A DNA stretch of 56,507 nucleotides from Burkholderiales bacterium (GTDB lineage Bacteria; Pseudomonadota; Gammaproteobacteria; Burkholderiales; Casimicrobiaceae). The DNA is taken from NCBI GenBank assembly GCA_025352105.1, contig JANXUB010000192.1, positions 1-56,507 of the forward strand, written 5' to 3'. Positions 1 to 56,507 of the stretch are shown here, one piece after another. The notes beneath the pieces are model-generated. The model was not told the origin of the DNA. It worked only from the letters and a program-made list of their open reading frames with translations, and searched no databases. Position numbers and translations under genes: made by a program. Position 1 is the stretch's first letter. Every line of letters starts with the position of its first letter.

Positions 1-48
1 GGACTCATAATCCTTTGGTCAAAGGTTCAAGTCCTTTACGGCCCACCA
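1..48 (+). tRNA. tRNA with CAU anticodon, 3' half only (elongator Met more likely than lysidine Ile2)
   Basis: The window opens inside a tRNA. The anticodon loop CTCATAA is flanked by GGA/TCC, followed by a variable loop TTTGGTC, a T arm with 5-bp stem AAAGG/CCTTT and loop TTCAAGT, the 3' acceptor strand ACGGCCC, discriminator A and an encoded CCA ending at 48. The 5' half lies outside the window, so the identity elements that separate elongator tRNA-Met from tRNA-Ile(CAU) cannot be read. The hipBA/mrr cassette starts shortly downstream, which fits tRNA 3' ends as insertion sites for accessory DNA. Confidence 0.85.
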
Positions 49-144
49 CTTTCCCCTTCGTTTATGCACAGCAACGTCCTGAAGTCGCTGTGTATTCGTA
101 TACGCCAATGCTTTCCGTTCGATACCATATGCGGCGTGGAAGGC

Positions 145-173
145 TTGTAAAAATTGATATTTACGTCAATAAT
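145..173 (+). promoter_or_regulatory. Candidate sigma70 promoter of hipBA
   Basis: A -35-like TTGTAA (145-150) and a -10-like AATAAT (168-173) are separated by 17 bp. The -10 overlaps the left arm of the inverted repeat (152-170), so a protein bound there would block the promoter. Inferred from sequence only. Confidence 0.45.
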
Positions 174-210
174 AGGAAACAAATCCGATACATTGACGTA
201 AATATCAATT
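152..210 (+). promoter_or_regulatory. Perfect 19-bp inverted repeat, probable HipB operator
   Basis: The arms at 152-170 and 192-210 are exact reverse complements over 19 bp with a 21-bp spacer. The left arm covers the candidate -10 and the right arm ends in the first two bases of the hipB TTG start. HipB-type antitoxins are known to bind palindromic operators and autorepress, so this is the likely operator. A transcript through it would form a strong hairpin masking the hipB start, so translational control is also possible. Confidence 0.7.
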
Positions 211-472
211 GCAAACACTTCAAGAACTCGGTCACGCTGTAGCCGCGCGCCGTCAAGCCCTAGGCTTGCAGCAAGGCCTTGTGGCAGAGCGGGCGGGCGT
301 CACCGGCGAAACGCTCTCGCGCTTCGAGCGTGGGCGAACGGCCGAATTCGGCGCGCGCAAACTGCTCGCAGTGCTTGCTGTGTTGGGCATGGAGCTAGAT
401 CTCGTCACCGCAGGACAATCCGGCACGCTCGACGAACTACGTCGTGAACGCAACGGCGCGGAGAAGCCTTGA
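209..472 (+). CDS. hipB: HipB-like helix-turn-helix antitoxin
   Basis: An 87-residue XRE/Cro-type DNA-binding protein; the HTH runs over about residues 9-60 (RRQALGLQQGLVAERAGVTGETLSRFERG). In HipBA systems the antitoxin binds HipA and represses the operon. The TTG at 209 is the only usable start after the in-frame TGA at 194-196 and has no clear Shine-Dalgarno; it lies inside the right arm of the inverted repeat. The stop overlaps the start of hipA (TTGA), implying translational coupling. The family assignment rests on the HTH and the adjacent HipA; the length is typical of short HipB proteins. Confidence 0.85.
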   Translation: MQTLQELGHAVAARRQALGLQQGLVAERAGVTGETLSRFERGRTAEFGARKLLAVLAVLGMELDLVTAGQSGTLDELRRERNGAEKP

Positions 473-1800
473 AGCTCGCCGTCTACGTACTCGGCCGCGA
501 GGTGGCAATCCTGGAACAGGCAGGCGACTTCAAAAGCGTTTTGACGTACCACGCGCACACCGTGCCGGAAGACTTCGTCTCACTCACGATGCCCGTGCGC
601 ACCGAATCGTACGTGTGGGACGACCAATTGCCGCCCGTGCTGCAGATGAACCTGCCAGAGGGCTATTTGCTACAAGTGCTGCAAGAACGATTCGGGCCGC
701 ACGTTGGCGCGAGCCCCATCGCCCTGCTATCCGTTATCGGTCGCAATATGGTCGGGCGTCTACAAGTCGCAGCACCTGGCGCAACACTGAGCGAACCCGC
801 GAACGCCATCGAAGTTTCCGAGCTGCTGCGTGGAGACAACTCCGAAGAAGCCTTCGCAGAACTGGTGCGCCAACACGCTACGAGCGGCGTCTCCGGTGTC
901 GTACCGAAATTTCTCGATGCACAGAACGAACCGGCTGCGGGATTCAAAAAAGTCAGTGTCATCACCCGCCGCCACATCATCAAAGGCTCCAGCCACGCGC
1001 TGCCCTTCATTGCACTCAACGAACATCTTTGCATGCAGGTCGCTGCACGCGTCACGCCAACCGCCAGAACCGAAGTCTCGGACGACGGTCAGGCCCTGGT
1101 CATGCATCGTTTCGACGTCGACGAAAACGGACAGCCGCTGCGCGGACTGGAAGACTTCTGCTCGCTGCTCGGCTTGCGTCCTGCGGCCAAATACGACACC
1201 ACCTGGGAGCGCATCGCCCGCGCCGTGCGCGATCATGTCCCCGGCGAGCGCCGCCTCGAAACCTATCGCCAACTCGCCACCACATTGCTGCTGACCTACG
1301 CGCTACGCAACGCCGATTGCCACGCCAAGAACCTCGCGCTGCTTTACACGACGCGCGCAGACGCGCAACTCTCGCCCACGTACGACATGCTCACCACCAA
1401 CGTGTACGCGGGCTATCAGCACAGTCCGCCGGGCATCGAATTCATGGGCAAAAAGACGTGGTCACCGGGAAAGAATCTGCAACGATTCATCGCCGCGACC
1501 TTCGGCATTCCGCCGCGCGAACAAACGCAAATGGTCGAAGCCATCAGCGACGCAGTGTCGGACGTTGCGCCAAAGGTTCGTCAAGCCATGCAACAACACC
1601 CGGCCTTCGAAGACATCGGCAAACGCATGCTCAACGCATGGGCCGAAGGCGTGCGCGGGCTGCGCGACCCACGCACCTACGCGCTCGGCGAATGGGACGC
1701 AAGCGAAGCATTCAAAAACTTTTCGCCGCCATCGAAACTGAAATCCGAATCAACGTCGATTGGTCGCTCGCAGCTGCTAGGCAAGCGTTTGCCTCGCTGA
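469..1800 (+). CDS. hipA: HipA-like serine/threonine kinase toxin
   Basis: A 443-residue HipA-family kinase. Visible parts are the N-terminal HipA domain (about 1-105), the Ser/Gly loop TSGVSGVVPK (about 138-147) matching the regulatory autophosphorylated loop, the catalytic loop NADCHAKN (281-288, catalytic Asp283) and the metal-binding TYDML (Asp306). Known HipA proteins phosphorylate glutamyl-tRNA synthetase or other tRNA synthetases, causing growth arrest and persistence; the target here is unknown. It starts at a TTG overlapping the hipB stop, with GGAG about 5 bases upstream. All kinase residues look intact, so it is probably active. Confidence 0.9.
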   Translation: MKLAVYVLGREVAILEQAGDFKSVLTYHAHTVPEDFVSLTMPVRTESYVWDDQLPPVLQMNLPEGYLLQVLQERFGPHVGASPIALLSVIGRNMVGRLQVAAPGATLSEPANAIEVSELLRGDNSEEAFAELVRQHATSGVSGVVPKFLDAQNEPAAGFKKVSVITRRHIIKGSSHALPFIALNEHLCMQVAARVTPTARTEVSDDGQALVMHRFDVDENGQPLRGLEDFCSLLGLRPAAKYDTTWERIARAVRDHVPGERRLETYRQLATTLLLTYALRNADCHAKNLALLYTTRADAQLSPTYDMLTTNVYAGYQHSPPGIEFMGKKTWSPGKNLQRFIAATFGIPPREQTQMVEAISDAVSDVAPKVRQAMQQHPAFEDIGKRMLNAWAEGVRGLRDPRTYALGEWDASEAFKNFSPPSKLKSESTSIGRSQLLGKRLPR

Positions 1801-1885
1801 ACTACGTCCTCGCAAGCAGCAGTTGTAGGTACTCAGACGCGTAAACAAGCGATACTACAAAAGACACCTTTAAGGAAAACCAGCC

Positions 1886-2797
1886 ATGGCCGAAATCACA
1901 CGTCGCCGCACCGGCGAGTTCCTGCGCGAGTTGTTCAAAATTTTGATGGCATCGCCCGGCGGCTTGCGTGCGAGTGATGCGCTGCAAACGCTGGCGAGGC
2001 GTTTCACGCTATCACCGTACGAGGCAGACAACTATGTATCTGGCGGGCAGCGCTTCGACAAGATCGTTCGCTTTGCCACGGTAGATTGCGTCAAAGCGGG
2101 CTCGATGCAAAAAGACAAAGGCATCTGGATTGTCACCGACGAGGGGCGCAAGGCATACGCAGAGCTGACCGACCCGGAGGCGTTTTATCGCCGCGCATTC
2201 AAACTCTACGGCGAGTGGCGCGCGGCCCAGCCCGACGCCGAAGGCACGGATGCGGCAGCGACCGCAAGCACCGACCCAACCGCGCAGGAGAACACGGCAA
2301 AGGCGGTAAGCATTACGTTCGAGGAAGCGGAAGAGCATGCCTGGGCAGAGATTTCGCAGTATTTGCGATTGATGAATCCGTATGACTTTCAGGAGCTGGT
2401 GGCCGATTTGCTGCGGGCGATGAGTTATCACGTAAGCTGGGTGTCGCCGCCGGGCAAGGATGGTGGGCTAGATGTACTGGCGTGGCCAGACGCGCTGGGT
2501 ACGCGGCTGCCGCGCGTTAAGGTGCAGGTGAAGCGCCAGCAGTCGGCGGTAAGCGTGGACGGGCTGCGTTCGTTCATGGCGCTGCCGGGAGACGATGATG
2601 TGGGCTTGTTTGTGTGTACCGGTGGCTTTACAAAAGACGCTGAAACCGAGGCGCGCACTCAGGAGAAGCGCCGCATCCGGCTGATCGGGCTCGACAAGCT
2701 TTTTGATCTGTGGGTGGAGCACTACGACAGACTCACCGACCAAGCGCGGCGGCGCTTGCCGCTGCGGCCGATTCAGTTTTTATCGCCGGGGGGCTGA
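1886..2797 (+). CDS. Mrr-like type IV restriction endonuclease
   Basis: A 303-residue protein with an N-terminal winged-helix Mrr_N-type domain (about 5-110), an acidic/Ala/Thr linker (115-140) and a C-terminal PD-(D/E)xK nuclease domain. Catalytic signature residues are Glu170 (YDFQELVADLL), Asp196 in GKDGGLDV and Gln214/Lys216 in VQVKR. Mrr proteins cut modified, often methylated, DNA. It lies 85 bp after hipA with AAGGA upstream of the ATG. No methyltransferase partner is present, as expected for type IV enzymes. With hipBA it forms a small defence-like cassette next to a tRNA. Confidence 0.85.
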   Translation: MAEITRRRTGEFLRELFKILMASPGGLRASDALQTLARRFTLSPYEADNYVSGGQRFDKIVRFATVDCVKAGSMQKDKGIWIVTDEGRKAYAELTDPEAFYRRAFKLYGEWRAAQPDAEGTDAAATASTDPTAQENTAKAVSITFEEAEEHAWAEISQYLRLMNPYDFQELVADLLRAMSYHVSWVSPPGKDGGLDVLAWPDALGTRLPRVKVQVKRQQSAVSVDGLRSFMALPGDDDVGLFVCTGGFTKDAETEARTQEKRRIRLIGLDKLFDLWVEHYDRLTDQARRRLPLRPIQFLSPGG

Positions 2798-2833
2798 GCA
2801 GACCAAGCCATTGTTCAGAGCAATAGCTTTTTC

Positions 2834-2940
2834 GATTATGCCCAGATGCGATAAGGGCTCCGGTCGATTTTTAGTAATTCTCGACCTCCTACCAAATGGC
2901 CACCTACCCCATATCAAACGGTTATTGCAGCGAAAAGCTG
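2834..2940 (+). repeat. 107-bp structured intergenic repeat, copy 1
   Basis: A divergent member of the six-copy family, in the convergent gap between the mrr-like gene and the ModA-like gene. AGGGCT is at 2854, TCGAC at 2881-2885, ACCCC at 2906-2910 and the end is AAAGCTG at 2934-2940, the same spacings as the other copies. Its internal hairpin pairs GGTCGA (2862-2867) with TCGACC (2881-2886). Nothing else is seen in this 222-bp gap. Confidence 0.6.
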
Positions 2941-3019
2941 TGCTCAAGTTTTCTGTTTGATTCTGTTCGATTTGGGAAGCCTGCGGTGATGCAAGAGTGT
3001 GACGCGCTGACTGTCGCCG

Positions 3020-3700
3020 CTACACCGCGTCAAACCCCGCCTCACGCACGATGCCGACATTGGTGATTGCTGCCAGCGCCGTCAGCAATCGCCTCGCTTC
3101 TGGGACGTTCTGCGCCGTGCGGGTGACGGCGGCGGTGTAGACCGTGGAGAGCGCGTAGGGCTCGGGCAGCGCGCCCGCGTATTGCACGCCGGGTGTGTAC
3201 AAAATTTCTGAGCATTGGGTGATGCCTACGGCCTCCGCGTCGCCCGCATCGGCCATGGCGCGCATGGCGATTGCTCCACTGGGGAACATGGCGAATCGAT
3301 CCTCGCGCGACGGCACGAGACCCAGAGCCGTGAGCACCTTGAGGCAATGAATGCCAGCGGTGGCGCGAACGGGATCAGGGAAATATATTTTTGTGGCGTT
3401 GGCGCACAACTCGTGCAGCACGGCGGCGCTGCTAATCTGCATGGGAGCACTCGACGCCAACAGTGCGACGCCGGTGTGCACGCGCCCGAGCGGCGTCACG
3501 CTCGCCGAGTCGACAACGCCCGCAGCCGCCAACTCGTCGATCATCGCGGCAGTAAGCACGACTACGTCGCATGGCGCGCCCGCCAGCAGCCGGTCTTTGA
3601 TCGCGCCGACGGCTCCGAACTCGCCATTCAGTTCAATGCCCTCGCCGCCGGCGATGCTTCGCAACAGTCCCTTCGCTGCGCCCGCACTGAGAATATTCAC
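3020..3700 (-). CDS. ModA-like periplasmic-fold substrate-binding protein without signal peptide
   Basis: A 226-residue protein with the type II periplasmic-binding fold of the molybdate-binding (ModA/SBP_bac_11) family: SAGAAKGL near the N-terminus, then APCDVVVLT, FPDPVRATAGIH and a C-terminal EARRLLTALA helix. It starts at GTG 3700 directly after an in-frame stop, so no signal peptide can be added. Either it is cytoplasmic or its export signal has been lost. It lies 6 bp after the Bug gene and is probably co-transcribed. No modB or modC is nearby, so a transport role is doubtful; the ligand is unknown. Confidence 0.7.
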   Translation of the reverse strand: MNILSAGAAKGLLRSIAGGEGIELNGEFGAVGAIKDRLLAGAPCDVVVLTAAMIDELAAAGVVDSASVTPLGRVHTGVALLASSAPMQISSAAVLHELCANATKIYFPDPVRATAGIHCLKVLTALGLVPSREDRFAMFPSGAIAMRAMADAGDAEAVGITQCSEILYTPGVQYAGALPEPYALSTVYTAAVTRTAQNVPEARRLLTALAAITNVGIVREAGFDAV

Positions 3701-3706
3701 TGCGGC

Positions 3707-4666
3707 CTACTCTTCAAATTTCGCGCCAGACACCTTGACGATGTGTGCCCACTTGTCGATGTCGTCCTTCACGTATTTAGCGAACGCATCAGGTGACATT
3801 TGCATGGGAGTTGCGCCCTGCTTTGCCCAGTCCGCCTTGACGTCGGCGCGAGTCACTGCCTTGGTGATTTCGGCGTTGATTTTGTTAACTACTGCACGCG
3901 GCGTGTTGACCGGTGCCATGATGCCGAGCCAGATGACGGACTCGTAACCCGGCACACCGGACTCATCGAGCGTTGGCACGTCCGGCATCACGGTCGAGCG
4001 CATTTTACCCGACGTTGCGAGCGCTTTGACCTTGCCTGCCTTCACTTGCGCGGCCATCGTGGTGATCGCGTCAAACATCACGTTGACGTGTCCCGCGACG
4101 ATGTCGGTACGCGCGCCGCTGCTGCCTTTGTACGGCACGTGCAACAGGTCAATGCCTGCCATCGCTTTCAACAATTCACCCGCCATGTGATACGGCGTGC
4201 CGGGGCCGCTGGAGGCGAAGGTCATGGGCCTGGCGCCAGCTTTGGCAGCGGCGATCAGTTCGCGCAGATTGTTGGCCGTGACGCTGGGATGCGCAACGAG
4301 CACGAGGTCGGAATAATTGACGGGCGCTATCGGCACAAAGTCGCGCAACAGCGCATACGGCTTGTTGGGAATGAGCGTTTCGTTGACCGTTTGCGCGTTC
4401 GACATCATGAGCAGCGTGTAGCCGTCTGGCGCAGACTTGGCGGCAGCGTCGGTACCAACGACCGCACCGCCGCCGGGGCGATTGTCAACAATGAATGCTT
4501 GACCGAGCGACTCCGACAGACGCTGCGCGACTGCACGCGCATAAACATCTGCCGGCCCGCCCGTTGCGAACGGCACGATGATGCGCACGGGCTTAGCAGG
4601 GTAGTCCTGCGCATGCAGCGATCCGATTGAAAGTGCGCAACACAATGCGGTGAATAAACGTTTCAT
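3707..4666 (-). CDS. Bug-family tripartite tricarboxylate transporter receptor
   Basis: A 319-residue extracytoplasmic binding protein of the Bug/TctC family. The start ATG at 4666 follows a GAAGAGG Shine-Dalgarno and gives a clean signal peptide (MKRLFTALCCALSIGSLHAQ). Family marks are YPAKPVRIIVPFATGG, DNRPGGGAVVGTDAAAKS and FASSGPGTPYHMAGELLK. Such proteins bind carboxylates and related small molecules. No TctA/TctB membrane subunits are in the window. The longer frame reading up to 4918 runs into the phosphatase gene and is not used. Confidence 0.9.
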   Translation of the reverse strand: MKRLFTALCCALSIGSLHAQDYPAKPVRIIVPFATGGPADVYARAVAQRLSESLGQAFIVDNRPGGGAVVGTDAAAKSAPDGYTLLMMSNAQTVNETLIPNKPYALLRDFVPIAPVNYSDLVLVAHPSVTANNLRELIAAAKAGARPMTFASSGPGTPYHMAGELLKAMAGIDLLHVPYKGSSGARTDIVAGHVNVMFDAITTMAAQVKAGKVKALATSGKMRSTVMPDVPTLDESGVPGYESVIWLGIMAPVNTPRAVVNKINAEITKAVTRADVKADWAKQGATPMQMSPDAFAKYVKDDIDKWAHIVKVSGAKFEE

Positions 4667-4719
4667 GAATACCTCTTCAGCGTGAATCAATGGGATCAAT
4701 TCCGCGTGTGGTTGCGCAG

Positions 4720-6426
4720 TTATTTCGACTGCAACGCCTGCGTCAGTACCTTGCCTTCGCTCGCGCTCGGCACCCGAACGTTGAGAATTTGCGCCAGCGT
4801 CGGCGCAATGTCTACCGTCTCCGCATATTGCCCGTAGCGCCCCGGTTTGATCCACTTTGAACCGCTGATCATGAGCGGGACATTGGTGTCGTAGCCGTAC
4901 GGCGTGCCGTGCGAGCACACGGCTTGCGGCGAGTTCGATGGTGTCTGAAAGTAATAAAACGGCTTCTGCACCACCACGAGATCAACAGCAAATTGCCGGT
5001 GCCACGCACGCTGCACCAGCGTCGCCACGCGAGTCGAAGGCACGGTGCCGCGTTCCAGTTGCGAGCGCGTGAAGGCAAACGCCATACCCGGTTGCTCCAA
5101 CACCGCGCGAGCCATAAAGTTTTCAACCTCTTCGCGGTTGACGCCTTTCGCGTCCATCGCGGCGTAATCCAGCGTCCAGCCACCCGTCATGTGTTGTGGC
5201 GCGAGATTCGCGATGCCGAATTTCTTCTCAGCAAGCGTGTTGACCGTCGCGCGCAACGCCCTCGGGTCAACACGCCCCGCGTCAAACCCACGGGCGGTGC
5301 TGTATTCAGGTGTGTTCATGAACCCGTGATCTGCGGTTAGTAGTGTCAGCACTTTGTCACGGCCCACTTGCGCATCAACAGCCGTGAAAAATTTGGCAAG
5401 CGTGCGGTCAAGGCGGATCAGATGATCCATCGACTGAATGCTTTCGGGGCCGAAGTTGTGATTGATATAGTCATGGCTGGAAAAGCTCACGGTCAGAATA
5501 TCAGTAGCACCCTTCGGGTTCTTACCGATAGATTCGCCCTTGAGTAGCGATGTTGAAAACTCAGCCGTGGCCTCATCGCCGAACGGCCCTGCGATCAGCA
5601 TGCTGTAATAAATCGATCCCGGCTTGATCTCTCCGAGCCCGTACATATAGCCCATCTTCGAGGTCATGTTGTTGTAGACCGCCGCCCACGGCGCGCCGTC
5701 CGGCAGTGCGAGCTGGTAAGCCTTTGGGTCTTCAAGCAACAGATTCCAGCGTTTGTGAAACCACTGGTCTTGCGGCTTTTTTTCGTAGTACGTTTCCCAC
5801 CACGACGGATGCTTGTCCATGTAATAACTGGTGCTGGTGAAGCGGCCCGTCTTCTTGGACAGCATGTACGCCGTGCCGGACTTGCCCGCCATCAAAATCG
5901 CGCCGCGATCCTTGCCTGACACCGAGAAAATGCGGCTCGCGTTGTTGGTCGCGTAACGCAATTCGTCGCCCAACAAACTGACCTGCAAATTCTTCGGGCT
6001 GACGCCGTCGTCTTCCGTCGTTGGCGTGCCGTCGAGGTACTTGTGTGCGGAGTCCGCCGTGTTGTAGATGTACTTGCCGTCGCGGCTCTTCCAGTCGTTG
6101 GCGATGATGCCGGTCTGATACGGATACGCGCCTGACAGGATGGTGGCGTGACCTACGGCGGTTACCGTGAATGCGTGAGCCTGATGCGCGTCAGAAAACC
6201 ATGCGCCTTTGTCCATCAGGCGACGGAAACCGTTAGGCACGAGAAGGTCATAGCTTTTCAGCAACTGCTCTTGCGGCAAGCCATCAATCACCACAACCAC
6301 AACGAGCTTTGGCGGCGCGATGCCACCCGCTATGTCAGCGCGCTGCGTTTGCGCGGTGGCCGTGCCGAGCGTGAGGCCGCTGACAAAGGTCGCGGTCATC
6401 CAGATGAGCAGTTTGGGAAATTTCAC
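4720..6426 (-). CDS. PafA/SPAP-like exported alkaline phosphatase
   Basis: A 568-residue type I phosphodiesterase/alkaline-phosphatase superfamily protein with a signal peptide ending near TATAQ. The active-site set of PafA-type calcium-independent phosphatases is visible: Asp48 (VVIDGL), a Thr nucleophile in FTVTAVGHAT (about residue 89), Asn110, the KDR motif (Lys and Arg contacting phosphate), SSHDYINH (Asp and His), TADHGF and GSHGTPYGYDT-like CSHGTPYGYDT. The K-x-R pair points to monoesterase rather than diesterase activity. Its role is probably release of phosphate from periplasmic organic phosphates. It is upstream of the Bug gene on the same strand with 53 bp between them. Annotators may call it simply alkaline phosphatase family. 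Confidence 0.85.
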   Translation of the reverse strand: MKFPKLLIWMTATFVSGLTLGTATAQTQRADIAGGIAPPKLVVVVVIDGLPQEQLLKSYDLLVPNGFRRLMDKGAWFSDAHQAHAFTVTAVGHATILSGAYPYQTGIIANDWKSRDGKYIYNTADSAHKYLDGTPTTEDDGVSPKNLQVSLLGDELRYATNNASRIFSVSGKDRGAILMAGKSGTAYMLSKKTGRFTSTSYYMDKHPSWWETYYEKKPQDQWFHKRWNLLLEDPKAYQLALPDGAPWAAVYNNMTSKMGYMYGLGEIKPGSIYYSMLIAGPFGDEATAEFSTSLLKGESIGKNPKGATDILTVSFSSHDYINHNFGPESIQSMDHLIRLDRTLAKFFTAVDAQVGRDKVLTLLTADHGFMNTPEYSTARGFDAGRVDPRALRATVNTLAEKKFGIANLAPQHMTGGWTLDYAAMDAKGVNREEVENFMARAVLEQPGMAFAFTRSQLERGTVPSTRVATLVQRAWHRQFAVDLVVVQKPFYYFQTPSNSPQAVCSHGTPYGYDTNVPLMISGSKWIKPGRYGQYAETVDIAPTLAQILNVRVPSASEGKVLTQALQSK

Positions 6427-6627
6427 GACTTCAGTCCTCCGTTGCGACGTTTTGCTTAATTCGGTTTGATTCTAGGCGTGGCCATGCCGCGTAGCGTGCG
6501 CGCTGCTCAAGATTGATTGCGCACCGATCCGATCAACCGCGCGTGGACGGCTGCGCGAAGGGATTGAACTGTGTCATCGACGCGCAACGAATACACTCGC
6601 AGACACAAAGTTTCAGAGGAATTAAGC

Positions 6628-7734
6628 GTGAAAACGAAAGCAGCTGTAGCCTGGAAATCGGGCGAGCCATTGACCATCGAAACCGTTGATCTCGAAGGCC
6701 CGAAGGCCGGTGAGGTGCTGGTTGAAATCAAGGCCACCGGTATTTGCCATACGGACTACTACACCTTGTCCGGTGCCGATCCGGAAGGCATCTTTCCGGC
6801 AATTCTTGGGCATGAAGGCGCAGGCGTGGTGGTGGATGTTGGCCCCGGCGTAACGACACTGCAAAAGGGTGATCATGTGATTCCGCTGTACACGCCGGAA
6901 TGTCGCACCTGCAAATTTTGCCTATCTCGTAAGACCAATCTGTGTCAGCTCATTCGCGGCACGCAGGGCAAAGGCTTGATGCCCGATGCGACCAGTCGCT
7001 TTTCGATGGATGGCACGCCGATTTTTCATTACATGGGAACCTCGACGTTCTCGAATTACACCGTCGCTCCCGAAATTTCACTCGCGAAAATTCGCAAAGA
7101 CGCGCCGTTCGACAAGGTCTGCTACATCGGTTGCGGCGTGACGACGGGCATTGGCGCGGTGATCTTTACTGCAAAGGTTGAAGCCGGTGCGAACGTTGTC
7201 GTGTTCGGTCTCGGTGGCATCGGGCTCAACGTGATTCAGGGCGCGAAAATGGTCGGCGCAGACAAAATCATCGGCGTCGATCTGAACCCCGCCCGCGAAG
7301 CGATGGCGCGCAAATTCGGCATGACGCATTTCATCAATCCGAAGGACACCGAGAACGTCGTAGACGCCATCGTGCAGTTGACCGATGGCGGCGCGGATTA
7401 CAGCTTTGAATGCATTGGCAACACCAAAGTCATGCGCCAAGCGCTCGAATGCACGCATAAAGGCTGGGGCCGCAGCATCATCATTGGCGTGGCGGAAGCG
7501 GGCGCGGAAATCAGCACGCGGCCGTTCCAGCTGGTCACAGGACGCAAGTGGGAAGGCTCCGCGTTCGGCGGCGCACGCGGTCGCACCGACGTACCAAAAA
7601 TCGTCGACTGGTACATGGACGGCAAGATTAATATCGATGACCTCATCACGCACACCATGCCCCTAGAAGACATCAACAAAGGTTTTGACTTGATGAAGGC
7701 GGGCGAGTCGATTCGTGGCGTGGTTTTGTATTGA
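6628..7734 (+). CDS. frmA: S-(hydroxymethyl)glutathione dehydrogenase / class III alcohol dehydrogenase
   Basis: A 368-residue zinc-dependent medium-chain dehydrogenase that oxidises S-hydroxymethylglutathione to S-formylglutathione, the first enzymatic step of formaldehyde detoxification. Catalytic zinc ligands are Cys40 (TGICHTD) and His62/Glu63 (GHEGAG); structural zinc cysteines are 92, 95, 98 and 106. The Rossmann motif GLGGIG lies at about 193. The GTG at 6628 preceded by CAGAGGA gives the usual family length; an upstream in-frame start would add 19 untypical residues. It is followed directly by the matching hydrolase. No FrmR-type regulator is present. Confidence 0.97.
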
Positions 7735-8597
7735 TGGCGACGTCGCTTGAGATCGTGAGCGAGCACGCGTGCTTTGGCGGCGTGCAACGGTTCTACAAAC
7801 ATGAATCGTCAGCCATTGGTTTGCCGATGCGTTTCTCTGTGTTTTTGCCTGCGCACGCGGTTGCCGGCGAGCGTGTTCCGGCGCTGATTTACCTTGCGGG
7901 GCTGACATGCAACGAAGAAACGTTCATGACTAAGGCAGGCGCGCAACGCCGCGCCGCAGAACTCGGCTTAGCGTTGATCGCGCCGGACACCGGCCCGCGC
8001 GGCGCGGGCATCGCAAGCGAAAGCGATGCTTGGGATTTCGGCTTGGCGGCGAGTTTTTATCTCGATGCGTCGCGGGAGCCGTGGTCGAAGCATTACCGCA
8101 TGGAGACGTATCTGACGCGAGAGTTTATGTCGGTCATAGGCCAACATCTGCCCGTCGACACAAACCGCCTCGGCTTGTTCGGGCATTCAATGGGTGGGCA
8201 CGGCGCGTTGACTTTGGCGCTGCGACATTCTGGCGTGTTCAAGTCGCTCTCCGCGCTCGCGCCTATCTGTGCGCCCACGCAATGCCCGTGGGGACAAAAG
8301 GCTTTCAGCGGCTATCTTGGCCTTGAAATGAATATGTGGCGGCGGCACGACGCTACTGAACTCATGAAATCACAGGGAAATGCTCCGTATCCGGACGGAA
8401 TCCTCATCGATCAGGGCTTAGCGGATAAATTTCTTGACGAGCAATTGCTTCCGCATCTGTTCGAGGCTGCGTGCCAGTCTGTTGGCCAGCCGCTCACGCT
8501 GCGTCGCCACGCGGGTTACGATCACGGCTACTACTTCATCTCGACCTTCATCAACGATCATCTCGATCATCACGCGCAGATTTTGAAGCGTGCCTAA
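7734..8597 (+). CDS. frmB: S-formylglutathione hydrolase
   Basis: A 287-residue esterase-D-type alpha/beta hydrolase that splits S-formylglutathione to formate and glutathione, completing the pathway begun by frmA. The nucleophile is Ser152 in GHSMGG, with the catalytic His in YDHGYYF near the C-terminus and an Asp in the preceding IDQG region; LTCNEETFMTKAG forms the oxyanion loop typical of the family. The ATG shares its A with the frmA stop (TGATG), so translation is coupled. The gene is also called fghA. Confidence 0.96.
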   Translation: MATSLEIVSEHACFGGVQRFYKHESSAIGLPMRFSVFLPAHAVAGERVPALIYLAGLTCNEETFMTKAGAQRRAAELGLALIAPDTGPRGAGIASESDAWDFGLAASFYLDASREPWSKHYRMETYLTREFMSVIGQHLPVDTNRLGLFGHSMGGHGALTLALRHSGVFKSLSALAPICAPTQCPWGQKAFSGYLGLEMNMWRRHDATELMKSQGNAPYPDGILIDQGLADKFLDEQLLPHLFEAACQSVGQPLTLRRHAGYDHGYYFISTFINDHLDHHAQILKRA

Positions 8598-8618
8598 ATT
8601 CACTTTACCTGCCGCACC

Positions 8619-9788
8619 ATGACCACCAAGAAACCCGAAACGCTCCTGATCCATCCATCACGCGAAGTGCCTGCGGGCTTTCGCTCGTTAGTCACTAGCA
8701 CCGAGCGCGCATCGACCGTGTTGTTCGATAGCGTTGCGAAATGGAAGCAGCGCTCGGGGCTCGATGAGTCGACGTACGTCTACGGCACCGTCGGTACGCC
8801 GACCACGCGTGATCTGCAGAACCGCATTGCCGAATGGGAAGGTGGTTACAACTCGGTGCTTTTTCCGTCGGGGCTTGCGGCTGTTGCGTATGCGTTTTTG
8901 CCGTTCGTCGCGCCCGGTGATCACGTGCTGGTTCCGTCAAACGTGTACGAGCCGGTGAAGTCACTCGCTAGCGGGCTGCTCAAGCAAATGAACGTGGCCG
9001 TTGAATACTACGATCCAGCCATTGGCGCAGGTATTTCCGCGCAGATCAAGGCGAACACCAAACTCGTTTGGGTCGAAACACCGGGTTCGATCACGATGGA
9101 GTTGAGCGATCTTCCCGCCATCGCCGCAGCTGCCCACGCAGCAGGCGCGCTCGTCGCCATCGACAACACGTACAGCGCGGGCTGGTACCTGCGTGCGTTC
9201 GAGAAGGGCGCTGACATTTCGGTGCATGCGCTCACCAAATACCCGGCGGGCCACAGCGATCTGGTGATGGGATCGATCACGACTAAAGACGAAGCGACGT
9301 GGAAGCGCGTGAAGGAAATGGCGTTGCAAACGGGACAATGCGTTGCGCCGGATGACGTGTATCTTGTATTGCGCGGCCTGCCTACGATGCCCATGCGCAT
9401 CAAGCATGCGGAGCGCGTCGGGCTGAATTTAGCCAATTGGCTGAAGACACGCCCGGAGGTGAAAATCGTGCTGCATCCCGCGCTGCCGGACTGCCCCGGT
9501 CACGACATCTGGAAGCGCGATTTCACGGGGTCTACGGGTGTGTTTTCGTTCGTGCTTCAGGATCAGTTTGGCGCGGACGCTGCGGCGCGTTTTATCGACG
9601 CCCTTGAACTGTTCGGTATTGGCGCAAGCTGGGCCGGTATTGGTTCGCTGGCGCTGACCTATGATCTCGCGAAATCGCGAACGAATTGGCCGCATCAGGG
9701 CGCGCTGATTCGTTTGAACATCGGCCTTGAAGATGAGGGCGATTTGCGTGCCGATCTGGAGCAAGGATTCGCGACGCTTGCACTGTAG
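8619..9788 (+). CDS. metC: Cystathionine beta-lyase (PLP-dependent)
   Basis: A 389-residue Cys/Met-metabolism fold-type I PLP enzyme that cleaves cystathionine to homocysteine, pyruvate and ammonia. The PLP lysine is Lys207 in ALTKYPAGHSD, with Asp182 (IDNTYSAG) contacting the cofactor ring nitrogen and a YGTVGTPT N-terminal PLP-phosphate segment. It follows frmB by 21 bp. Its TAG stop (9786-9788) is the first three bases of a palindromic element. Cystathionine gamma-synthase/lyase relatives share this fold, but the sequence style matches the beta-lyase group. Confidence 0.9.
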   Translation: MTTKKPETLLIHPSREVPAGFRSLVTSTERASTVLFDSVAKWKQRSGLDESTYVYGTVGTPTTRDLQNRIAEWEGGYNSVLFPSGLAAVAYAFLPFVAPGDHVLVPSNVYEPVKSLASGLLKQMNVAVEYYDPAIGAGISAQIKANTKLVWVETPGSITMELSDLPAIAAAAHAAGALVAIDNTYSAGWYLRAFEKGADISVHALTKYPAGHSDLVMGSITTKDEATWKRVKEMALQTGQCVAPDDVYLVLRGLPTMPMRIKHAERVGLNLANWLKTRPEVKIVLHPALPDCPGHDIWKRDFTGSTGVFSFVLQDQFGADAAARFIDALELFGIGASWAGIGSLALTYDLAKSRTNWPHQGALIRLNIGLEDEGDLRADLEQGFATLAL

Positions 9789-9851
9789 GAGCGGCTCTGC
9801 CGCGACCACGCCAACCTGTAACAACCGTGGGTCGCGGCGGAGCCGCTCCTA
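9786..9851. repeat. REP-like palindrome, GGAGCGG family, at the metC 3' end
   Basis: Arms at 9786-9807 and 9830-9851 (TAGGAGCGGCTCTGCCGCGA type) pair with one mismatch. The left arm supplies the metC stop codon and the right arm ends just upstream of the glutathione peroxidase Shine-Dalgarno. The same arm type recurs at 10357, 16653 and 45694. Confidence 0.85.
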
Positions 9852-9868
9852 TAAAAAAGGAGAACACC

Positions 9869-10348
9869 ATGACCACCGCATTCGACTTCAAAGCCAAAGA
9901 CATCACCGGTAAGCAGCAAGACCTTGCGCAGTACAAAGGCAAGGCGTTGTTGATTGTGAATACCGCCAGCAAATGCGGTTTCACACCGCAGTACGAAGGC
10001 CTGCAAAAGCTCTATGACGAGTACCACGAGAAAGGCCTCGAAGTGCTGGGCTTTCCGTGCAATCAGTTTGGCGAACAAGAACCGGGCGACGCGGCTGAAA
10101 TCGCGAGCTTTTGCGACCTGAACTATGGGGTTAATTTCCCAATGTTCGCCAAGGTCGACGTGAATGGCGAGAACACTGCACCACTGTTCGAGCATTTAAA
10201 AAAGGCTGCGCCTGGCCTGCTTGGCAGCGAGGGCGTGAAGTGGAATTTCACCAAGTTTCTGGTGTCACCCGACGGCACGGTGAAGCGCTTTGCGCCTCAG
10301 GATGCGCCCGCGTCTTTGGCCAAGGACATTGAGAAAGCGCTCGGATAA
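9869..10348 (+). CDS. Glutathione peroxidase (Cys type)
   Basis: A 159-residue thioredoxin-fold peroxidase reducing hydroperoxides with glutathione or thioredoxin. The peroxidatic Cys36 is in NTASKCGFTPQY, followed by GFPCNQFGEQEPG (resolving-type Cys and catalytic Gln) and WNFTKFLV (Trp and Asn). Cysteine replaces selenocysteine, as usual in bacteria. AAAAAGGAG lies upstream of the ATG. The stop overlaps a possible start of the next gene (TAATG). Similar to BtuE/GpxA proteins; cytoplasmic, with no signal peptide. Confidence 0.95.
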   Translation: MTTAFDFKAKDITGKQQDLAQYKGKALLIVNTASKCGFTPQYEGLQKLYDEYHEKGLEVLGFPCNQFGEQEPGDAAEIASFCDLNYGVNFPMFAKVDVNGENTAPLFEHLKKAAPGLLGSEGVKWNFTKFLVSPDGTVKRFAPQDAPASLAKDIEKALG

Positions 10349-12219
10349 TGTTGCTCTGTGGGAGCGGTTTCACCGCGAAGGGCGTTGCGTTAGCCGCCCT
10401 TCTTTCGCGGTGGAACCGCTCCCACATGTCCCTCGTCTCGCTGGTAGTCGGCTCGGCGTTGGGCGGTGCGTTTGCAGCCCCTGCGCACGCCGTAAAGACG
10501 CTTAATCTCGCGATCAATGCTGCCGAATCGACGTTTGACCCGGCGGCGAGCGACGACATTCCATCGAGCGATCTCATCGTGATGATGATCGAGCCGCCGT
10601 TGCAGTACGACTACTTTGCGCGGCCCGTCGCGGTAACCTCGCGCACGTCTGAGTTAATCGAATCCTCCCCCGACGGCAAGGCTTATACGCTACGCGTGAA
10701 GCCGGGTATTTTCTTCACGCCTGACGCTGCGTTCAACGGCAAGCCGCGTGAACTAGTCGCGGCTGACTACGTGTATTCGTTTAAGCGCCTTCTGGATCCG
10801 AAGGTCGCCTCACCGTACTACTACCTGTTCGAAAACAAGCTCCTCGGTGCAGAAGTCGCGCGCAAGGACGCAGAAAAAAACGGGCGCTTCGATTACGACG
10901 CGGAGATCGCCGGATTGCGCGCGCTTGATCGCTACACCTTTCGCGTCGAACTCACCAAACCGGCTTTCGAGTTCGTCTACAACTTCACCACCACGTCTTT
11001 CGCGGCGGTTGCGCGTGAGGTCGTCGAGAAATATCGCGATGAACGAAATCGCGTGCGCGAGCACCCGGTGGGCACTGGCCCGTACATGCTCGGTCAGTGG
11101 CAGCGCTCAGCAAAGATTGAGCTGATTCGCAATCCCGGCTATCGCGAAGACTTCGTACCGACGCCAACAACGGACGATGACAAACAACTGGCGCAATCCA
11201 CTGCGGGCAAGCGCGCGCCGTTGATTGACCGAATCGTTGTGACCGTGCTGGAGGAGAGCCTGCCGCGTGTGCTGGCGTTTCAAAACGGTGAGCTTGACCG
11301 GCTGGATGTGCCGCGCGATCTTGGTGATCGATTGTTCGAAAAAAATGCTCTGAAACCTGAATTCAAAGCTAGCGGCATTCGCCATCAGCGCGCGCTCGAA
11401 CCGCTCCTGGGTTTCAATTACTTCAACATGGACGACCCAGTGGTTGGCGGCTATTCTCTTGAGAAAAACGCCTTGCGCCGCGCCATTTTGCTGGGCTACG
11501 ACATGGATCGCGAAATCGCGGCCGTGTTCAAGGGCCAGGCTGAGCTCGCGCAGCAACTCGTGCCGCCGGGATTGTCGGGGCATGACCCAAAGCTCAAGCT
11601 GCGTCCGCCGTACGATCCTGCGCTAGCAAGGGCGTTGCTGGATCGGTTTGGCTACAAGGACTGTGACGGCGACGGTTTCCGCGAAGCACCGGGTTGCAAA
11701 CCGCTCAAAATCACACGCAGCAGCACGGCCGATGGCAAAGGACGATTGCAGGAAGAAATCTGGAAAAAGAGCATGGACGCGATTGGTATTCGCGTTGAAT
11801 TTTTCAGCCAGAAATGGCCCGATCTGATCGAAATGTCGCGCACCGGAAAGCTCCAGATGTGGGGGTGGAGCTGGATCGCTGGCGGGCCGGGTGGGGATGG
11901 CTTTGTGAGCCTGCTTGTGTCGCGCAATATCAACGCGATCAACGACATGAAATTCAATCGGCCGGAATATGACCGACTGTATGACGAAAGCACCACGCAG
12001 CCGCCGGGGCCAGGGCGGGACCGCATCTATCGCGCGCTATCGGAGCTGGCAGCGGCCAACAGCGTGCTCGACTTCGGCATTCACACCTACATGAACGACC
12101 TTTCGCAGCCATGGCTTCTCGGCTACAAGCGACACCCTTTCTGGCGCACGCCGTGGAAATACGTCGACATCGACGAGAACGTGCGTAACGCCGCTACAAA
12201 GGGCAAAGTTTCGCGATAA
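10348..12219 (+). CDS. Oligopeptide-type ABC substrate-binding protein (SBP_bac_5), copy 1, with repeat-encoded N-terminus
   Basis: A cluster C solute-binding protein of 623 residues if started at 10348, or 597 if started at ATG 10426. Family features are the N-terminal TLNLAINAAESTFDPAASDD, the GTGPYMLGQW segment and a C-terminal PWLLGYKRHPFWRTPWKYVD. The first 26 codons are almost wholly a palindromic element (10357-10426). The ATG at 10426 gives a hydrophobic signal peptide ending APAHA but no basic residues; the repeat-encoded part supplies Arg residues and a start coupled to the preceding stop. Neither start has a good Shine-Dalgarno. It is paralogous to the next gene. No permease or ATPase is nearby. 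Confidence 0.85.
   Translation: MLLCGSGFTAKGVALAALLSRWNRSHMSLVSLVVGSALGGAFAAPAHAVKTLNLAINAAESTFDPAASDDIPSSDLIVMMIEPPLQYDYFARPVAVTSRTSELIESSPDGKAYTLRVKPGIFFTPDAAFNGKPRELVAADYVYSFKRLLDPKVASPYYYLFENKLLGAEVARKDAEKNGRFDYDAEIAGLRALDRYTFRVELTKPAFEFVYNFTTTSFAAVAREVVEKYRDERNRVREHPVGTGPYMLGQWQRSAKIELIRNPGYREDFVPTPTTDDDKQLAQSTAGKRAPLIDRIVVTVLEESLPRVLAFQNGELDRLDVPRDLGDRLFEKNALKPEFKASGIRHQRALEPLLGFNYFNMDDPVVGGYSLEKNALRRAILLGYDMDREIAAVFKGQAELAQQLVPPGLSGHDPKLKLRPPYDPALARALLDRFGYKDCDGDGFREAPGCKPLKITRSSTADGKGRLQEEIWKKSMDAIGIRVEFFSQKWPDLIEMSRTGKLQMWGWSWIAGGPGGDGFVSLLVSRNINAINDMKFNRPEYDRLYDESTTQPPGPGRDRIYRALSELAAANSVLDFGIHTYMNDLSQPWLLGYKRHPFWRTPWKYVDIDENVRNAATKGKVSR
10357..10426. repeat. REP-like palindrome at the 5' end of a binding-protein gene
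   Basis: Arms at 10357-10379 and 10404-10426 (TGTGGGAGCGGTTTCACCGCGAA type) pair with one mismatch. The element is open in the reading frame of the downstream gene, and its last base is the A of the candidate ATG at 10426. Confidence 0.85.
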
Positions 12220-12250
12220 TCAACGCTTCAATTTTTCTGGACGCGGCTGT

Positions 12251-14029
12251 ATGAAGCGAATCCTCTTTCTGTGCCTGACCGCTCTGGCGCTTTCGCTGCC
12301 TGCGCTGGCAACCGACATGAACAAAACCGTACGCGTCGCCTTTCAGGTCGACGTGACCGGCTTTGACCCTTCCGCTGTCAGCGATCTTTATTCCGGCCAC
12401 ATCAACAACGCCATTTTTGGTAATTTGTGGGAGCAGGATTATTACGTGCGCCCGGTTCGCTATCGTCCGTTTCTAGCCGAAAGCATGCCGGAGATTTCGA
12501 ACGATGGCCTGACCTGGTTGGTTCGTCTGCGCAAGGGGCTCTACTACTCGGACGATCCAGTTTTCAAGGGCAAAAAACGCGAGGCAACGGCAGAGGACCT
12601 GATCTATTCGTGGAAGCGCATGCTTGACCCGAAAATCATTTCGCCCAAAGCGTGGGAAATCAACGGCAAATTCATCGGCACCGACGCCCTGGTGGAAGAG
12701 GCAAAGGCGAGCGGCAAGTTCGACTATGACAAACCGATTGAGGGGCTTAAGGCGATTGATCGCTACACCGTGCAGATGAAGCTGGTTAAGCCCGCCTATA
12801 CGCTTGTGGATTTAATGCAGCAATACAACTGGGTACCCATGGCGCGTGAAGTCGTGGAGGCATACCGGGACGTGCAGGGACGTGTTCAGGGAAATCCGGT
12901 GGGCGTTGGCCCGTACGTGATCAAGCAGTGGAGCAAGGGCAGCAAGATTGTGCTGACGCGCAATCCGAATTTCAACATCGGCACATTCCCGACAGAGGGT
13001 GAAGCAGCAGACGCCGAGACGCTTGCGAAGTACAAGGGACAGTCGCTGCCGATCGTCGGCAACATTGAAGTCAGCATCATAGAGGAGGCGAATCCGAGAC
13101 TGCTGAGCTTCAAGTCGGGTTTACTTGACTATGAGTTTGTCGGACAGGATTTAATCGGCAACGTGGTGCAAAACGGAAAACTCGTGGCCGAGTACGCCGA
13201 TAAAGGCGTTCGTCACCAGCGGGCGATTGAATCAGCGATTGCGTACGACTACTTCAACATGCTGGATCCAGTGGTCGGTGGCTATACGCCCGATCGCATC
13301 GCGCTGCGCCGTGCCATCATCATGTCGTACCCGACCGAGCAGTCGCTGAAAACGGTGTGGCGCAACCAGGCCGTCGCGGCCAACCAGATCATTCCGCCGA
13401 CGCAAACTGGTCACGCGCCGAATCGCCCGAATCTGGGAGCATACGATGTGCAGCTGGCAAATGCGCTGCTTGACCACTATGGCTACAAGGACGCGAACGG
13501 CGACGGTTGGCGCGACACGCCCGATGGCAAGCCGCTGGTGATCACACGTTCGTCAACGCCGCGCGCCATTGATCGCGAGCAGGATGAGCTGTGGAAGAAG
13601 GCCTTTGATTCGCTGAAAATCAAGCTCGAATTCAACAATCAAAAGTGGCCTGACCTGATCAAGCAGGCGCGAGCCAAGCAGTTGCAGTTCTGGAATCTCG
13701 GCTGGATTTCTGACGGCACCGATGGTGACTCGTTTGTCGGTCTGCTCTATAGTAAAAACAGTGGCCAATCCAACTTCGCAAACTTCAATGTGAAGCTCTA
13801 CGACGAGCTCTACGAAAAGGCGCAAACCTTGCCGCTAGGGCCGCAGCGCTGGGCGCTGTATCGAACCATGAACGAAATTGCAACAGTAAATTCCGCTTGG
13901 TACCCCGGTGTTTTTCGCTACCAGAACGTGCTGACGCAACCGTGGTTGCTGAACTATAAACGCAACCCGTACCGCCAACATTTTTGGCATCTGATGGACA
14001 TTGACGAGACGAAGCGTCCGAAGCTTTGA
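12251..14029 (+). CDS. Oligopeptide-type ABC substrate-binding protein (SBP_bac_5), copy 2
   Basis: A 592-residue periplasmic binding protein with a standard signal peptide (MKRILFLCLTALALSLPALA). It shares its whole architecture with the upstream gene: GVGPYVIKQW, the QRAIESAIAYDYFNM segment, GYKDANGDGWRDTPDGKPL and PWLLNYKRNPYRQHFWHLMDID. It lies 31 bp after copy 1, so the two are a tandem duplication that has diverged. It may serve a peptide transporter encoded elsewhere. The ligand cannot be read from sequence. Confidence 0.9.
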   Translation: MKRILFLCLTALALSLPALATDMNKTVRVAFQVDVTGFDPSAVSDLYSGHINNAIFGNLWEQDYYVRPVRYRPFLAESMPEISNDGLTWLVRLRKGLYYSDDPVFKGKKREATAEDLIYSWKRMLDPKIISPKAWEINGKFIGTDALVEEAKASGKFDYDKPIEGLKAIDRYTVQMKLVKPAYTLVDLMQQYNWVPMAREVVEAYRDVQGRVQGNPVGVGPYVIKQWSKGSKIVLTRNPNFNIGTFPTEGEAADAETLAKYKGQSLPIVGNIEVSIIEEANPRLLSFKSGLLDYEFVGQDLIGNVVQNGKLVAEYADKGVRHQRAIESAIAYDYFNMLDPVVGGYTPDRIALRRAIIMSYPTEQSLKTVWRNQAVAANQIIPPTQTGHAPNRPNLGAYDVQLANALLDHYGYKDANGDGWRDTPDGKPLVITRSSTPRAIDREQDELWKKAFDSLKIKLEFNNQKWPDLIKQARAKQLQFWNLGWISDGTDGDSFVGLLYSKNSGQSNFANFNVKLYDELYEKAQTLPLGPQRWALYRTMNEIATVNSAWYPGVFRYQNVLTQPWLLNYKRNPYRQHFWHLMDIDETKRPKL

Positions 14030-14135
14030 GCGCGGCTACGCAGCGCGCGCACGGCCCACCTTGTAGGCCCCGCGTAGCGCTGAAATAAATGTAGCGTCGC
14101 TATTGGGGTACGAGACGGGCGGTGCCCGTCCTACG
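14030..14135. repeat. Palindromic segments after the binding-protein pair
   Basis: CTACGC and GCGTAG arms face each other (about 14036-14080), followed by a hairpin GACGGGC-GGT-GCCCGTC (14114-14130). Neither is followed by a clear T run, so they look more like REP sequences than a rho-independent terminator. Confidence 0.5.
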
Positions 14136-14160
14136 AGCCGAGTCGCCGATACGTCTTTTC

Positions 14161-14267
14161 GCTGAAACCCATTCTGCGCAGGGGCTAGCTGATGAATTGC
14201 GTCAAAGTCGACTTAACGCACTTTAGGCAATTAGGCCCAATGCAGCCGCGCTTTTACTAAAAAGCTG
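14161..14267 (+). repeat. 107-bp structured intergenic repeat, copy 2
   Basis: Starts GCTGAAA and ends with a hairpin and AAAAAGCTG. GGGGCTA is at 14181, GTCGAC at 14207-14212, and TTAGGCCCAATGCAGC at 14231-14246. Internal stems TGCGT/ACGCA and AATTGC/GCAATT can form. It lies between two convergent genes and is closest to copy 6 at 51477. Confidence 0.8.
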
Positions 14268-14303
14268 AACCCGTGCAGAATATCCGAGCACGTGTTCTCC
14301 CAC

Positions 14304-15332
14304 TCAACGCGGCAGCGAATTCACTTCCTTCTCCCAACGCTCCAAAATGCGTTTGCGCTCAGTCGACGCGCCGTATTTCTTGAAGTCGTAGTTGATGAGT
14401 TTCACGCCTTCCATCGTCGGAATTTTTGCGTCTTGCTTGAACGTTTTGTTCGCGGGATTTTGTAGCGAGTTTGCCTTCGCGCCGATGCCCTGACCGACGG
14501 GGCCCATGAGCCAGTCGTAATATTTTTTGGCGTTGTCAGCGTTCCTCGCGCCCTTGATGAGCGCGATGCCGCCGAGTTCGTAGGCGGTGCCTTCACACGG
14601 CGCGACGGACTTGACTGACTTGAATCCCGCCTGACGCTCTTCCTCAAATCCAAACAGGAACGAGATGCCAATGCCCGCTTCGCCACGCGCCACGTTTTTG
14701 GCCTGCGCTTGTGAGCTTTTGGTGTAGCTCGTGATGTTTTTGTGCAGCTTTTTCATGTACTCAAACGCCGCGTCTTCGCCCATCAACTGGATGAGTCCTG
14801 CGACGATGGTGTACGCGCCGCCGGACGAGCCGGGATGCGCCATTTCGATCTCACCCTTGTACTTGGGATCGGTGAGATCAGCCCAGCATTTCGGCGCGGC
14901 GAGCTTCTTTTTTGCGAGCGTTTCTTCGTTCCAGCCCATGCCGATAAAGCTTGTGTAGAACGCGCCAACCGTGTTGCCGCTCATGTCGTACTGGCGCACG
15001 CTCCAGTCGTACAAATCCTTGGTGTAGGCGGGACGATAGGTGTCGAGTAATTTCTCCTCCGCCGCCGCGAGGAAGGGGTCACCCGTGCCGCCCCACCAGA
15101 TGTCGGTTTTCGGGTTGGCTGCTTCTGCCTTCAGGCGCACCAGCGCTTCGCCCGTGCCCAGGTGCGTTTGCACGACCTTGATGCCGGTCGATTTGGTGAA
15201 TTCGGTCGCCGCCAGCTCGCACCAAGACTGATTGGTAGAGCAGAAGGCGTTCACTTGTTGAGCGAACGTGGGCGCGGCGAGCATGCCAGCAGCGATGGCG
15301 ACAGCGCTAAGTTTGAGCAGGGTTTTGTTCAT
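14304..15332 (-). CDS. Fe3+-type ABC substrate-binding protein, copy 1
   Basis: A 342-residue periplasmic protein of the FbpA/AfuA (iron/thiamine/putrescine-type) class. The signal peptide ends at APTFA. Family segments are GTGEALVRLKAEAANPKTDIWWGGTGDP, MGWNEETLAKK and the C-terminal LINYDFKKYG. Two cysteines in FCSTNQSWCE are shared with the neighbouring paralogue and could form a disulphide. The ATG at 15332 with AAAGGT upstream gives the signal peptide; the longer frame to 15389 is not used. No permease or ATPase is close by, so the substrate remains open. Confidence 0.88.
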   Translation of the reverse strand: MNKTLLKLSAVAIAAGMLAAPTFAQQVNAFCSTNQSWCELAATEFTKSTGIKVVQTHLGTGEALVRLKAEAANPKTDIWWGGTGDPFLAAAEEKLLDTYRPAYTKDLYDWSVRQYDMSGNTVGAFYTSFIGMGWNEETLAKKKLAAPKCWADLTDPKYKGEIEMAHPGSSGGAYTIVAGLIQLMGEDAAFEYMKKLHKNITSYTKSSQAQAKNVARGEAGIGISFLFGFEEERQAGFKSVKSVAPCEGTAYELGGIALIKGARNADNAKKYYDWLMGPVGQGIGAKANSLQNPANKTFKQDAKIPTMEGVKLINYDFKKYGASTERKRILERWEKEVNSLPR

Positions 15333-15464
15333 GAGTGACCTTTGGAGCTTGGGTGGTGCCGTAAAAATTCTGTGGGACGAAAAGAGCAATATTCAAGGAT
15401 AGCGAAAAGCACGCCAGAGCGTGGTGAACAAGGGCTTTTCTTCAGGCAACGACGTTTGGATTTC

Positions 15465-15533
15465 CCGTTCGGGCTGAGCTCGTCGAAGCCTGATGGCATG
15501 CCACCCACCCTTCGACAAGCTCAGGGCGAACGG
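15465..15533. repeat. REP-like palindrome, TTCGACAAGCTCAGG family
   Basis: Arms at 15465-15488 and 15510-15533 (CCGTTCGGGCTGAGCTCGTC type) pair with a few mismatches around a 21-bp loop. This palindrome type is widespread in proteobacterial genomes. It lies between the two Fe3+-type binding-protein genes. Confidence 0.85.
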
Positions 15534-15572
15534 TTTTCAACACGCTGCGTTCGTGTTTGGGGTCGTTCGACA

Positions 15573-16577
15573 TTAGCGCGGCGCGCTTTTCACTTCGCGA
15601 TCCCACTTTTCGATGAGGTGTTTGCGTTCGGCGCTGGAACCATATTTGACGAAATCGTAGTTGATGAGCTTGGCCTTTTCGAGCGCTTTGACGCGCTCCG
15701 GTGCGTACGCCGTTTTGTTCGATGGAATGGCGATTACTTTGGTTTGATCGCGAATGGTTTGCGCCTCAGCGGTGAGCGCCCAGTCATAGAACTTTTTCGC
15801 GTCATCCAGATTGCGTGCGCCTTTGACGATACTCATCGCGCCGACGCTGTAGCCCGTGCCTTCGCACGGCAGGACGATTTCAACCGGGGCGTTGACGTAC
15901 TGTTCGGGAATGAATTCATCGAGGAAAGTGACGCCAATCATCGATTCACCGCGTGAAACGCTTTGCCGCTGCGCAGTGCCGCTGGTGGTGTATCGGTTGA
16001 CGTTTTTGTTCAGCGCTCGCAGGTAGTCGAATGCTTTGTCCTCGCCCATCATCTGTACGAGGGTTGCGAGGATCGTGTAGGCCGTGCCGCTGGTGGCGGG
16101 GTTCGAGGTTTCGACATCGCCTTTGAATTCTGGCTTGACCAGATCGCTCCAGCACGCGGGCGCGGTGAGCTTCTTCTTTGCCAGCAAATCGCGGTTGTAC
16201 CCAAAGCCCAGCGTGATGCGATAAATGCCCGCGACCTGATTGCCGCTTTTCTCCAGCAGATCGGCCGACCACGCGTACTGATCTTTCATGTTGGTGCTCA
16301 CGTAGGGCTGCAACAAGCCCTCGTTCGCCGCCTGCAAATGCGGATCATGTGTGCCGCCGTACCAAACATCCGTCTTGGGATTTGCAGCTTCTGCCTTGAG
16401 TTGCGCAAACACTTCGCCCGTCGCTTTGCGCGCCAGATTGACCTTGATTCCCGTCTGCACCGAGAACTCGCGCGCCTTGCTCTCGCACCAATCGGCCTCG
16501 GACGAGCACAGGATGTTGAGATCGGCACGCGCGGCGGTGCAGAGCAACAGAAAAGTGGCGGCGATGAGTCGTTTCAA
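15573..16577 (-). CDS. Fe3+-type ABC substrate-binding protein, copy 2
   Basis: A 334-residue paralogue of the previous gene: CSSEADWCE, LKAEAANPKTDVWYGGTHDP, FGYNRDLLAKKK, SNPATSGTAYTILATL and LINYDFVKYG. The start is TTG at 16577, which has GGAG about 7 bases upstream and yields the signal peptide MKRLIAATFLLLCTAARA. An in-frame TTG at 16610 would add 11 residues without improving it. The two copies are tandem on the minus strand, separated by about 240 bp containing a palindromic repeat. No transporter membrane parts are nearby. Confidence 0.88.
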   Translation of the reverse strand: MKRLIAATFLLLCTAARADLNILCSSEADWCESKAREFSVQTGIKVNLARKATGEVFAQLKAEAANPKTDVWYGGTHDPHLQAANEGLLQPYVSTNMKDQYAWSADLLEKSGNQVAGIYRITLGFGYNRDLLAKKKLTAPACWSDLVKPEFKGDVETSNPATSGTAYTILATLVQMMGEDKAFDYLRALNKNVNRYTTSGTAQRQSVSRGESMIGVTFLDEFIPEQYVNAPVEIVLPCEGTGYSVGAMSIVKGARNLDDAKKFYDWALTAEAQTIRDQTKVIAIPSNKTAYAPERVKALEKAKLINYDFVKYGSSAERKHLIEKWDREVKSAPR

Positions 16578-16652
16578 CGGAGCTCCGGTTCGGCGTGAAG
16601 GGTGGCGCAAAGCATAACGCGAGCGCTTAACGCCCCGATGACAAACGGAATG

Positions 16653-16715
16653 TTGGAGCGGCTCTGCCGCGACACGGTTGCGTTATCGAAGCAGGTCGCG
16701 GCACAGCCGCTCCTA
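16653..16715. repeat. REP-like palindrome, GGAGCGG family, at the VOC gene 3' end
   Basis: Arms at 16653-16673 and 16695-16715 (TGGAGCGGCTCTGCCGCGAC type) pair with few mismatches. The element ends 5 bp from the stop codon of the VOC gene (minus strand), the same gene-end placement as at metC. Confidence 0.85.
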
Positions 16716-16719
16716 CAGG

Positions 16720-17382
16720 TCAATCCAGAACAACGCTACCGAACGGCGTTCGTAACATCGCCACCAGATGCGTGGCGGTGCTCTGCCCGATCTGTACGTG
16801 CGGATCGGCAAAACGCAACGCCTCAAGCGTGCCCGTGAGTCGCTCCAGTTCGGGTGCGCCGAGCATGAGCGAGGTGAGCGCGAGACCGCTGTCCGGCAGG
16901 CGCTCGCACGGATGCACCGGCGAATCCCATTGAATGAGATGTGGCAATACGCCGCCACCGATTCGCGCGCCGTCCGGCGTAAACGCAAAGCGCCAGCGAA
17001 AATCGGCGCGCGTCGCGGGGCGCACAATTTTTGCGCTGTAGTCGGGCAACGCCGCCAATTGCTCGATGGCGTCGTCCGCGCCACTGGCACGCGCAACCCA
17101 CGCAACGAGGCGCGGGCCATGCGCGATGTGGCTTCGCACTTCGTCTGTGTCAAGCCCGAACCAGCGCGGAAAATTCGGCGCGCCTGCGTCGGGATCAATC
17201 GCGATGATTTCGAGATAGCGGTTGCCGTCTAGTTTGAGCAGCGTGTTGTGCGTGGCAAGACCGTCATGTTTGCCGCCGCCGACGGGGTCAACGCCCAGCG
17301 TCTCGGTTGCCCACGCGCGACCCTCATCGAGCGTTTTCGCCGCGACCACGATGTGATCAAGTTCGGTGAAGATTGCGTTCAT
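16720..17382 (-). CDS. VOC-superfamily glyoxalase-like protein
   Basis: A 220-residue vicinal-oxygen-chelate fold protein of the Glyoxalase_3-like group. The N-terminal module reads [27 protein letters not shown], the middle has [19 protein letters not shown], and a second half carries the LPHLIQWD segment. His10 and Glu58-like positions could bind metal, but no specific reaction can be assigned. Its ATG overlaps the dtd stop (ATGA at 17379-17382), so it is translated with dtd. Confidence 0.75.
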
Positions 17383-17828
17383 AGCGTTTCTGAATCCAGC
17401 CAGATCGTCACGGGTCCATCGTTCACGAGCGACACTTTCATGTCAGCGCCGAAGACACCGGTCGGCACGGCTTTACCGATCCGCACGGCAAGCTTCGCCA
17501 CAAATCGATCAAACGCAGGCGACGCCTGTTCGGGCCGGGCGGCGTCGGTGTAGCTGGGTCGATTGCCTTTCTTGGCATCGGCATAGAGCGTGAACTGACT
17601 CACCGCGAGCAGTGCACCGCCCACATCGAGCACGCTCCTGTTCATCAGGCCCTGCTCGTCGCTGAAAATTCGAAGCTTCACGATCTTGTCGGCCATACGA
17701 TCTTCGACGGCTTCGGTATCGGTGTGCGTGACGCCCACCAGCAAAAGCAGGCCCGGCCCGATTTCGCCAGTGATCTTGCCATCGACGATGACATTCGCAG
17801 AAGCGACTCGTTGAATCAAAACTCTCAT
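17379..17828 (-). CDS. dtd: D-aminoacyl-tRNA deacylase
   Basis: A 149-residue cytoplasmic editing enzyme that hydrolyses D-aminoacyl-tRNA (and glycyl-tRNA-Ala), protecting translation. Diagnostic motifs are SQFT (77-80) in [20 protein letters not shown] and the cross-subunit Gly-cisPro motif NDGPVT near residue 138. Length and start ([13 protein letters not shown]) match the family exactly. It is first in a two-gene unit with the VOC protein. Confidence 0.97.
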
Positions 17829-17877
17829 GCGATGATTCTAGAATCGGTTGCAAGCCAAGTAAGCACTGAATAAATCG

Positions 17878-17962
17878 CCACCCCGGCGCAGGCCGGGGCC
17901 CACGCCCGTAGCAAGCGGTTGATATTGCTGGGGGCGTGGATACCGGCCTCCGCCGGTATGGC
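17878..17962. repeat. REP-like palindromic element upstream of denD
   Basis: Two GC-rich hairpins, CCCCGGC-GCA-GGCCGGGG type (from 17881) and ATACCGGC-CTCC-GCCGGTAT (17940-17959), flank CCACGCCC and GGGCGTGG arms that can pair with each other. The style is that of common proteobacterial intergenic repeats. It lies between divergently transcribed dtd and denD. Confidence 0.7.
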
Positions 17963-18005
17963 TGAAGTGCAGAATTGTTCAGCGCTTCCCTGAGGAGAAA
18001 TGGTC

Positions 18006-18986
18006 ATGCGCGTAATCATCACCGGCGGGGCCGGTTTCATCGGCAAGCTGCTCGCTGCCAAACTTCTGGAGCGCGGCATGCTCACCGACGCTGCCGGGAC
18101 AGTTCGCGAAATCAGTGAACTGGTACTGGTTGACATCGCAGCCGCCACGAATGAGCCCTGGCTCGGCGACAAGCGTGTTACGCAGGTGGTGGGCGACATT
18201 ACGGATCGAAACGTGCTTGCCGGCGCCGTGACGCCCAACACCGGCAGCATCTTTCACCTCGCCGCCGTCGTCAGCGGACAGGCCGAGGCCGACTTTGACA
18301 TCGGCATGCGCGTCAATGTGGATTCGACACGAACCCTGCTCGAACTCACACGCGGCTTGCCGGCACCGCCGAAATTTTTGTTCACGAGTTCAATCGCTGT
18401 CTTCGGTGGTGCGCTGCCTGCCGTGTTGCCGGACGATCAAATATTGACGCCACAAGGTTCATACGGCGCACAAAAAGCGATGTGCGAACTCCTGGTATCG
18501 GACATGTCGCGTAAGGGCATGATCGATGGGCGCTCGCTGCGCTTGCCGACGGTCACCGTGCGTCCCGGCAAACCGAACAAGGCGGCATCCAGCTTTGCGA
18601 GCGGCATCATTCGCGAACCTCTCGCAGGCGTGGATTTCGTTTGCCCTGCCTCGCCGGATGCCAAGATGTGGTGCCTGAGCCCGCCGCGCGTGATTGCGAA
18701 CATCATCATCGGTCACGAAGCTCCCGCCAGTGCCTTGCCTTACACAAAGAGCGTCAGCGTGCCCGGCATCACGGTGTCCGTTCGTGAGATGGTCGAGAGC
18801 TTGCGTCGGGTCGCGGGCGACGCGGTCGCGGCGCGCGTTTCGTGGCAGCTTGACCCGGTCGTGGATCGACTCGTGTCGTCATGGCCACAAGCATTTACGG
18901 CAGATCGCGGAAAATCATTGGGCATGACGATTGACGCGGGCTTTGATGACATCGTTCGCGCGCACATTGACGCAATGAAAAACTGA
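18006..18986 (+). CDS. denD: D-erythronate dehydrogenase-like NAD-dependent epimerase/dehydrogenase
   Basis: A 326-residue extended short-chain dehydrogenase. The NAD-binding TGGAGFIG is at residues 6-13, the Ser of the triad is in FTSSIAVFGG, and YGAQK (Tyr153, Lys157) is catalytic. The pattern RLPTVTVRPGKPNKAASSFASGIIREPLAG is typical of DenD, which oxidises D-erythronate to 2-oxo-tetronate in the tetronate pathway. The ATG at 18006 has GAGGAG at better spacing than the ATG six bases earlier. It is followed at 12 bp by a class II aldolase, the usual kind of partner. The kinase OtnK is missing from the window. Confidence 0.85.
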   Translation: MRVIITGGAGFIGKLLAAKLLERGMLTDAAGTVREISELVLVDIAAATNEPWLGDKRVTQVVGDITDRNVLAGAVTPNTGSIFHLAAVVSGQAEADFDIGMRVNVDSTRTLLELTRGLPAPPKFLFTSSIAVFGGALPAVLPDDQILTPQGSYGAQKAMCELLVSDMSRKGMIDGRSLRLPTVTVRPGKPNKAASSFASGIIREPLAGVDFVCPASPDAKMWCLSPPRVIANIIIGHEAPASALPYTKSVSVPGITVSVREMVESLRRVAGDAVAARVSWQLDPVVDRLVSSWPQAFTADRGKSLGMTIDAGFDDIVRAHIDAMKN

Positions 18987-18998
18987 AGGAGGCTCAAC

Positions 18999-19775
18999 AT
19001 GAATGCACGGCTGGAATGGGACGAGACGCAGGTGAAGGCGAGCGTATCGCCGGAGGAGTGGCAAACGCGCGTTGATCTGGCGGCCTGCTACCGTGCGGTG
19101 GCGATGATGGGCTGGGATGACTTGGTATTCACGCACATCACGGCGAAAATTCCGGGCGATGGGCACAATTTTCTGATCAATCCGTACGGACTGATGTTTG
19201 AGGAAATCACTGCCTCCTCGCTCGTCAAAATCGATCTGCATGGCAACAAGCTCGATGGCAATCCGCATCCGATCAATCCCGCAGGATTTGTGATCCATAG
19301 CGCTGTGCATGCGGCGCGCGAGAACGCGCAGTGCGTGCTGCATACGCATAGCCTGAACGGCGTAGCGGTGAGCGCGCAAAAGGGCGGCGTGCTGCCGATA
19401 TCGCAGCAGTCCATTTTCATCCTCGCGAGCCTTGCGTATCACGGTTACGAAGGTGTGGCGTTGATGGATGACGAAAAGCCACGGCTGGTGGCGGATCTGG
19501 GCAACAAGAACTTTTTAATGCTGCGTAATCACGGCCTTTTGACAGTGGCGCCGACGATTGCCGACGCCTTCCAGCAGATGTATTTTTTCGAAGCGACCTG
19601 CACGATTCAGGTTCGTGCGCAGGCGGGTGGTGGCGAGCTTTTGATGGTGCCGCAATCGATCATCGACATGGCGCAAGCGCAGGCCAAGCAGGCGACCAAA
19701 GGCAAAGGCGGAATGATTAGTTGGCCCGGATTGTTGCGTCGGCTAGATCGCAGATTCCCCGGATACGATCAATAG
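18999..19775 (+). CDS. Class II aldolase/adducin family protein
   Basis: A 258-residue class II aldolase-fold protein. The metal-binding histidines are likely in VLHTHSLNG, with a further His in MLRNHGLLTVAPT, and FTHITAKIPGDGHNFLINPYG is the typical N-terminal block. It has AAGGAGG before the ATG. Next to denD it could act as the decarboxylating aldolase OtnC, but it is longer than OtnC and closer in appearance to the general adducin-domain group found with acyl-CoA genes. The exact substrate is uncertain. Confidence 0.8.
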   Translation: MNARLEWDETQVKASVSPEEWQTRVDLAACYRAVAMMGWDDLVFTHITAKIPGDGHNFLINPYGLMFEEITASSLVKIDLHGNKLDGNPHPINPAGFVIHSAVHAARENAQCVLHTHSLNGVAVSAQKGGVLPISQQSIFILASLAYHGYEGVALMDDEKPRLVADLGNKNFLMLRNHGLLTVAPTIADAFQQMYFFEATCTIQVRAQAGGGELLMVPQSIIDMAQAQAKQATKGKGGMISWPGLLRRLDRRFPGYDQ

Positions 19776-19844
19776 TGCTTTCTGGTTGAGCGAACGCTCG
19801 ATTTACGTGAACTAGCATCGGAGAATGACGCTTGGAGGAGCACC

Positions 19845-20954
19845 GTGTCGGATACGCTAAATCGAGATGAATTGTTCACCGGCACCATGCCAGTGGCGGA
19901 GCGGCAACGCTTTGATGTAGCGGCGCTGGAAGCTTATCTACGCGCGCATGTCGACGGTTTTGCGGGCCCGCTCTCGGTTGAGCAGTTCAAAGGCGGGCAA
20001 TCGAACCCCACCTTCAAGCTCATTACGCCCAACAAGACTTATGTGTTGCGCTCGAAGCCCGGTCCGGCCGCGAAACTTCTGCCATCCGCGCACGCGATTG
20101 ATCGGGAATTTCGCGTGATGCGCGGGCTGGCCGGAAGCGAGGTGCCCGTCGCCAAAATGCACACCCTGTGCGAAGACGAATCGGTCATCGGACGCGCGTT
20201 TTATGTCATGGATTTTGTCGATGGCCGAGTGCTGTGGGACCCACAGCTTCCGGGCATGACGCCCGATGGGCGCGCCGCAATTTTTGACGAGATGAATCGC
20301 GTGATGGCGGCGCTACATAAGGTCGATTTCGCAGCGGCGGGCTTGTCGGACTACGGCAAGCATGATGGCTATCTGGCGCGACAAATTGCGCGCTGGAGCA
20401 AGCAGTATCGCGCGTCTGAAACTGAGTCAATCCCGGCGATGGACGCGCTGATCGAATGGTTGCCAGCGCACATTCCGGCGGGTGAAGAGACGAGCATCGT
20501 GCATGGCGACTATCGCCTCGACAACGTGATTTTTCATGCGACCGAGCCGCGCATTTTGGCGGTTCTGGACTGGGAACTTTCGACGCTTGGGCATCCGCTT
20601 GCGGACTTCGCGTATCACTGTATGGCGTGGTATCTGCCGCCCGGCGCGGGGCGCGGGCTCGGCGGCGTTGATCTCACGGGCAGCGGGATCCCGACTGTCA
20701 AGGACTACATCGCGCGCTACTGCGAACGAACCGGACGCCCGGAATACTACGACGCGCGCTCAGGCGCGCGGGGCATCCCCAATTTTGAGTTCTACATGGC
20801 CTACAACATGTTTCGCATGGCGGGCATTTTGCAGGGCATCATGAAGCGAGTCGTCGACGGCACAGCAGCGAGCGCGCAAGCGGTGGCGATGGGCAAATCA
20901 ACGCGACCGATTGCCGAGCAGGGCTGGGCAGTTGCACAAAAGATCACGGTTTAA
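19845..20954 (+). CDS. APH-family small-molecule kinase, ACAD10/11 kinase-domain type
   Basis: A 369-residue aminoglycoside-phosphotransferase-fold kinase. The nucleotide loop reads [12 protein letters not shown], the catalytic Brenner motif is [10 protein letters not shown] (about 219-228) and the metal motif is [12 protein letters not shown]. This subgroup resembles the kinase domain fused to acyl-CoA dehydrogenase in ACAD10/ACAD11, and LvaA of the Pseudomonas levulinate pathway, which phosphorylate 4-hydroxyacyl-CoA. The GTG at 19845 has GGAGGAG upstream. An acyl-CoA dehydrogenase follows 28 bp later, supporting this rather than antibiotic resistance. Confidence 0.85.
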
Positions 20955-20982
20955 GAAGCGAATCAGAGAAGGAGCGAGACAC

Positions 20983-22203
20983 ATGGATTTCCAGCACAGC
21001 GACAAAGTCAAACACTATCAGGCAGAACTGCTGCGATTTTTTGACCAGCACATTTATCCGAACGAGCATCGCTATGAGCAGGATGTTGCTGAGAACACCG
21101 CCGCCGGGAAGCGCTGGACGCCAACCCGCGTCATTGAAGAGTTAAAGCCCCTCGCACGCAAAGCAGGGCTCTGGAATCTATTCTGTCCGCACGCGGAATA
21201 CGGCGCGGGCCTCAACAACATGGAATACGCGCCGCTCGCCGAAATCACGGGCCGGGTGCCTTGGGCTCCCGAAGTGTTCAACTGCTCCGCGCCCGATACG
21301 GGCAACATGGAAACCATCATCCAGTATGCCAGCGCAGAGAAAAAAGCCGAATGGCTGCCGCGCCTGCTCGCTGGTGAAATTCGCTCGGCATTCGCGATGA
21401 CCGAGCCGGGCGTTGCCTCAAGCGATGCGACAAACATTGAGACCTCAATCATCCGCGACGGCGACAACTACGTGATCAATGGCCGCAAATGGTGGATCTC
21501 GGGCGCCGGCGATCCGCGCTGCGCCGTGTACATCGTGATGGGCAAGAGCGATTTGTCAGCGCCCAAACATTTGCAGCAATCGATGATTCTGGTGCCCGCC
21601 GACACGCCGGGTGTGACGGTTGTGCGCCCACTCACGGTGTTCGGCTACGACGACGCGCCGCATGGCCATTGCGAAATGACATTCGAGAATGTGCGAGTAC
21701 CCGCCGCCAATATGCTGCTCGGTGAAGGTCGTGGATTTGAAATCGCGCAGGGCCGACTCGGACCAGGCCGCATCCATCATTGCATGCGCCTGATCGGCCT
21801 GTCCGAGCGCGCGCTTGAGCTCATGTGCAAACGCCTCACGCAACGCGTCGCTTTCGGCAAACCCATCGCTTCGCAAACGGTCTGGCACGAGCGCATCGGC
21901 GAAGCCCGCTGCATGATCGATCAGGCACGCCTGCTCACGCTGAACGCCGCATGGATGATGGACGTTGCCGGCAACAAAGTCGCCAAACAAAACATCGCCA
22001 TGATCAAGGTCGTCGCGCCGAACGTTGCCTGTCAGGTCATCGACTGGGCGATGCAGGCGCACGGCGGTGGCGGCATGAGCGGGGATTTCCCGCTCGCGTA
22101 CGCCTACACCGCAGCGCGCACCCTGCGCTTCGCCGACGGCCCGGACGAAGTGCATCGTGCTGCAATTGCCAAGTCGGAGTTGGGGAAATACGCTTCGCGG
22201 TAA
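20983..22203 (+). CDS. Acyl-CoA dehydrogenase, ACAD11-like
   Basis: A 406-residue flavoprotein. [18 protein letters not shown] (about 140-158) is the FAD/substrate loop, [11 protein letters not shown] the central sheet, and the C-terminal domain has [26 protein letters not shown] and [11 protein letters not shown]. This version pairs with APH-type kinases; in ACAD11/LvaC-like systems the dehydrogenase removes phosphate from 4-phosphoacyl-CoA to give an enoyl-CoA. AGAAGGAG lies before the ATG at 20983. It ends the denD-led run of four genes. Confidence 0.9.
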
Positions 22204-22231
22204 GTCTTTCCGACAAGCCAGACCTCCGTAC

Positions 22232-22259
22232 TTGCAAATACTGTAAATACGTACATAAT
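22232..22259 (+). promoter_or_regulatory. Candidate promoter of radC
   Basis: TTGCAA (22232-22237) and CATAAT (22254-22259) lie 16 bp apart, about 45 bp before the radC start. The surrounding DNA is AT-richer than the neighbouring genes. Confidence 0.4.
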
Positions 22260-22302
22260 TCACGTCACGCAGCCGTTTTCAGCGGCTCAGGAAACGTGAA
22301 TC

Positions 22303-22989
22303 ATGAGCATCAAAGACTGGCCCTCCGACGACCGTCCCCGTGAGAAATTGCTGGAGTTGGGTGCGGATGCGTTGAGTGACGCCGAGCTGCTTGCGATTTT
22401 TTTGCGCGTGGGTGTGACCGGAAAAAGCGCGGTGGAGCTGGCGCGCGAGCTGCTGCAACGCTTCGGCTCGGTCGCTGGAATCGTGGCCGCGCCGCGCGAT
22501 GAGTTTTGCGCGGTGCACGGTATGGGCGAGGCGAAATTCGTGCAGTTTCAGGCGAGTATTGAACTGGCTCGCCGCGCGCTGGCAAGCGCTATGAGCGAGC
22601 GACCGCTGCTTAACTCGCCGGATATTGTTAAGGACTATTTGCGGCTTTCACTCGGGCATGAACGGGTGGAAGTGTTCGTGGCGCTCTGGCTTGACGCGCA
22701 GCATCGTTTGATTGAAATGCAGATACTGTTCCGTGGCACGCTTGCGCAGACGAGTGTCTATCCGCGCGAAGTGGTGCGCGCAGCGCTCGCAAAAAACGCA
22801 GCCGCCGTGATCCTTGCGCACAACCATCCGTCCGGTTCAACGGCCCCCAGTCAGGCGGACCGGTCGCTCACGCAGGTGCTCAAAAGTGCGCTAGCGCTGG
22901 TCGATGTGACGGTGCTCGATCACTGTATCGTCGGTCGCGGTGAAACGCATTACGCGGTGCGCTCAATGGCGATGATGGGTGAGATGTAG
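22303..22989 (+). CDS. radC: RadC-family JAB/MPN domain protein
   Basis: A 228-residue RadC (DUF2466) protein. An N-terminal helix-hairpin-helix-like UPF0758 region ([30 protein letters not shown]) is followed by the MPN/JAB domain with metal motif [15 protein letters not shown] (about 172-186), matching the HxHxSG...D zinc site. Length and layout are standard. Despite its name it is probably not a DNA repair protein, and its role is unresolved. Start ATG follows a weak ribosome site. Confidence 0.93.
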
Positions 22990-23004
22990 CGCGAACAGCT
23001 TTTT

Positions 23005-23111
23005 TATGAAAGGCCGGTTTCATCTGGGCTAACGACAATAAAATTACGTTGTCGACTTTGGCCATAATCGAGCTCTATCCCCTATGCGAATTGAATTTCA
23101 CGAAAAAGCTG
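23005..23111 (+). repeat. 107-bp structured intergenic repeat, copy 3
   Basis: TGGGCTAAC is at 23025, GTCGACT at 23051-23057, ATCCCC at 23077-23082 and the end is AAAAAGCTG at 23111. Its own hairpin pairs CGACAA (23033-23038) with TTGTCG (23049-23054). It fills the convergent gap between radC and rnhA. Confidence 0.7.
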
Positions 23112-23181
23112 CATGAGGCGAGGCTCAAAAATACGCAGCAGCAGCCTGTGTTCGACCACGTCCGGATAGACGCAACGACCG

Positions 23182-23616
23182 CTACTTCGGAATCCCGTCG
23201 TTCGACAACTGATCCGCGCGCTCGTTGCCCGGATCGCCCGAATGCCCTTTGACCCAACGCCATTCAACGTCATGCGCGGCGTTCAACTCATCGAGTACCT
23301 GCCAGAGATCGGCGTTCTTGACGGGAGCTTTGGCGGACGTGCGCCAACCGTTCCGCTTCCAGCCGTGAATCCATGTTTCAATGCCCTGCTTCACGTAGCT
23401 TGAATCGGTAATCAGGCGAACGTGGCTTTTGCGTTTGAGCGCGCGTAACGCCTCGATGGCCGCCATTAACTCCATGCGGTTGTTCGTGGTCAGCCGCTCG
23501 CCGCCACACAGCTCGCGCCGGTGCTCGCCTGCGATCATGAGGACGCCCCAGCCGCCGGGGCCAGGATTGCCTTTACAGGCACCATCGGTATACACAATGA
23601 CTTCGGGCTGTTGCAT
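23182..23616 (-). CDS. rnhA: Ribonuclease HI
   Basis: A 144-residue RNase H that removes RNA from RNA/DNA hybrids. Catalytic acidic residues are Asp11 ([16 protein letters not shown]), Glu49 ([10 protein letters not shown]), Asp71 (TDSSYV) and the Asp of GNERAD near the C-terminus; the handle region [11 protein letters not shown] is present. It begins immediately before the methyltransferase stop on the same strand, so the two are co-transcribed. Confidence 0.98.
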
Positions 23617-24378
23617 TTATTTCTTATCGTTCTGGGTCAAATTAATTTCCTTGTGGGCGCGGGTTGGAACGGTCGCGGCGACGCGCTTGCGACGACCCGA
23701 GCGCGCCCAATCCGGTTTGATCAGACGAACACCCGCCACCCGCTTCACAGCATGCAAAAAATACACGCCACCCGCAAACGGCCACCAGCGGTCGCCCGCA
23801 CGCTCAAGACCGTCGAGCCGCTGAATTGTCTTCTCGTTTTGAGCGGGCCAGGTGAAGCAGTCGAGTTGCGCATCGACCAGATCAAAACCCAGCAGCGTGA
23901 GCCAATCTTTCGCCCGCGACAACGATATGAACTCCCCGCCCCACGGCCCACGTCGATCACGCCCGAAGTAGCGCTTCACTCCAAACAGCGAGTACGGATT
24001 AAAGCCCGAAATCAACAATCGACCTTCGGGCCGCAAAACGCGAAACGCCTCTCGGAGGACTTCGTGCGGTAACGCCTGAAACTCAAGCGTGTGCGGCAAG
24101 ACAATCACATCAAACTGATTTTCGGAGAACGGCAATTGATCTGGCTCGGCGAGCAAAGGCGCCACCGTGTCCCACGCCAAAGTGAACTTGTGGGTCACGC
24201 GACTGGTCTGTAGAAGCGGCACCGCCGCAGCACCCATTTGCAGCGCATAAAATCCAAACAAGTCGGGCAGCACGCGGTCGTAAATCGCCTGTTCACGCGC
24301 GACAACATAACGACCGAGCGGCGTATCGAGCCACTCGTCAAAAGTCTCCACGTCAGTGGGTAGGTTCGATGCGTCCAA
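23617..24378 (-). CDS. SAM-dependent methyltransferase of the gloB/rnhA neighbourhood
   Basis: A 253-residue class I methyltransferase. The acidic loop AEPDQLPFSENQFDVIVLPHTLEF and FRVLRPEGRLLISGFNPYSLFG are clear methyltransferase motifs IV-VI. The glycine-rich motif I is degenerate (GFYALQMGAAAVP), so SAM binding is altered or weak. Genes of this type lie between gloB and rnhA in many betaproteobacteria. The substrate is unknown. Its start overlaps the divergent gloB frame by 10 bp. Confidence 0.8.
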   Translation of the reverse strand: MDASNLPTDVETFDEWLDTPLGRYVVAREQAIYDRVLPDLFGFYALQMGAAAVPLLQTSRVTHKFTLAWDTVAPLLAEPDQLPFSENQFDVIVLPHTLEFQALPHEVLREAFRVLRPEGRLLISGFNPYSLFGVKRYFGRDRRGPWGGEFISLSRAKDWLTLLGFDLVDAQLDCFTWPAQNEKTIQRLDGLERAGDRWWPFAGGVYFLHAVKRVAGVRLIKPDWARSGRRKRVAATVPTRAHKEINLTQNDKK

Positions 24379-25211
24379 TGTCTACCAAAAATTCAATGCT
24401 TGAAATTGTGCCGATCCCGGCGTTTGCCGACAACTATATCTGGGCGTTGATTCAGGACGATCATTGTGCGGTCGTTGATCCAGGTGACGCCGAGCCTGTG
24501 TTTGCGTTTTTGGCAGCGCGCAATTTGACGCTCGACGCGATCCTGATCACGCATCACCACGCGGATCACGTCGGCGGCGTTGCTGCGCTCACGGCGCGCT
24601 GGCCGGTTCCGGTCTACGGCCCAGCCGCAGAAAATATCAGCGGCGTCACACACGTGTTGCGCGAGAACGATCGGGTTGCCCTGCCCGCTTTTGTTGACGA
24701 GCCATTCCGTGTGATGGAAGTACCCGGTCACACGAGCGGGCACATTGCGTATGTGAGCGGCGACATATTGTTCTGCGGTGACACTTTGTTCGCGGCAGGT
24801 TGTGGTCGCATGTTTGAGGGAACCGCGCAGCAGCTGCACGGTTCGCTCATGCGGCTTGCGGCGCTACCAGGAGGAACGCGGGTCTTTTGCACGCACGAAT
24901 ACACGTTGTCGAATGTGCGCTTTGCGCTTGCCGTGGACGGTGAGAATTGCGCGCTCATCGAGCGCAGCTTTGTTGAGCAGGAGCGGCGCTCGCGCGGCGT
25001 ACCGACGTTGCCGTCGAACATCGGACTTGAATGCGCGACCAATCCGTTTTTGCGTTGCGCGGAGCCGGCATTAGTGCAGAGCGCACGCCGTCATGCGGAG
25101 CGCACGCCTACCACTACTCGAACCACTCAGAGCGCAAACGCGTTTGACTTTTCAGATCCAACTGCCGTTTTTGCGGCGTTGCGAGAGTGGAAAAATGACT
25201 ATCGCGGATAG
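24369..25211 (+). CDS. gloB: Hydroxyacylglutathione hydrolase (glyoxalase II)
   Basis: A 280-residue metallo-beta-lactamase-fold enzyme converting S-D-lactoylglutathione to D-lactate and glutathione. Metal ligands are in THHHADHVGG (about 61-70), GHTSGH, GDTLF and CTHEYTLSN; the C-terminal NPFLRC is diagnostic. Three starts are possible (24369, 24378, 24396); the last matches the family N-terminus (MLEIVPIPAFADNYIW), and the first has a GGTAGG-like ribosome site. With frmA/frmB it gives the cell glutathione-dependent aldehyde clearance. Confidence 0.95.
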   Translation: MRPMSTKNSMLEIVPIPAFADNYIWALIQDDHCAVVDPGDAEPVFAFLAARNLTLDAILITHHHADHVGGVAALTARWPVPVYGPAAENISGVTHVLRENDRVALPAFVDEPFRVMEVPGHTSGHIAYVSGDILFCGDTLFAAGCGRMFEGTAQQLHGSLMRLAALPGGTRVFCTHEYTLSNVRFALAVDGENCALIERSFVEQERRSRGVPTLPSNIGLECATNPFLRCAEPALVQSARRHAERTPTTTRTTQSANAFDFSDPTAVFAALREWKNDYRG

Positions 25212-25359
25212 TCTGAATTGCATCGAGATATTTGACCTTGCGGCAGCAATTGAGTAGCATCGCGCGAGATTTTTGGTTAGCTCGCACATACTTGATTGAT
25301 GCTTTCATCACTCGGGCTCGTTCATCGACTGACCGGTACTTTTTTGTTTAGGATGAGGC

Positions 25360-27303
25360 GTGCAACGCAAACACTTTACTTTCACATTACTTCGTTCGTC
25401 AGTTCTCTCCGTGCTGACCAGCTCCCGCGCCGAAACCTCAGCGCCCCATCGTTTCTCCAGTCATAACACTCTGTCGCCGCTTACCTTGGCTGCGCTGTGC
25501 GGCGCGATCATGATGGGCAATGCAGTCGCCCAAGTGAAGCTCGACAGCGCAGCCCCGTCAACGACTTTTGCCGCAGGTGCGCTGAGTGGTGCTGCGGAAG
25601 CGCGGCCTGCCGTTGAGGTTGTGCAGCCGGTCAGCGGCGCTCCCGCACTCAGCGCATACGCCACGACTCCCACAGCTGCAGCGACAGCCGCCGCGACACC
25701 GACTTCGACCTCGGCCTCAACACCTTCCGCGCAAACCGCTACAACCTCTGCCACGGCCCCGACAAACACGACAACTCCAGTCGCGGCGTCCGCGGGAACA
25801 TCGAGCGTCCCAAATGTGTCGGCATCCAGCCCTGCTTCAACACCACCTTCCACGTCGACAAAGGCTGCGGGCGCTGGCGCATCGACACCGGCCTTGGCCA
25901 CCGCGCCGACCCAAGTCTTGACGAATGAAGCGCCATTGATCGGTGTCGTTGGCGATCCAATTACCGACTTGCCGCCGAGCGATTTATGGGATCGCATCCG
26001 GGCGGGGTACGCCATGCCCGATCTCGACGATCCGCTGGTGGCTAAATGGGAAAAGTTCTACTCAGAGCGCCCAGAGTACATGGCACGCATCGTTGATCGA
26101 TCTGGCAAGTACATGTTCTACATCGTCACCGAGCTCGAGCGTCGGGGCATGCCACTCGAAATCGCGCTGTTGCCGATGATCGAGAGCGCATTCAATCCGA
26201 TCGCTCATTCGAGCGCGAAGGCCTCTGGCATCTGGCAATTCATTCCTTCAACCGGTACTAGCTACGGTATGAAGCAGGACTGGTGGGCCGATTCGCGACG
26301 CGACATCGTCAAGGCGACGAACGGTGCGCTCGACTATCTCTCAAATTTACACGGCATGTTTGGCGATTGGCAGCTCGCTCTCGCGTCATACAACTGGGGC
26401 GAAGGCTCGGTCGGTCGCGCGGTGCAAAAGGCGAAAGCACGCAACAAGGATGGCTCTTATCTGTCGCTCGACATGCCCGCCGAAACGCGCAACTATTTGC
26501 CTAAGCTTCAGGCGGTAAAAAACATCATTCGTAATCCCGCCGCGTTCGGCATCACGATTGCGACTGTGCCGAATGAACCGTACTTCAAAACGATCACGCT
26601 GGCCAATCCGATCGATTTAAAGCGGGCGGCACAGCTTGCGGAAATGACCGAGACAGATTTCGTCGCTCTCAACCCAGCGCACAACCGCCCGGTCATTGGT
26701 GGCCGCAGCGAGTATCAGGTGCTGTTACCGGCGAACAAAGCCGACACTTTCCTCGCAAGACTTGAGACCAACGAAAAGCCACGCGTATCATGGATGGCGT
26801 ACCGAACGCGTTCGGGTGACCGCATTGAAGCGCTCGCCGAACGATTCGGCACAAGCGTGACTGCACTGAAATCTGTCAATGGCATTCGCTCCGTCGCGCC
26901 GACACTTCCGCCCGGATATCACCTGTTAGTGCCGTCCGACGGCCCCTCAGAGGACGCGCTCGGCAGCATTCAGAACGCAGTGTTCACCAAGTTCCCAGAG
27001 TACGTTCCACCGCGCGTTCACAAGGTGCGTCGTGGCGATACCTTTGCGGGTATCGCTAAACGTTATGGCGTCAAACCGGCAACACTCGCACAATGGAATC
27101 GCATGGGCAAACAAACGGCTCGCGCAGGTCAGACGCTCTACGTGTCCGGGCCCGCACCTGTTCGTCAAGTCGCGAGCGCCAAAGGCGGGCGCGTGGTCTA
27201 CGTGAAGCGTGGCGGCAAAAAGGTTAAAGCCGTGCGTCAGGCCGGCCCGGCGAAGAAGCATGGCGTGGCGGCCTCAAAAAAGGTCGTCAAACGTAAGCGC
27301 TAG
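25360..27303 (+). CDS. mltD: Membrane-bound lytic murein transglycosylase D
   Basis: A 647-residue cell-wall lytic enzyme cutting glycan strands to anhydro-muropeptides. A hydrophobic export segment (about 41-60, ending GNAVAQ) follows an unusual N-terminal extension. Then come a long Ala/Thr/Ser/Pro linker (about 90-190), the SLT catalytic domain with Glu275 (MIESAFNP), SGIWQFIPSTG and LASYNWGEG, and two LysM peptidoglycan-binding modules (about 480-525 and 553-590). The tail is very Lys/Arg rich. The GTG start has GGATGAGG close by; a later start is possible. The linker is longer than usual. Confidence 0.93.
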   Translation: MQRKHFTFTLLRSSVLSVLTSSRAETSAPHRFSSHNTLSPLTLAALCGAIMMGNAVAQVKLDSAAPSTTFAAGALSGAAEARPAVEVVQPVSGAPALSAYATTPTAAATAAATPTSTSASTPSAQTATTSATAPTNTTTPVAASAGTSSVPNVSASSPASTPPSTSTKAAGAGASTPALATAPTQVLTNEAPLIGVVGDPITDLPPSDLWDRIRAGYAMPDLDDPLVAKWEKFYSERPEYMARIVDRSGKYMFYIVTELERRGMPLEIALLPMIESAFNPIAHSSAKASGIWQFIPSTGTSYGMKQDWWADSRRDIVKATNGALDYLSNLHGMFGDWQLALASYNWGEGSVGRAVQKAKARNKDGSYLSLDMPAETRNYLPKLQAVKNIIRNPAAFGITIATVPNEPYFKTITLANPIDLKRAAQLAEMTETDFVALNPAHNRPVIGGRSEYQVLLPANKADTFLARLETNEKPRVSWMAYRTRSGDRIEALAERFGTSVTALKSVNGIRSVAPTLPPGYHLLVPSDGPSEDALGSIQNAVFTKFPEYVPPRVHKVRRGDTFAGIAKRYGVKPATLAQWNRMGKQTARAGQTLYVSGPAPVRQVASAKGGRVVYVKRGGKKVKAVRQAGPAKKHGVAASKKVVKRKR

Positions 27304-27474
27304 GCGTCAGAGCAGCAGCACGCCACCGCCGAGCGAGCGGCGGACGCCTAAGAACGGGCAGTACACGACGCACGGAGTCAACCCAACATTCACCGCACTT
27401 TTTGTTCGAGCACTGCGCTGATGCGCACGAGGTGCGCGCTGCCCGCCCCGCCCTGCGACGTCTGGCCTCCTCAG

Positions 27475-27753
27475 TCAGTCGTCAGCGTTTTGCTTTCGCA
27501 CTTCGTCCAGACCGCTCCGCAACTGCTCTTGCGCGCGAATGTTCTGCGCGCGGCGTTTGTCGTTGTGAGGGCCGGACTTTTTAAGCAGCGCATCCACTGC
27601 GATGGGGTTTCGCGGCTTGCTGGCAGCGATAACAAGCGGCGGGAACGACACAGTGCTCAACGGCACCGGACGCGACTTACTGCGAGCGGATTGCGCAGCG
27701 CCAGTGAGGCCGGATTTTTTTAGTGAACGCTTGGCGGAAGTAGTTGTTGCCAT
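27475..27753 (-). CDS. Small basic conserved-type hypothetical protein
   Basis: A 92-residue Lys/Arg-rich protein with no membrane segment. The C-terminal half (KPRNPIAVDALLKKSGPHNDKRRAQ) looks like a short basic protein type seen in other proteobacteria, but I cannot name a function. The ATG at 27753 has GAGAG upstream; the frame reads on to 27783 but that part is inside an inverted repeat. It shares strand with the histone-like gene, with a terminator between them. Confidence 0.55.
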   Translation of the reverse strand: MATTTSAKRSLKKSGLTGAAQSARSKSRPVPLSTVSFPPLVIAASKPRNPIAVDALLKKSGPHNDKRRAQNIRAQEQLRSGLDEVRKQNADD

Positions 27754-27767
27754 AGGGTATCTCTCGA

Positions 27768-27820
27768 TAAGACCTCTGCACAACTACTGTGAGCCCGTGA
27801 TGCCTCGTGCAGAGGTCTTA
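27768..27820. repeat. Perfect 14-bp inverted repeat upstream of the small basic gene
   Basis: Arms TAAGACCTCTGCAC (27768-27781) and its exact complement (27807-27820) enclose 25 bp. CACAACT/AGTTGTG offers an alternative pairing. It could be a leader hairpin of the gene starting at 27753, or the joined ends of a vanished insertion element; no transposase is left. Confidence 0.6.
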
Positions 27821-27852
27821 AGTTGTGAAGCGCGCATCACATAACGCCGCAC

Positions 27853-27882
27853 CAATAAAAACGGCGCGTTGCCGCGCCGTTT
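27853..27882 (-). terminator. Rho-independent terminator of the histone-like gene
   Basis: On the minus strand an ACGGCGCG stem closes on a GCAA loop with CGCGCCGT and runs into TTTTATT. It lies about 30 bp after the histone-like stop codon. Confidence 0.85.
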
Positions 27883-27910
27883 AATCTGAAGAGAGAAATC
27901 TCTGTAGAGA

Positions 27911-28351
27911 CTACTTCTTCTTTGCGGCTGGCTTTTTGGCTGCTGCTTTTTTGGCGGCTGGCTTTTTAGCGGCTGGCTTCTTTGCAGCTGGCTTTTTGGC
28001 TGCTGGTTTCTTTGCGGCCGGCTTTTTAGCTGCTGCTTTTTTAGCAGCTGGCTTTTTGGCTGCTGCTTTTTTTGCGGCTGGCTTTTTAGCTGCTGGTTTC
28101 TTTGCGGCTGGCTTTTTAGCAGCTGCTTTTTTTGCGGCTGGCTTTTTGGCGGCCGGTTTCTTTGCAGCTGGCTTTTTGGCGGCTGGCTTCTTTGCGGCTG
28201 GCTTTTTAGCTGCTGGTTTCTTTGCAGCGGGCTTTTTAGCGGCTGCTTTTTTAGCGGCTGCTTTTTTAGCGGCTGGCTTTTTGGCAGCAGGTTTTTTCTT
28301 GGCAGGGGCTGCGGCTGCAGCTGGGGCGGCCATTGTCATCATGTCGCTCAT
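27911..28351 (-). CDS. Histone H1-like lysine/alanine-rich DNA-binding protein
   Basis: A 146-residue protein made almost entirely of tandem KKPAAKK / KKAAAKK pentapeptide-type units after a short head ([16 protein letters not shown]). This composition matches bacterial H1-like proteins (AlgP/HctB, Bordetella BpH1 type) that bind and compact DNA. The coding repeats span about 27914-28300 and vary at third positions, so repeat number is likely to differ between strains by slippage. AGGAG precedes the ATG. It has its own terminator and probably its own promoter in the AT-rich DNA before it. Confidence 0.88.
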
Positions 28352-28705
28352 AGTGGGCTCCTAAGGGTTGATTCTCACAGTTTTTAAACATCACTTGAGG
28401 CGATCATTCGCGTCATCTCGCACATTAATCACAACGAAAAAATCGTCGAAATCAATCAGCGCTACAACACAAAACACCTCAGTGTCAGGCACTGTTGCAA
28501 ACGTTCAAGGCACACGAACTTGTTTACAACATTTTTACCTGATGCGCGAATTCTAGCTTGATTTTTTTGGCGAACAAGACTACGCGCGTGCGCATTCACG
28601 CGCACGATTCGCTGTGTTGTTTTGTTGCACAAAATCTGCGCAGGAATTGCGCGCGCTGCACACGCATTCGCGACTAAAAATGCGGCATCACTCGTGCGAA
28701 AAAAA
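28352..28705. other. Gene-free AT-rich stretch between lysA and the histone-like gene
   Basis: About 354 bp with lower GC than its surroundings and many short A or T runs. It should hold the promoter of the histone-like gene (minus strand), but I see no single convincing -35/-10 pair. A GCGTGCGC/GCGCACG palindrome near 28587-28608 may be part of lysA transcript termination. Open frames here lack start signals and family features. Confidence 0.5.
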
Positions 28706-29959
28706 TCATACGATGATGCGCTCATGTGCGATCAAATCTTCGAAGCGCTCGCGCTCACGAATGAGATGCGCTTCACCACGATCAACCATCACCTCAGATG
28801 GACGACCACGCGTGTTGTAGTTCGACGCCATCGTCATGCCGTAAGCGCCAGCGCACAACACCGCAAGCAGGTCGCCCTGCTCCAGCACGAGCGAACGCTC
28901 CCGTGCAAGCCAGTCTCCGCTCTCACACACCGGGCCGACGACATCGTAAATCGTCGGCGTGCCGCTGCGCGCCAGCACTGCGGTCACCGGGTGGTACGCG
29001 TCGTAGAGTGTTGGACGAATGAGATCGTTCATGCCCGCATCAACCAGCGCAAAGTTTTTGGTCTCACCGGGTTTGAGAAATTCGACGCGCGTTAACAGCA
29101 GGCCCGCATCACCAACAATGGAGCGACCCGGCTCCAGCAAAAGATCAAGATGATGGCCCGCGATTTCGCGCTCAACCGCTTGCGCAAAATCGGTCATCGA
29201 AAACATCGTTTCATCTTCATACCTGATACCGCGTCCGCCGCCGATATCGATGTGATGCAAGTGAATTCCGCGCGCTGACAAGTCGTCGACAAGCGACAAC
29301 AATCGACGCAGCGCATCAACGTAGGGCGAGAGCTCCGTGATCTGCGAACCGATGTGACACTCAATGCCGTGCACTTCGATGCCGCGCATGCTGGCCGCGA
29401 GCGTATAGAGCCGCACCGCATCGAGATGCGCAACTCCGAATTTGTTCGATTTGAGGCCGGTCGAAATGTACGGATGGGTCTTCGCATCGACGTCCGGGTT
29501 GATGCGAAATGTGATTCGCGCACGCTTACCAGCACCGATTGCGATCTCGTTGACGCGATGTAGCTCAGCCTCGGATTCAATGTTGAAGCAATGAATGTTG
29601 TGAGCTAGCGCCATCGCGATTTCTTCGCTGCGCTTGGCTACGCCGGAGAAAATCACCTTGCTCGCATCCCCACCCGCCGCAATCACGCGTTGCAGTTCAC
29701 CAGCGGAAACGATGTCGAATCCTGCACCCTCAGAGGCTAACAATGCGAGCACGCTAAGCGTAGAGTTCGCTTTCACGGCGTAGCAAATCAGTGGTTTCGA
29801 CGCGGCGAATGCACTCTGATAGGCGCGAAAATTTTCAACAATCGTGGCGCGCGAATAAACGTAGGTCGGTGTGTCGAACTGGCGAGCGATGTCAGCTAGA
29901 AGCACACCTTCGTATGCAAGTTCGCCGTCGACCTGTCGATTTAAGTGTGGGGTGAGCAT
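28706..29959 (-). CDS. lysA: Diaminopimelate decarboxylase
   Basis: A 417-residue PLP enzyme making L-lysine from meso-diaminopimelate. The PLP lysine is Lys63 (CYAVKAN); HIGSQI, IGGGRGIRYED and EPGRSIVG are the phosphate/substrate loops and GPVCESGDWLARER carries the catalytic Cys from the partner subunit. The ATG at 29959 gives the family N-terminus; the frame continues upstream through lptM and is not coding there. lptM ends 11 bp before it, so the two form a unit. Confidence 0.96.
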   Translation of the reverse strand: MLTPHLNRQVDGELAYEGVLLADIARQFDTPTYVYSRATIVENFRAYQSAFAASKPLICYAVKANSTLSVLALLASEGAGFDIVSAGELQRVIAAGGDASKVIFSGVAKRSEEIAMALAHNIHCFNIESEAELHRVNEIAIGAGKRARITFRINPDVDAKTHPYISTGLKSNKFGVAHLDAVRLYTLAASMRGIEVHGIECHIGSQITELSPYVDALRRLLSLVDDLSARGIHLHHIDIGGGRGIRYEDETMFSMTDFAQAVEREIAGHHLDLLLEPGRSIVGDAGLLLTRVEFLKPGETKNFALVDAGMNDLIRPTLYDAYHPVTAVLARSGTPTIYDVVGPVCESGDWLARERSLVLEQGDLLAVLCAGAYGMTMASNYNTRGRPSEVMVDRGEAHLIRERERFEDLIAHERIIV

Positions 29960-29970
29960 GGATGAAATGG

Positions 29971-30107
29971 TTAGCGAACAGAGTGCGTTGTGGAATAGAA
30001 AGTGGTCTTGGCGGGCACGAGCGGTCCCTTCTGGCCGCAACCGGACAATCCCATTGCGATAAATAAGGCGGCAAGAACGAGCGGAGCGGCGGGACGTGTG
30101 CGCATAG
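29971..30107 (-). CDS. lptM: LPS-assembly lipoprotein LptM (YifL)
   Basis: A 44-residue lipoprotein. A signal peptide with Arg residues leads to the lipobox LSGC (Cys23), directly followed by GQKGPL, the hallmark of the LptM/YifL family. LptM helps correct disulphide formation and assembly of LptD in the outer membrane. GAGAAG lies before the ATG. It sits between cyaY and lysA, the usual betaproteobacterial position. It is easily missed because of its size. Confidence 0.93.
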
Positions 30108-30143
30108 ACTTCTCTACTAATGAGTTCAATCCGATAATAGCAA

Positions 30144-30461
30144 ATGATTTCTGCCACCGAATTCAATGAAACGGTCGATGCGCTCTTCGATCAAGTCGTC
30201 GAGACACTTGACGAATCTGAGGCGGCAGACGACGTCGAGCTCAATCAGGGCGTGCTGGAAATCACTTGCCTCGACCGCTCAAAAATCATCATCAATCGCC
30301 ACGCACCGACTCAGGAAATCTGGATTGCAGCGAAAAGCGGGGGCTACCATTTTCGATGGGCCAGTGGGGTTTGGCTGGATACGCGCAGCGGTGAGCCACT
30401 GTCCGATGCGATTTCACGCGTTGTGTTCGAGCAGACTGCACAACGCGTCTCGTTCGACTAG
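30144..30461 (+). CDS. cyaY: Iron-sulfur cluster assembly protein CyaY (frataxin)
   Basis: A 105-residue frataxin homologue. The acidic N-terminal helix (ESEAADDVEL) and the strands LEITCLDRSKIIINRHAPTQEIWIAAKSGGYHF match the family, as does the closing block WLDTRSGEPL. It binds iron and modulates IscS-dependent cluster assembly. It is transcribed divergently from lptM-lysA across 36 bp. Its stop overlaps that of the convergent metallopeptidase gene. Confidence 0.95.
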   Translation: MISATEFNETVDALFDQVVETLDESEAADDVELNQGVLEITCLDRSKIIINRHAPTQEIWIAAKSGGYHFRWASGVWLDTRSGEPLSDAISRVVFEQTAQRVSFD

Positions 30462-31234
30462 AGCTCTAGCAACACTGCGTATCCCTTGATCGCCCGCTTG
30501 TGCGCTTTGGTATTGGGATCCAGACCCTCCACGATGGCCCAAAACCGCTTCGAGTGATTGAACTCCACGAGATGCGCCAACTCATGCGCAACGACGTGCC
30601 GCATCAATTCCGGCGCGAGTTGCAGCAGCCGAAAGTTCAGCCGCACTCGCCCTGTGGACGTGCAACTTCCCCACATCGTTCGAGCGCTGCTGAGCGTCAC
30701 CGACGCCAGCGGGAGCGCAGCGTCGCGCGCCATATTTCGCGCAAACTCCGGCAACTCTAGTCGCGCGATCCGCTTCAATTCTTCGTCAAACGCGACTGCA
30801 TTGAACGTACCATCAAGCGTCGTGACAATGCAGTGCTTCTCAGTCAGATCAATCGAATCGAACAGGCCTTGCCGCACTTCCACCTTGAGCTTGTTTCCGC
30901 GAAACAGTACATGACCGCCATCGCGGTACGCAGCCAGCTGGGATCGCCGCGCTCTCTGTCGCGCCAGTGCCGCTACGATCCAGGCGTTGCGCTCGGTAAT
31001 CGCTGCATCAATCTCATAAAGCGGCGTCCACTTCGGGGCTCGAATCAATAAGCCCTCAGTTGTGATGATCAGACCAATGGATTTGCGGCGCGCTCGCTCC
31101 AGACGATAGTTCAGACCTGAGGAACTTCGGCGCGGCTTATCTTCGGCTGCATCGACTGCACCTCGCGTCACTGGCCGACGCGGACGTAGCGTCGGCGTCG
31201 CGGTAGGTGAAAAAAGTGCTGTCCAGAAGCCCAC
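30458..31234 (-). CDS. YgjP-like (DUF45) zinc metallopeptidase-type protein
   Basis: About 258 residues from a GTG at 31234. The C-terminal half carries VVAHELAHLVEFNHSKRFW, the HExxH...H zinc signature of the YgjP/WLM group, preceded by MWGSCTSTGRVRLNFRLL, which is diagnostic of DUF45. No signal peptide is seen, so it is probably cytoplasmic. The start is uncertain: the frame is open to 31297, overlapping plsC, but a GTG just after the plsC stop avoids overlap. It is last in the glyQ-glyS-gmhB-plsC run, as in related bacteria. Its substrate is not known. Confidence 0.85.
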   Translation of the reverse strand: MGFWTALFSPTATPTLRPRRPVTRGAVDAAEDKPRRSSSGLNYRLERARRKSIGLIITTEGLLIRAPKWTPLYEIDAAITERNAWIVAALARQRARRSQLAAYRDGGHVLFRGNKLKVEVRQGLFDSIDLTEKHCIVTTLDGTFNAVAFDEELKRIARLELPEFARNMARDAALPLASVTLSSARTMWGSCTSTGRVRLNFRLLQLAPELMRHVVAHELAHLVEFNHSKRFWAIVEGLDPNTKAHKRAIKGYAVLLEL

Positions 31235-31244
31235 GACGATCCGA

Positions 31245-31976
31245 TCATGCGCTTGCTTTTGAACGCGGATCACCCAATCGCGCGACTTCTGTCTCAATCA
31301 CCGTCTCAACCAGCGCATTCAACTCGTTGAGTGAACGCCCCGCCGGATCAATCGGCGGCAACACCGACATCGTGACCGTGCCGGGAAACTTCCTCCACGG
31401 ATGGCGTGGCCAGCAGTACCCGGCATTGTGCGCAACCGGCAGCACGGGCACATTGCAGCCAATCGCAAGTCGTGCTCCTCCGGTCTTGTAGCGTCCCTTG
31501 GTGCCCGCAGGAATACGCGTGCCCTCGGGGAAAATGACAATGGTAAAGCCGCGCTTGTTCAACCGCTCTTTGCCTTGCTCGATCATCTTATCCATCGACT
31601 TCGCACCTGCCTTGCGATCAATCGTGATCGGGGATGACAACGCGAAGCCCCATCCAAAAAATGGCAGCCAGAGCAGCTCCTTCTTCGCCACAAAACTGCC
31701 CGGCGTGAACACGCTTTCGAGCATCAGTGTTTCCCACGTCGACGAATGTTTGGCGAGCACGATGAACGGCGTTTTCGGCACGTTCTCCCAGCCTTCAATG
31801 ACATAGTTGATGCGGCAGAGATGCTTTGCCAACCAGACAAAGAGTCGCGTGTACCAGGCGCAAAGCTCGTTCCGTACCTTCGGAGGCGCCCAGAAAAACG
31901 CACAAATAATGAACGCAAAAACCGGCGTCAGCAGAATTTGCAGCAGTATGAAGGTGATGTTGCGAATGGCTTGCAT
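31245..31976 (-). CDS. plsC: 1-acyl-sn-glycerol-3-phosphate acyltransferase
   Basis: A 243-residue inner-membrane acyltransferase making phosphatidic acid from lysophosphatidic acid. An N-terminal hydrophobic anchor (about 8-30) is followed by the acyltransferase block KHSSTWET with His77 and Glu82 (HX4E instead of HX4D, a variant found in PlsC of this group) and the FPEGTR motif (about 148-153). It follows gmhB after 12 bp. Confidence 0.94.
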   Translation of the reverse strand: MQAIRNITFILLQILLTPVFAFIICAFFWAPPKVRNELCAWYTRLFVWLAKHLCRINYVIEGWENVPKTPFIVLAKHSSTWETLMLESVFTPGSFVAKKELLWLPFFGWGFALSSPITIDRKAGAKSMDKMIEQGKERLNKRGFTIVIFPEGTRIPAGTKGRYKTGGARLAIGCNVPVLPVAHNAGYCWPRHPWRKFPGTVTMSVLPPIDPAGRSLNELNALVETVIETEVARLGDPRSKASA

Positions 31977-31988
31977 GATCGGCTCTGC

Positions 31989-32534
31989 CTAGGCTCCAGC
32001 AGTTGCCAGAATGGCGTCCACCGCTGCTGAGAGATCGGTGTAGGTCTGTGTGCCTTTCGGCAGTCCGCCACCCGCTAATGTGATCGCGCCCTTGCCGGTG
32101 AGCACAAGCATTGGCTTACCGCCCGCCGCATCAGCCGCTTGCAAGTCGCGCAAGCGGTCGCCGATGCACGGAACACCGGCCATCGACACATTTAAGCGTT
32201 GCCCAATATCGACGAACATCCCCGGCGACGGTTTGCGGCAACGGCAATCTGCATCGCCAGAATGCGGGCAGTAATAGATCACGTCAATATGACCGCCCGC
32301 CTGCTGCACCGCCTTGAGCATCTTTGCGTGAATAGCGTTGAGGGCGTTCATGTCAAGCAGGCCTCGCTCAATCCCGCTCTGATTGGTCGCCACGGCAATG
32401 TGATAGCCCGCACCGTTTAATCGCGCAATCGCCTCCAATGCGCCCGGGAGCGGACGCCACTCGTCGGGCGACTTGATGAAGCGATCGCTATCAAAATTGA
32501 TCGTTCCATCGCGGTCGAGGATGACGAGTTTCAA
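31989..32534 (-). CDS. gmhB: D-glycero-beta-D-manno-heptose 1,7-bisphosphate 7-phosphatase
   Basis: A 181-residue HAD phosphatase for LPS-heptose precursor synthesis. The nucleophile/acid pair is Asp7/Asp9 (ILDRDGTIN); TNQSG is motif II; the zinc-binding CPHSGDADCRCRKP loop separates GmhB from other HAD histidinol phosphatases; GDRLRDLQAA is motif IV. The start is TTG at 32534 with AGGAA about 6 bases upstream. It follows glyS by 9 bp. Confidence 0.95.
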   Translation of the reverse strand: MKLVILDRDGTINFDSDRFIKSPDEWRPLPGALEAIARLNGAGYHIAVATNQSGIERGLLDMNALNAIHAKMLKAVQQAGGHIDVIYYCPHSGDADCRCRKPSPGMFVDIGQRLNVSMAGVPCIGDRLRDLQAADAAGGKPMLVLTGKGAITLAGGGLPKGTQTYTDLSAAVDAILATAGA

Positions 32535-32543
32535 GTCAGATTC

Positions 32544-34787
32544 CTAAGTTGCCAGCTTCGAGAGATCGGCCACTTTGTTCATCGCATCGCGCAAATCGCG
32601 CAGCAGCGCGAGGCGGTTGGCCCGCACTGCTTTGTCCTCCGCCATCACCATCACTTTGTCGAAGAACTCGTCGACGGGGGCTTTGAGAGATGCGAAGGAT
32701 TTGAGGTAGCCCGCGAAATCACCCTGGGCGAATAAAGTGGTCGCCGCAGGAGTGATGGCGTCAAGCGCCCCACGAAGAGCCTGCTCTGCTGGTTCCTGCG
32801 CGGCGTTGCTCGCGGCAATTGCTTCCCCGCTTTCGGCAGCTTTTCTCAGGATGTTGGCGACGCGTTTGCTGGCGGCATTCAGGCTTGTAGCTTCGGGAAG
32901 GGCTGAGAAGGCTTGAACCGCTGCGAGTTGCGCGGGTAAGATTGCTAAGTTCGTTGGCGAGCTAGCGACTACAGACTCGATGTCGTTGGTGCTCGCGCCC
33001 GTATCTTTCAGGTAGCCGCGCAGGCGGTCGTAGATGAAATTCAACAGCGATGACTGCGTGCTATCGTCAAGCTTAGATTCCCGCCTTGACGAATACGGCT
33101 CAATCGCAACCTGATAAACCATGTGGCTAAAAACGCCGTACGCTGATGCGACCAAGTCGCTGAGCGATATTGAAAGTTGCCGTTCGATCAAAATCCGAAT
33201 CACTCCCAACGCATGCCGTCGCAGCGCAAATGGATCCTTGTCTCCTGTTGGGGTCTGCCCAGTTCCGAACAATCCCGCCAGAGCTTCAAGTTTGTCAGCC
33301 AACGCAACTGCTGTCGGCACGCCGGGCGAAGGCAATGCGTCGCCAGCGAAGCGCGGCTGATAATGCTCTGCACAGGCAGCAGCCACATCAGCAGGCTCAC
33401 CATCGTGCAACGCGTAGTAACGCCCCATCGTGCCCTGCAACGCAGGAAATTCGCCGACCATTTGCGTCACTAGATCGGCTTTAGCGAGCAAAGCGCCACG
33501 TTCGGCACGCGCTTTGTCAGCGCCAATCAGCACCGCTATTTCGCCCGCGAGCTTGCTTACGCGCGTGACGCGCTCGCCCAGCGTGCCAAGTTTGTTGTGA
33601 TAAACGACCTTGGCTAGTTCGGGGATGCGGGCGTCGAGTCGGGTCTTCTTGTCAGTCTCGAAGAAGAACCGCGCATCGGCCAGACGCGGGCGAACGACGC
33701 GCTCGTTGCCTTCGATGATCTTTTTCGGATCGGATAGCTCCATGTTGGAGACGATCAGAAACTGGTTCTTAAGCTTGCCCGCGCTGTCGAACAGCGGAAA
33801 GTACTTCTGATTCGTTTTCATCGTGAGAATCAGGCACTCCTGCGGCACAGCGAGGAATTCCGCCTCGAACTGACAGACGTAAACCGTTGGCCATTCGACA
33901 AGCGAGTTCACTTCATCGAGCAAATCGGTGTAGCTTGCAGGCGCGCCAAGCGTCGCGCTCAGCTCAGATGCCTTCGCCTCAAGCTGCGCCAGAATCATGT
34001 CGCGGCGAGTCGCGAATACCGGTTCGACCTTCCCGTACCGACGCAGCAATTCCTCGTAACGAGCCGCTGTATCAATCTCAATGTTGTTCGCGCCCTGAAA
34101 ACGGTGGCCGTGCGTGATGCGGCCCGATTCGAGGCCGAGGGTTGTCGCTGGGATAACGTCGTCGCCATGCAACACCACCAATCCATGCGCTGGACGCACG
34201 AAGCTCACATCCGTCTTGCCATCCGCGAGTTGATAGGTCATCACCTTCGGAATCGGCAACCTGGCGAGCGTCGCATCAATCGCGTTTTGCACGCCACCCG
34301 CAATGGATTTTCCAGAAGCAGAACCAACGAGGTAAACGTACTCAGCTTTGCCGTCGCTCTCCGCAATCAAGGCTGAGGCCGCTGCTGCATCGTCCCCTCT
34401 CCCGTCGTGCTGGTGCCCACTGGCACTAGTGCGTGCCGGGGCTAGGGTGAGGGGGCTGGTAGCAAGCGCCTCATGGCCCAGCGCTGCGAGTTTTTTCTTC
34501 AGCGCAACCGACGCATTCCCAGCCGCATCTTTAGCAACCGCCAAAGGCATCAACTTTTCTTTCACGGCCTTCGCAGGCGCTTGGGTCAACACCGCATCAA
34601 TACGAACACCCAATCTACGTGGCGTCGCGAACGAAACCGTCTTCGCACCTTCCGCGAGCAGTCCATCCGCACGCAAACTCGCCTCAACGCCCGCTGCAAA
34701 AGCCTCACCCAGCTTTTTCAAAGCTTTCGGCGGCAACTCCTCGGTGAACAGCTCAATCAAAAGCGGTTTCGAAATCAAGGCGCTCAT
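32544..34787 (-). CDS. glyS: Glycine--tRNA ligase beta subunit with in-frame repeat insertion
   Basis: A 747-residue beta subunit of the tetrameric bacterial glycyl-tRNA synthetase. Recognisable parts are [19 protein letters not shown] at the N-terminus, [50 protein letters not shown] and KLGTLGERV. Residues about 110-133 ([19 protein letters not shown]) have no counterpart in the usual family layout and are encoded by a palindromic repeat at 34392-34457. The protein is longer than the common 690-700 residues. Its start overlaps the glyQ stop (ATGA). Confidence 0.95.
34392..34457. repeat. CCCTCACCC-type palindromic repeat inside glyS
   Basis: Read on the minus strand it begins AGCCCCCTCACCCTAGCCCC and ends CGGGAGAGGGGACG, the outer parts of a common proteobacterial repeat also seen at 50484. 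The middle holds a shorter GTGC/GCAC-rich palindrome. It keeps the glyS frame open. Confidence 0.75.
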
Positions 34788-35731
34788 GCCGCCACCTCAG
34801 CAGCGATAGCCGCTGGTTTCGGCAACATCGGAAATCCCAATCGCTCGCGACTCGCGACGTAACTCTCCGCTACCGTTCGCGCCAGATTGCGGATGCGTCC
34901 CATGTACGCCGCCCGTTCGGTCACCGAAATCGCGCCGCGCGCATCGAGCAGGTTGAACGTGTGTGCCGCCTTGAGCACCTGCTCATACGCGGGGAGCGCG
35001 AGCTGCTTTTCCATGAGCAATTTAGCCTCGGCTTCGTAGTCGCCAAAGTGGCGGAACAGCGCGTCAGCATCACTGTATTCGAAGTTATACGTCGATTGCT
35101 CAACTTCGTTCTGGTGAAACACATCGCGGTAATACAGCGTGCGCGTCGCGCCAACTGCGCCCGCAGTTCCTGAAGGTTCCTCCCATTGCGTCCACACCAG
35201 ATCGTAAACGTTGTCGACGCCCTGCAAATACATGATCAGGCGCTCAAGCCCGAATGTGATCTCGCCTGTGATCGGCTTGCATGGCAGGCCGCCGACTTGC
35301 TGAAAGTAGGTGAACTGCGTGACTTCCATGCCATTCATCCACACTTCCCAGCCGAGGCCCCATGCGCCGAGCGTCGGGTTCTCCCAATCGTCCTCGACGA
35401 AGCGAACGTCGTTCTCCTGCAGGTCGAACCCGAGCGCTGTAAGCGAGCCGAGATACAAATCAAGAATGTTGGGCGGCGACGGTTTCAGTACGACCTGATA
35501 TTGGTAGTAGTGCTGCAACCGATTTGGGTTTTCGCCATAGCGGCCATCTTTTGGACGACGCGACGGTTGCACGTAAGCCGCGCGCCACGGCTCGGGCCCG
35601 AGCGCGCGCAGAAACGTGGCGGTGTGCGATGTACCAGCGCCAACTTCCATGTCGTAGGGCTGAATCAGAGCGCAGCCCTGATCGTTCCAGTAGGTTTGCA
35701 GGCGGAGGATGGCTTCTTGAAAAGTAATCAT
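34784..35731 (-). CDS. glyQ: Glycine--tRNA ligase alpha subunit
   Basis: A 315-residue class II aminoacyl-tRNA synthetase subunit holding the catalytic site for glycyl-adenylate formation. Strong family blocks are [80 protein letters not shown] and [13 protein letters not shown]. The ATG at 35731 gives the canonical N-terminus; the ATG-like codon 18 bp upstream is not used. It overlaps glyS by 4 bp. Confidence 0.98.
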
Positions 35732-35805
35732 TAGGGTCGTGATGTACACGCTAGCCTGTTCGCAGAAAAACTTGCGAGAGGCAACAATGGAAAGGTTTAG
35801 CTATT

Positions 35806-36945
35806 TTATTGTTTGTCTAAGCTGCGGCGAGAGAAATAAGGCTTCTCGATCACATGAAACGAAGCGAGGGAGATCAGCCAGGTCACCACCATCAGCCCCA
35901 AGAGATAAAGCGCGACTGCCACGGAGTTTGGCAACGTTTCCAGTCGTCCTGGCAACCCCAGCAACTGGCCAAACGCGATCAGCACCAGCAAGTGCCACAG
36001 ATAAATTGAGTAGGATATGCGACCGATGTAGCGCCCGGTTCGCATGAACAGGTTGTCACCCAGCCTGTCACCTAATGCGTGCTCCGCCGTCTTAAGTAGC
36101 AATGCGCCGGACACAAACGCGAAGGCAACGGCGTGCCACTCGAACGGCCCGAACCCGCTGATTTGGAGGCGCGCAGCGGAAGCGGTGGTCCATGCGTAGA
36201 CAAAATTGACTGTGACATAGGAGACGCCAAAGACCCACCACGGTGTCTTTTGAATCGCTGCGCGCCAGTCGTTTTGCTTCAAAGCGCAAATCGCACCTGT
36301 CGCGAAGAAAAGTGTGTACGCTGCGCCGCGAAGGCTCGTGGCTTTGAGCAACGCCATCGCCAGCAGGCCACACACGAGTACCGCAGTCACTCGCTGTTGC
36401 TGCGTACTGCCAAGCGTTTTCGCGCACCACGCCACGATGGGAAGCGCCAAATAAAACAGCCATTCGGCTTGCAGCGACCAAGTGACAATCAGCAGATGAT
36501 GCGTGTCATCACGCCGAAACCAGTTCAGGAAAAGTGCGTTCTCAAGCCAGCGTAGCGCCGGGTTTTCGGGCGTTTGCCCAGCGAGCATGAGCATGCCCAG
36601 TGCGACAAGCAGCGCCAGCCATGCGCCGGGAAGCGTTCGCCATGCGCGATCCGTTAGGTACGGTCGCAGTCGTGCGTTTTGCACGACCAGCCAGCGCTGA
36701 GAAAGCAGATAGCCACTCAAGACAAAGAATAGATACACCCCGTGCTGCGAGTGATACACCCACATCCAGACGCCCTCGTCCCAGCTTCTCGCTGCCGAGA
36801 CGGGGAACAATTCGAAGTCACGCTGATATTGCCACGTGCCGATCGCCCAAACGAAATGCATCGCGCAGGTCAAACAAATCGCCAATGCCCGCAGCAGATC
36901 AAGGCCCGCATTTCGACTAGCAAACGCGGCCCGGACGGCGCTCAT
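35806..36945 (-). CDS. OafA/YrhL-type membrane acyltransferase (acyltransferase 3 family)
   Basis: A 379-residue multi-pass membrane protein. The first helix contains the family RALAI...AMHF block with its conserved His, followed by SGYLLSQRW, and a cytoplasmic Arg-rich loop RPYLTDRAWRTLPG; the last helix ends FHVIEKPYFSRR. About ten hydrophobic helices are visible. Such enzymes O-acetylate surface sugars, LPS or other exported compounds. It stands between lnt and glyQ, genes that are normally adjacent in this group, so it looks like an insertion. The substrate is unknown. Confidence 0.88.
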   Translation of the reverse strand: MSAVRAAFASRNAGLDLLRALAICLTCAMHFVWAIGTWQYQRDFELFPVSAARSWDEGVWMWVYHSQHGVYLFFVLSGYLLSQRWLVVQNARLRPYLTDRAWRTLPGAWLALLVALGMLMLAGQTPENPALRWLENALFLNWFRRDDTHHLLIVTWSLQAEWLFYLALPIVAWCAKTLGSTQQQRVTAVLVCGLLAMALLKATSLRGAAYTLFFATGAICALKQNDWRAAIQKTPWWVFGVSYVTVNFVYAWTTASAARLQISGFGPFEWHAVAFAFVSGALLLKTAEHALGDRLGDNLFMRTGRYIGRISYSIYLWHLLVLIAFGQLLGLPGRLETLPNSVAVALYLLGLMVVTWLISLASFHVIEKPYFSRRSLDKQ

Positions 36946-36960
36946 GCCAAGGCGCTCACG

Positions 36961-38502
36961 CTAGCTTCCGCGTCTTAAGCGCTGCCCGGTTCCAATACCG
37001 ATCCCAGCGAGACAAATTAGCAAGATGGGTAAATCGCCCCACGCGGTGTACGGCGTGTAGCCTTTACGGCCTTGCACGGTTGTTTCCAGAATGCCTTCAG
37101 TGAAAGGTTCCAGCCGTTGCGTGACGCGGCCCTTCTCGTCAATCACCGCCGTGATACCGGTGTTGTTCGCGCGCAGCATGGGGCGCGCGAATTCGATTGC
37201 GCGCATTTGCGAGAGTTGCAAATGCTGCTCAGCCGCTGCGCTCTTGCCGAACCAGGCGTCGTTACTGATGTTCACGAGCAGCGTCGCGTCGGGCAAAGTG
37301 CGGTAAACATCACGCGAAAAAGCGTCCTCGTAACAGATGGAAATGCCGAGCGATTGGCCGTTCAACTTCATCACGGGTTGCAGTGCGTCACCACTCGAAA
37401 AATCGCTCATTGGAATGGAGAGATTGGCGTAAAACCACCCGAGGAGTCCACGCAACGGCATGTATTCGCCGAACGGCACGAGATGCGCCTTACGGTATTG
37501 CTGCGCGGGATCAACACCGAGCGAGACGGCCCCGTTGTAGAACTTGCCCTGCTCCTGCAATGGCACGCCGATGACAAGGTTTGCGTTTTTCGCCCTCGCC
37601 GTCGCTTCGAGCCGCGCGATGTATTCGGGCGGAATACGCGAAAGCGGTGCTGGAAAAGCAGTCTCCGGCAGGATGATGAGTTCGCCCTTCGCGCGGTTGA
37701 TCAGCCGCTCGTACATCACCAGTGTGTCAGCGAATTTTTCGGGCTCCCACTTCATGGACTGCGGGACGTTGCCTTGGAGCAAAGAAACTTTGACCGGGTT
37801 GCCAGTGGGCTCGGAAAACGACAGATCGCCAATCGCGTAGCTGATGGTCACGACGCCGAACAGTCCTGCCAACACCAGTTCTGATCGCAAATCCAGTCTG
37901 AACAACCGCCAACCGATACCGCGCCGGGCTGAGGCATCCGGCTTGACAATCCACGACAGCACGAGCGATAGCAACACCGAGAGAAACACGACGACAAAGC
38001 TGGCACCGAACGATCCAAACAGCGCGCCCATTCCTTTCATCAAGCCAAGAGGCGCTTGCGATACGCCCACGCTCAGCCACTCAAACCCCGTGAAAAAATG
38101 TGCCCGCAAATACTCGGCAAACGTCCACGTTGACGCAAACACAAACGCGAAGAACCACGGATTTTTTGGTTTCGCCCAAGCGGTGAACGCGCCCGCGAGC
38201 ATCGGATAGAGTGCGAGAAATGCGCAGAACAAAAACGCCGCCAGCCACGCCATCGGCAACGGCATGCCGCCAAACTCGTTCAGGCTGATTCGCACCCATG
38301 ACACACCCGCAAGAAAGTAGCCAAGGCCAAACAAGAACCCGATCAACGCGCCACGCCGGAGCGTTGGCGCACGCCCAATCAGCGACGCGAGAATGGCGAA
38401 TCCGACAAACGGAAACCACCACCAGCCCATCGGCGCGAAGCCCAGCCACGCCGTGAGCGCCCCTGCCGCAGCGGCGACAGGAATCGACCAGCGGGCGATC
38501 AA
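36961..38502 (-). CDS. lnt: Apolipoprotein N-acyltransferase
   Basis: A 513-residue inner-membrane enzyme adding the third acyl chain to lipoproteins. N-terminal helices (about 1-225) precede the nitrilase-type domain with the catalytic triad Glu280 (ILPETAFP), Lys338 (YRKAHLVPFGEY) and Cys390 (GISICYEDAF), and NISNDAWFGKS. A final helix closes the protein. The start is a TTG whose bases overlap the corC stop (TTGA), giving translational coupling. Confidence 0.96.
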   Translation of the reverse strand: MIARWSIPVAAAAGALTAWLGFAPMGWWWFPFVGFAILASLIGRAPTLRRGALIGFLFGLGYFLAGVSWVRISLNEFGGMPLPMAWLAAFLFCAFLALYPMLAGAFTAWAKPKNPWFFAFVFASTWTFAEYLRAHFFTGFEWLSVGVSQAPLGLMKGMGALFGSFGASFVVVFLSVLLSLVLSWIVKPDASARRGIGWRLFRLDLRSELVLAGLFGVVTISYAIGDLSFSEPTGNPVKVSLLQGNVPQSMKWEPEKFADTLVMYERLINRAKGELIILPETAFPAPLSRIPPEYIARLEATARAKNANLVIGVPLQEQGKFYNGAVSLGVDPAQQYRKAHLVPFGEYMPLRGLLGWFYANLSIPMSDFSSGDALQPVMKLNGQSLGISICYEDAFSRDVYRTLPDATLLVNISNDAWFGKSAAAEQHLQLSQMRAIEFARPMLRANNTGITAVIDEKGRVTQRLEPFTEGILETTVQGRKGYTPYTAWGDLPILLICLAGIGIGTGQRLRRGS

Positions 38503-39326
38503 GCCCGCTCTACCGTCATCAACCAGACGCGTCGTCCATCAGCCCGCAGCACTGTGAATTTCAACCCGCCGAGCACGACCGATTCGCCACGATGAGGTAC
38601 GCGTGCAAACGCCTGAGTGAGCAGACCGCCAACCGTACCTGAGTCGTCATCACTGAACTCGGTGCCGAATTTTTCGTTGAACGCGTCGATTTCGGTTGAA
38701 GCCTTGACGCGCCACCGCGTCGCAGTCTCGGCAATGATGTTGTCGGCTTCTTCGTCGTAGTCGTATTCGTCGATGATTTCGCCCACGATTTGTTCGAGCA
38801 CGTCTTCGATGGTGACCAGGCCCGCAACCGAGCCGTGCTCATCAATGACAATTGCCATGTGATTTCGCTGCGAGCGAAACTCGCGGAGCAGCACATTCAG
38901 CCGCTTCGTCTCCGGCACAAACACGGGCGCGCGCAGCACGGCCTTGAGCGAGAACGCCTCGGCATTGACCAAGTACGCGAGCAAATCCTTGGCGAGCAGC
39001 ACGCCCACCACTTCGTCACGATCCGCACCAATCACGGGGTAGCGCGAATGGCGCGTCTCGACCATCTCGGTAATGATCGCGGCGGGATCATCGTCGATCT
39101 CGATCACGTCCATTTGCGAGCGCGGCACCATGACGTCCGACACGGTCATTTCGGCGACTTCAAGCGCCCCCTCGAATATCGACAGCGCATCGGCGTCGAG
39201 CAGCTTGCGTTCGTGCGCATCGCGCAGCATGTCGAGCAGGTCATCGCGATCCTCCGGCGCCCCGGAGAGCATCGTCGACAGGCGCTCAAAGAGCGTTGGT
39301 TTTGAGCGTGGTTCAGCTTCGCTCAT
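38499..39326 (-). CDS. corC: CorC/HlyC-type CBS-domain protein (Mg/Co efflux or Lnt-associated)
   Basis: A 275-residue cytosolic protein with a leading SEAEPRSKPTLFERLSTMLSG segment, two CBS domains (about 65-185, with VSDVMVPRSQMDVIEI and VTIEDVLEQIVGEI) and a C-terminal CorC_HlyC domain (about 200-275). It is annotated as a magnesium/cobalt efflux factor, and its position before lnt is highly conserved. The start ATG at 39326 matches the family; the frame extends to 39386 but enters repeat copy 4. Confidence 0.92.
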   Translation of the reverse strand: MSEAEPRSKPTLFERLSTMLSGAPEDRDDLLDMLRDAHERKLLDADALSIFEGALEVAEMTVSDVMVPRSQMDVIEIDDDPAAIITEMVETRHSRYPVIGADRDEVVGVLLAKDLLAYLVNAEAFSLKAVLRAPVFVPETKRLNVLLREFRSQRNHMAIVIDEHGSVAGLVTIEDVLEQIVGEIIDEYDYDEEADNIIAETATRWRVKASTEIDAFNEKFGTEFSDDDSGTVGGLLTQAFARVPHRGESVVLGGLKFTVLRADGRRVWLMTVERA

Positions 39327-39365
39327 AAACGATAAACCGGCGCTGTTGATACGCAACAGCTTTTT

Positions 39366-39473
39366 CTTGCAACGACCACTGCGCATGGGCTAACTGCCGA
39401 ATAGTTAAACAATCGACCTGAAGCGTTTTTCACGTGCAGCCCCAATGCAATCGTGCTTTTAGCAAAAAAGCTG
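39366..39473 (+). repeat. 107-bp structured intergenic repeat, copy 4 (108 bp)
   Basis: It fills the gap between ybeY and corC. GGGCTAACTG is at 39387, TCGAC at 39413-39417, GCAGCCCCAATGCA at 39436-39449, and the end is GCTTTTAGCAAAAAAGCTG at 39473. A CTGC/GCAG inner stem can form. It lies in the transcribed spacer of an operon-like run, so it would be part of the mRNA in antisense orientation. Confidence 0.8.
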
Positions 39474-39484
39474 ATGAACACAAA

Positions 39485-39943
39485 TCATTCAATTTCATAC
39501 GGGTTTTTTATACGAAATCGGCGCAACAGCGCAATCTCGATGGCTTCCATAGCTGACGCGTCAGTCTCGTTTTCGTGATCAAAACCCTGAGCATGCAACA
39601 TGCCATGCAGCACCATGTGGCCATGATGTGCCGCGACCGGTTTCTTCTGTTCACGGGCTTCGCGGGCGATGACGGGCGCACAGATCACGATGTCGGCCGA
39701 ATAATTTCGCGCTGTTTTTGGCTGAAACGGCGACGGATCATGCACAAAAGTAAGCACGTTGGTCGCGTAATCCTTGCCGCGAAAATCACGATTGAGCGTG
39801 CGGCCTTCTTTTTCGTCAACATAGCGGATGGTCGCCTGGCCCCCGCCATCACGGTGCGCGGCCAGCGCCCATCGACGAACCTGCGCGCGTTCGGGCAGAT
39901 GCTTCGCGACCGAGGCGAATTGCACAGACACCGATAGCGTCAC
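39485..39943 (-). CDS. ybeY: Endoribonuclease YbeY
   Basis: A 152-residue zinc endoribonuclease involved in 16S rRNA 3'-end maturation and ribosome quality control. The metal motif HGMLHAQGFDH (His113, His117, His123) is intact; RGKDYATNVLTF is the other conserved block. The start is GTG at 39943, overlapping the phoH stop (GTGA). Confidence 0.97.
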   Translation of the reverse strand: MTLSVSVQFASVAKHLPERAQVRRWALAAHRDGGGQATIRYVDEKEGRTLNRDFRGKDYATNVLTFVHDPSPFQPKTARNYSADIVICAPVIAREAREQKKPVAAHHGHMVLHGMLHAQGFDHENETDASAMEAIEIALLRRFRIKNPYEIE

Positions 39944-40935
39944 GAATTGTCCTGTGAGCTCTGTCGCTCATACGCGTTCACGATTTTCTGCACTAGCGGA
40001 TGACGCACCACATCAACGCTGGTGAACCGGGTGAACGCAATCCCGGGCACGCCATGCAACACGTGCTGCGCATCATGCAAACCGCTCTTCTGATTCTTGT
40101 GCAAATCGTTTTGTGTGGGGTCGCCTGTGACCACCGTTTTGGTGCCGTAACCGATGCGCGTCAAAAACATTTTCATCTGCTCGGGCGTCGTGTTTTGTGC
40201 CTCATCGAGAATGATGAACGCGCCGTTTAACGTGCGCCCGCGCATGAAGGCAAGCGGCGCGACTTCGATGGTGCCGCGCTCCATGAGTTTCGTCGTTTTC
40301 TCCAACCCCATCAGCTCGAACAGCGCGTCGTACAACGGTCGCAGATACGGATCCACCTTCTGAATCAAATCACCGGGCAGAAAACCCAGCCGCTCGCCCG
40401 CCTCAACCGCCGGTCGAACCAGCACGATGCGCTTGATCAAATCACGCTCAAACGCATCTACCGCACAGGCAACGGCAAGAAAGGTTTTGCCCGTCCCGGC
40501 GGGGCCGATGCCAAACGTAATATCGTGATCGCGAATGTTTTGCAGATACGTCAGCTGCGTCGGCGTGCGCGCGGCGAGATCGGTGCGCTTGACCTTCAAG
40601 GGAATCGATGCGGCGGCGGCTTCGAGCTGCTCGACCGTCGAAACCGAATTTGGTGCGACCGACAATTTCAACTCCGCCAATGTGAGCTCAATATCCTCTT
40701 CTGTCAAATCGCGCTTGCCCTGCTTCGCCATGTAGCGAAAGCGTTCAATCGCCCGCTTTGCCGCCAGCGCCGCCGCCGCTTCGCCGTCGAAGCGCAGCAG
40801 ACCCACACGGCGATTGATGGTGATCGAGAAAGCAGCCGCAACCCGACGAATGTTGTCATCCATCGCGCCACACACGGTGGCCAGCGTCGCGTTATCAATG
40901 GGCTCGAGAGAAAGTTCGAGCGAGGTGGTAGTCAA
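39940..40935 (-). CDS. PhoH-like NTPase (YbeZ/PhoL)
   Basis: A 331-residue protein with an N-terminal KH-like region and a PhoH ATPase domain: Walker A GPAGTGKT (144-151) and Walker B FIILDEAQN. It is usually coupled to YbeY in RNA processing. The only convenient start is a TTG at 40935 without a good Shine-Dalgarno; the ATG at codon 25 (MDDNIRR) is an alternative. The order phoH-ybeY-corC-lnt is the standard betaproteobacterial one. Confidence 0.94.
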   Translation of the reverse strand: MTTTSLELSLEPIDNATLATVCGAMDDNIRRVAAAFSITINRRVGLLRFDGEAAAALAAKRAIERFRYMAKQGKRDLTEEDIELTLAELKLSVAPNSVSTVEQLEAAAASIPLKVKRTDLAARTPTQLTYLQNIRDHDITFGIGPAGTGKTFLAVACAVDAFERDLIKRIVLVRPAVEAGERLGFLPGDLIQKVDPYLRPLYDALFELMGLEKTTKLMERGTIEVAPLAFMRGRTLNGAFIILDEAQNTTPEQMKMFLTRIGYGTKTVVTGDPTQNDLHKNQKSGLHDAQHVLHGVPGIAFTRFTSVDVVRHPLVQKIVNAYERQSSQDNS

Positions 40936-41013
40936 ATGGGTGGTACTTTGGGTCGGAAGGCTTTATTTTCGGGCATTTGCGGCTGTGCTGCAAACAGCAT
41001 TCATGCCACGCCG

Positions 41014-43746
41014 CTAGCCTGTGTTTCGCAACCCGGCTGCCAGCCCATTAATCGTCAAGTGCAAAGCGCGCTTCGTACGCTCCTCGATATCGCCCGAGCG
41101 AACGCGGCGAATGAGCTCAATCTGCAAATGATTCAGCGGATCAAGGTACGGAAAGCGGTTGCGGATGGATCGCGCGAGCGTCGGGTTGTCGGCCAGCGGC
41201 GCCGCGCCAACGATTGATTCGTACGCATGTTTTGTGCGCTCCCACTCCGCGTGAATCTGGCCGCCGACGCGTTCTCGAATTGTGCGATCCTGCACTAGCG
41301 CGCCGTACGCAGCGGCAATTTGCATGTCAGTTTTGGCCAGCACCATGCCAAGGTTTGAGAGTACGGTGGCGAAGAAAGGCCAGTCTTTCGCCATCTGCCT
41401 GAGCGCGTCAATCACTGCGGGTTCTTCTTCAATCAATTGCGCAACGGCGCTGCCAAACCCGTACCAGCCGGGCAGTGACACGCGCGCCTGCGCCCAGCTA
41501 AACACCCACGGGATCGCACGCAAGTCTTCGATCCGCGTGCTGGCTTTTCGCGAAGCGGGTCGTGAGCCGATGTTGAGTTCGGCGATCTCCTTGATTGGCG
41601 TGCTTTCGCGGAAATAGGTGACGAAACCGTCATCGCCGTAAACCAGTGCGCGGTAGGAGGTGAACGCGTGGGCGCTAAGACGATCCGCAATGGCCTCAAA
41701 GCGCGTTTGCTGTACCGAATCTCCAGTGACGCTGGGCAGAAGCGTGCTCTCCAGCACAGCCGCCAGCAGCGTCTCAAGATTTCTTTGCGCGAGCTCCGGG
41801 TCACCGTATTTGCTGGAGATGATTTCGCCCTGTTCGGTGAGGCGCAAAAAGCCATTGACCGCACCGGCTGGCTGCGCACGGATCGCCTCATAGCTTGGCC
41901 CGCCACCGCGACCGACGCTGCCGCCGCGACCGTGGAACAAACAGAGGCGAACACCGTGTTTGGCGAAGCAAGTAACGAGTGCCTGCTGCGCGCGATACAG
42001 CGACCAGTTGGCGGTGAAATAGCCGCCGTCCTTGTTGCTGTCGCTATAGCCCAGCATGATTTCCTGCGCGTCGTTCTGCGCCTTGATCCAGCGGCGATAG
42101 AGCGGATGCGCAAACGCGGCGGTCATTACGGCAGGCGCGTTTTGCAAATCCTCAATCGTCTCGAACAACGGCACGATGGCCACCGCCAGATGCGGCACTT
42201 CGCCGCCGCGCGCAAGACCGACTTCCTTGCAAAGTGTGGCAACTTCGAGCAAATCCGAGAGCGATTCGCCCATCGAAATAATCATTCGCGGGAGCGCTGC
42301 CGCACCGAACCGCGCATGCACTTCGGCGGCTTTGCGAAAGATCGCGAGCTCCGAGAGCGCGGTTTCGGAGAGCTTCATGTACGGCGATGCGAGAAGCCTT
42401 GCGCTTTCGAGCTCACGGCTGAGCAGCGCGACTTTCTCGTCCTCGCTCAACGCGGCGTAATTTGCACACAACCCGCAACCTGCGAAGAGCTCGGTGATCA
42501 CCGATTCATGCACCGCAGAGTTCTGCCGCAAGTCCACCGGCGCGAGATGAAACCCGAATATTTGCACCGCCCGCTTGAGCGGCATCACGCGCGCGTCGGC
42601 GATCACACCCGAGCCGTGCTGCGCGAGCGATTCGGCGATGATTTCAAGATCATCCGACAGCTCATCGGGCGTGACGTACGGAGCCGCGTCGGGGTTGTGC
42701 GGCTTGCGAGCGGTCGTCTCGCCCGTCACGCTGCGATAGGTTGCAGCGAGGCGACTGTAAATGCCGGTGAGCGCGCGACGATAGGGCTCGTCCACACGAA
42801 AACGCGACGCGTCGCCCGCGCGTTCGGCGAGATCGTTCAGCGCGGGCGACACCTCAACCAGACGGCTCGACATCGCGAGCTCCGCCCCCAGCGCATGAAC
42901 CTCGGCAAGGTAATGCGACAGCGCCAATTCGGATTGCGTGTCGATCACATAGTCGAGCGTGTCGGCGTTCACGAACGGATTGCCATCGCGATCACCGCCG
43001 ATCCACATACCAATTTTCAGGAAGGCTGGGAGTTGCGCCAGCGTGCCGTCATGCGCTTCGAGCGCGACTAACGTATTGCCTGTGAGGCGCGGCACTTCGG
43101 ACAAAAAACTCGCGCGGAAATAGTTAAGCGCGTTGTCGATTTCGTCGCGCACACGGAGCTTGGTCAAACGCAGCATCGCAGTTTGCCACAGCTGCAAAAT
43201 CATGCGGTGCAGATGCGCTTCCCGGTCATCCTCGTCAAGCGCTAACGCTTTGGCAATCGCGCGCTCAGCATCCAGCGTGCTTTGCCGTTTGATCTCGGTG
43301 GGGTGCGCGGTGAGCGTCGGACTGATGTTCGCTCGCGCCAGGCAATGCCAGATTTCATTGCCACTGATGCTGGCCAATTTCAGGTGATCAAACGCCGCCG
43401 CCAGCGAGCCCGGTTGTGGCGCGGATCCGCTCTTTTTGTGATGACGGCGACGACGATTTTGCTGAACGTCCTCCGCGATATTGGCGAGGTGCGAGAAGTA
43501 GGTAAACGCGCGCACGACATCAAGCGCTTCTTCCACGCTCAAGTCAGTGAGCGTGGCGTCCAGCAGGCGATGCGACGCGCCTTCGCGATGAAAGCGCACC
43601 GATTCCTGACGAATCGATTCCACCTTGTCGAATGTCGCGTCGCCGCGCTGCGCGCGAATCACGTCACCAAGCAGACGGCCCAGCAGGCGAGTGTCGGCTT
43701 TGAGGGGGGCGTCTTTGTCTTCGACGGGGGGCGTTTGGTTGTTCAT
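41014..43746 (-). CDS. ppc: Phosphoenolpyruvate carboxylase
   Basis: A 910-residue anaplerotic enzyme making oxaloacetate from PEP and bicarbonate. The catalytic His148 lies in LTAHPTEIKRQS; GYSDSNKDGGY and the mobile loop FHGRGGSVGRGGGP are intact; the C-terminus ends NTG as in all active Ppc. KMWIGGDRDGNPFV-type segment GMWIGGDRDGNPFV is present. The ATG at 43746 gives the usual length; a frame to 43797 has no support. Confidence 0.97.
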   Translation of the reverse strand: MNNQTPPVEDKDAPLKADTRLLGRLLGDVIRAQRGDATFDKVESIRQESVRFHREGASHRLLDATLTDLSVEEALDVVRAFTYFSHLANIAEDVQQNRRRRHHKKSGSAPQPGSLAAAFDHLKLASISGNEIWHCLARANISPTLTAHPTEIKRQSTLDAERAIAKALALDEDDREAHLHRMILQLWQTAMLRLTKLRVRDEIDNALNYFRASFLSEVPRLTGNTLVALEAHDGTLAQLPAFLKIGMWIGGDRDGNPFVNADTLDYVIDTQSELALSHYLAEVHALGAELAMSSRLVEVSPALNDLAERAGDASRFRVDEPYRRALTGIYSRLAATYRSVTGETTARKPHNPDAAPYVTPDELSDDLEIIAESLAQHGSGVIADARVMPLKRAVQIFGFHLAPVDLRQNSAVHESVITELFAGCGLCANYAALSEDEKVALLSRELESARLLASPYMKLSETALSELAIFRKAAEVHARFGAAALPRMIISMGESLSDLLEVATLCKEVGLARGGEVPHLAVAIVPLFETIEDLQNAPAVMTAAFAHPLYRRWIKAQNDAQEIMLGYSDSNKDGGYFTANWSLYRAQQALVTCFAKHGVRLCLFHGRGGSVGRGGGPSYEAIRAQPAGAVNGFLRLTEQGEIISSKYGDPELAQRNLETLLAAVLESTLLPSVTGDSVQQTRFEAIADRLSAHAFTSYRALVYGDDGFVTYFRESTPIKEIAELNIGSRPASRKASTRIEDLRAIPWVFSWAQARVSLPGWYGFGSAVAQLIEEEPAVIDALRQMAKDWPFFATVLSNLGMVLAKTDMQIAAAYGALVQDRTIRERVGGQIHAEWERTKHAYESIVGAAPLADNPTLARSIRNRFPYLDPLNHLQIELIRRVRSGDIEERTKRALHLTINGLAAGLRNTG

Positions 43747-44225
43747 CGAAGCATTATGCTGCACTGCGGAACTACCGCAGACTACCCGTTTCCGCAAAAG
43801 TCATCCTCGTAAAAATATCAATCAGCTTTTTGCGAAAACCTTTATCGAGAAGGCGCTGCGCGGATACATTTTCATTAGTCGACAAGGCCGGGAATCGACG
43901 TTTAGCCCCTATGAATTGGGGCGGTCAGCAGAAAGCTGTGTGCACCCGCGAGTCTTTCGCCTTTACAAATCAATTCGTCAGGAATTCATAAAAATCAGTT
44001 TCCTGTCCAAGTGGCGCTCGGCGCGAACACCCATGTCGCCGAGCTTTTGCAGACCCGCTGCCGCGGTTCGTCGTTCGTCGTTCGGCGATTTGTCCGTCAA
44101 AGCGAGCCTGTCAAATGCAACCCCACTACGATTGGTAGCGGATATCGCGACCGTTTGCCTGACGTTTGACCGATCTTTTTCCGGCGATGACACTGCGATT
44201 GTTTTGAACGTCGGCGGCAAACAAC
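43747..44225. other. 479-bp divergent intergenic region between ppc and the ceramidase-like gene
   Basis: It holds repeat copy 5 (43823-43929) and must contain the promoters of both flanking genes. Between 43930 and 44225 I see no convincing gene: the open frames on either strand lack ribosome sites and family features. Confidence 0.6.
43823..43929 (-). repeat. 107-bp structured intergenic repeat, copy 5
   Basis: On the minus strand it starts GCTGA, has GGGGCTAA beginning at 43909, GTCGACT at 43883-43877 and ends GCAAAAAGCTG at 43823. Its hairpin pairs GTCGA with TCGAC. Spacing of all blocks equals that of copy 2, although most of the sequence between them differs. Confidence 0.65.
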
Positions 44226-45002
44226 ATGCAATTGATTTCTCGTTTGGGCAACCCTAATCACGCACACTGGCTGTTCGTTGCAGGCTATGCAGCGATACTG
44301 ACGGTGCTGCATTTCGCTATGGGGCCTGTCAGCCAAACAAGCGCGTATCACCAGTTCGTGGATGTGCGCGTCTGGTGCGGCGTGCCGCGCGTCGGTGACG
44401 TGCTGTCGAACGCTGTCATGCTGTGCAGTGGCTTGTTCGCTGCCACTCTGCTTGAAAGAGCACGACGCGACTCGCGGGCAGGTAAAACCGATTGGATATT
44501 TTTCGTGTTCATGATCGGCGCGTTCGGGACCGCCATCGGATCGGGCTTCTATCACTGGGCACCGAGCGATGCGCGGTTGGTGTGGGATCGACTGCCAATG
44601 ACGATTGTTTTGCAGGCCTCACTCGCGCTGGTGATCGCGAACCGATTTGGAATGGCGCTGGGCGAAAACTTTCTTCGCGTTTTGTTGCCACTGGGTGTTC
44701 TAAGCGTCGTCTGGTGGGTGGCGCGTGGCGACTTGTTGCCCTATCTGGTCATTCGTATGGGAGCAGGCTTGTGCGTTATGGTGCTCTTGCTGCGCGGTTT
44801 TTCGTGGCGCGTGGATCGCTGGTTTGTGTTGGCGTTAGCGCTCGATCCTGTACTCACCTGGTTTGAGCATCACGACAGCGATGTATTCTGGTGGACGCAA
44901 CAGACGGTCAGCGGGCACACTGTGAAGCATGTGTTGGCCGGGGTTGCGCTTACCTGTGTTTGCCTGTGGTGGCGCGAAAATGCGGCGAGGCCGCGTGTAT
45001 AG
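44226..45002 (+). CDS. Ceramidase-like (CREST superfamily) integral membrane hydrolase
   Basis: A 258-residue protein with about seven transmembrane helices. The zinc/serine site of alkaline ceramidases is fully present with the right spacing: Ser106 and His110 in SGFYH, Asp121 (WDRLPM) eleven residues later, and His231/His235 in HTVKH. CREST enzymes hydrolyse amide bonds of lipids such as ceramides. Its exact lipid substrate in a bacterium is unknown. It has no close operon partner; the ATG is the first in frame and its ribosome site is weak. Confidence 0.8.
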   Translation: MQLISRLGNPNHAHWLFVAGYAAILTVLHFAMGPVSQTSAYHQFVDVRVWCGVPRVGDVLSNAVMLCSGLFAATLLERARRDSRAGKTDWIFFVFMIGAFGTAIGSGFYHWAPSDARLVWDRLPMTIVLQASLALVIANRFGMALGENFLRVLLPLGVLSVVWWVARGDLLPYLVIRMGAGLCVMVLLLRGFSWRVDRWFVLALALDPVLTWFEHHDSDVFWWTQQTVSGHTVKHVLAGVALTCVCLWWRENAARPRV

Positions 45003-45054
45003 AGTGCAACGCGCGCGCCGAAGTGAATGCGTGAATGCGTGAATGCGCCCCGGC

Positions 45055-45963
45055 CTAGCGCTGACACACCGGACAAAACACGGTTGCGCGCCCGCCATGC
45101 CGCATGAGCTTCAGCGGCGTTGCGCAGACTTTGCACGGTTTTTCATCACGGCCATAGACGAAGTAATCGAGCTGAAAATAGCCCGGTTCGCCTGACGTGT
45201 TTACGAAATCGCGCAGGGTTGAACCGCCTGCATTGATGGCCTCAGTGAGCACGGTTTTCACTTCATGCACGAGCTTCGCGTATCGGGCGAGCGAGATGCG
45301 GTTTGCGGCGCGGCTGGGGTGAATGCCTGCACGAAACAGCGATTCGTTTGCGTAGATGTTGCCGACGCCGACGACGAGCGTGTTGTCCATCAGCGCCTGT
45401 TTGATCGGGCCGGTGCGGCGACGGGTTTCGCGATACAGGTGTGCCGCGTCGAGCGCATCCGTCAGCGGCTCAGGGCCGAGATGTGCGAGGAGCGGTTGTG
45501 CCGCGTCTTCACCGTCGAAGAAATGCATCGAACCGAATCGGCGCGGATCGTTGTAGCGCAAAACATAGGGGCCATCGCGCGTGCTTAGATGCATGTCAAC
45601 GTGATCATGTGTTCTTGGTGTGGGCAGTACGTTGGCTTGGTGCGCAACAAAGCTGCCGGTCATACCCAAGTGCACGAGCAGCGTGCCGGAGCCCTGTGGG
45701 AGCGGTTCTACCGCGATTCCCCGTTGCGACGCCAATCGCGGTGGAACCGCTCCCACAGATTCCGGGGCAGCTAGCCGAAAAAGCAGGTACTTGCTGCGGC
45801 GCTCGACCTGCACCAGCGTGAGCCCAGCGAGTTGCGCTTCAAATTCGGGCGGAATGGGCCAGCGGAGCCTGCGATTGCGCACCACGACACCACCAATTTT
45901 GGCCCCGAGGAGGATCGATTCAAGGCCGCGACGGACGGTTTCTACTTCGGGTAGTTCAGGCAT
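45055..45963 (-). CDS. mutM: Formamidopyrimidine-DNA glycosylase with in-frame repeat insertion
   Basis: A 302-residue bifunctional base-excision glycosylase/AP lyase acting on 8-oxoguanine. Pro2/Glu3 (MPELPEVE), Lys58 in the beta-hairpin RRSKYLL, and the C-terminal zinc finger CKVC...CPVC are intact. Residues about 68-92 (SVGAVPPRLASQRGIAVEPL) are extra: they are encoded by a palindromic element at 45694-45758 and fall in the loop just before LLVHLGMTG. Without them the length is near the normal 270-280 residues, so the enzyme is probably functional. Confidence 0.96.
   Translation of the reverse strand: MPELPEVETVRRGLESILLGAKIGGVVVRNRRLRWPIPPEFEAQLAGLTLVQVERRSKYLLFRLAAPESVGAVPPRLASQRGIAVEPLPQGSGTLLVHLGMTGSFVAHQANVLPTPRTHDHVDMHLSTRDGPYVLRYNDPRRFGSMHFFDGEDAAQPLLAHLGPEPLTDALDAAHLYRETRRRTGPIKQALMDNTLVVGVGNIYANESLFRAGIHPSRAANRISLARYAKLVHEVKTVLTEAINAGGSTLRDFVNTSGEPGYFQLDYFVYGRDEKPCKVCATPLKLMRHGGRATVFCPVCQR
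45694..45758. repeat. REP-like palindrome, GGAGCGG family, inside mutM
   Basis: 25-bp arms at 45694-45718 and 45734-45758 (CTGTGGGAGCGGTTCTACCG type) pair with one mismatch around a 15-bp loop. The arm is almost the same as that of the element at 10357. It is open in the mutM frame. Confidence 0.9.
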
Positions 45964-46022
45964 CTAGCAAGTGTAGAAGCAAGCGTCAAAGCGGCGGCGG
46001 GCGGCGGTGTATGCTCCCGTTT

Positions 46023-47807
46023 ATGAAGTACCTTATCGCACCGTTTTCTTCGAAATTTGCGCCGCTGGTTGCGGCGGTTGCCCTGTGCGTCAGTGGCAGC
46101 TCGTTCGCACAAAGCGCTGTGGCTTCACCTCCCGCTTCGATCAATGATCGCGCGGTGGTCTTGGGCATTCTCGCGGCAGAATTTTCATTGCAGAGCGGGG
46201 ATTTTGCAGCCGCTGCCAATACGTATTACGAAGTCGCCAAACGCAGCCGCGATGCCAAGGTCGCAGAGCGTGCGGTGGATTTGCTGTTGCGGGCTCGACG
46301 CATTGATGAGGCGAAGGAGATCGCCGCGCTGTGGCAGGAGGCCGACGGTGGCTCGGTGCGCCCGCATCAGGTCGCGTTAGCGCTTGCTTTGACCAGTGCC
46401 GACGAGTTTCGGGCGATGGGTGCAATCACAACCATCGCCACGCTCCCGGATGATGTACGTGGCGGAGCCATCATGGACGCGGCGCGCCAGCTCGCGCTCT
46501 ATCGGGATCGCGATTTGGCCGTAAAACTCGCGAGCGTTTTTACGCAGCAATTGCCAAAATTGCCTGAAGCGCACTACGCGCTGGCTGTGGCAAGTACAGG
46601 CAACGAGAACAAGCGCGTTGGCGAGGCATTACTGGCCATTGATCAGGCGTTGAAGTTGAAGCCGAATTGGCCGCAGGCCGTTGCCGTGAAGTCGCGGCTG
46701 TTGCTGGCGCGCGGCCCTGTCGCAACGGGCGTGGAGTTGTCGCCTGGCGCGGCGGCGGTGACGTTGCTGGAAAACGCCATCGCGGCTAACTCAGCGACGA
46801 ACGCGCCTTCTGCAAATTCGACTGTGCCGGTCAAAGACGAGTCGCGCGAACTGCGTCTGGTTTTAGCGCGCACACAATTCGATCTCGAAAAATTCGTTGA
46901 GGCAAGAAAGCTCTTTTTGGCGTTGGCTGATGACGGCATGGAAGACGCCGACGAGATGCGGCTGGCCGCTACGCTTTCCGCGTTTCAGGGCAAGGATTGG
47001 GAAGTCGCGGAGCGCGAGTTCACGGAGTCACTCGCGGCGGATCGCGGTGATCCAGCAGCGGTGTTGTACTACCTTGCGCGCATCTCCGAGGCGCAGCTAC
47101 GTTGGGGCGAGGCCGTCGAGCGGTTTACTCAGGTGCCGCGCGGAGACCGATACTGGGAGGCGCAACTTCGCATTACCGGCGCGCTGGCGCAGGACAAACG
47201 AATGACTCAGGCAATCAGTCATTTGCGAACGCTTCAACCTTCGAGTCCACTGGAGCGGCTGAGCCTTGCGCAGACTGAATCGACGTTATGGCGCGAAGCG
47301 GGCGACAACGTGAAAGCGTTCGCTGCCCTCGAAGCGGCGCTAACGACTGATGCTGACAACCCTGATCTGCTCTATGACAGCGCGATGCTGGCCGAGCGGA
47401 TCGACCGCATGGAAGACGCTGAAAAGCGACTGCGCCGCGTGATCGCGTTGCAGCCGACGCGGGCGCATGCGTTTAACGCGCTGGGCTACAGCTTTGCGGA
47501 TCGCAACATCAACCTCGACGAGGCGCGCACGCTGATCGAAAAGGCGCACGCCATTGCGCCGGAGGACCCTGCCATTCTCGACAGCATGGGCTGGATTGCG
47601 TTCCGGCAGGGTCGGATGGCCGATGCGGAGGGCTATCTCAAGCGCGCGCTAGAAAAATTTCAGGACGGTGAGATTGCGGCGCATCTGGGCGAAGTGCTGT
47701 GGGCGCAGGGTCGTCAGGATGAGGCGAAAAAAGTGTGGGAAGCGCAGCTTAAAGTGCAGCCTGACAGCGACATCTTGAAGAAGACTGTTGCGCGACTTGC
47801 GAAGTAA
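46023..47807 (+). CDS. Exported tetratricopeptide-repeat protein preceding lolB
   Basis: A 594-residue protein with a signal peptide (ending GSSFAQ) followed by TPR units over most of its length; clear ones are NAALAYYEVAKR-like NTYYEVAKRSRDAK at about 65-80, and the C-terminal series from about 425 to 590 (RAHAFNALGYSFADRN, DPAILDSMGWIAFRQGRMADAEGYLKRAL). It probably acts as a periplasmic or outer-membrane-linked scaffold. This position before lolB-ispE is conserved in betaproteobacteria. An ATG at 46011 would add four residues. Confidence 0.85.
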   Translation: MKYLIAPFSSKFAPLVAAVALCVSGSSFAQSAVASPPASINDRAVVLGILAAEFSLQSGDFAAAANTYYEVAKRSRDAKVAERAVDLLLRARRIDEAKEIAALWQEADGGSVRPHQVALALALTSADEFRAMGAITTIATLPDDVRGGAIMDAARQLALYRDRDLAVKLASVFTQQLPKLPEAHYALAVASTGNENKRVGEALLAIDQALKLKPNWPQAVAVKSRLLLARGPVATGVELSPGAAAVTLLENAIAANSATNAPSANSTVPVKDESRELRLVLARTQFDLEKFVEARKLFLALADDGMEDADEMRLAATLSAFQGKDWEVAEREFTESLAADRGDPAAVLYYLARISEAQLRWGEAVERFTQVPRGDRYWEAQLRITGALAQDKRMTQAISHLRTLQPSSPLERLSLAQTESTLWREAGDNVKAFAALEAALTTDADNPDLLYDSAMLAERIDRMEDAEKRLRRVIALQPTRAHAFNALGYSFADRNINLDEARTLIEKAHAIAPEDPAILDSMGWIAFRQGRMADAEGYLKRALEKFQDGEIAAHLGEVLWAQGRQDEAKKVWEAQLKVQPDSDILKKTVARLAK

Positions 47808-47808
47808 A

Positions 47809-48417
47809 TTGTTTCGCGCGCGCTTGGCAGCAGTCGCCAGTGCGACGATGCTGTTATCGGGATGTGCGCTGCAACCAGCAGGATCACCGACGGAATCGCA
47901 GTCGCTCACGGCGGACACCGTCCGAACCCAGTTTTCGCTCTCGGGCCGCTTCAGCGCCAAAAACGGCAACGAACAGGTCAGCGGGCAGTTTCGCTATGCC
48001 CAAAGCGGCGCAGACGGCTCGCTGCGACATATGAGCCTGTTTTCACCGCTTGGAACGCCGCTCGCCGAAATAAACGCTGATCCGCAATCGGCAACGCTGA
48101 CGTTGGCGAACGGTCAGGTTCAGCGCGCCGCTTCGCTGACCGACTTGATGCGCACGGTTATCGATTTGCCAGTGACGGATGCAACGCTTTCTGCGTGGCT
48201 TCAGGGTTTGCCGTTTGATTCGGCGCTGCTTGGCGTGAAAAATGTTGAGCTTGATGCGTCGGGAGCGCCGTCAAGATTTGTTGAATCGGGCTGGGAGATT
48301 GTGATCTCGGCCCGAATGGACGGAAATACCGCTGCGCCAAAACGCATGCGCTGGAGCATGCAGGGTCAGCCGGACACGGAGGTGCGCTGGGTGATCGACG
48401 AGTGGGGCCCGCCATGA
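47809..48417 (+). CDS. lolB: Outer-membrane lipoprotein receptor LolB
   Basis: A 202-residue lipoprotein that accepts lipoproteins from LolA and inserts them into the outer membrane. The signal peptide ends in the lipobox LLSGC; QFSLSGRFSAKNGNEQVSGQFRY and SLFSPLGTPLAEI match LolB. The start is a TTG: 47809 gives a signal peptide MFRARLAAV; a TTG at 47788 overlapping the TPR gene end is also open. It overlaps ispE by 4 bp. Confidence 0.9.
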   Translation: MFRARLAAVASATMLLSGCALQPAGSPTESQSLTADTVRTQFSLSGRFSAKNGNEQVSGQFRYAQSGADGSLRHMSLFSPLGTPLAEINADPQSATLTLANGQVQRAASLTDLMRTVIDLPVTDATLSAWLQGLPFDSALLGVKNVELDASGAPSRFVESGWEIVISARMDGNTAAPKRMRWSMQGQPDTEVRWVIDEWGPP

Positions 48418-49286
48418 CTGCGCCGATGCGGTCGAAGGTGCCGAAACGGCTGGTGCTACCGGCACCGGCCAAACTCAACCTCTTTTTGCATGTCACAGGT
48501 CGCCGAGCGGATGGTTATCACGAATTGGAAAGCGTGTTTGTGCCCATCACGCTGGCGGACACGGTGACTTTGACGTTGCGTGACGACGGAGAAATTGTGC
48601 TGATTGATCCGCCGCCCGGTTTGACCGAGCAAAATGATCTGGCCTGCCGCGCGGCGCGGGCGTTGAAATTAGCCACAGGCACGCCCTTTGGTGTCGACAT
48701 TCATCTAAAAAAAATGATTCCGCAAGGCGGCGGCCTGGGTGGCGGTAGCTCGGACGCGGCTACCACCTTGCTGGGGCTCAATCGACTGTGGAAGTTGGGG
48801 CAATCGCGCGATCAGTTGCGCGCGATTGGGGCAACGCTTGGCGCGGATGTGCCATTCTTCATCTTTGGCCAGCCTGCCTTCGCGAGTGGCGTGGGTGAGC
48901 ACCTACTCGCAATGTCGCTCCCGCTGAGCCATTATGTCGTCGCTTTTCCGGGCGTTGGCGTGGCAACAGGGAATGTCTTTACTGATCCCAATCTCAAGCG
49001 AAACACACCCAATGCCCAAAGAAGCGCGTTCGCAGCAAACTTTGGCCGCAACGATTTGCAACCCGTTGCGGAGCGGATTCAACACAGAATTCCGGTGCTT
49101 TGCGAGGATTTTGTTCGAGCGGGAGCAGGGCCGCGCATGACCGGCTCGGGCGCATGCGTGTTTGCGCCCAGCCCGGACGCGACCTCTGCTCAGGCGCTGG
49201 CGATGCAGCTGCGCGGTGCAAACTGGCAATGCTGGGCAGTGAAATCAATCGCGCAGCACCCGCTCATCGGATTCGCGCCCGGTTGA
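48414..49286 (+). CDS. ispE: 4-diphosphocytidyl-2-C-methyl-D-erythritol kinase
   Basis: A 290-residue GHMP kinase of the MEP isoprenoid pathway. LPAPAKLNLFLHVTGRRADGYHEL carries the substrate-binding Lys20, PQGGGLGGGSSDAA is the ATP loop, and MTGSGACVFA is GHMP motif III. The ATG at 48414 overlaps the lolB stop (ATGA). The stop TGA lies inside the -35 region of the tRNA-Gln promoter. Confidence 0.97.
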   Translation: MTAPMRSKVPKRLVLPAPAKLNLFLHVTGRRADGYHELESVFVPITLADTVTLTLRDDGEIVLIDPPPGLTEQNDLACRAARALKLATGTPFGVDIHLKKMIPQGGGLGGGSSDAATTLLGLNRLWKLGQSRDQLRAIGATLGADVPFFIFGQPAFASGVGEHLLAMSLPLSHYVVAFPGVGVATGNVFTDPNLKRNTPNAQRSAFAANFGRNDLQPVAERIQHRIPVLCEDFVRAGAGPRMTGSGACVFAPSPDATSAQALAMQLRGANWQCWAVKSIAQHPLIGFAPG

Positions 49287-49312
49287 ATTGCTGGCGTTGA
49301 CGGTGCTATAAT
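49284..49312 (+). promoter_or_regulatory. Strong sigma70 promoter of tRNA-Gln
   Basis: TTGAAT (49284-49289) and a consensus TATAAT (49307-49312) are separated by exactly 17 bp. It starts on the ispE stop codon. The tRNA begins about 45 bp after the expected start site. Confidence 0.85.
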
Positions 49313-49364
49313 TTAAGGCTTCCTGTGATGATTTGATTTGTCAAAACATCATGAGAAAAAGTGT

Positions 49365-49439
49365 AGGGGAGTCGCCAAGTGGTAAGGCACCGGATTTTGA
49401 TTCCGGTATGCGTAGGTTCGATCCCTTCCTCCCCTGCCA
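49365..49439 (+). tRNA. tRNA-Gln(UUG)
   Basis: A 75-nt tRNA with encoded CCA. The acceptor AGGGGAG pairs perfectly with CTCCCCT; the D arm is GCC-AAGTGGTAA-GGC; the anticodon loop is TTTTGAT with anticodon TTG; the T loop is TTCGATC. The T stem GTAGG/CCTTC contains one T-T mismatch, and the first pair is A1-T72, slightly off the usual form. It lies between ispE and prs, as in other betaproteobacteria. Confidence 0.97.
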
Positions 49440-49451
49440 CACCTACATATC

Positions 49452-49490
49452 AAAGCGGTCTTAGAGCTTCACTCCAAGGCCGCTTTTTTT
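49452..49490 (+). terminator. Rho-independent terminator after tRNA-Gln
   Basis: AAAGCGGTCTT pairs with AAGGCCGCTTT (one G-U) followed by a run of eight T. It separates the tRNA from prs. Confidence 0.9.
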
Positions 49491-49524
49491 TCGATAGTCC
49501 GCAAACCATTGTTTCGAGCCCGCC

Positions 49525-50475
49525 ATGAGTTTCCATGACATGATGGTCTTTACCGGCAACGCGAATGCCAAGTTGGCGCATTCGGTGGTCGAGCATTTGA
49601 GTTTGCGGCTCGGCAAAGCGCAGGTCAGCAAGTTCTCTGACGGCGAAGTGAACGTTGAAATTCTCGAAAACGTTCGCGGCAAAGATGTGTTCGTGTTGCA
49701 GTCTACTTGTGCGCCGACCAACGACAATCTGATGGAATTGGTGATCATGGTTGACGCGCTGAAGCGTGCGTCAGCCGGGCGGATCACCGCCGCCATGCCG
49801 TACTTCGGCTACGCACGTCAGGATCGCCGCCCACGTTCAGCGCGCGTCGCGATTTCGGCGAAAGTCGTCGCCGATATGCTCTCGGCCGTGGGCGTGGATC
49901 GCGTACTGACGATGGATCTGCATGCGGATCAGATTCAGGGCTTTTTCAATATTCCCGTTGACAATATTTACGCGACGCCGATCTTGCTCGCGGATATCTG
50001 GAAGCAGAAATACGAAAACCTCCTGGTCGTGTCACCGGACGTCGGCGGCGTGGTTCGCGCGCGTGCCGTCGCCAAGCGCCTCGACACCGATCTCGCGATC
50101 ATCGACAAGCGTCGTCCAAAAGCGAACGTGTCCGAGGTCATGAACATCATTGGTGATGTGGCGGGTCGCACGTGCCTCATCATGGACGACATCGTCGATA
50201 CGGCCAATACGCTGTGCAAGGGCGCGCAGGCGTTGAAGGATAACGGCGCGGTGAAAGTCATCGCCTACTGCACACATGCGGTGTTGTCGGGCGAAGCGGT
50301 GAATCGTATTGCTGGTGACGCCATCGACTCGCTGGTGGTTACCGACACCATTCCGCTGTCAAAAGAGGCGCAGGCGCTCGGCAAGATTCGCCAGATTTCC
50401 AGCGCGCAATTGATCGCTGAGACGATGCAACGTATTAGTAATGAGGACAGCGTTTCGTCCTTGTTTACAGAGTAA
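49525..50475 (+). CDS. prs: Ribose-phosphate pyrophosphokinase
   Basis: A 316-residue class I PRPP synthetase, making PRPP for nucleotide, His and Trp synthesis. Motifs are [25 protein letters not shown] (ATP-binding), [13 protein letters not shown] with the catalytic His, the flexible loop DKRRPKAN and the PRPP loop [11 protein letters not shown]. Length is standard. The ATG at 49525 matches the family N-terminus, though the ribosome site is weak. Confidence 0.98.
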
Positions 50476-50483
50476 CCATTTAG

Positions 50484-50604
50484 TCCCCTCTTCCCTTGTG
50501 GGAGAGGGTGAGGGTGATGGGGTAGGTGAATGGGCGCGCAGAGAATGCCGCGCTGGCTAACACCCCGTCATCCCAACCTTCTCCCGCGAGGGGAGAAGGG
50601 GTAG
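50484..50604. repeat. CCCTCTCCC-type palindromic repeat between prs and rplY
   Basis: Two hairpins: CCCTCTTCCC-TTGT-GGGAGAGGG (50484-50507), followed by GAGGGTGAGGG, and CCTTCTCCC-GCGAG-GGGAGAAGG (50577-50599). These are outer parts of a common proteobacterial repeat; the copy inside glyS is of the same type. Confidence 0.8.
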
Positions 50605-50701
50605 AGCGATTTTTCCCGTATGCAACAACGCAGGCGGGCCTTTGACGACACACTGGTCGCGGTGTCTCGACAAAACTATTAACCAAACTGGAGTTACAGA
50701 A

Positions 50702-51406
50702 ATGGCAACCGAATTCACCGCGTTCTCGCGGTCAGCGCTGGGCAGTAGTGCGAGCCGCCGCCTGCGTCTTACGGCCAAAGTGCCGGGCATCGTTTATGGC
50801 GGTACCGATAAACCTGAAATGATCGAACTCGATCACAACGCCCTGTGGTACGCCCTCAAAAAAGAGGACTTCCACAGCTCGATCCTGACCATGACGGTCG
50901 ATAGCGCCAAGAGCCAGGTTCTCCTGCGCGACGTGCAATATCACCCGTTTAAGCAGCTGATTCAACACATCGATTTTCAGCGCGTTGATGCGGCCAAGAA
51001 AATCCACATGAAGGTGCCGGTTCACTTCGTGAATCAGGACATCTCGCCTGCGGTGAAACTCTCCGCAGCGGTGGTCAACCACGTCCTCTCCGACGTTGAA
51101 GTTTCGTGCCTGCCAAAAGACCTGCCGAAATTCATCGAAGTGGATCTGCAAAATCTGGTCGCCGGTTCGTCGATTCACGCCTCTGACGTGAAATTGCCCG
51201 ACGGCGTTGCTCTCGTGTTCCATGGCCGTAACAAAGATGCAGTGTTTGCCACCGCATCGATGGTCAAGGAAGAGGCTGCGCCCGCTGATGGCGCACCGGT
51301 CGCAGGTGAAGTTGCAGCGTCCAAGCAGAAGGCTCCGGCCGCGCCTGCTGCCGTGCCGAACAAAGAAGGCGCGAACAAGGACAAGGATCTCAAGAAGAAA
51401 AAATAG
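50702..51406 (+). CDS. rplY: 50S ribosomal protein L25, CTC (long) form
   Basis: A 234-residue 5S-rRNA-binding protein. The N-terminal L25 domain (about 1-95; GSSASRRLRLTAKVPGIVYGG) is followed by the TL5-type C-terminal beta domain (about 100-185) and a low-complexity Ala/Pro/Lys tail ending DLKKKK. TGGAGT lies upstream of the ATG. The order prs-rplY-pth is conserved widely. A terminator follows directly. Confidence 0.97.
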   Translation: MATEFTAFSRSALGSSASRRLRLTAKVPGIVYGGTDKPEMIELDHNALWYALKKEDFHSSILTMTVDSAKSQVLLRDVQYHPFKQLIQHIDFQRVDAAKKIHMKVPVHFVNQDISPAVKLSAAVVNHVLSDVEVSCLPKDLPKFIEVDLQNLVAGSSIHASDVKLPDGVALVFHGRNKDAVFATASMVKEEAAPADGAPVAGEVAASKQKAPAAPAAVPNKEGANKDKDLKKKK

Positions 51407-51424
51407 TCTTCTTCGGTTCGGAAA

Positions 51425-51451
51425 AAGGCTCGCGGTTGCGGGCCTTTTTTT
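51425..51451 (+). terminator. Rho-independent terminator after rplY
   Basis: AAGGCTCGC pairs with GCGGGCCTT around GGTT (one G-U), followed by seven T. Confidence 0.92.
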
Positions 51452-51476
51452 ATTGCATCCGAAGCTACAGCTTTAT

Positions 51477-51583
51477 GCTGAAATCGCCATTTCAATGGGG
51501 CTGGCTGATAAATTGGCTGTAAGTCGATTATTTGCCAAAATGCCGCTTAGCCCCAATGCAGCGGGCTTTTTACTAAAAAGCTG
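51477..51583 (+). repeat. 107-bp structured intergenic repeat, copy 6
   Basis: Starts GCTGAAAT; GGGGCTGGCTGAT is at 51497, GTCGAT at 51523-51528, TTAGCCCCAATGCAGC at 51547-51562, and the end is a GCTTTTT-ACT-AAAAAGC hairpin plus TG at 51583. GGGGCT pairs with AGCCCC, and TTGGC with GCCAA inside it. It lies between the rplY terminator and pth, 51 bp before the pth start. Confidence 0.85.
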
Positions 51584-51634
51584 TTAATCAGCGTTTACAC
51601 TTCGAAACTCCCAATCCATTCGCTCAATCGCTCT

Positions 51635-52270
51635 GTGACTTTCCCCAAACTCCCCATCAAACTCGTGGTCGGCCTCGGTAATCCCGGCCCGGAATACGAG
51701 CGCACGCGGCACAACGCTGGGTTCTGGTTCGCTGAGGATGTTGCGCACGAAATCGGTGGCAGTTTTGCGATTGAGAAGAAGTTTTTCGGGCAGATCGCAC
51801 GGGGTGTCGGCAGCATGAGCGAAGCGCGTGTGTTGAAGCCGCAGACGTTCATGAACCTTTCGGGCCAAAGCGTCGCCGCCGTCGCGAATTTCTACGCCAT
51901 TGCGCCCGCTGAAGTCCTCGTTGCCCATGATGAGCTTGATCTCGAAGCCGGTGACATCAAATTCAAATTCGGCGGCGGTCATGCCGGGCATAACGGCTTG
52001 CGTGACATTCAAGCGAAGCTCGGCACCGGCGACTACTGGCGTTTGCGCATCGGCATCGGCCATCCGCGCGACTCGATTAACGCGCAACAACCCGTTGCGG
52101 ATTGGGTGCTTCAGCGTCCGCGTCGCGACGAGCAGGACGCGATTGAAGTGGCGATTGAGCGCGCGCTCGCCGTCTGGAAATTTTTAGCTACGGGCGATAC
52201 TGAGAGCGCTGTGAAAAACCTGCATACGAAACCGAAGGCTGACAAACCGGCCGACAAGACCGACGTATGA
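51635..52270 (+). CDS. pth: Peptidyl-tRNA hydrolase
   Basis: A 211-residue enzyme recycling tRNA from dropped peptidyl-tRNA. VVGLGNPGPEYERTRHNAGFW holds the catalytic His, HDELDLEAGDIKFKFGGGHAGHNGLRDI the Asp and substrate loops, and RLRIGIGHP is conserved. The start is GTG at 51635 with no clear Shine-Dalgarno. The C-terminus has an extra Lys/Asp tail. The stop overlaps the next gene (ATGA). Confidence 0.97.
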   Translation: MTFPKLPIKLVVGLGNPGPEYERTRHNAGFWFAEDVAHEIGGSFAIEKKFFGQIARGVGSMSEARVLKPQTFMNLSGQSVAAVANFYAIAPAEVLVAHDELDLEAGDIKFKFGGGHAGHNGLRDIQAKLGTGDYWRLRIGIGHPRDSINAQQPVADWVLQRPRRDEQDAIEVAIERALAVWKFLATGDTESAVKNLHTKPKADKPADKTDV

Positions 52271-54087
52271 GCGCTCTAGCCACCGCTGCCGCGCTGCTCG
52301 CCGCCGCCGTTCTCCTCGTACCGCTGTTCAAACGGCTGGGCCTCGGCTCGGTGATGGGCTATCTGGTTGCGGGTGTGCTGATCGGGCCGTCTGCGTTTGC
52401 CGTGATTCACGAACCCGAGGCCGTGCTGCAAACGGCCGAATTCGGCGTGACGCTGCTGATGTTCATCATCGGGCTTGAGCTGCAAAGAGAGCGTTTGTGG
52501 GCGTTGCGCAAATCCGTATTCGGGCTCGGCAGCCTGCACATGCTGGCCTGCACGGTGGTGCTCGCCGCGCTCGCGTGGTCGTTCAACATTCTGGGGGTTG
52601 CGGCGATCATCGTTGGCGTCGCGCTGACAATGACCTCCACCGCATTCGCGCTGCCGCTCCTCGGTGAGCGCGGCGAAATCGACTCGCAATACGGTCGCGA
52701 AACCTTCTCGGTGCTCTTGTTTCAGGACTTGAGCGTCATTCCGATCATCGCGCTGGTCGGCCTCGTGGGCGCGACGGCGGGCGACGGCGTCAAGCTCGGC
52801 TGGCCCGCGCTGATCGCCGTCGTCGCGGTGGTGTTGCTCGGGCGTCCCGTCCTGTCGCTCATGTTCAAGTACGCCTCGAAATTCGGCTCGCACGAAATCT
52901 TTACGGCTGCGGCCCTGCTCACCACAGTGGGCTTGGCGTGGCTCATGACGAGCGTCGGTTTGTCGACAACGCTGGGCGCTTTTTTGGCCGGCGTGCTCCT
53001 CGCTGATTCGCAGTTTCGGCATCAGCTGGAAGCGAGCATTGAGCCATTTGAATCGCTGCTGCTGGGCCTCTTTTTTATGGCCGTCGGCATGAGCGTGAAC
53101 CTTGAATTGTTGAAGCGCGCGCCGCTGGCGCTGGTCGGTTTGGCGGCAGGCGTTTTGCTACTTAAAGCGGGCGCGTTCTATGTCGTCCGTCGCTTCATCA
53201 CTCGCGCCACCGACAAGCTCGCGCGACCGCAGGCGCTGGCGCTGGCGGTGGGTGGCGAATTCGCATTCGTCCTGTTCAACGCGGCCACTGACGCCAAGCT
53301 CATTTCGGCGCAGGAAAATGAAGTGCTCACGGTGGTGGTCGTGCTGACCATGGTGCTAGCGCCGCTCGCATGGATTTTCAACGACAAAGTGCTCACCCCG
53401 TGGCTCGCGACTGACGAAGAGCCAGCGCCCTTTGATCGTATTGACGATCCAGGAACACCCGTCATCATCGCCGGATTCGGCCGTGTCGGACAGATCATCG
53501 GCCGGGTTCTCAACATGAGGCGTGTCGCCTTCACGGCGGTGGACGCGAGCCCGGATCACGTCGACTCAGTTCGTCGTTTCGGTAACAAGATTTACTACGG
53601 CGACGCCACTCATCTCGACCTGCTGCGCGCCGCGAAGACGGAACAGGCGAAACTGTTCGTGGTGTGTATTGATGACGTCGAAGCCTCGCTGGCGACGGTC
53701 AAACTTGTGCAGAAACATTTTCCGGCGGTAAGAGTGCTCGCGCGCGCGCGGAACCGCACACACCTCCTGAAGCTTCGGGAAATTGGCGTGGAATCGCCGA
53801 TCCGCGAAACGTTTGCTGGCAGCGTTGAATTGTCAAAACTGGTGCTTGAAGGTTTGGGCGAGACCAGTGAGCAAATCGAAAAGACACTGACCACCTTCGT
53901 TGAACACGATGCCGCCATGCTCGAGAGACAGCAGGCGGTGTTTCAGGACGAAGCGAAACTGATTGCGCTGTCGAAAACTGCGCGCGCGGAGCTTGACACT
54001 ATCCTGCGCGAAGACGCCGAAGCGGACGGTCGCAGCGACCGGTTAGCGCCGGAAATGCAAACGCAGATTGAGGCAGCAAAAACATGA
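52267..54087 (+). CDS. Kef-type CPA2 cation/proton antiporter with RCK domain
   Basis: A 606-residue membrane protein. About 12 helices (residues 1-375), including GYLVAGVLIGPSAF, FGVTLLMFIIGLEL and the QDLSVIPI segment, are followed by an RCK_N/TrkA_N Rossmann domain starting PVIIAGFGRVGQIIG (about 396-410) with YYGDATHLDLLRAAKTEQA. It resembles KefB/KefC/YbaL, which move K+ in exchange for H+ and are controlled by nucleotide or glutathione adducts. Glutathione-linked detoxification genes elsewhere in the window fit this, but no KefF/KefG partner is adjacent. It overlaps both neighbours by 4 bp. Confidence 0.92.
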   Translation: MSALATAAALLAAAVLLVPLFKRLGLGSVMGYLVAGVLIGPSAFAVIHEPEAVLQTAEFGVTLLMFIIGLELQRERLWALRKSVFGLGSLHMLACTVVLAALAWSFNILGVAAIIVGVALTMTSTAFALPLLGERGEIDSQYGRETFSVLLFQDLSVIPIIALVGLVGATAGDGVKLGWPALIAVVAVVLLGRPVLSLMFKYASKFGSHEIFTAAALLTTVGLAWLMTSVGLSTTLGAFLAGVLLADSQFRHQLEASIEPFESLLLGLFFMAVGMSVNLELLKRAPLALVGLAAGVLLLKAGAFYVVRRFITRATDKLARPQALALAVGGEFAFVLFNAATDAKLISAQENEVLTVVVVLTMVLAPLAWIFNDKVLTPWLATDEEPAPFDRIDDPGTPVIIAGFGRVGQIIGRVLNMRRVAFTAVDASPDHVDSVRRFGNKIYYGDATHLDLLRAAKTEQAKLFVVCIDDVEASLATVKLVQKHFPAVRVLARARNRTHLLKLREIGVESPIRETFAGSVELSKLVLEGLGETSEQIEKTLTTFVEHDAAMLERQQAVFQDEAKLIALSKTARAELDTILREDAEADGRSDRLAPEMQTQIEAAKT

Positions 54088-55070
54088 CCCGTTTCAAAAT
54101 CGTATTGATCGGCGCAGCGCTTCTGGCGCTGTCGGGATGCGCAACACGCTTTGATTTGCAGGCACATCGTGGCGGACGCGGACTTGCGCCTGAAAACACA
54201 CTCACGGCGTTTTCCAAAGCGCTCGCCATTGGCGTGAGCACGCTCGAGTTAGACGTCGGCATCACCAAAGACGGCGTGATGGTGATTTCGCATGATCGCT
54301 ATTTGAACGCGGACATCACGCGCGACGCACAGGGAAAATTCCTTGCTGAGCGCGGCCCGACGATCATGTCGCTAACCTTCGCCGAGCTGCAACGCTACGA
54401 CGTAGGTCGGCAAAATCCTGCGAGCAATTACGCGAAATCCTTCCCGCGACAGCAGGGTACGGACGGTGAGCGCGTGCCGACGTTAGCGTCACTATTTGAT
54501 CTCGTCCAAAAGCGGGGTGCGACTGATGTGCGCTTCAATATCGAAACCAAACTCTCGCCGAACGCTGCCACCGAGACGCTCGCGCCCGAGCCGTTCGTAC
54601 GCGCACTGATCGCCGAGATCCGCAAAGCCGGGCTCACCCATCGCGCAACGATTCAATCTTTCGACTGGCGAACACTGCAAATCGCGCAACGTGAAGCGCC
54701 AGAGATTGTCACCGTGCATCTCACCAGCCAGCAGGGCGCGGGCGATATGGTGCAAGTCGGCAAACCGGGCGCATCGCCGTGGCTCGCGGGGCTTGACGTT
54801 GATGATTGTGGGGGCTCGGTGCCGAAGCTGGTGAAAGCGGCCGGCGGCACGGTGTGGTCCCCGAATTTCAAGGACGTTACCGAAGCGCTAGTGCTTGAAG
54901 CGCAATCGCTGGGACTAAAAGTCGTGCCGTGGACAGTCAACGACGAACCCGATCTCGCGCGGCTGCTGGACTGGAAAGTTGACGGTCTGATTACGGATTA
55001 TCCGGATCGTTTGCGCGCGCTCATGACAGCGCGGGGGATGGCGCTGCCGACGCCGTATCCCGCGCGCTAG
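54084..55070 (+). CDS. Glycerophosphodiester phosphodiesterase lipoprotein
   Basis: A 328-residue GDPD-family enzyme, probably cleaving glycerophosphodiesters to glycerol-3-phosphate. The signal peptide ends in lipobox LSGC (Cys19), so it is lipid-anchored, unlike soluble GlpQ. Active-site parts are AHRGGRGLAPENTL (His29, Arg30, Glu37), LELDVGITKDGVMVISHD and FNIETK; the C-terminal block VVPWTVNDEPDLARLLDWKVDGLITDYPD is typical. It overlaps the antiporter stop (ATGA). Confidence 0.93.
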   Translation: MTRFKIVLIGAALLALSGCATRFDLQAHRGGRGLAPENTLTAFSKALAIGVSTLELDVGITKDGVMVISHDRYLNADITRDAQGKFLAERGPTIMSLTFAELQRYDVGRQNPASNYAKSFPRQQGTDGERVPTLASLFDLVQKRGATDVRFNIETKLSPNAATETLAPEPFVRALIAEIRKAGLTHRATIQSFDWRTLQIAQREAPEIVTVHLTSQQGAGDMVQVGKPGASPWLAGLDVDDCGGSVPKLVKAAGGTVWSPNFKDVTEALVLEAQSLGLKVVPWTVNDEPDLARLLDWKVDGLITDYPDRLRALMTARGMALPTPYPAR

Positions 55071-55102
55071 TCAAACCGGAATTTGAGGACGGTCTCAATC
55101 TG

Positions 55103-55208
55103 GCGTCATTCTCGCGACGCAGTCGCGGGAATCCAGGCGGTCGATTTAGGTCAAACGGTTGATAGTCCAACCCTCTGCATTTCCGACGTTTCACGTCGAG
55201 AATGACGG
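55103..55208. repeat. CGTCATTCTCG-type repeat pair
   Basis: A hairpin ATTCTCGCGAC-GCA-GTCGCGGGAAT (from 55107) and, about 50 bp on, a second unit reading CGTCATTCTCGACGTGAAAC on the minus strand face each other. The style is that of common intergenic repeats of proteobacteria. It sits between two convergent genes. Confidence 0.7.
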
Positions 55209-55229
55209 CAATGATTTGCGGCAGGTCTG

Positions 55230-55667
55230 CTACTTCTTCATCCGCTCGCGGATCGCAGGCAATAGCTTGCCGTCAATGTCCTCTTCGCCCAGCGCATAGG
55301 CGACAAACTTCTCGCCCTCGTAGAGACTAAAGCTCGGATAGCCCTTGATCTTCCCATCGGTTTCGTTCTTCACGCGCGGCCATAACCACTGCTGATCCGG
55401 CTTGAAATCGCGCTCGACAAATGGCTGTGACAGGGTCGGCTTTTTGACCACCATGTAGCGAACCGCTTTGCCCTCCGGACTTTTCAGAAACTTCGCTTCA
55501 CCGCCTGAACCCACGACCGAGCCTTCCCACCACGTACACCAGCGGCAATCTTTTGCCGACCAGTAGACAACGGTGAGCGGCTCACCTGCGGCCCAAACCG
55601 AAGTCGCGCCGCCCGAAAAAAGCGCTGCTCCAAGAATCAAGACAAGATGCTTCGCGAGGTGTTTCAT
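55230..55667 (-). CDS. Exported thioredoxin-fold protein with CRWC motif
   Basis: A 145-residue protein with a signal peptide (MKHLAKHLVLILGAALFSGG..., cut near VWA) and a thioredoxin-like fold: VVYWSAKDCRWCTWWE has the redox CxxC pair, and GYPSFSLYEG supplies the cis-Pro. It may reduce or oxidise periplasmic proteins; the exact partner is unknown. A start at 55700 would overlap the ACBP stop (ATGA); the ATG at 55667 gives a cleaner signal peptide. Confidence 0.75.
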   Translation of the reverse strand: MKHLAKHLVLILGAALFSGGATSVWAAGEPLTVVYWSAKDCRWCTWWEGSVVGSGGEAKFLKSPEGKAVRYMVVKKPTLSQPFVERDFKPDQQWLWPRVKNETDGKIKGYPSFSLYEGEKFVAYALGEEDIDGKLLPAIRERMKK

Positions 55668-55696
55668 ACGCACAACCGATTCGCCCGACGACAAAA

Positions 55697-55951
55697 TCAC
55701 GCCAACAATTTCTTCACGTAAGCAACGTAGGCTTTCATCGCATCATCGTTGCTCGCACCTTTTTTCGTGGCCCAGGCGTCAAATTTTGCGCGCCCAACCG
55801 GATCCATGATGCCAGGGCGGCGTCCCGCTGCATCGCCCTCTGTGCCTTGCTTGTAGAGCGCATACAGCTCCAGAAGCGTCGCGTTATCCGGCTTTTCTTT
55901 CAGCGTTTTAACGTCGGCTTGCGCTTTCTCGAAATCGTCCTTGACCGCCAT
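55697..55951 (-). CDS. Acyl-CoA-binding protein
   Basis: An 84-residue four-helix ACBP that binds long-chain acyl-CoA in the cytosol. FEKAQADVKTL, ELYALYKQGTEGD and RPGIMDPVGRAKFDAWATKKG carry the conserved Tyr and Lys ligands. AAGGAG precedes the ATG. It is divergent from a WS/DGAT gene, suggesting shared handling of acyl-CoA for storage lipid. Confidence 0.95.
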   Translation of the reverse strand: MAVKDDFEKAQADVKTLKEKPDNATLLELYALYKQGTEGDAAGRRPGIMDPVGRAKFDAWATKKGASNDDAMKAYVAYVKKLLA

Positions 55952-56055
55952 GGTTTCATCTCCTTAATTTTTGGAACCTAGCGGCTATTATTGTTGATGC
56001 AAGGCGTCCGCTGCAAGCGGGAAAAATCTAGAACCTTGCACATAAGGAGTGGATC

Positions 56056-56507
56056 GTGGCTAAACACAAAATGAGCAGCGTCGACACCGCATGGCTGCGG
56101 ATGGATTCGACCGCCAATCTGATGATGATTGTCGGCGTCATGATGTTTGACACGCCACTCGACGTTGCCCGTTTGAAGACGGTGCTCGAAGGTCGCCTGT
56201 TGGTGTATCCGCGCTTTCGCCAATACGTCGTTGATGACGGCATGTCGGCGCACTGGATTGACGATGAATCGTTTGATTTTGATGCGCACTTGCATCGCGT
56301 GCGCCTGCCCGGAGCGGGCGGCGAGCGCGAGTTGCAGGCGATGGTGGCCGACCTCGCAAGTGAGCGACTCGACAAGGGCAAGCCGCTGTGGCAGATGCAT
56401 CTGGTCGAAAACTATCAGGGCGGCTCCGCGCTGATCACGCGCATCCATCACTGTATCGCCGATGGCATCGCATTGATCGGCGTGCTGCTCAATATGACCG
56501 AGGAAGA
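56056..56507 (+). CDS. Wax ester synthase/diacylglycerol acyltransferase, 5' part
   Basis: The first 150 residues of a WS/DGAT-family enzyme, cut by the window end. The GTG at 56056 has AAGGAG 6 bases upstream. The opening MSSVDTAWLRMDSTANLM and PRFRQYV are family blocks, and the catalytic HHCIADG (His131, His132, Asp136, Gly137) is the HHxxxDG motif. Such enzymes esterify acyl-CoA to fatty alcohols or diacylglycerol, making wax esters or triacylglycerol. Confidence 0.93.
   Translation, partial: MAKHKMSSVDTAWLRMDSTANLMMIVGVMMFDTPLDVARLKTVLEGRLLVYPRFRQYVVDDGMSAHWIDDESFDFDAHLHRVRLPGAGGERELQAMVADLASERLDKGKPLWQMHLVENYQGGSALITRIHHCIADGIALIGVLLNMTEE

Follow-up and report, generated by a model that had tools for sequence, protein, structure and literature searches.

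The mutM locus and its insert

The window analysed here, a stretch of 56,507 nucleotides, corresponds to contig C171; the draft genome from which it comes, G000, amounts to 4.5 Mb in 231 contigs and is 92.6% complete. On its reverse strand the window encodes an otherwise normal formamidopyrimidine-DNA glycosylase (MutM) that carries a short palindrome in frame. The features referred to below are:

45055..45963, reverse strand: mutM (fpg), formamidopyrimidine-DNA glycosylase, 302 aa, carrier of the insert (ORF, NCBIfam, Pfam)
45061..45141, reverse strand: C-terminal zinc finger of MutM, residues 275-301, intact (Pfam)
45691..45768, reverse strand: extra segment, codons 66-91, between beta strands 59-65 and 92-98, mostly of low pLDDT (AlphaFold2 model, alignment)
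45694..45758, no strand: REPIN (inverted GTRG-type REP dimer) in mutM (pattern search, fold, covariance model)
45695..45716, forward strand: REP arm TGTGGGAGCGGTTCTACCGCGA, 0 mismatches to TGTGGGAGCGGTTCYACCGCGA
45717..45735, no strand: 19-bp REPIN spacer, 15/19 identical to the sister species' spacer
45736..45757, reverse strand: REP arm TGTGGGAGCGGTTCCACCGCGA, 0 mismatches to TGTGGGAGCGGTTCYACCGCGA
10356..10427, no strand: intergenic REPIN of the same subtype as the mutM copy (pattern and covariance search)
9783..9854, no strand: intergenic REPIN of a sibling subtype (pattern and covariance search)
16650..16718, no strand: intergenic REPIN of a sibling subtype (pattern and covariance search)

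The element at 45694-45758 is a REPIN, a dimer of two inverted GTRG-tagged REPs. A preliminary description of this DNA had called it a near-perfect 65-bp palindrome lying in frame in mutM, and both observations are confirmed, the first by the exact agreement of both arms with TGTGGGAGCGGTTCYACCGCGA and the second by the 302-aa ORF, within which the whole element is contained. Arm matches to TGTGGGAGCGGTTCYACCGCGA at up to 3 mismatches number 6 in the window (0.00 expected); the insert folded as RNA gives -48.4 kcal/mol, and it scores 74.9 bits (E 4.9e-15) against a REPIN covariance model trained on 25 copies, of which it is one. Rfam matches over the window were confined to two tRNAs. The marks of the GTAG class of REPs are a GTAG or GTRG tag at the foot of a short GC-rich palindrome (PMC3733652), and such a tag accompanies the GC-rich hairpins here, as T-GTGG-GAGCGGTTCCACCGCGA in the mutM arms and as TGTAGG in the sibling subtypes. 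The kinship with three intergenic elements that the preliminary description had proposed holds in full for the one at 10356..10427; the other two, at 9783..9854 and 16650..16718, are near TGTAGGAGCGGCTCTGCCGCGA, have 3 mismatches to the search pattern and are related only as sibling subtypes.

The protein that carries the insert has the hallmarks of MutM/Fpg: an N-terminal PELPE, the conserved Lys, an H2TH region, a zinc finger and, by prediction, the Fpg fold. It matches NF002211 of NCBIfam with 335 bits (cut-off 212) and the Pfam domains Fapy_DNA_glyco, H2TH and zf-FPG_IleRS above their cut-offs. P2, E3, K58, M101, R142 and cysteines 277, 280, 297 and 300, which we take to be the catalytic, intercalating and zinc residues, are invariant in an alignment of 57 MutM sequences, as the preliminary description had anticipated in calling the catalytic and zinc-finger residues intact. 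The AlphaFold2 model (57 sequences; mean pLDDT 89.6, pTM 0.86) resembles E. coli Fpg (1k82; E 3e-32, rmsd 2.2), with residues 71-90 at a pLDDT of about 55 and a short helix drawn at 67-72. The insert is thus modelled as a low-confidence segment on an intact Fpg fold and, judging by the motifs and the model, the enzyme with its loop is probably active.

Distribution of the insert among MutM relatives

The stretch of the hairpin between KY and HLGM, usually of 12 residues, is extended to 38 in the insert-bearing MutM. Of the earlier estimate of about 22 extra residues, the 65-bp length of the element itself stands, while the gain in the loop is larger, at 26 columns relative to most aligned MutM. 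In an alignment drawn from the best 30 loci of 38 matching genomes (40 searched), reduced to 29 by one locus without a readable start, the insert is present in two sequences, our own and that of a sister species (G015), and absent from the other 27. Among 80 named MutM loci, a set that overlaps with the first, the loop is readable in 74, and KY-HLGM spans 12-22 residues in 73 of them and 38 in one, which is again the sister. A segment of this kind, with unrelated DNA sequence, is thus not common in the MutM of relatives, being missing from 27/29 and 73/74. In the nearest relatives the loops differ, which prevents the precise unoccupied site from being recognised, and a search of plasmids for MutM added nothing.

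The best named match to the G000 protein (85% identity) lies in a metagenome-assembled Burkholderiales record, JANXNI010000061.1, which is the same contig as C35 of G015, and the sister insert therefore has one witness and not two. That witness nonetheless makes an artefact of draft or metagenome assembly hardly credible as the origin of the insert, since a separate assembly has it at the identical site and in frame, even if short repeats carry a risk in a draft of so many contigs.

The MutM of a Gallionella MAG (L095, 2001-2918) has an in-frame insert of another kind, in which the 19-residue repeat PPAVPARGMSGVSPQLRCD stands twice in tandem in another loop.

REPINs and RAYT transposases in the genome and genus

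REPs are named for being extragenic, and the REPs of G000 are high in copy number, dispersed and presumably mostly intergenic, as is characteristic of the GTAG type. Its arm matches at up to 3 mismatches number 60 forward and 62 reverse, spread over many contigs, with 0 for a reversed-pattern control. Covariance searching, in which 150 candidates were scored, gave at least 146 both-strand matches, or at least ~73 places. When 1 mismatch at most is allowed, the arm is present in 7 of 64 family genomes, and all 7 belong to the genus of G000.

A strict REP scan of listed and fetched places provided partial sets of 72 elements for G000, 25 for G015, 39 for G010 and 32 for G014, and it overlooks decayed copies and other subtypes; a permissive scan for single REPs (122 elements in G000, 39 in G015) was too noisy and was discarded in its favour. 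In the partial set from G000, 57 of the 72 elements contain an inverted REP pair. A long frame spans 10 of the 72, and in 4 of these 10 a recognised gene is interrupted by the element; the remaining elements are presumably intergenic, since no long frame spans them.

A REPIN is an inverted pair of REPs, and GTAG-tagged REPs are associated with RAYT transposases (PMC3116915, PMC3733652). The genus contains such transposases: REP_Tyr_transpos genes in G010 and G014 score 124.0 and 124.5 bits (NCBIfam cut-off 80) and have TGTAGGAGCGGTTCCACCGCGA on both flanks, and a 51% identical gene of G011 has another GTAG REP on both flanks. No RAYT of this REP-linked type was found in the assemblies of G000 (92.6% complete) or G015 (95% complete), where the best matches to the G010 RAYT are 23-34% identical.

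The Y1_Tnp genes of G000 at L031-L034 and L227 (all but C89:3611) were checked for flanking REPs. Four of them (L031, L033, L034 and L227) were rejected as the cognate RAYT, having no such REPs in the surrounding stretch; at L032 a sibling-type REPIN lies ~1 kb from a Y1 fragment. The Y1_Tnp locus of the sister (L148, L230) was rejected likewise, as none of these REPs occur there.

The mutM insert thus shares with REPINs the GTRG tag, the GC-rich hairpin, the inverted pair, a variable spacer and tens of dispersed copies, together with a RAYT bearing near-identical flanking REPs, here in genus mates, and it differs in being intragenic and in that a RAYT of that type was not found in the G000 or sister assembly. 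We regard it as a short and probably mobile DNA palindrome, normally intergenic, that has been turned into an extra in-frame loop of a repair enzyme.

The sister-species copy and the age of the insertion

The junctions and reading frame of the insert in G015 are those of G000, and the DNA around mutM is syntenic between the two (79% identical over ~2.2 kb). The inserts agree at 53/65 bases and the rest of mutM at 664/844. The sister palindrome has decayed: the REPIN covariance model still detects it, with 56.1 bits, and its hairpin is the weaker one, at -29.5 versus -48.4 kcal/mol. Between the two species dN/dS is 0.68 for the insert codons and 0.075 for the rest of mutM, and the peptide therefore looks like a weakly constrained loop.

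These observations can be accommodated by a history in which a RAYT (TnpA_REP, an HUH/Y1 transposase) would have mobilised in trans a REPIN, as a non-autonomous REP dimer, and the REPIN would have entered MutM where one of its surface beta-hairpins turns, in the ancestor common to the G000 species and its sister. The insert would have been tolerated there as a nearly neutral addition, its palindrome later decaying in the sister; its survival could be understood because the length of the turn was already variable, the REP arms have few or no stops in any frame and the frame was kept. We consider this history probable, with one ancestral insertion and an enzyme that kept its activity. The preliminary reading is supported, in that the comparisons with relatives point to a mobile-type palindrome lying in frame in a tolerant MutM loop.

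The divergence of the insert does not by itself fit this history in its simplest form. Only 2 of 12 four-fold sites differ between the species within the insert, as against 76 of 141 in the rest of mutM (Fisher P 0.016), and the divergence of the whole insert, 12/65, is far below the 54% at four-fold sites elsewhere in the gene; an old, neutral and vertically inherited insert would not be expected to show this by itself. Another four REPINs that occupy orthologous places in both species are identical at 52/65, 57/64, 52/64 and 55/61 aligned bases, figures that leave out gaps and are flattered thereby, and that come from places which may not all be intergenic. Since these are about as alike as the mutM pair, some force would seem to keep REPINs alike or young. 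At two orthologous places, L190/L216 (in pbpC) and L196/L213, the species have different REP subtypes and, taken together with the likeness of the others, this makes turnover or conversion of REPINs plausible.

If each of the two species had received its own insertion at this target, or if their mutM REPINs had undergone exchange or gene conversion with other REPINs since the split, the mutM loop would be a hot spot and not the site of a single old event. The low divergence of the insert relative to four-fold sites and the subtype differences at orthologous places would be explained in this way, as would the different palindromes that fill the UvrA and PBP1C loops of different species (see below). 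We nevertheless think such recurrent arrival unlikely, given that junctions and frame are identical in both species and that the spacers of the two mutM copies score 11 against each other, where 20,000 shuffles did not exceed 8. Among 84 elements drawn from the two genomes, which form a partial set, no sister element is closer by spacer to the sister's mutM copy than is the mutM copy of G000; a REPIN at another sister locus also scores 11 against the G000 copy and so equals the sister's mutM copy in this respect. The choice between one old insertion and a later renewal is not settled, and we claim no clean age for the ancestral insertion that we favour.

In-frame copies in other genes

The mutM insert is one of several genic cases in this genus. 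In the partial set from G000, 4 of the 72 elements lie in frame in recognised genes, namely mutM, uvrA, the gene for penicillin-binding protein 1C (pbpC) and a cytochrome c gene, so that the further in-frame copies envisaged in the preliminary description do exist. The cytochrome c gene (two haem domains by Pfam, no NCBIfam family above cut-off) is the weakest case, because its linker varies in length among relatives; the linker of the sister cytochrome aligns to the REPIN of G000, with the arms broken. The uvrA gene of G000 is of double length, with an open frame of 2,066 aa, and has its REPIN in the first half (L199, 1502-1571; L258, G000:C185). Further along the same gene there is a second, unrelated repeat-like segment, SPSPAARERVPDRAGEGG...

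Of the 25 elements in the partial set from G015, one lies in a gene for acetoacetyl-CoA ligase, besides that in mutM, and the pbpC loop of this species is also filled by a REPIN, which was detected by covariance search and alignment and missed by the strict scan. No spanning frame from the strict scan of G010 (39 elements) or G014 (32) has a Pfam family; the pbpC loop of G014 contains a REPIN whose subtype the scan did not include, found by alignment and pattern only. The survey compared 24 of 27 spanning frames with Pfam, the other three being the sister mutM and two antisense frames, and it covered subtypes other than TGTAGGAGCGGCTTGCCGCGA. Not counted as genic were 17 frames without a family, together with a symporter (L016) and a kinase (L207) whose domain begins after the element.

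The copies in mutM, uvrA and the acetoacetyl-CoA ligase gene share one reading frame, and those in pbpC and the cytochrome c gene share another; with two reading frames among five genes there is therefore no conserved peptide. The main arm is open in 6/6 frames and two sibling arms in 5/6, and whole dimers are modestly more open than their shuffles (3.76 versus 3.11 of 6 frames).

The alternative that the insert is kept for a function, either because an mRNA or DNA hairpin tunes MutM expression, with a mutator effect, or because the peptide has a role, would gain from the great stability of the G000 hairpin, from the lower synonymous divergence within the insert and from the interruption of a second repair gene, uvrA, in the same genome. 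We hold it to be quite improbable: the substitutions in the sister weaken the hairpin, the insert dN/dS is 0.68, the segment is mostly of low confidence in the model, and other genes are interrupted as well (pbpC and cytochrome c; acetoacetyl-CoA ligase in the sister). Repair genes contribute 2 of the 4 genic copies in the partial survey of G000, too few to decide on a bias.

A further REPIN, in G010 (L306, 1465-1545; G010:C46), lies directly past the open frame of what is presumably a TrhO-like gene, with an apparent duplicated gene segment beyond it.

Relation to known elements

The preliminary description had likened the insert to the Rickettsia palindromic elements (RPEs), whose sequence we take to be different from that of the mutM element. 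The comparison is apt as far as a palindromic repeat lying in frame in unrelated genes and apparently tolerated there is concerned, and fails as an identification: RPEs are ~150 bp long, as against 65 bp, and have one conserved peptide, as against two reading frames here (PMC10969869), and RAYT-type transposases are present in the genus of G000. The closest known counterpart is instead the GTAG-type REP dimer, or REPIN.

Intragenic dimers of GTAG/CGTC REPs, encoding 20-30 residues, were described in several species by Di Nocera et al. in 2013 (PMC3733652), and the mutM insert is therefore a new instance of a known phenomenon. Many of the intragenic REPs of that report are in genes of DNA synthesis and repair (uvrA, recB, DNA polymerase I, dnaE2); both uvrA genes of one species are interrupted, as is recB, at roughly matching positions, in two species of Xanthomonas, and a mutator effect was speculated for other repair genes with REPs. 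The main text of that report mentions neither mutM nor Fpg nor glycosylase, and the titles and abstract openings covered by our literature search yielded no published REP in mutM. An in-frame REPIN in a repair enzyme of two sister species, accompanied in their relatives by RAYTs and elsewhere in the genomes by further genic copies, makes this uncultured genus a suitable place to ask whether repeats linked to RAYTs supply proteins with new segments, and whether selection or chance lies behind the accumulation that has been reported for DNA-repair genes.

Loops shared across the genus in UvrA and PBP1C

The UvrA loop was read in 14 of 17 genomes of the genus and the transpeptidase loop of PBP1C in 12 of 17 (L259, G000:C134; L336-L347), with hairpin z-scores each obtained against 100 single-base shuffles. 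In UvrA, REP dimers of different subtypes are present in G000 and G013, and longer C-rich palindromes, unrelated in sequence to the REPs, in G001, G005, G010, G011 and G014; the loop is longer but without a significant hairpin in G002, G006 and G012, and short in G004, G007, G009 and the sister G015. The near-perfect dimer in the G013 uvrA (L263) is the sole match of that genome to its REP pattern (1 forward and 1 reverse at up to 1 mismatch), and two other REP patterns have no match in G013. In PBP1C, REP dimers are found in G000, G002, G014 and G015, imperfect ones in G005 (z -2.7) and G004 (z -1.8), and C-rich palindromes in G001, G010 and G011; no clear palindrome is seen in G007, G012 (possibly a remnant) or G013.

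It is conceivable, although we put this forward tentatively and as somewhat less than an even chance, that certain protein loops of this genus (those of UvrA and PBP1C, perhaps also the MutM loop and the cytochrome c linker) are standing in-frame docking sites, at which unrelated palindromes replace one another between species. Coding sequence would then be a regular habitat of REPINs, and new protein segments could arise from such loops. The occupation of shared loops by unrelated palindromes in different species of one genus, which we consider the most interesting part of these observations, was not seen in the passages on intragenic GTAG/CGTC REPs (PMC3733652), nor was a description of it found in the titles and abstract openings searched.

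Several species have the C-rich palindromes, exemplified by CCCTCCCCC...GGGGGAGGG, as in-frame segments of uvrA and pbpC (L264-L266, L268, L269, L343, L344 and L347).
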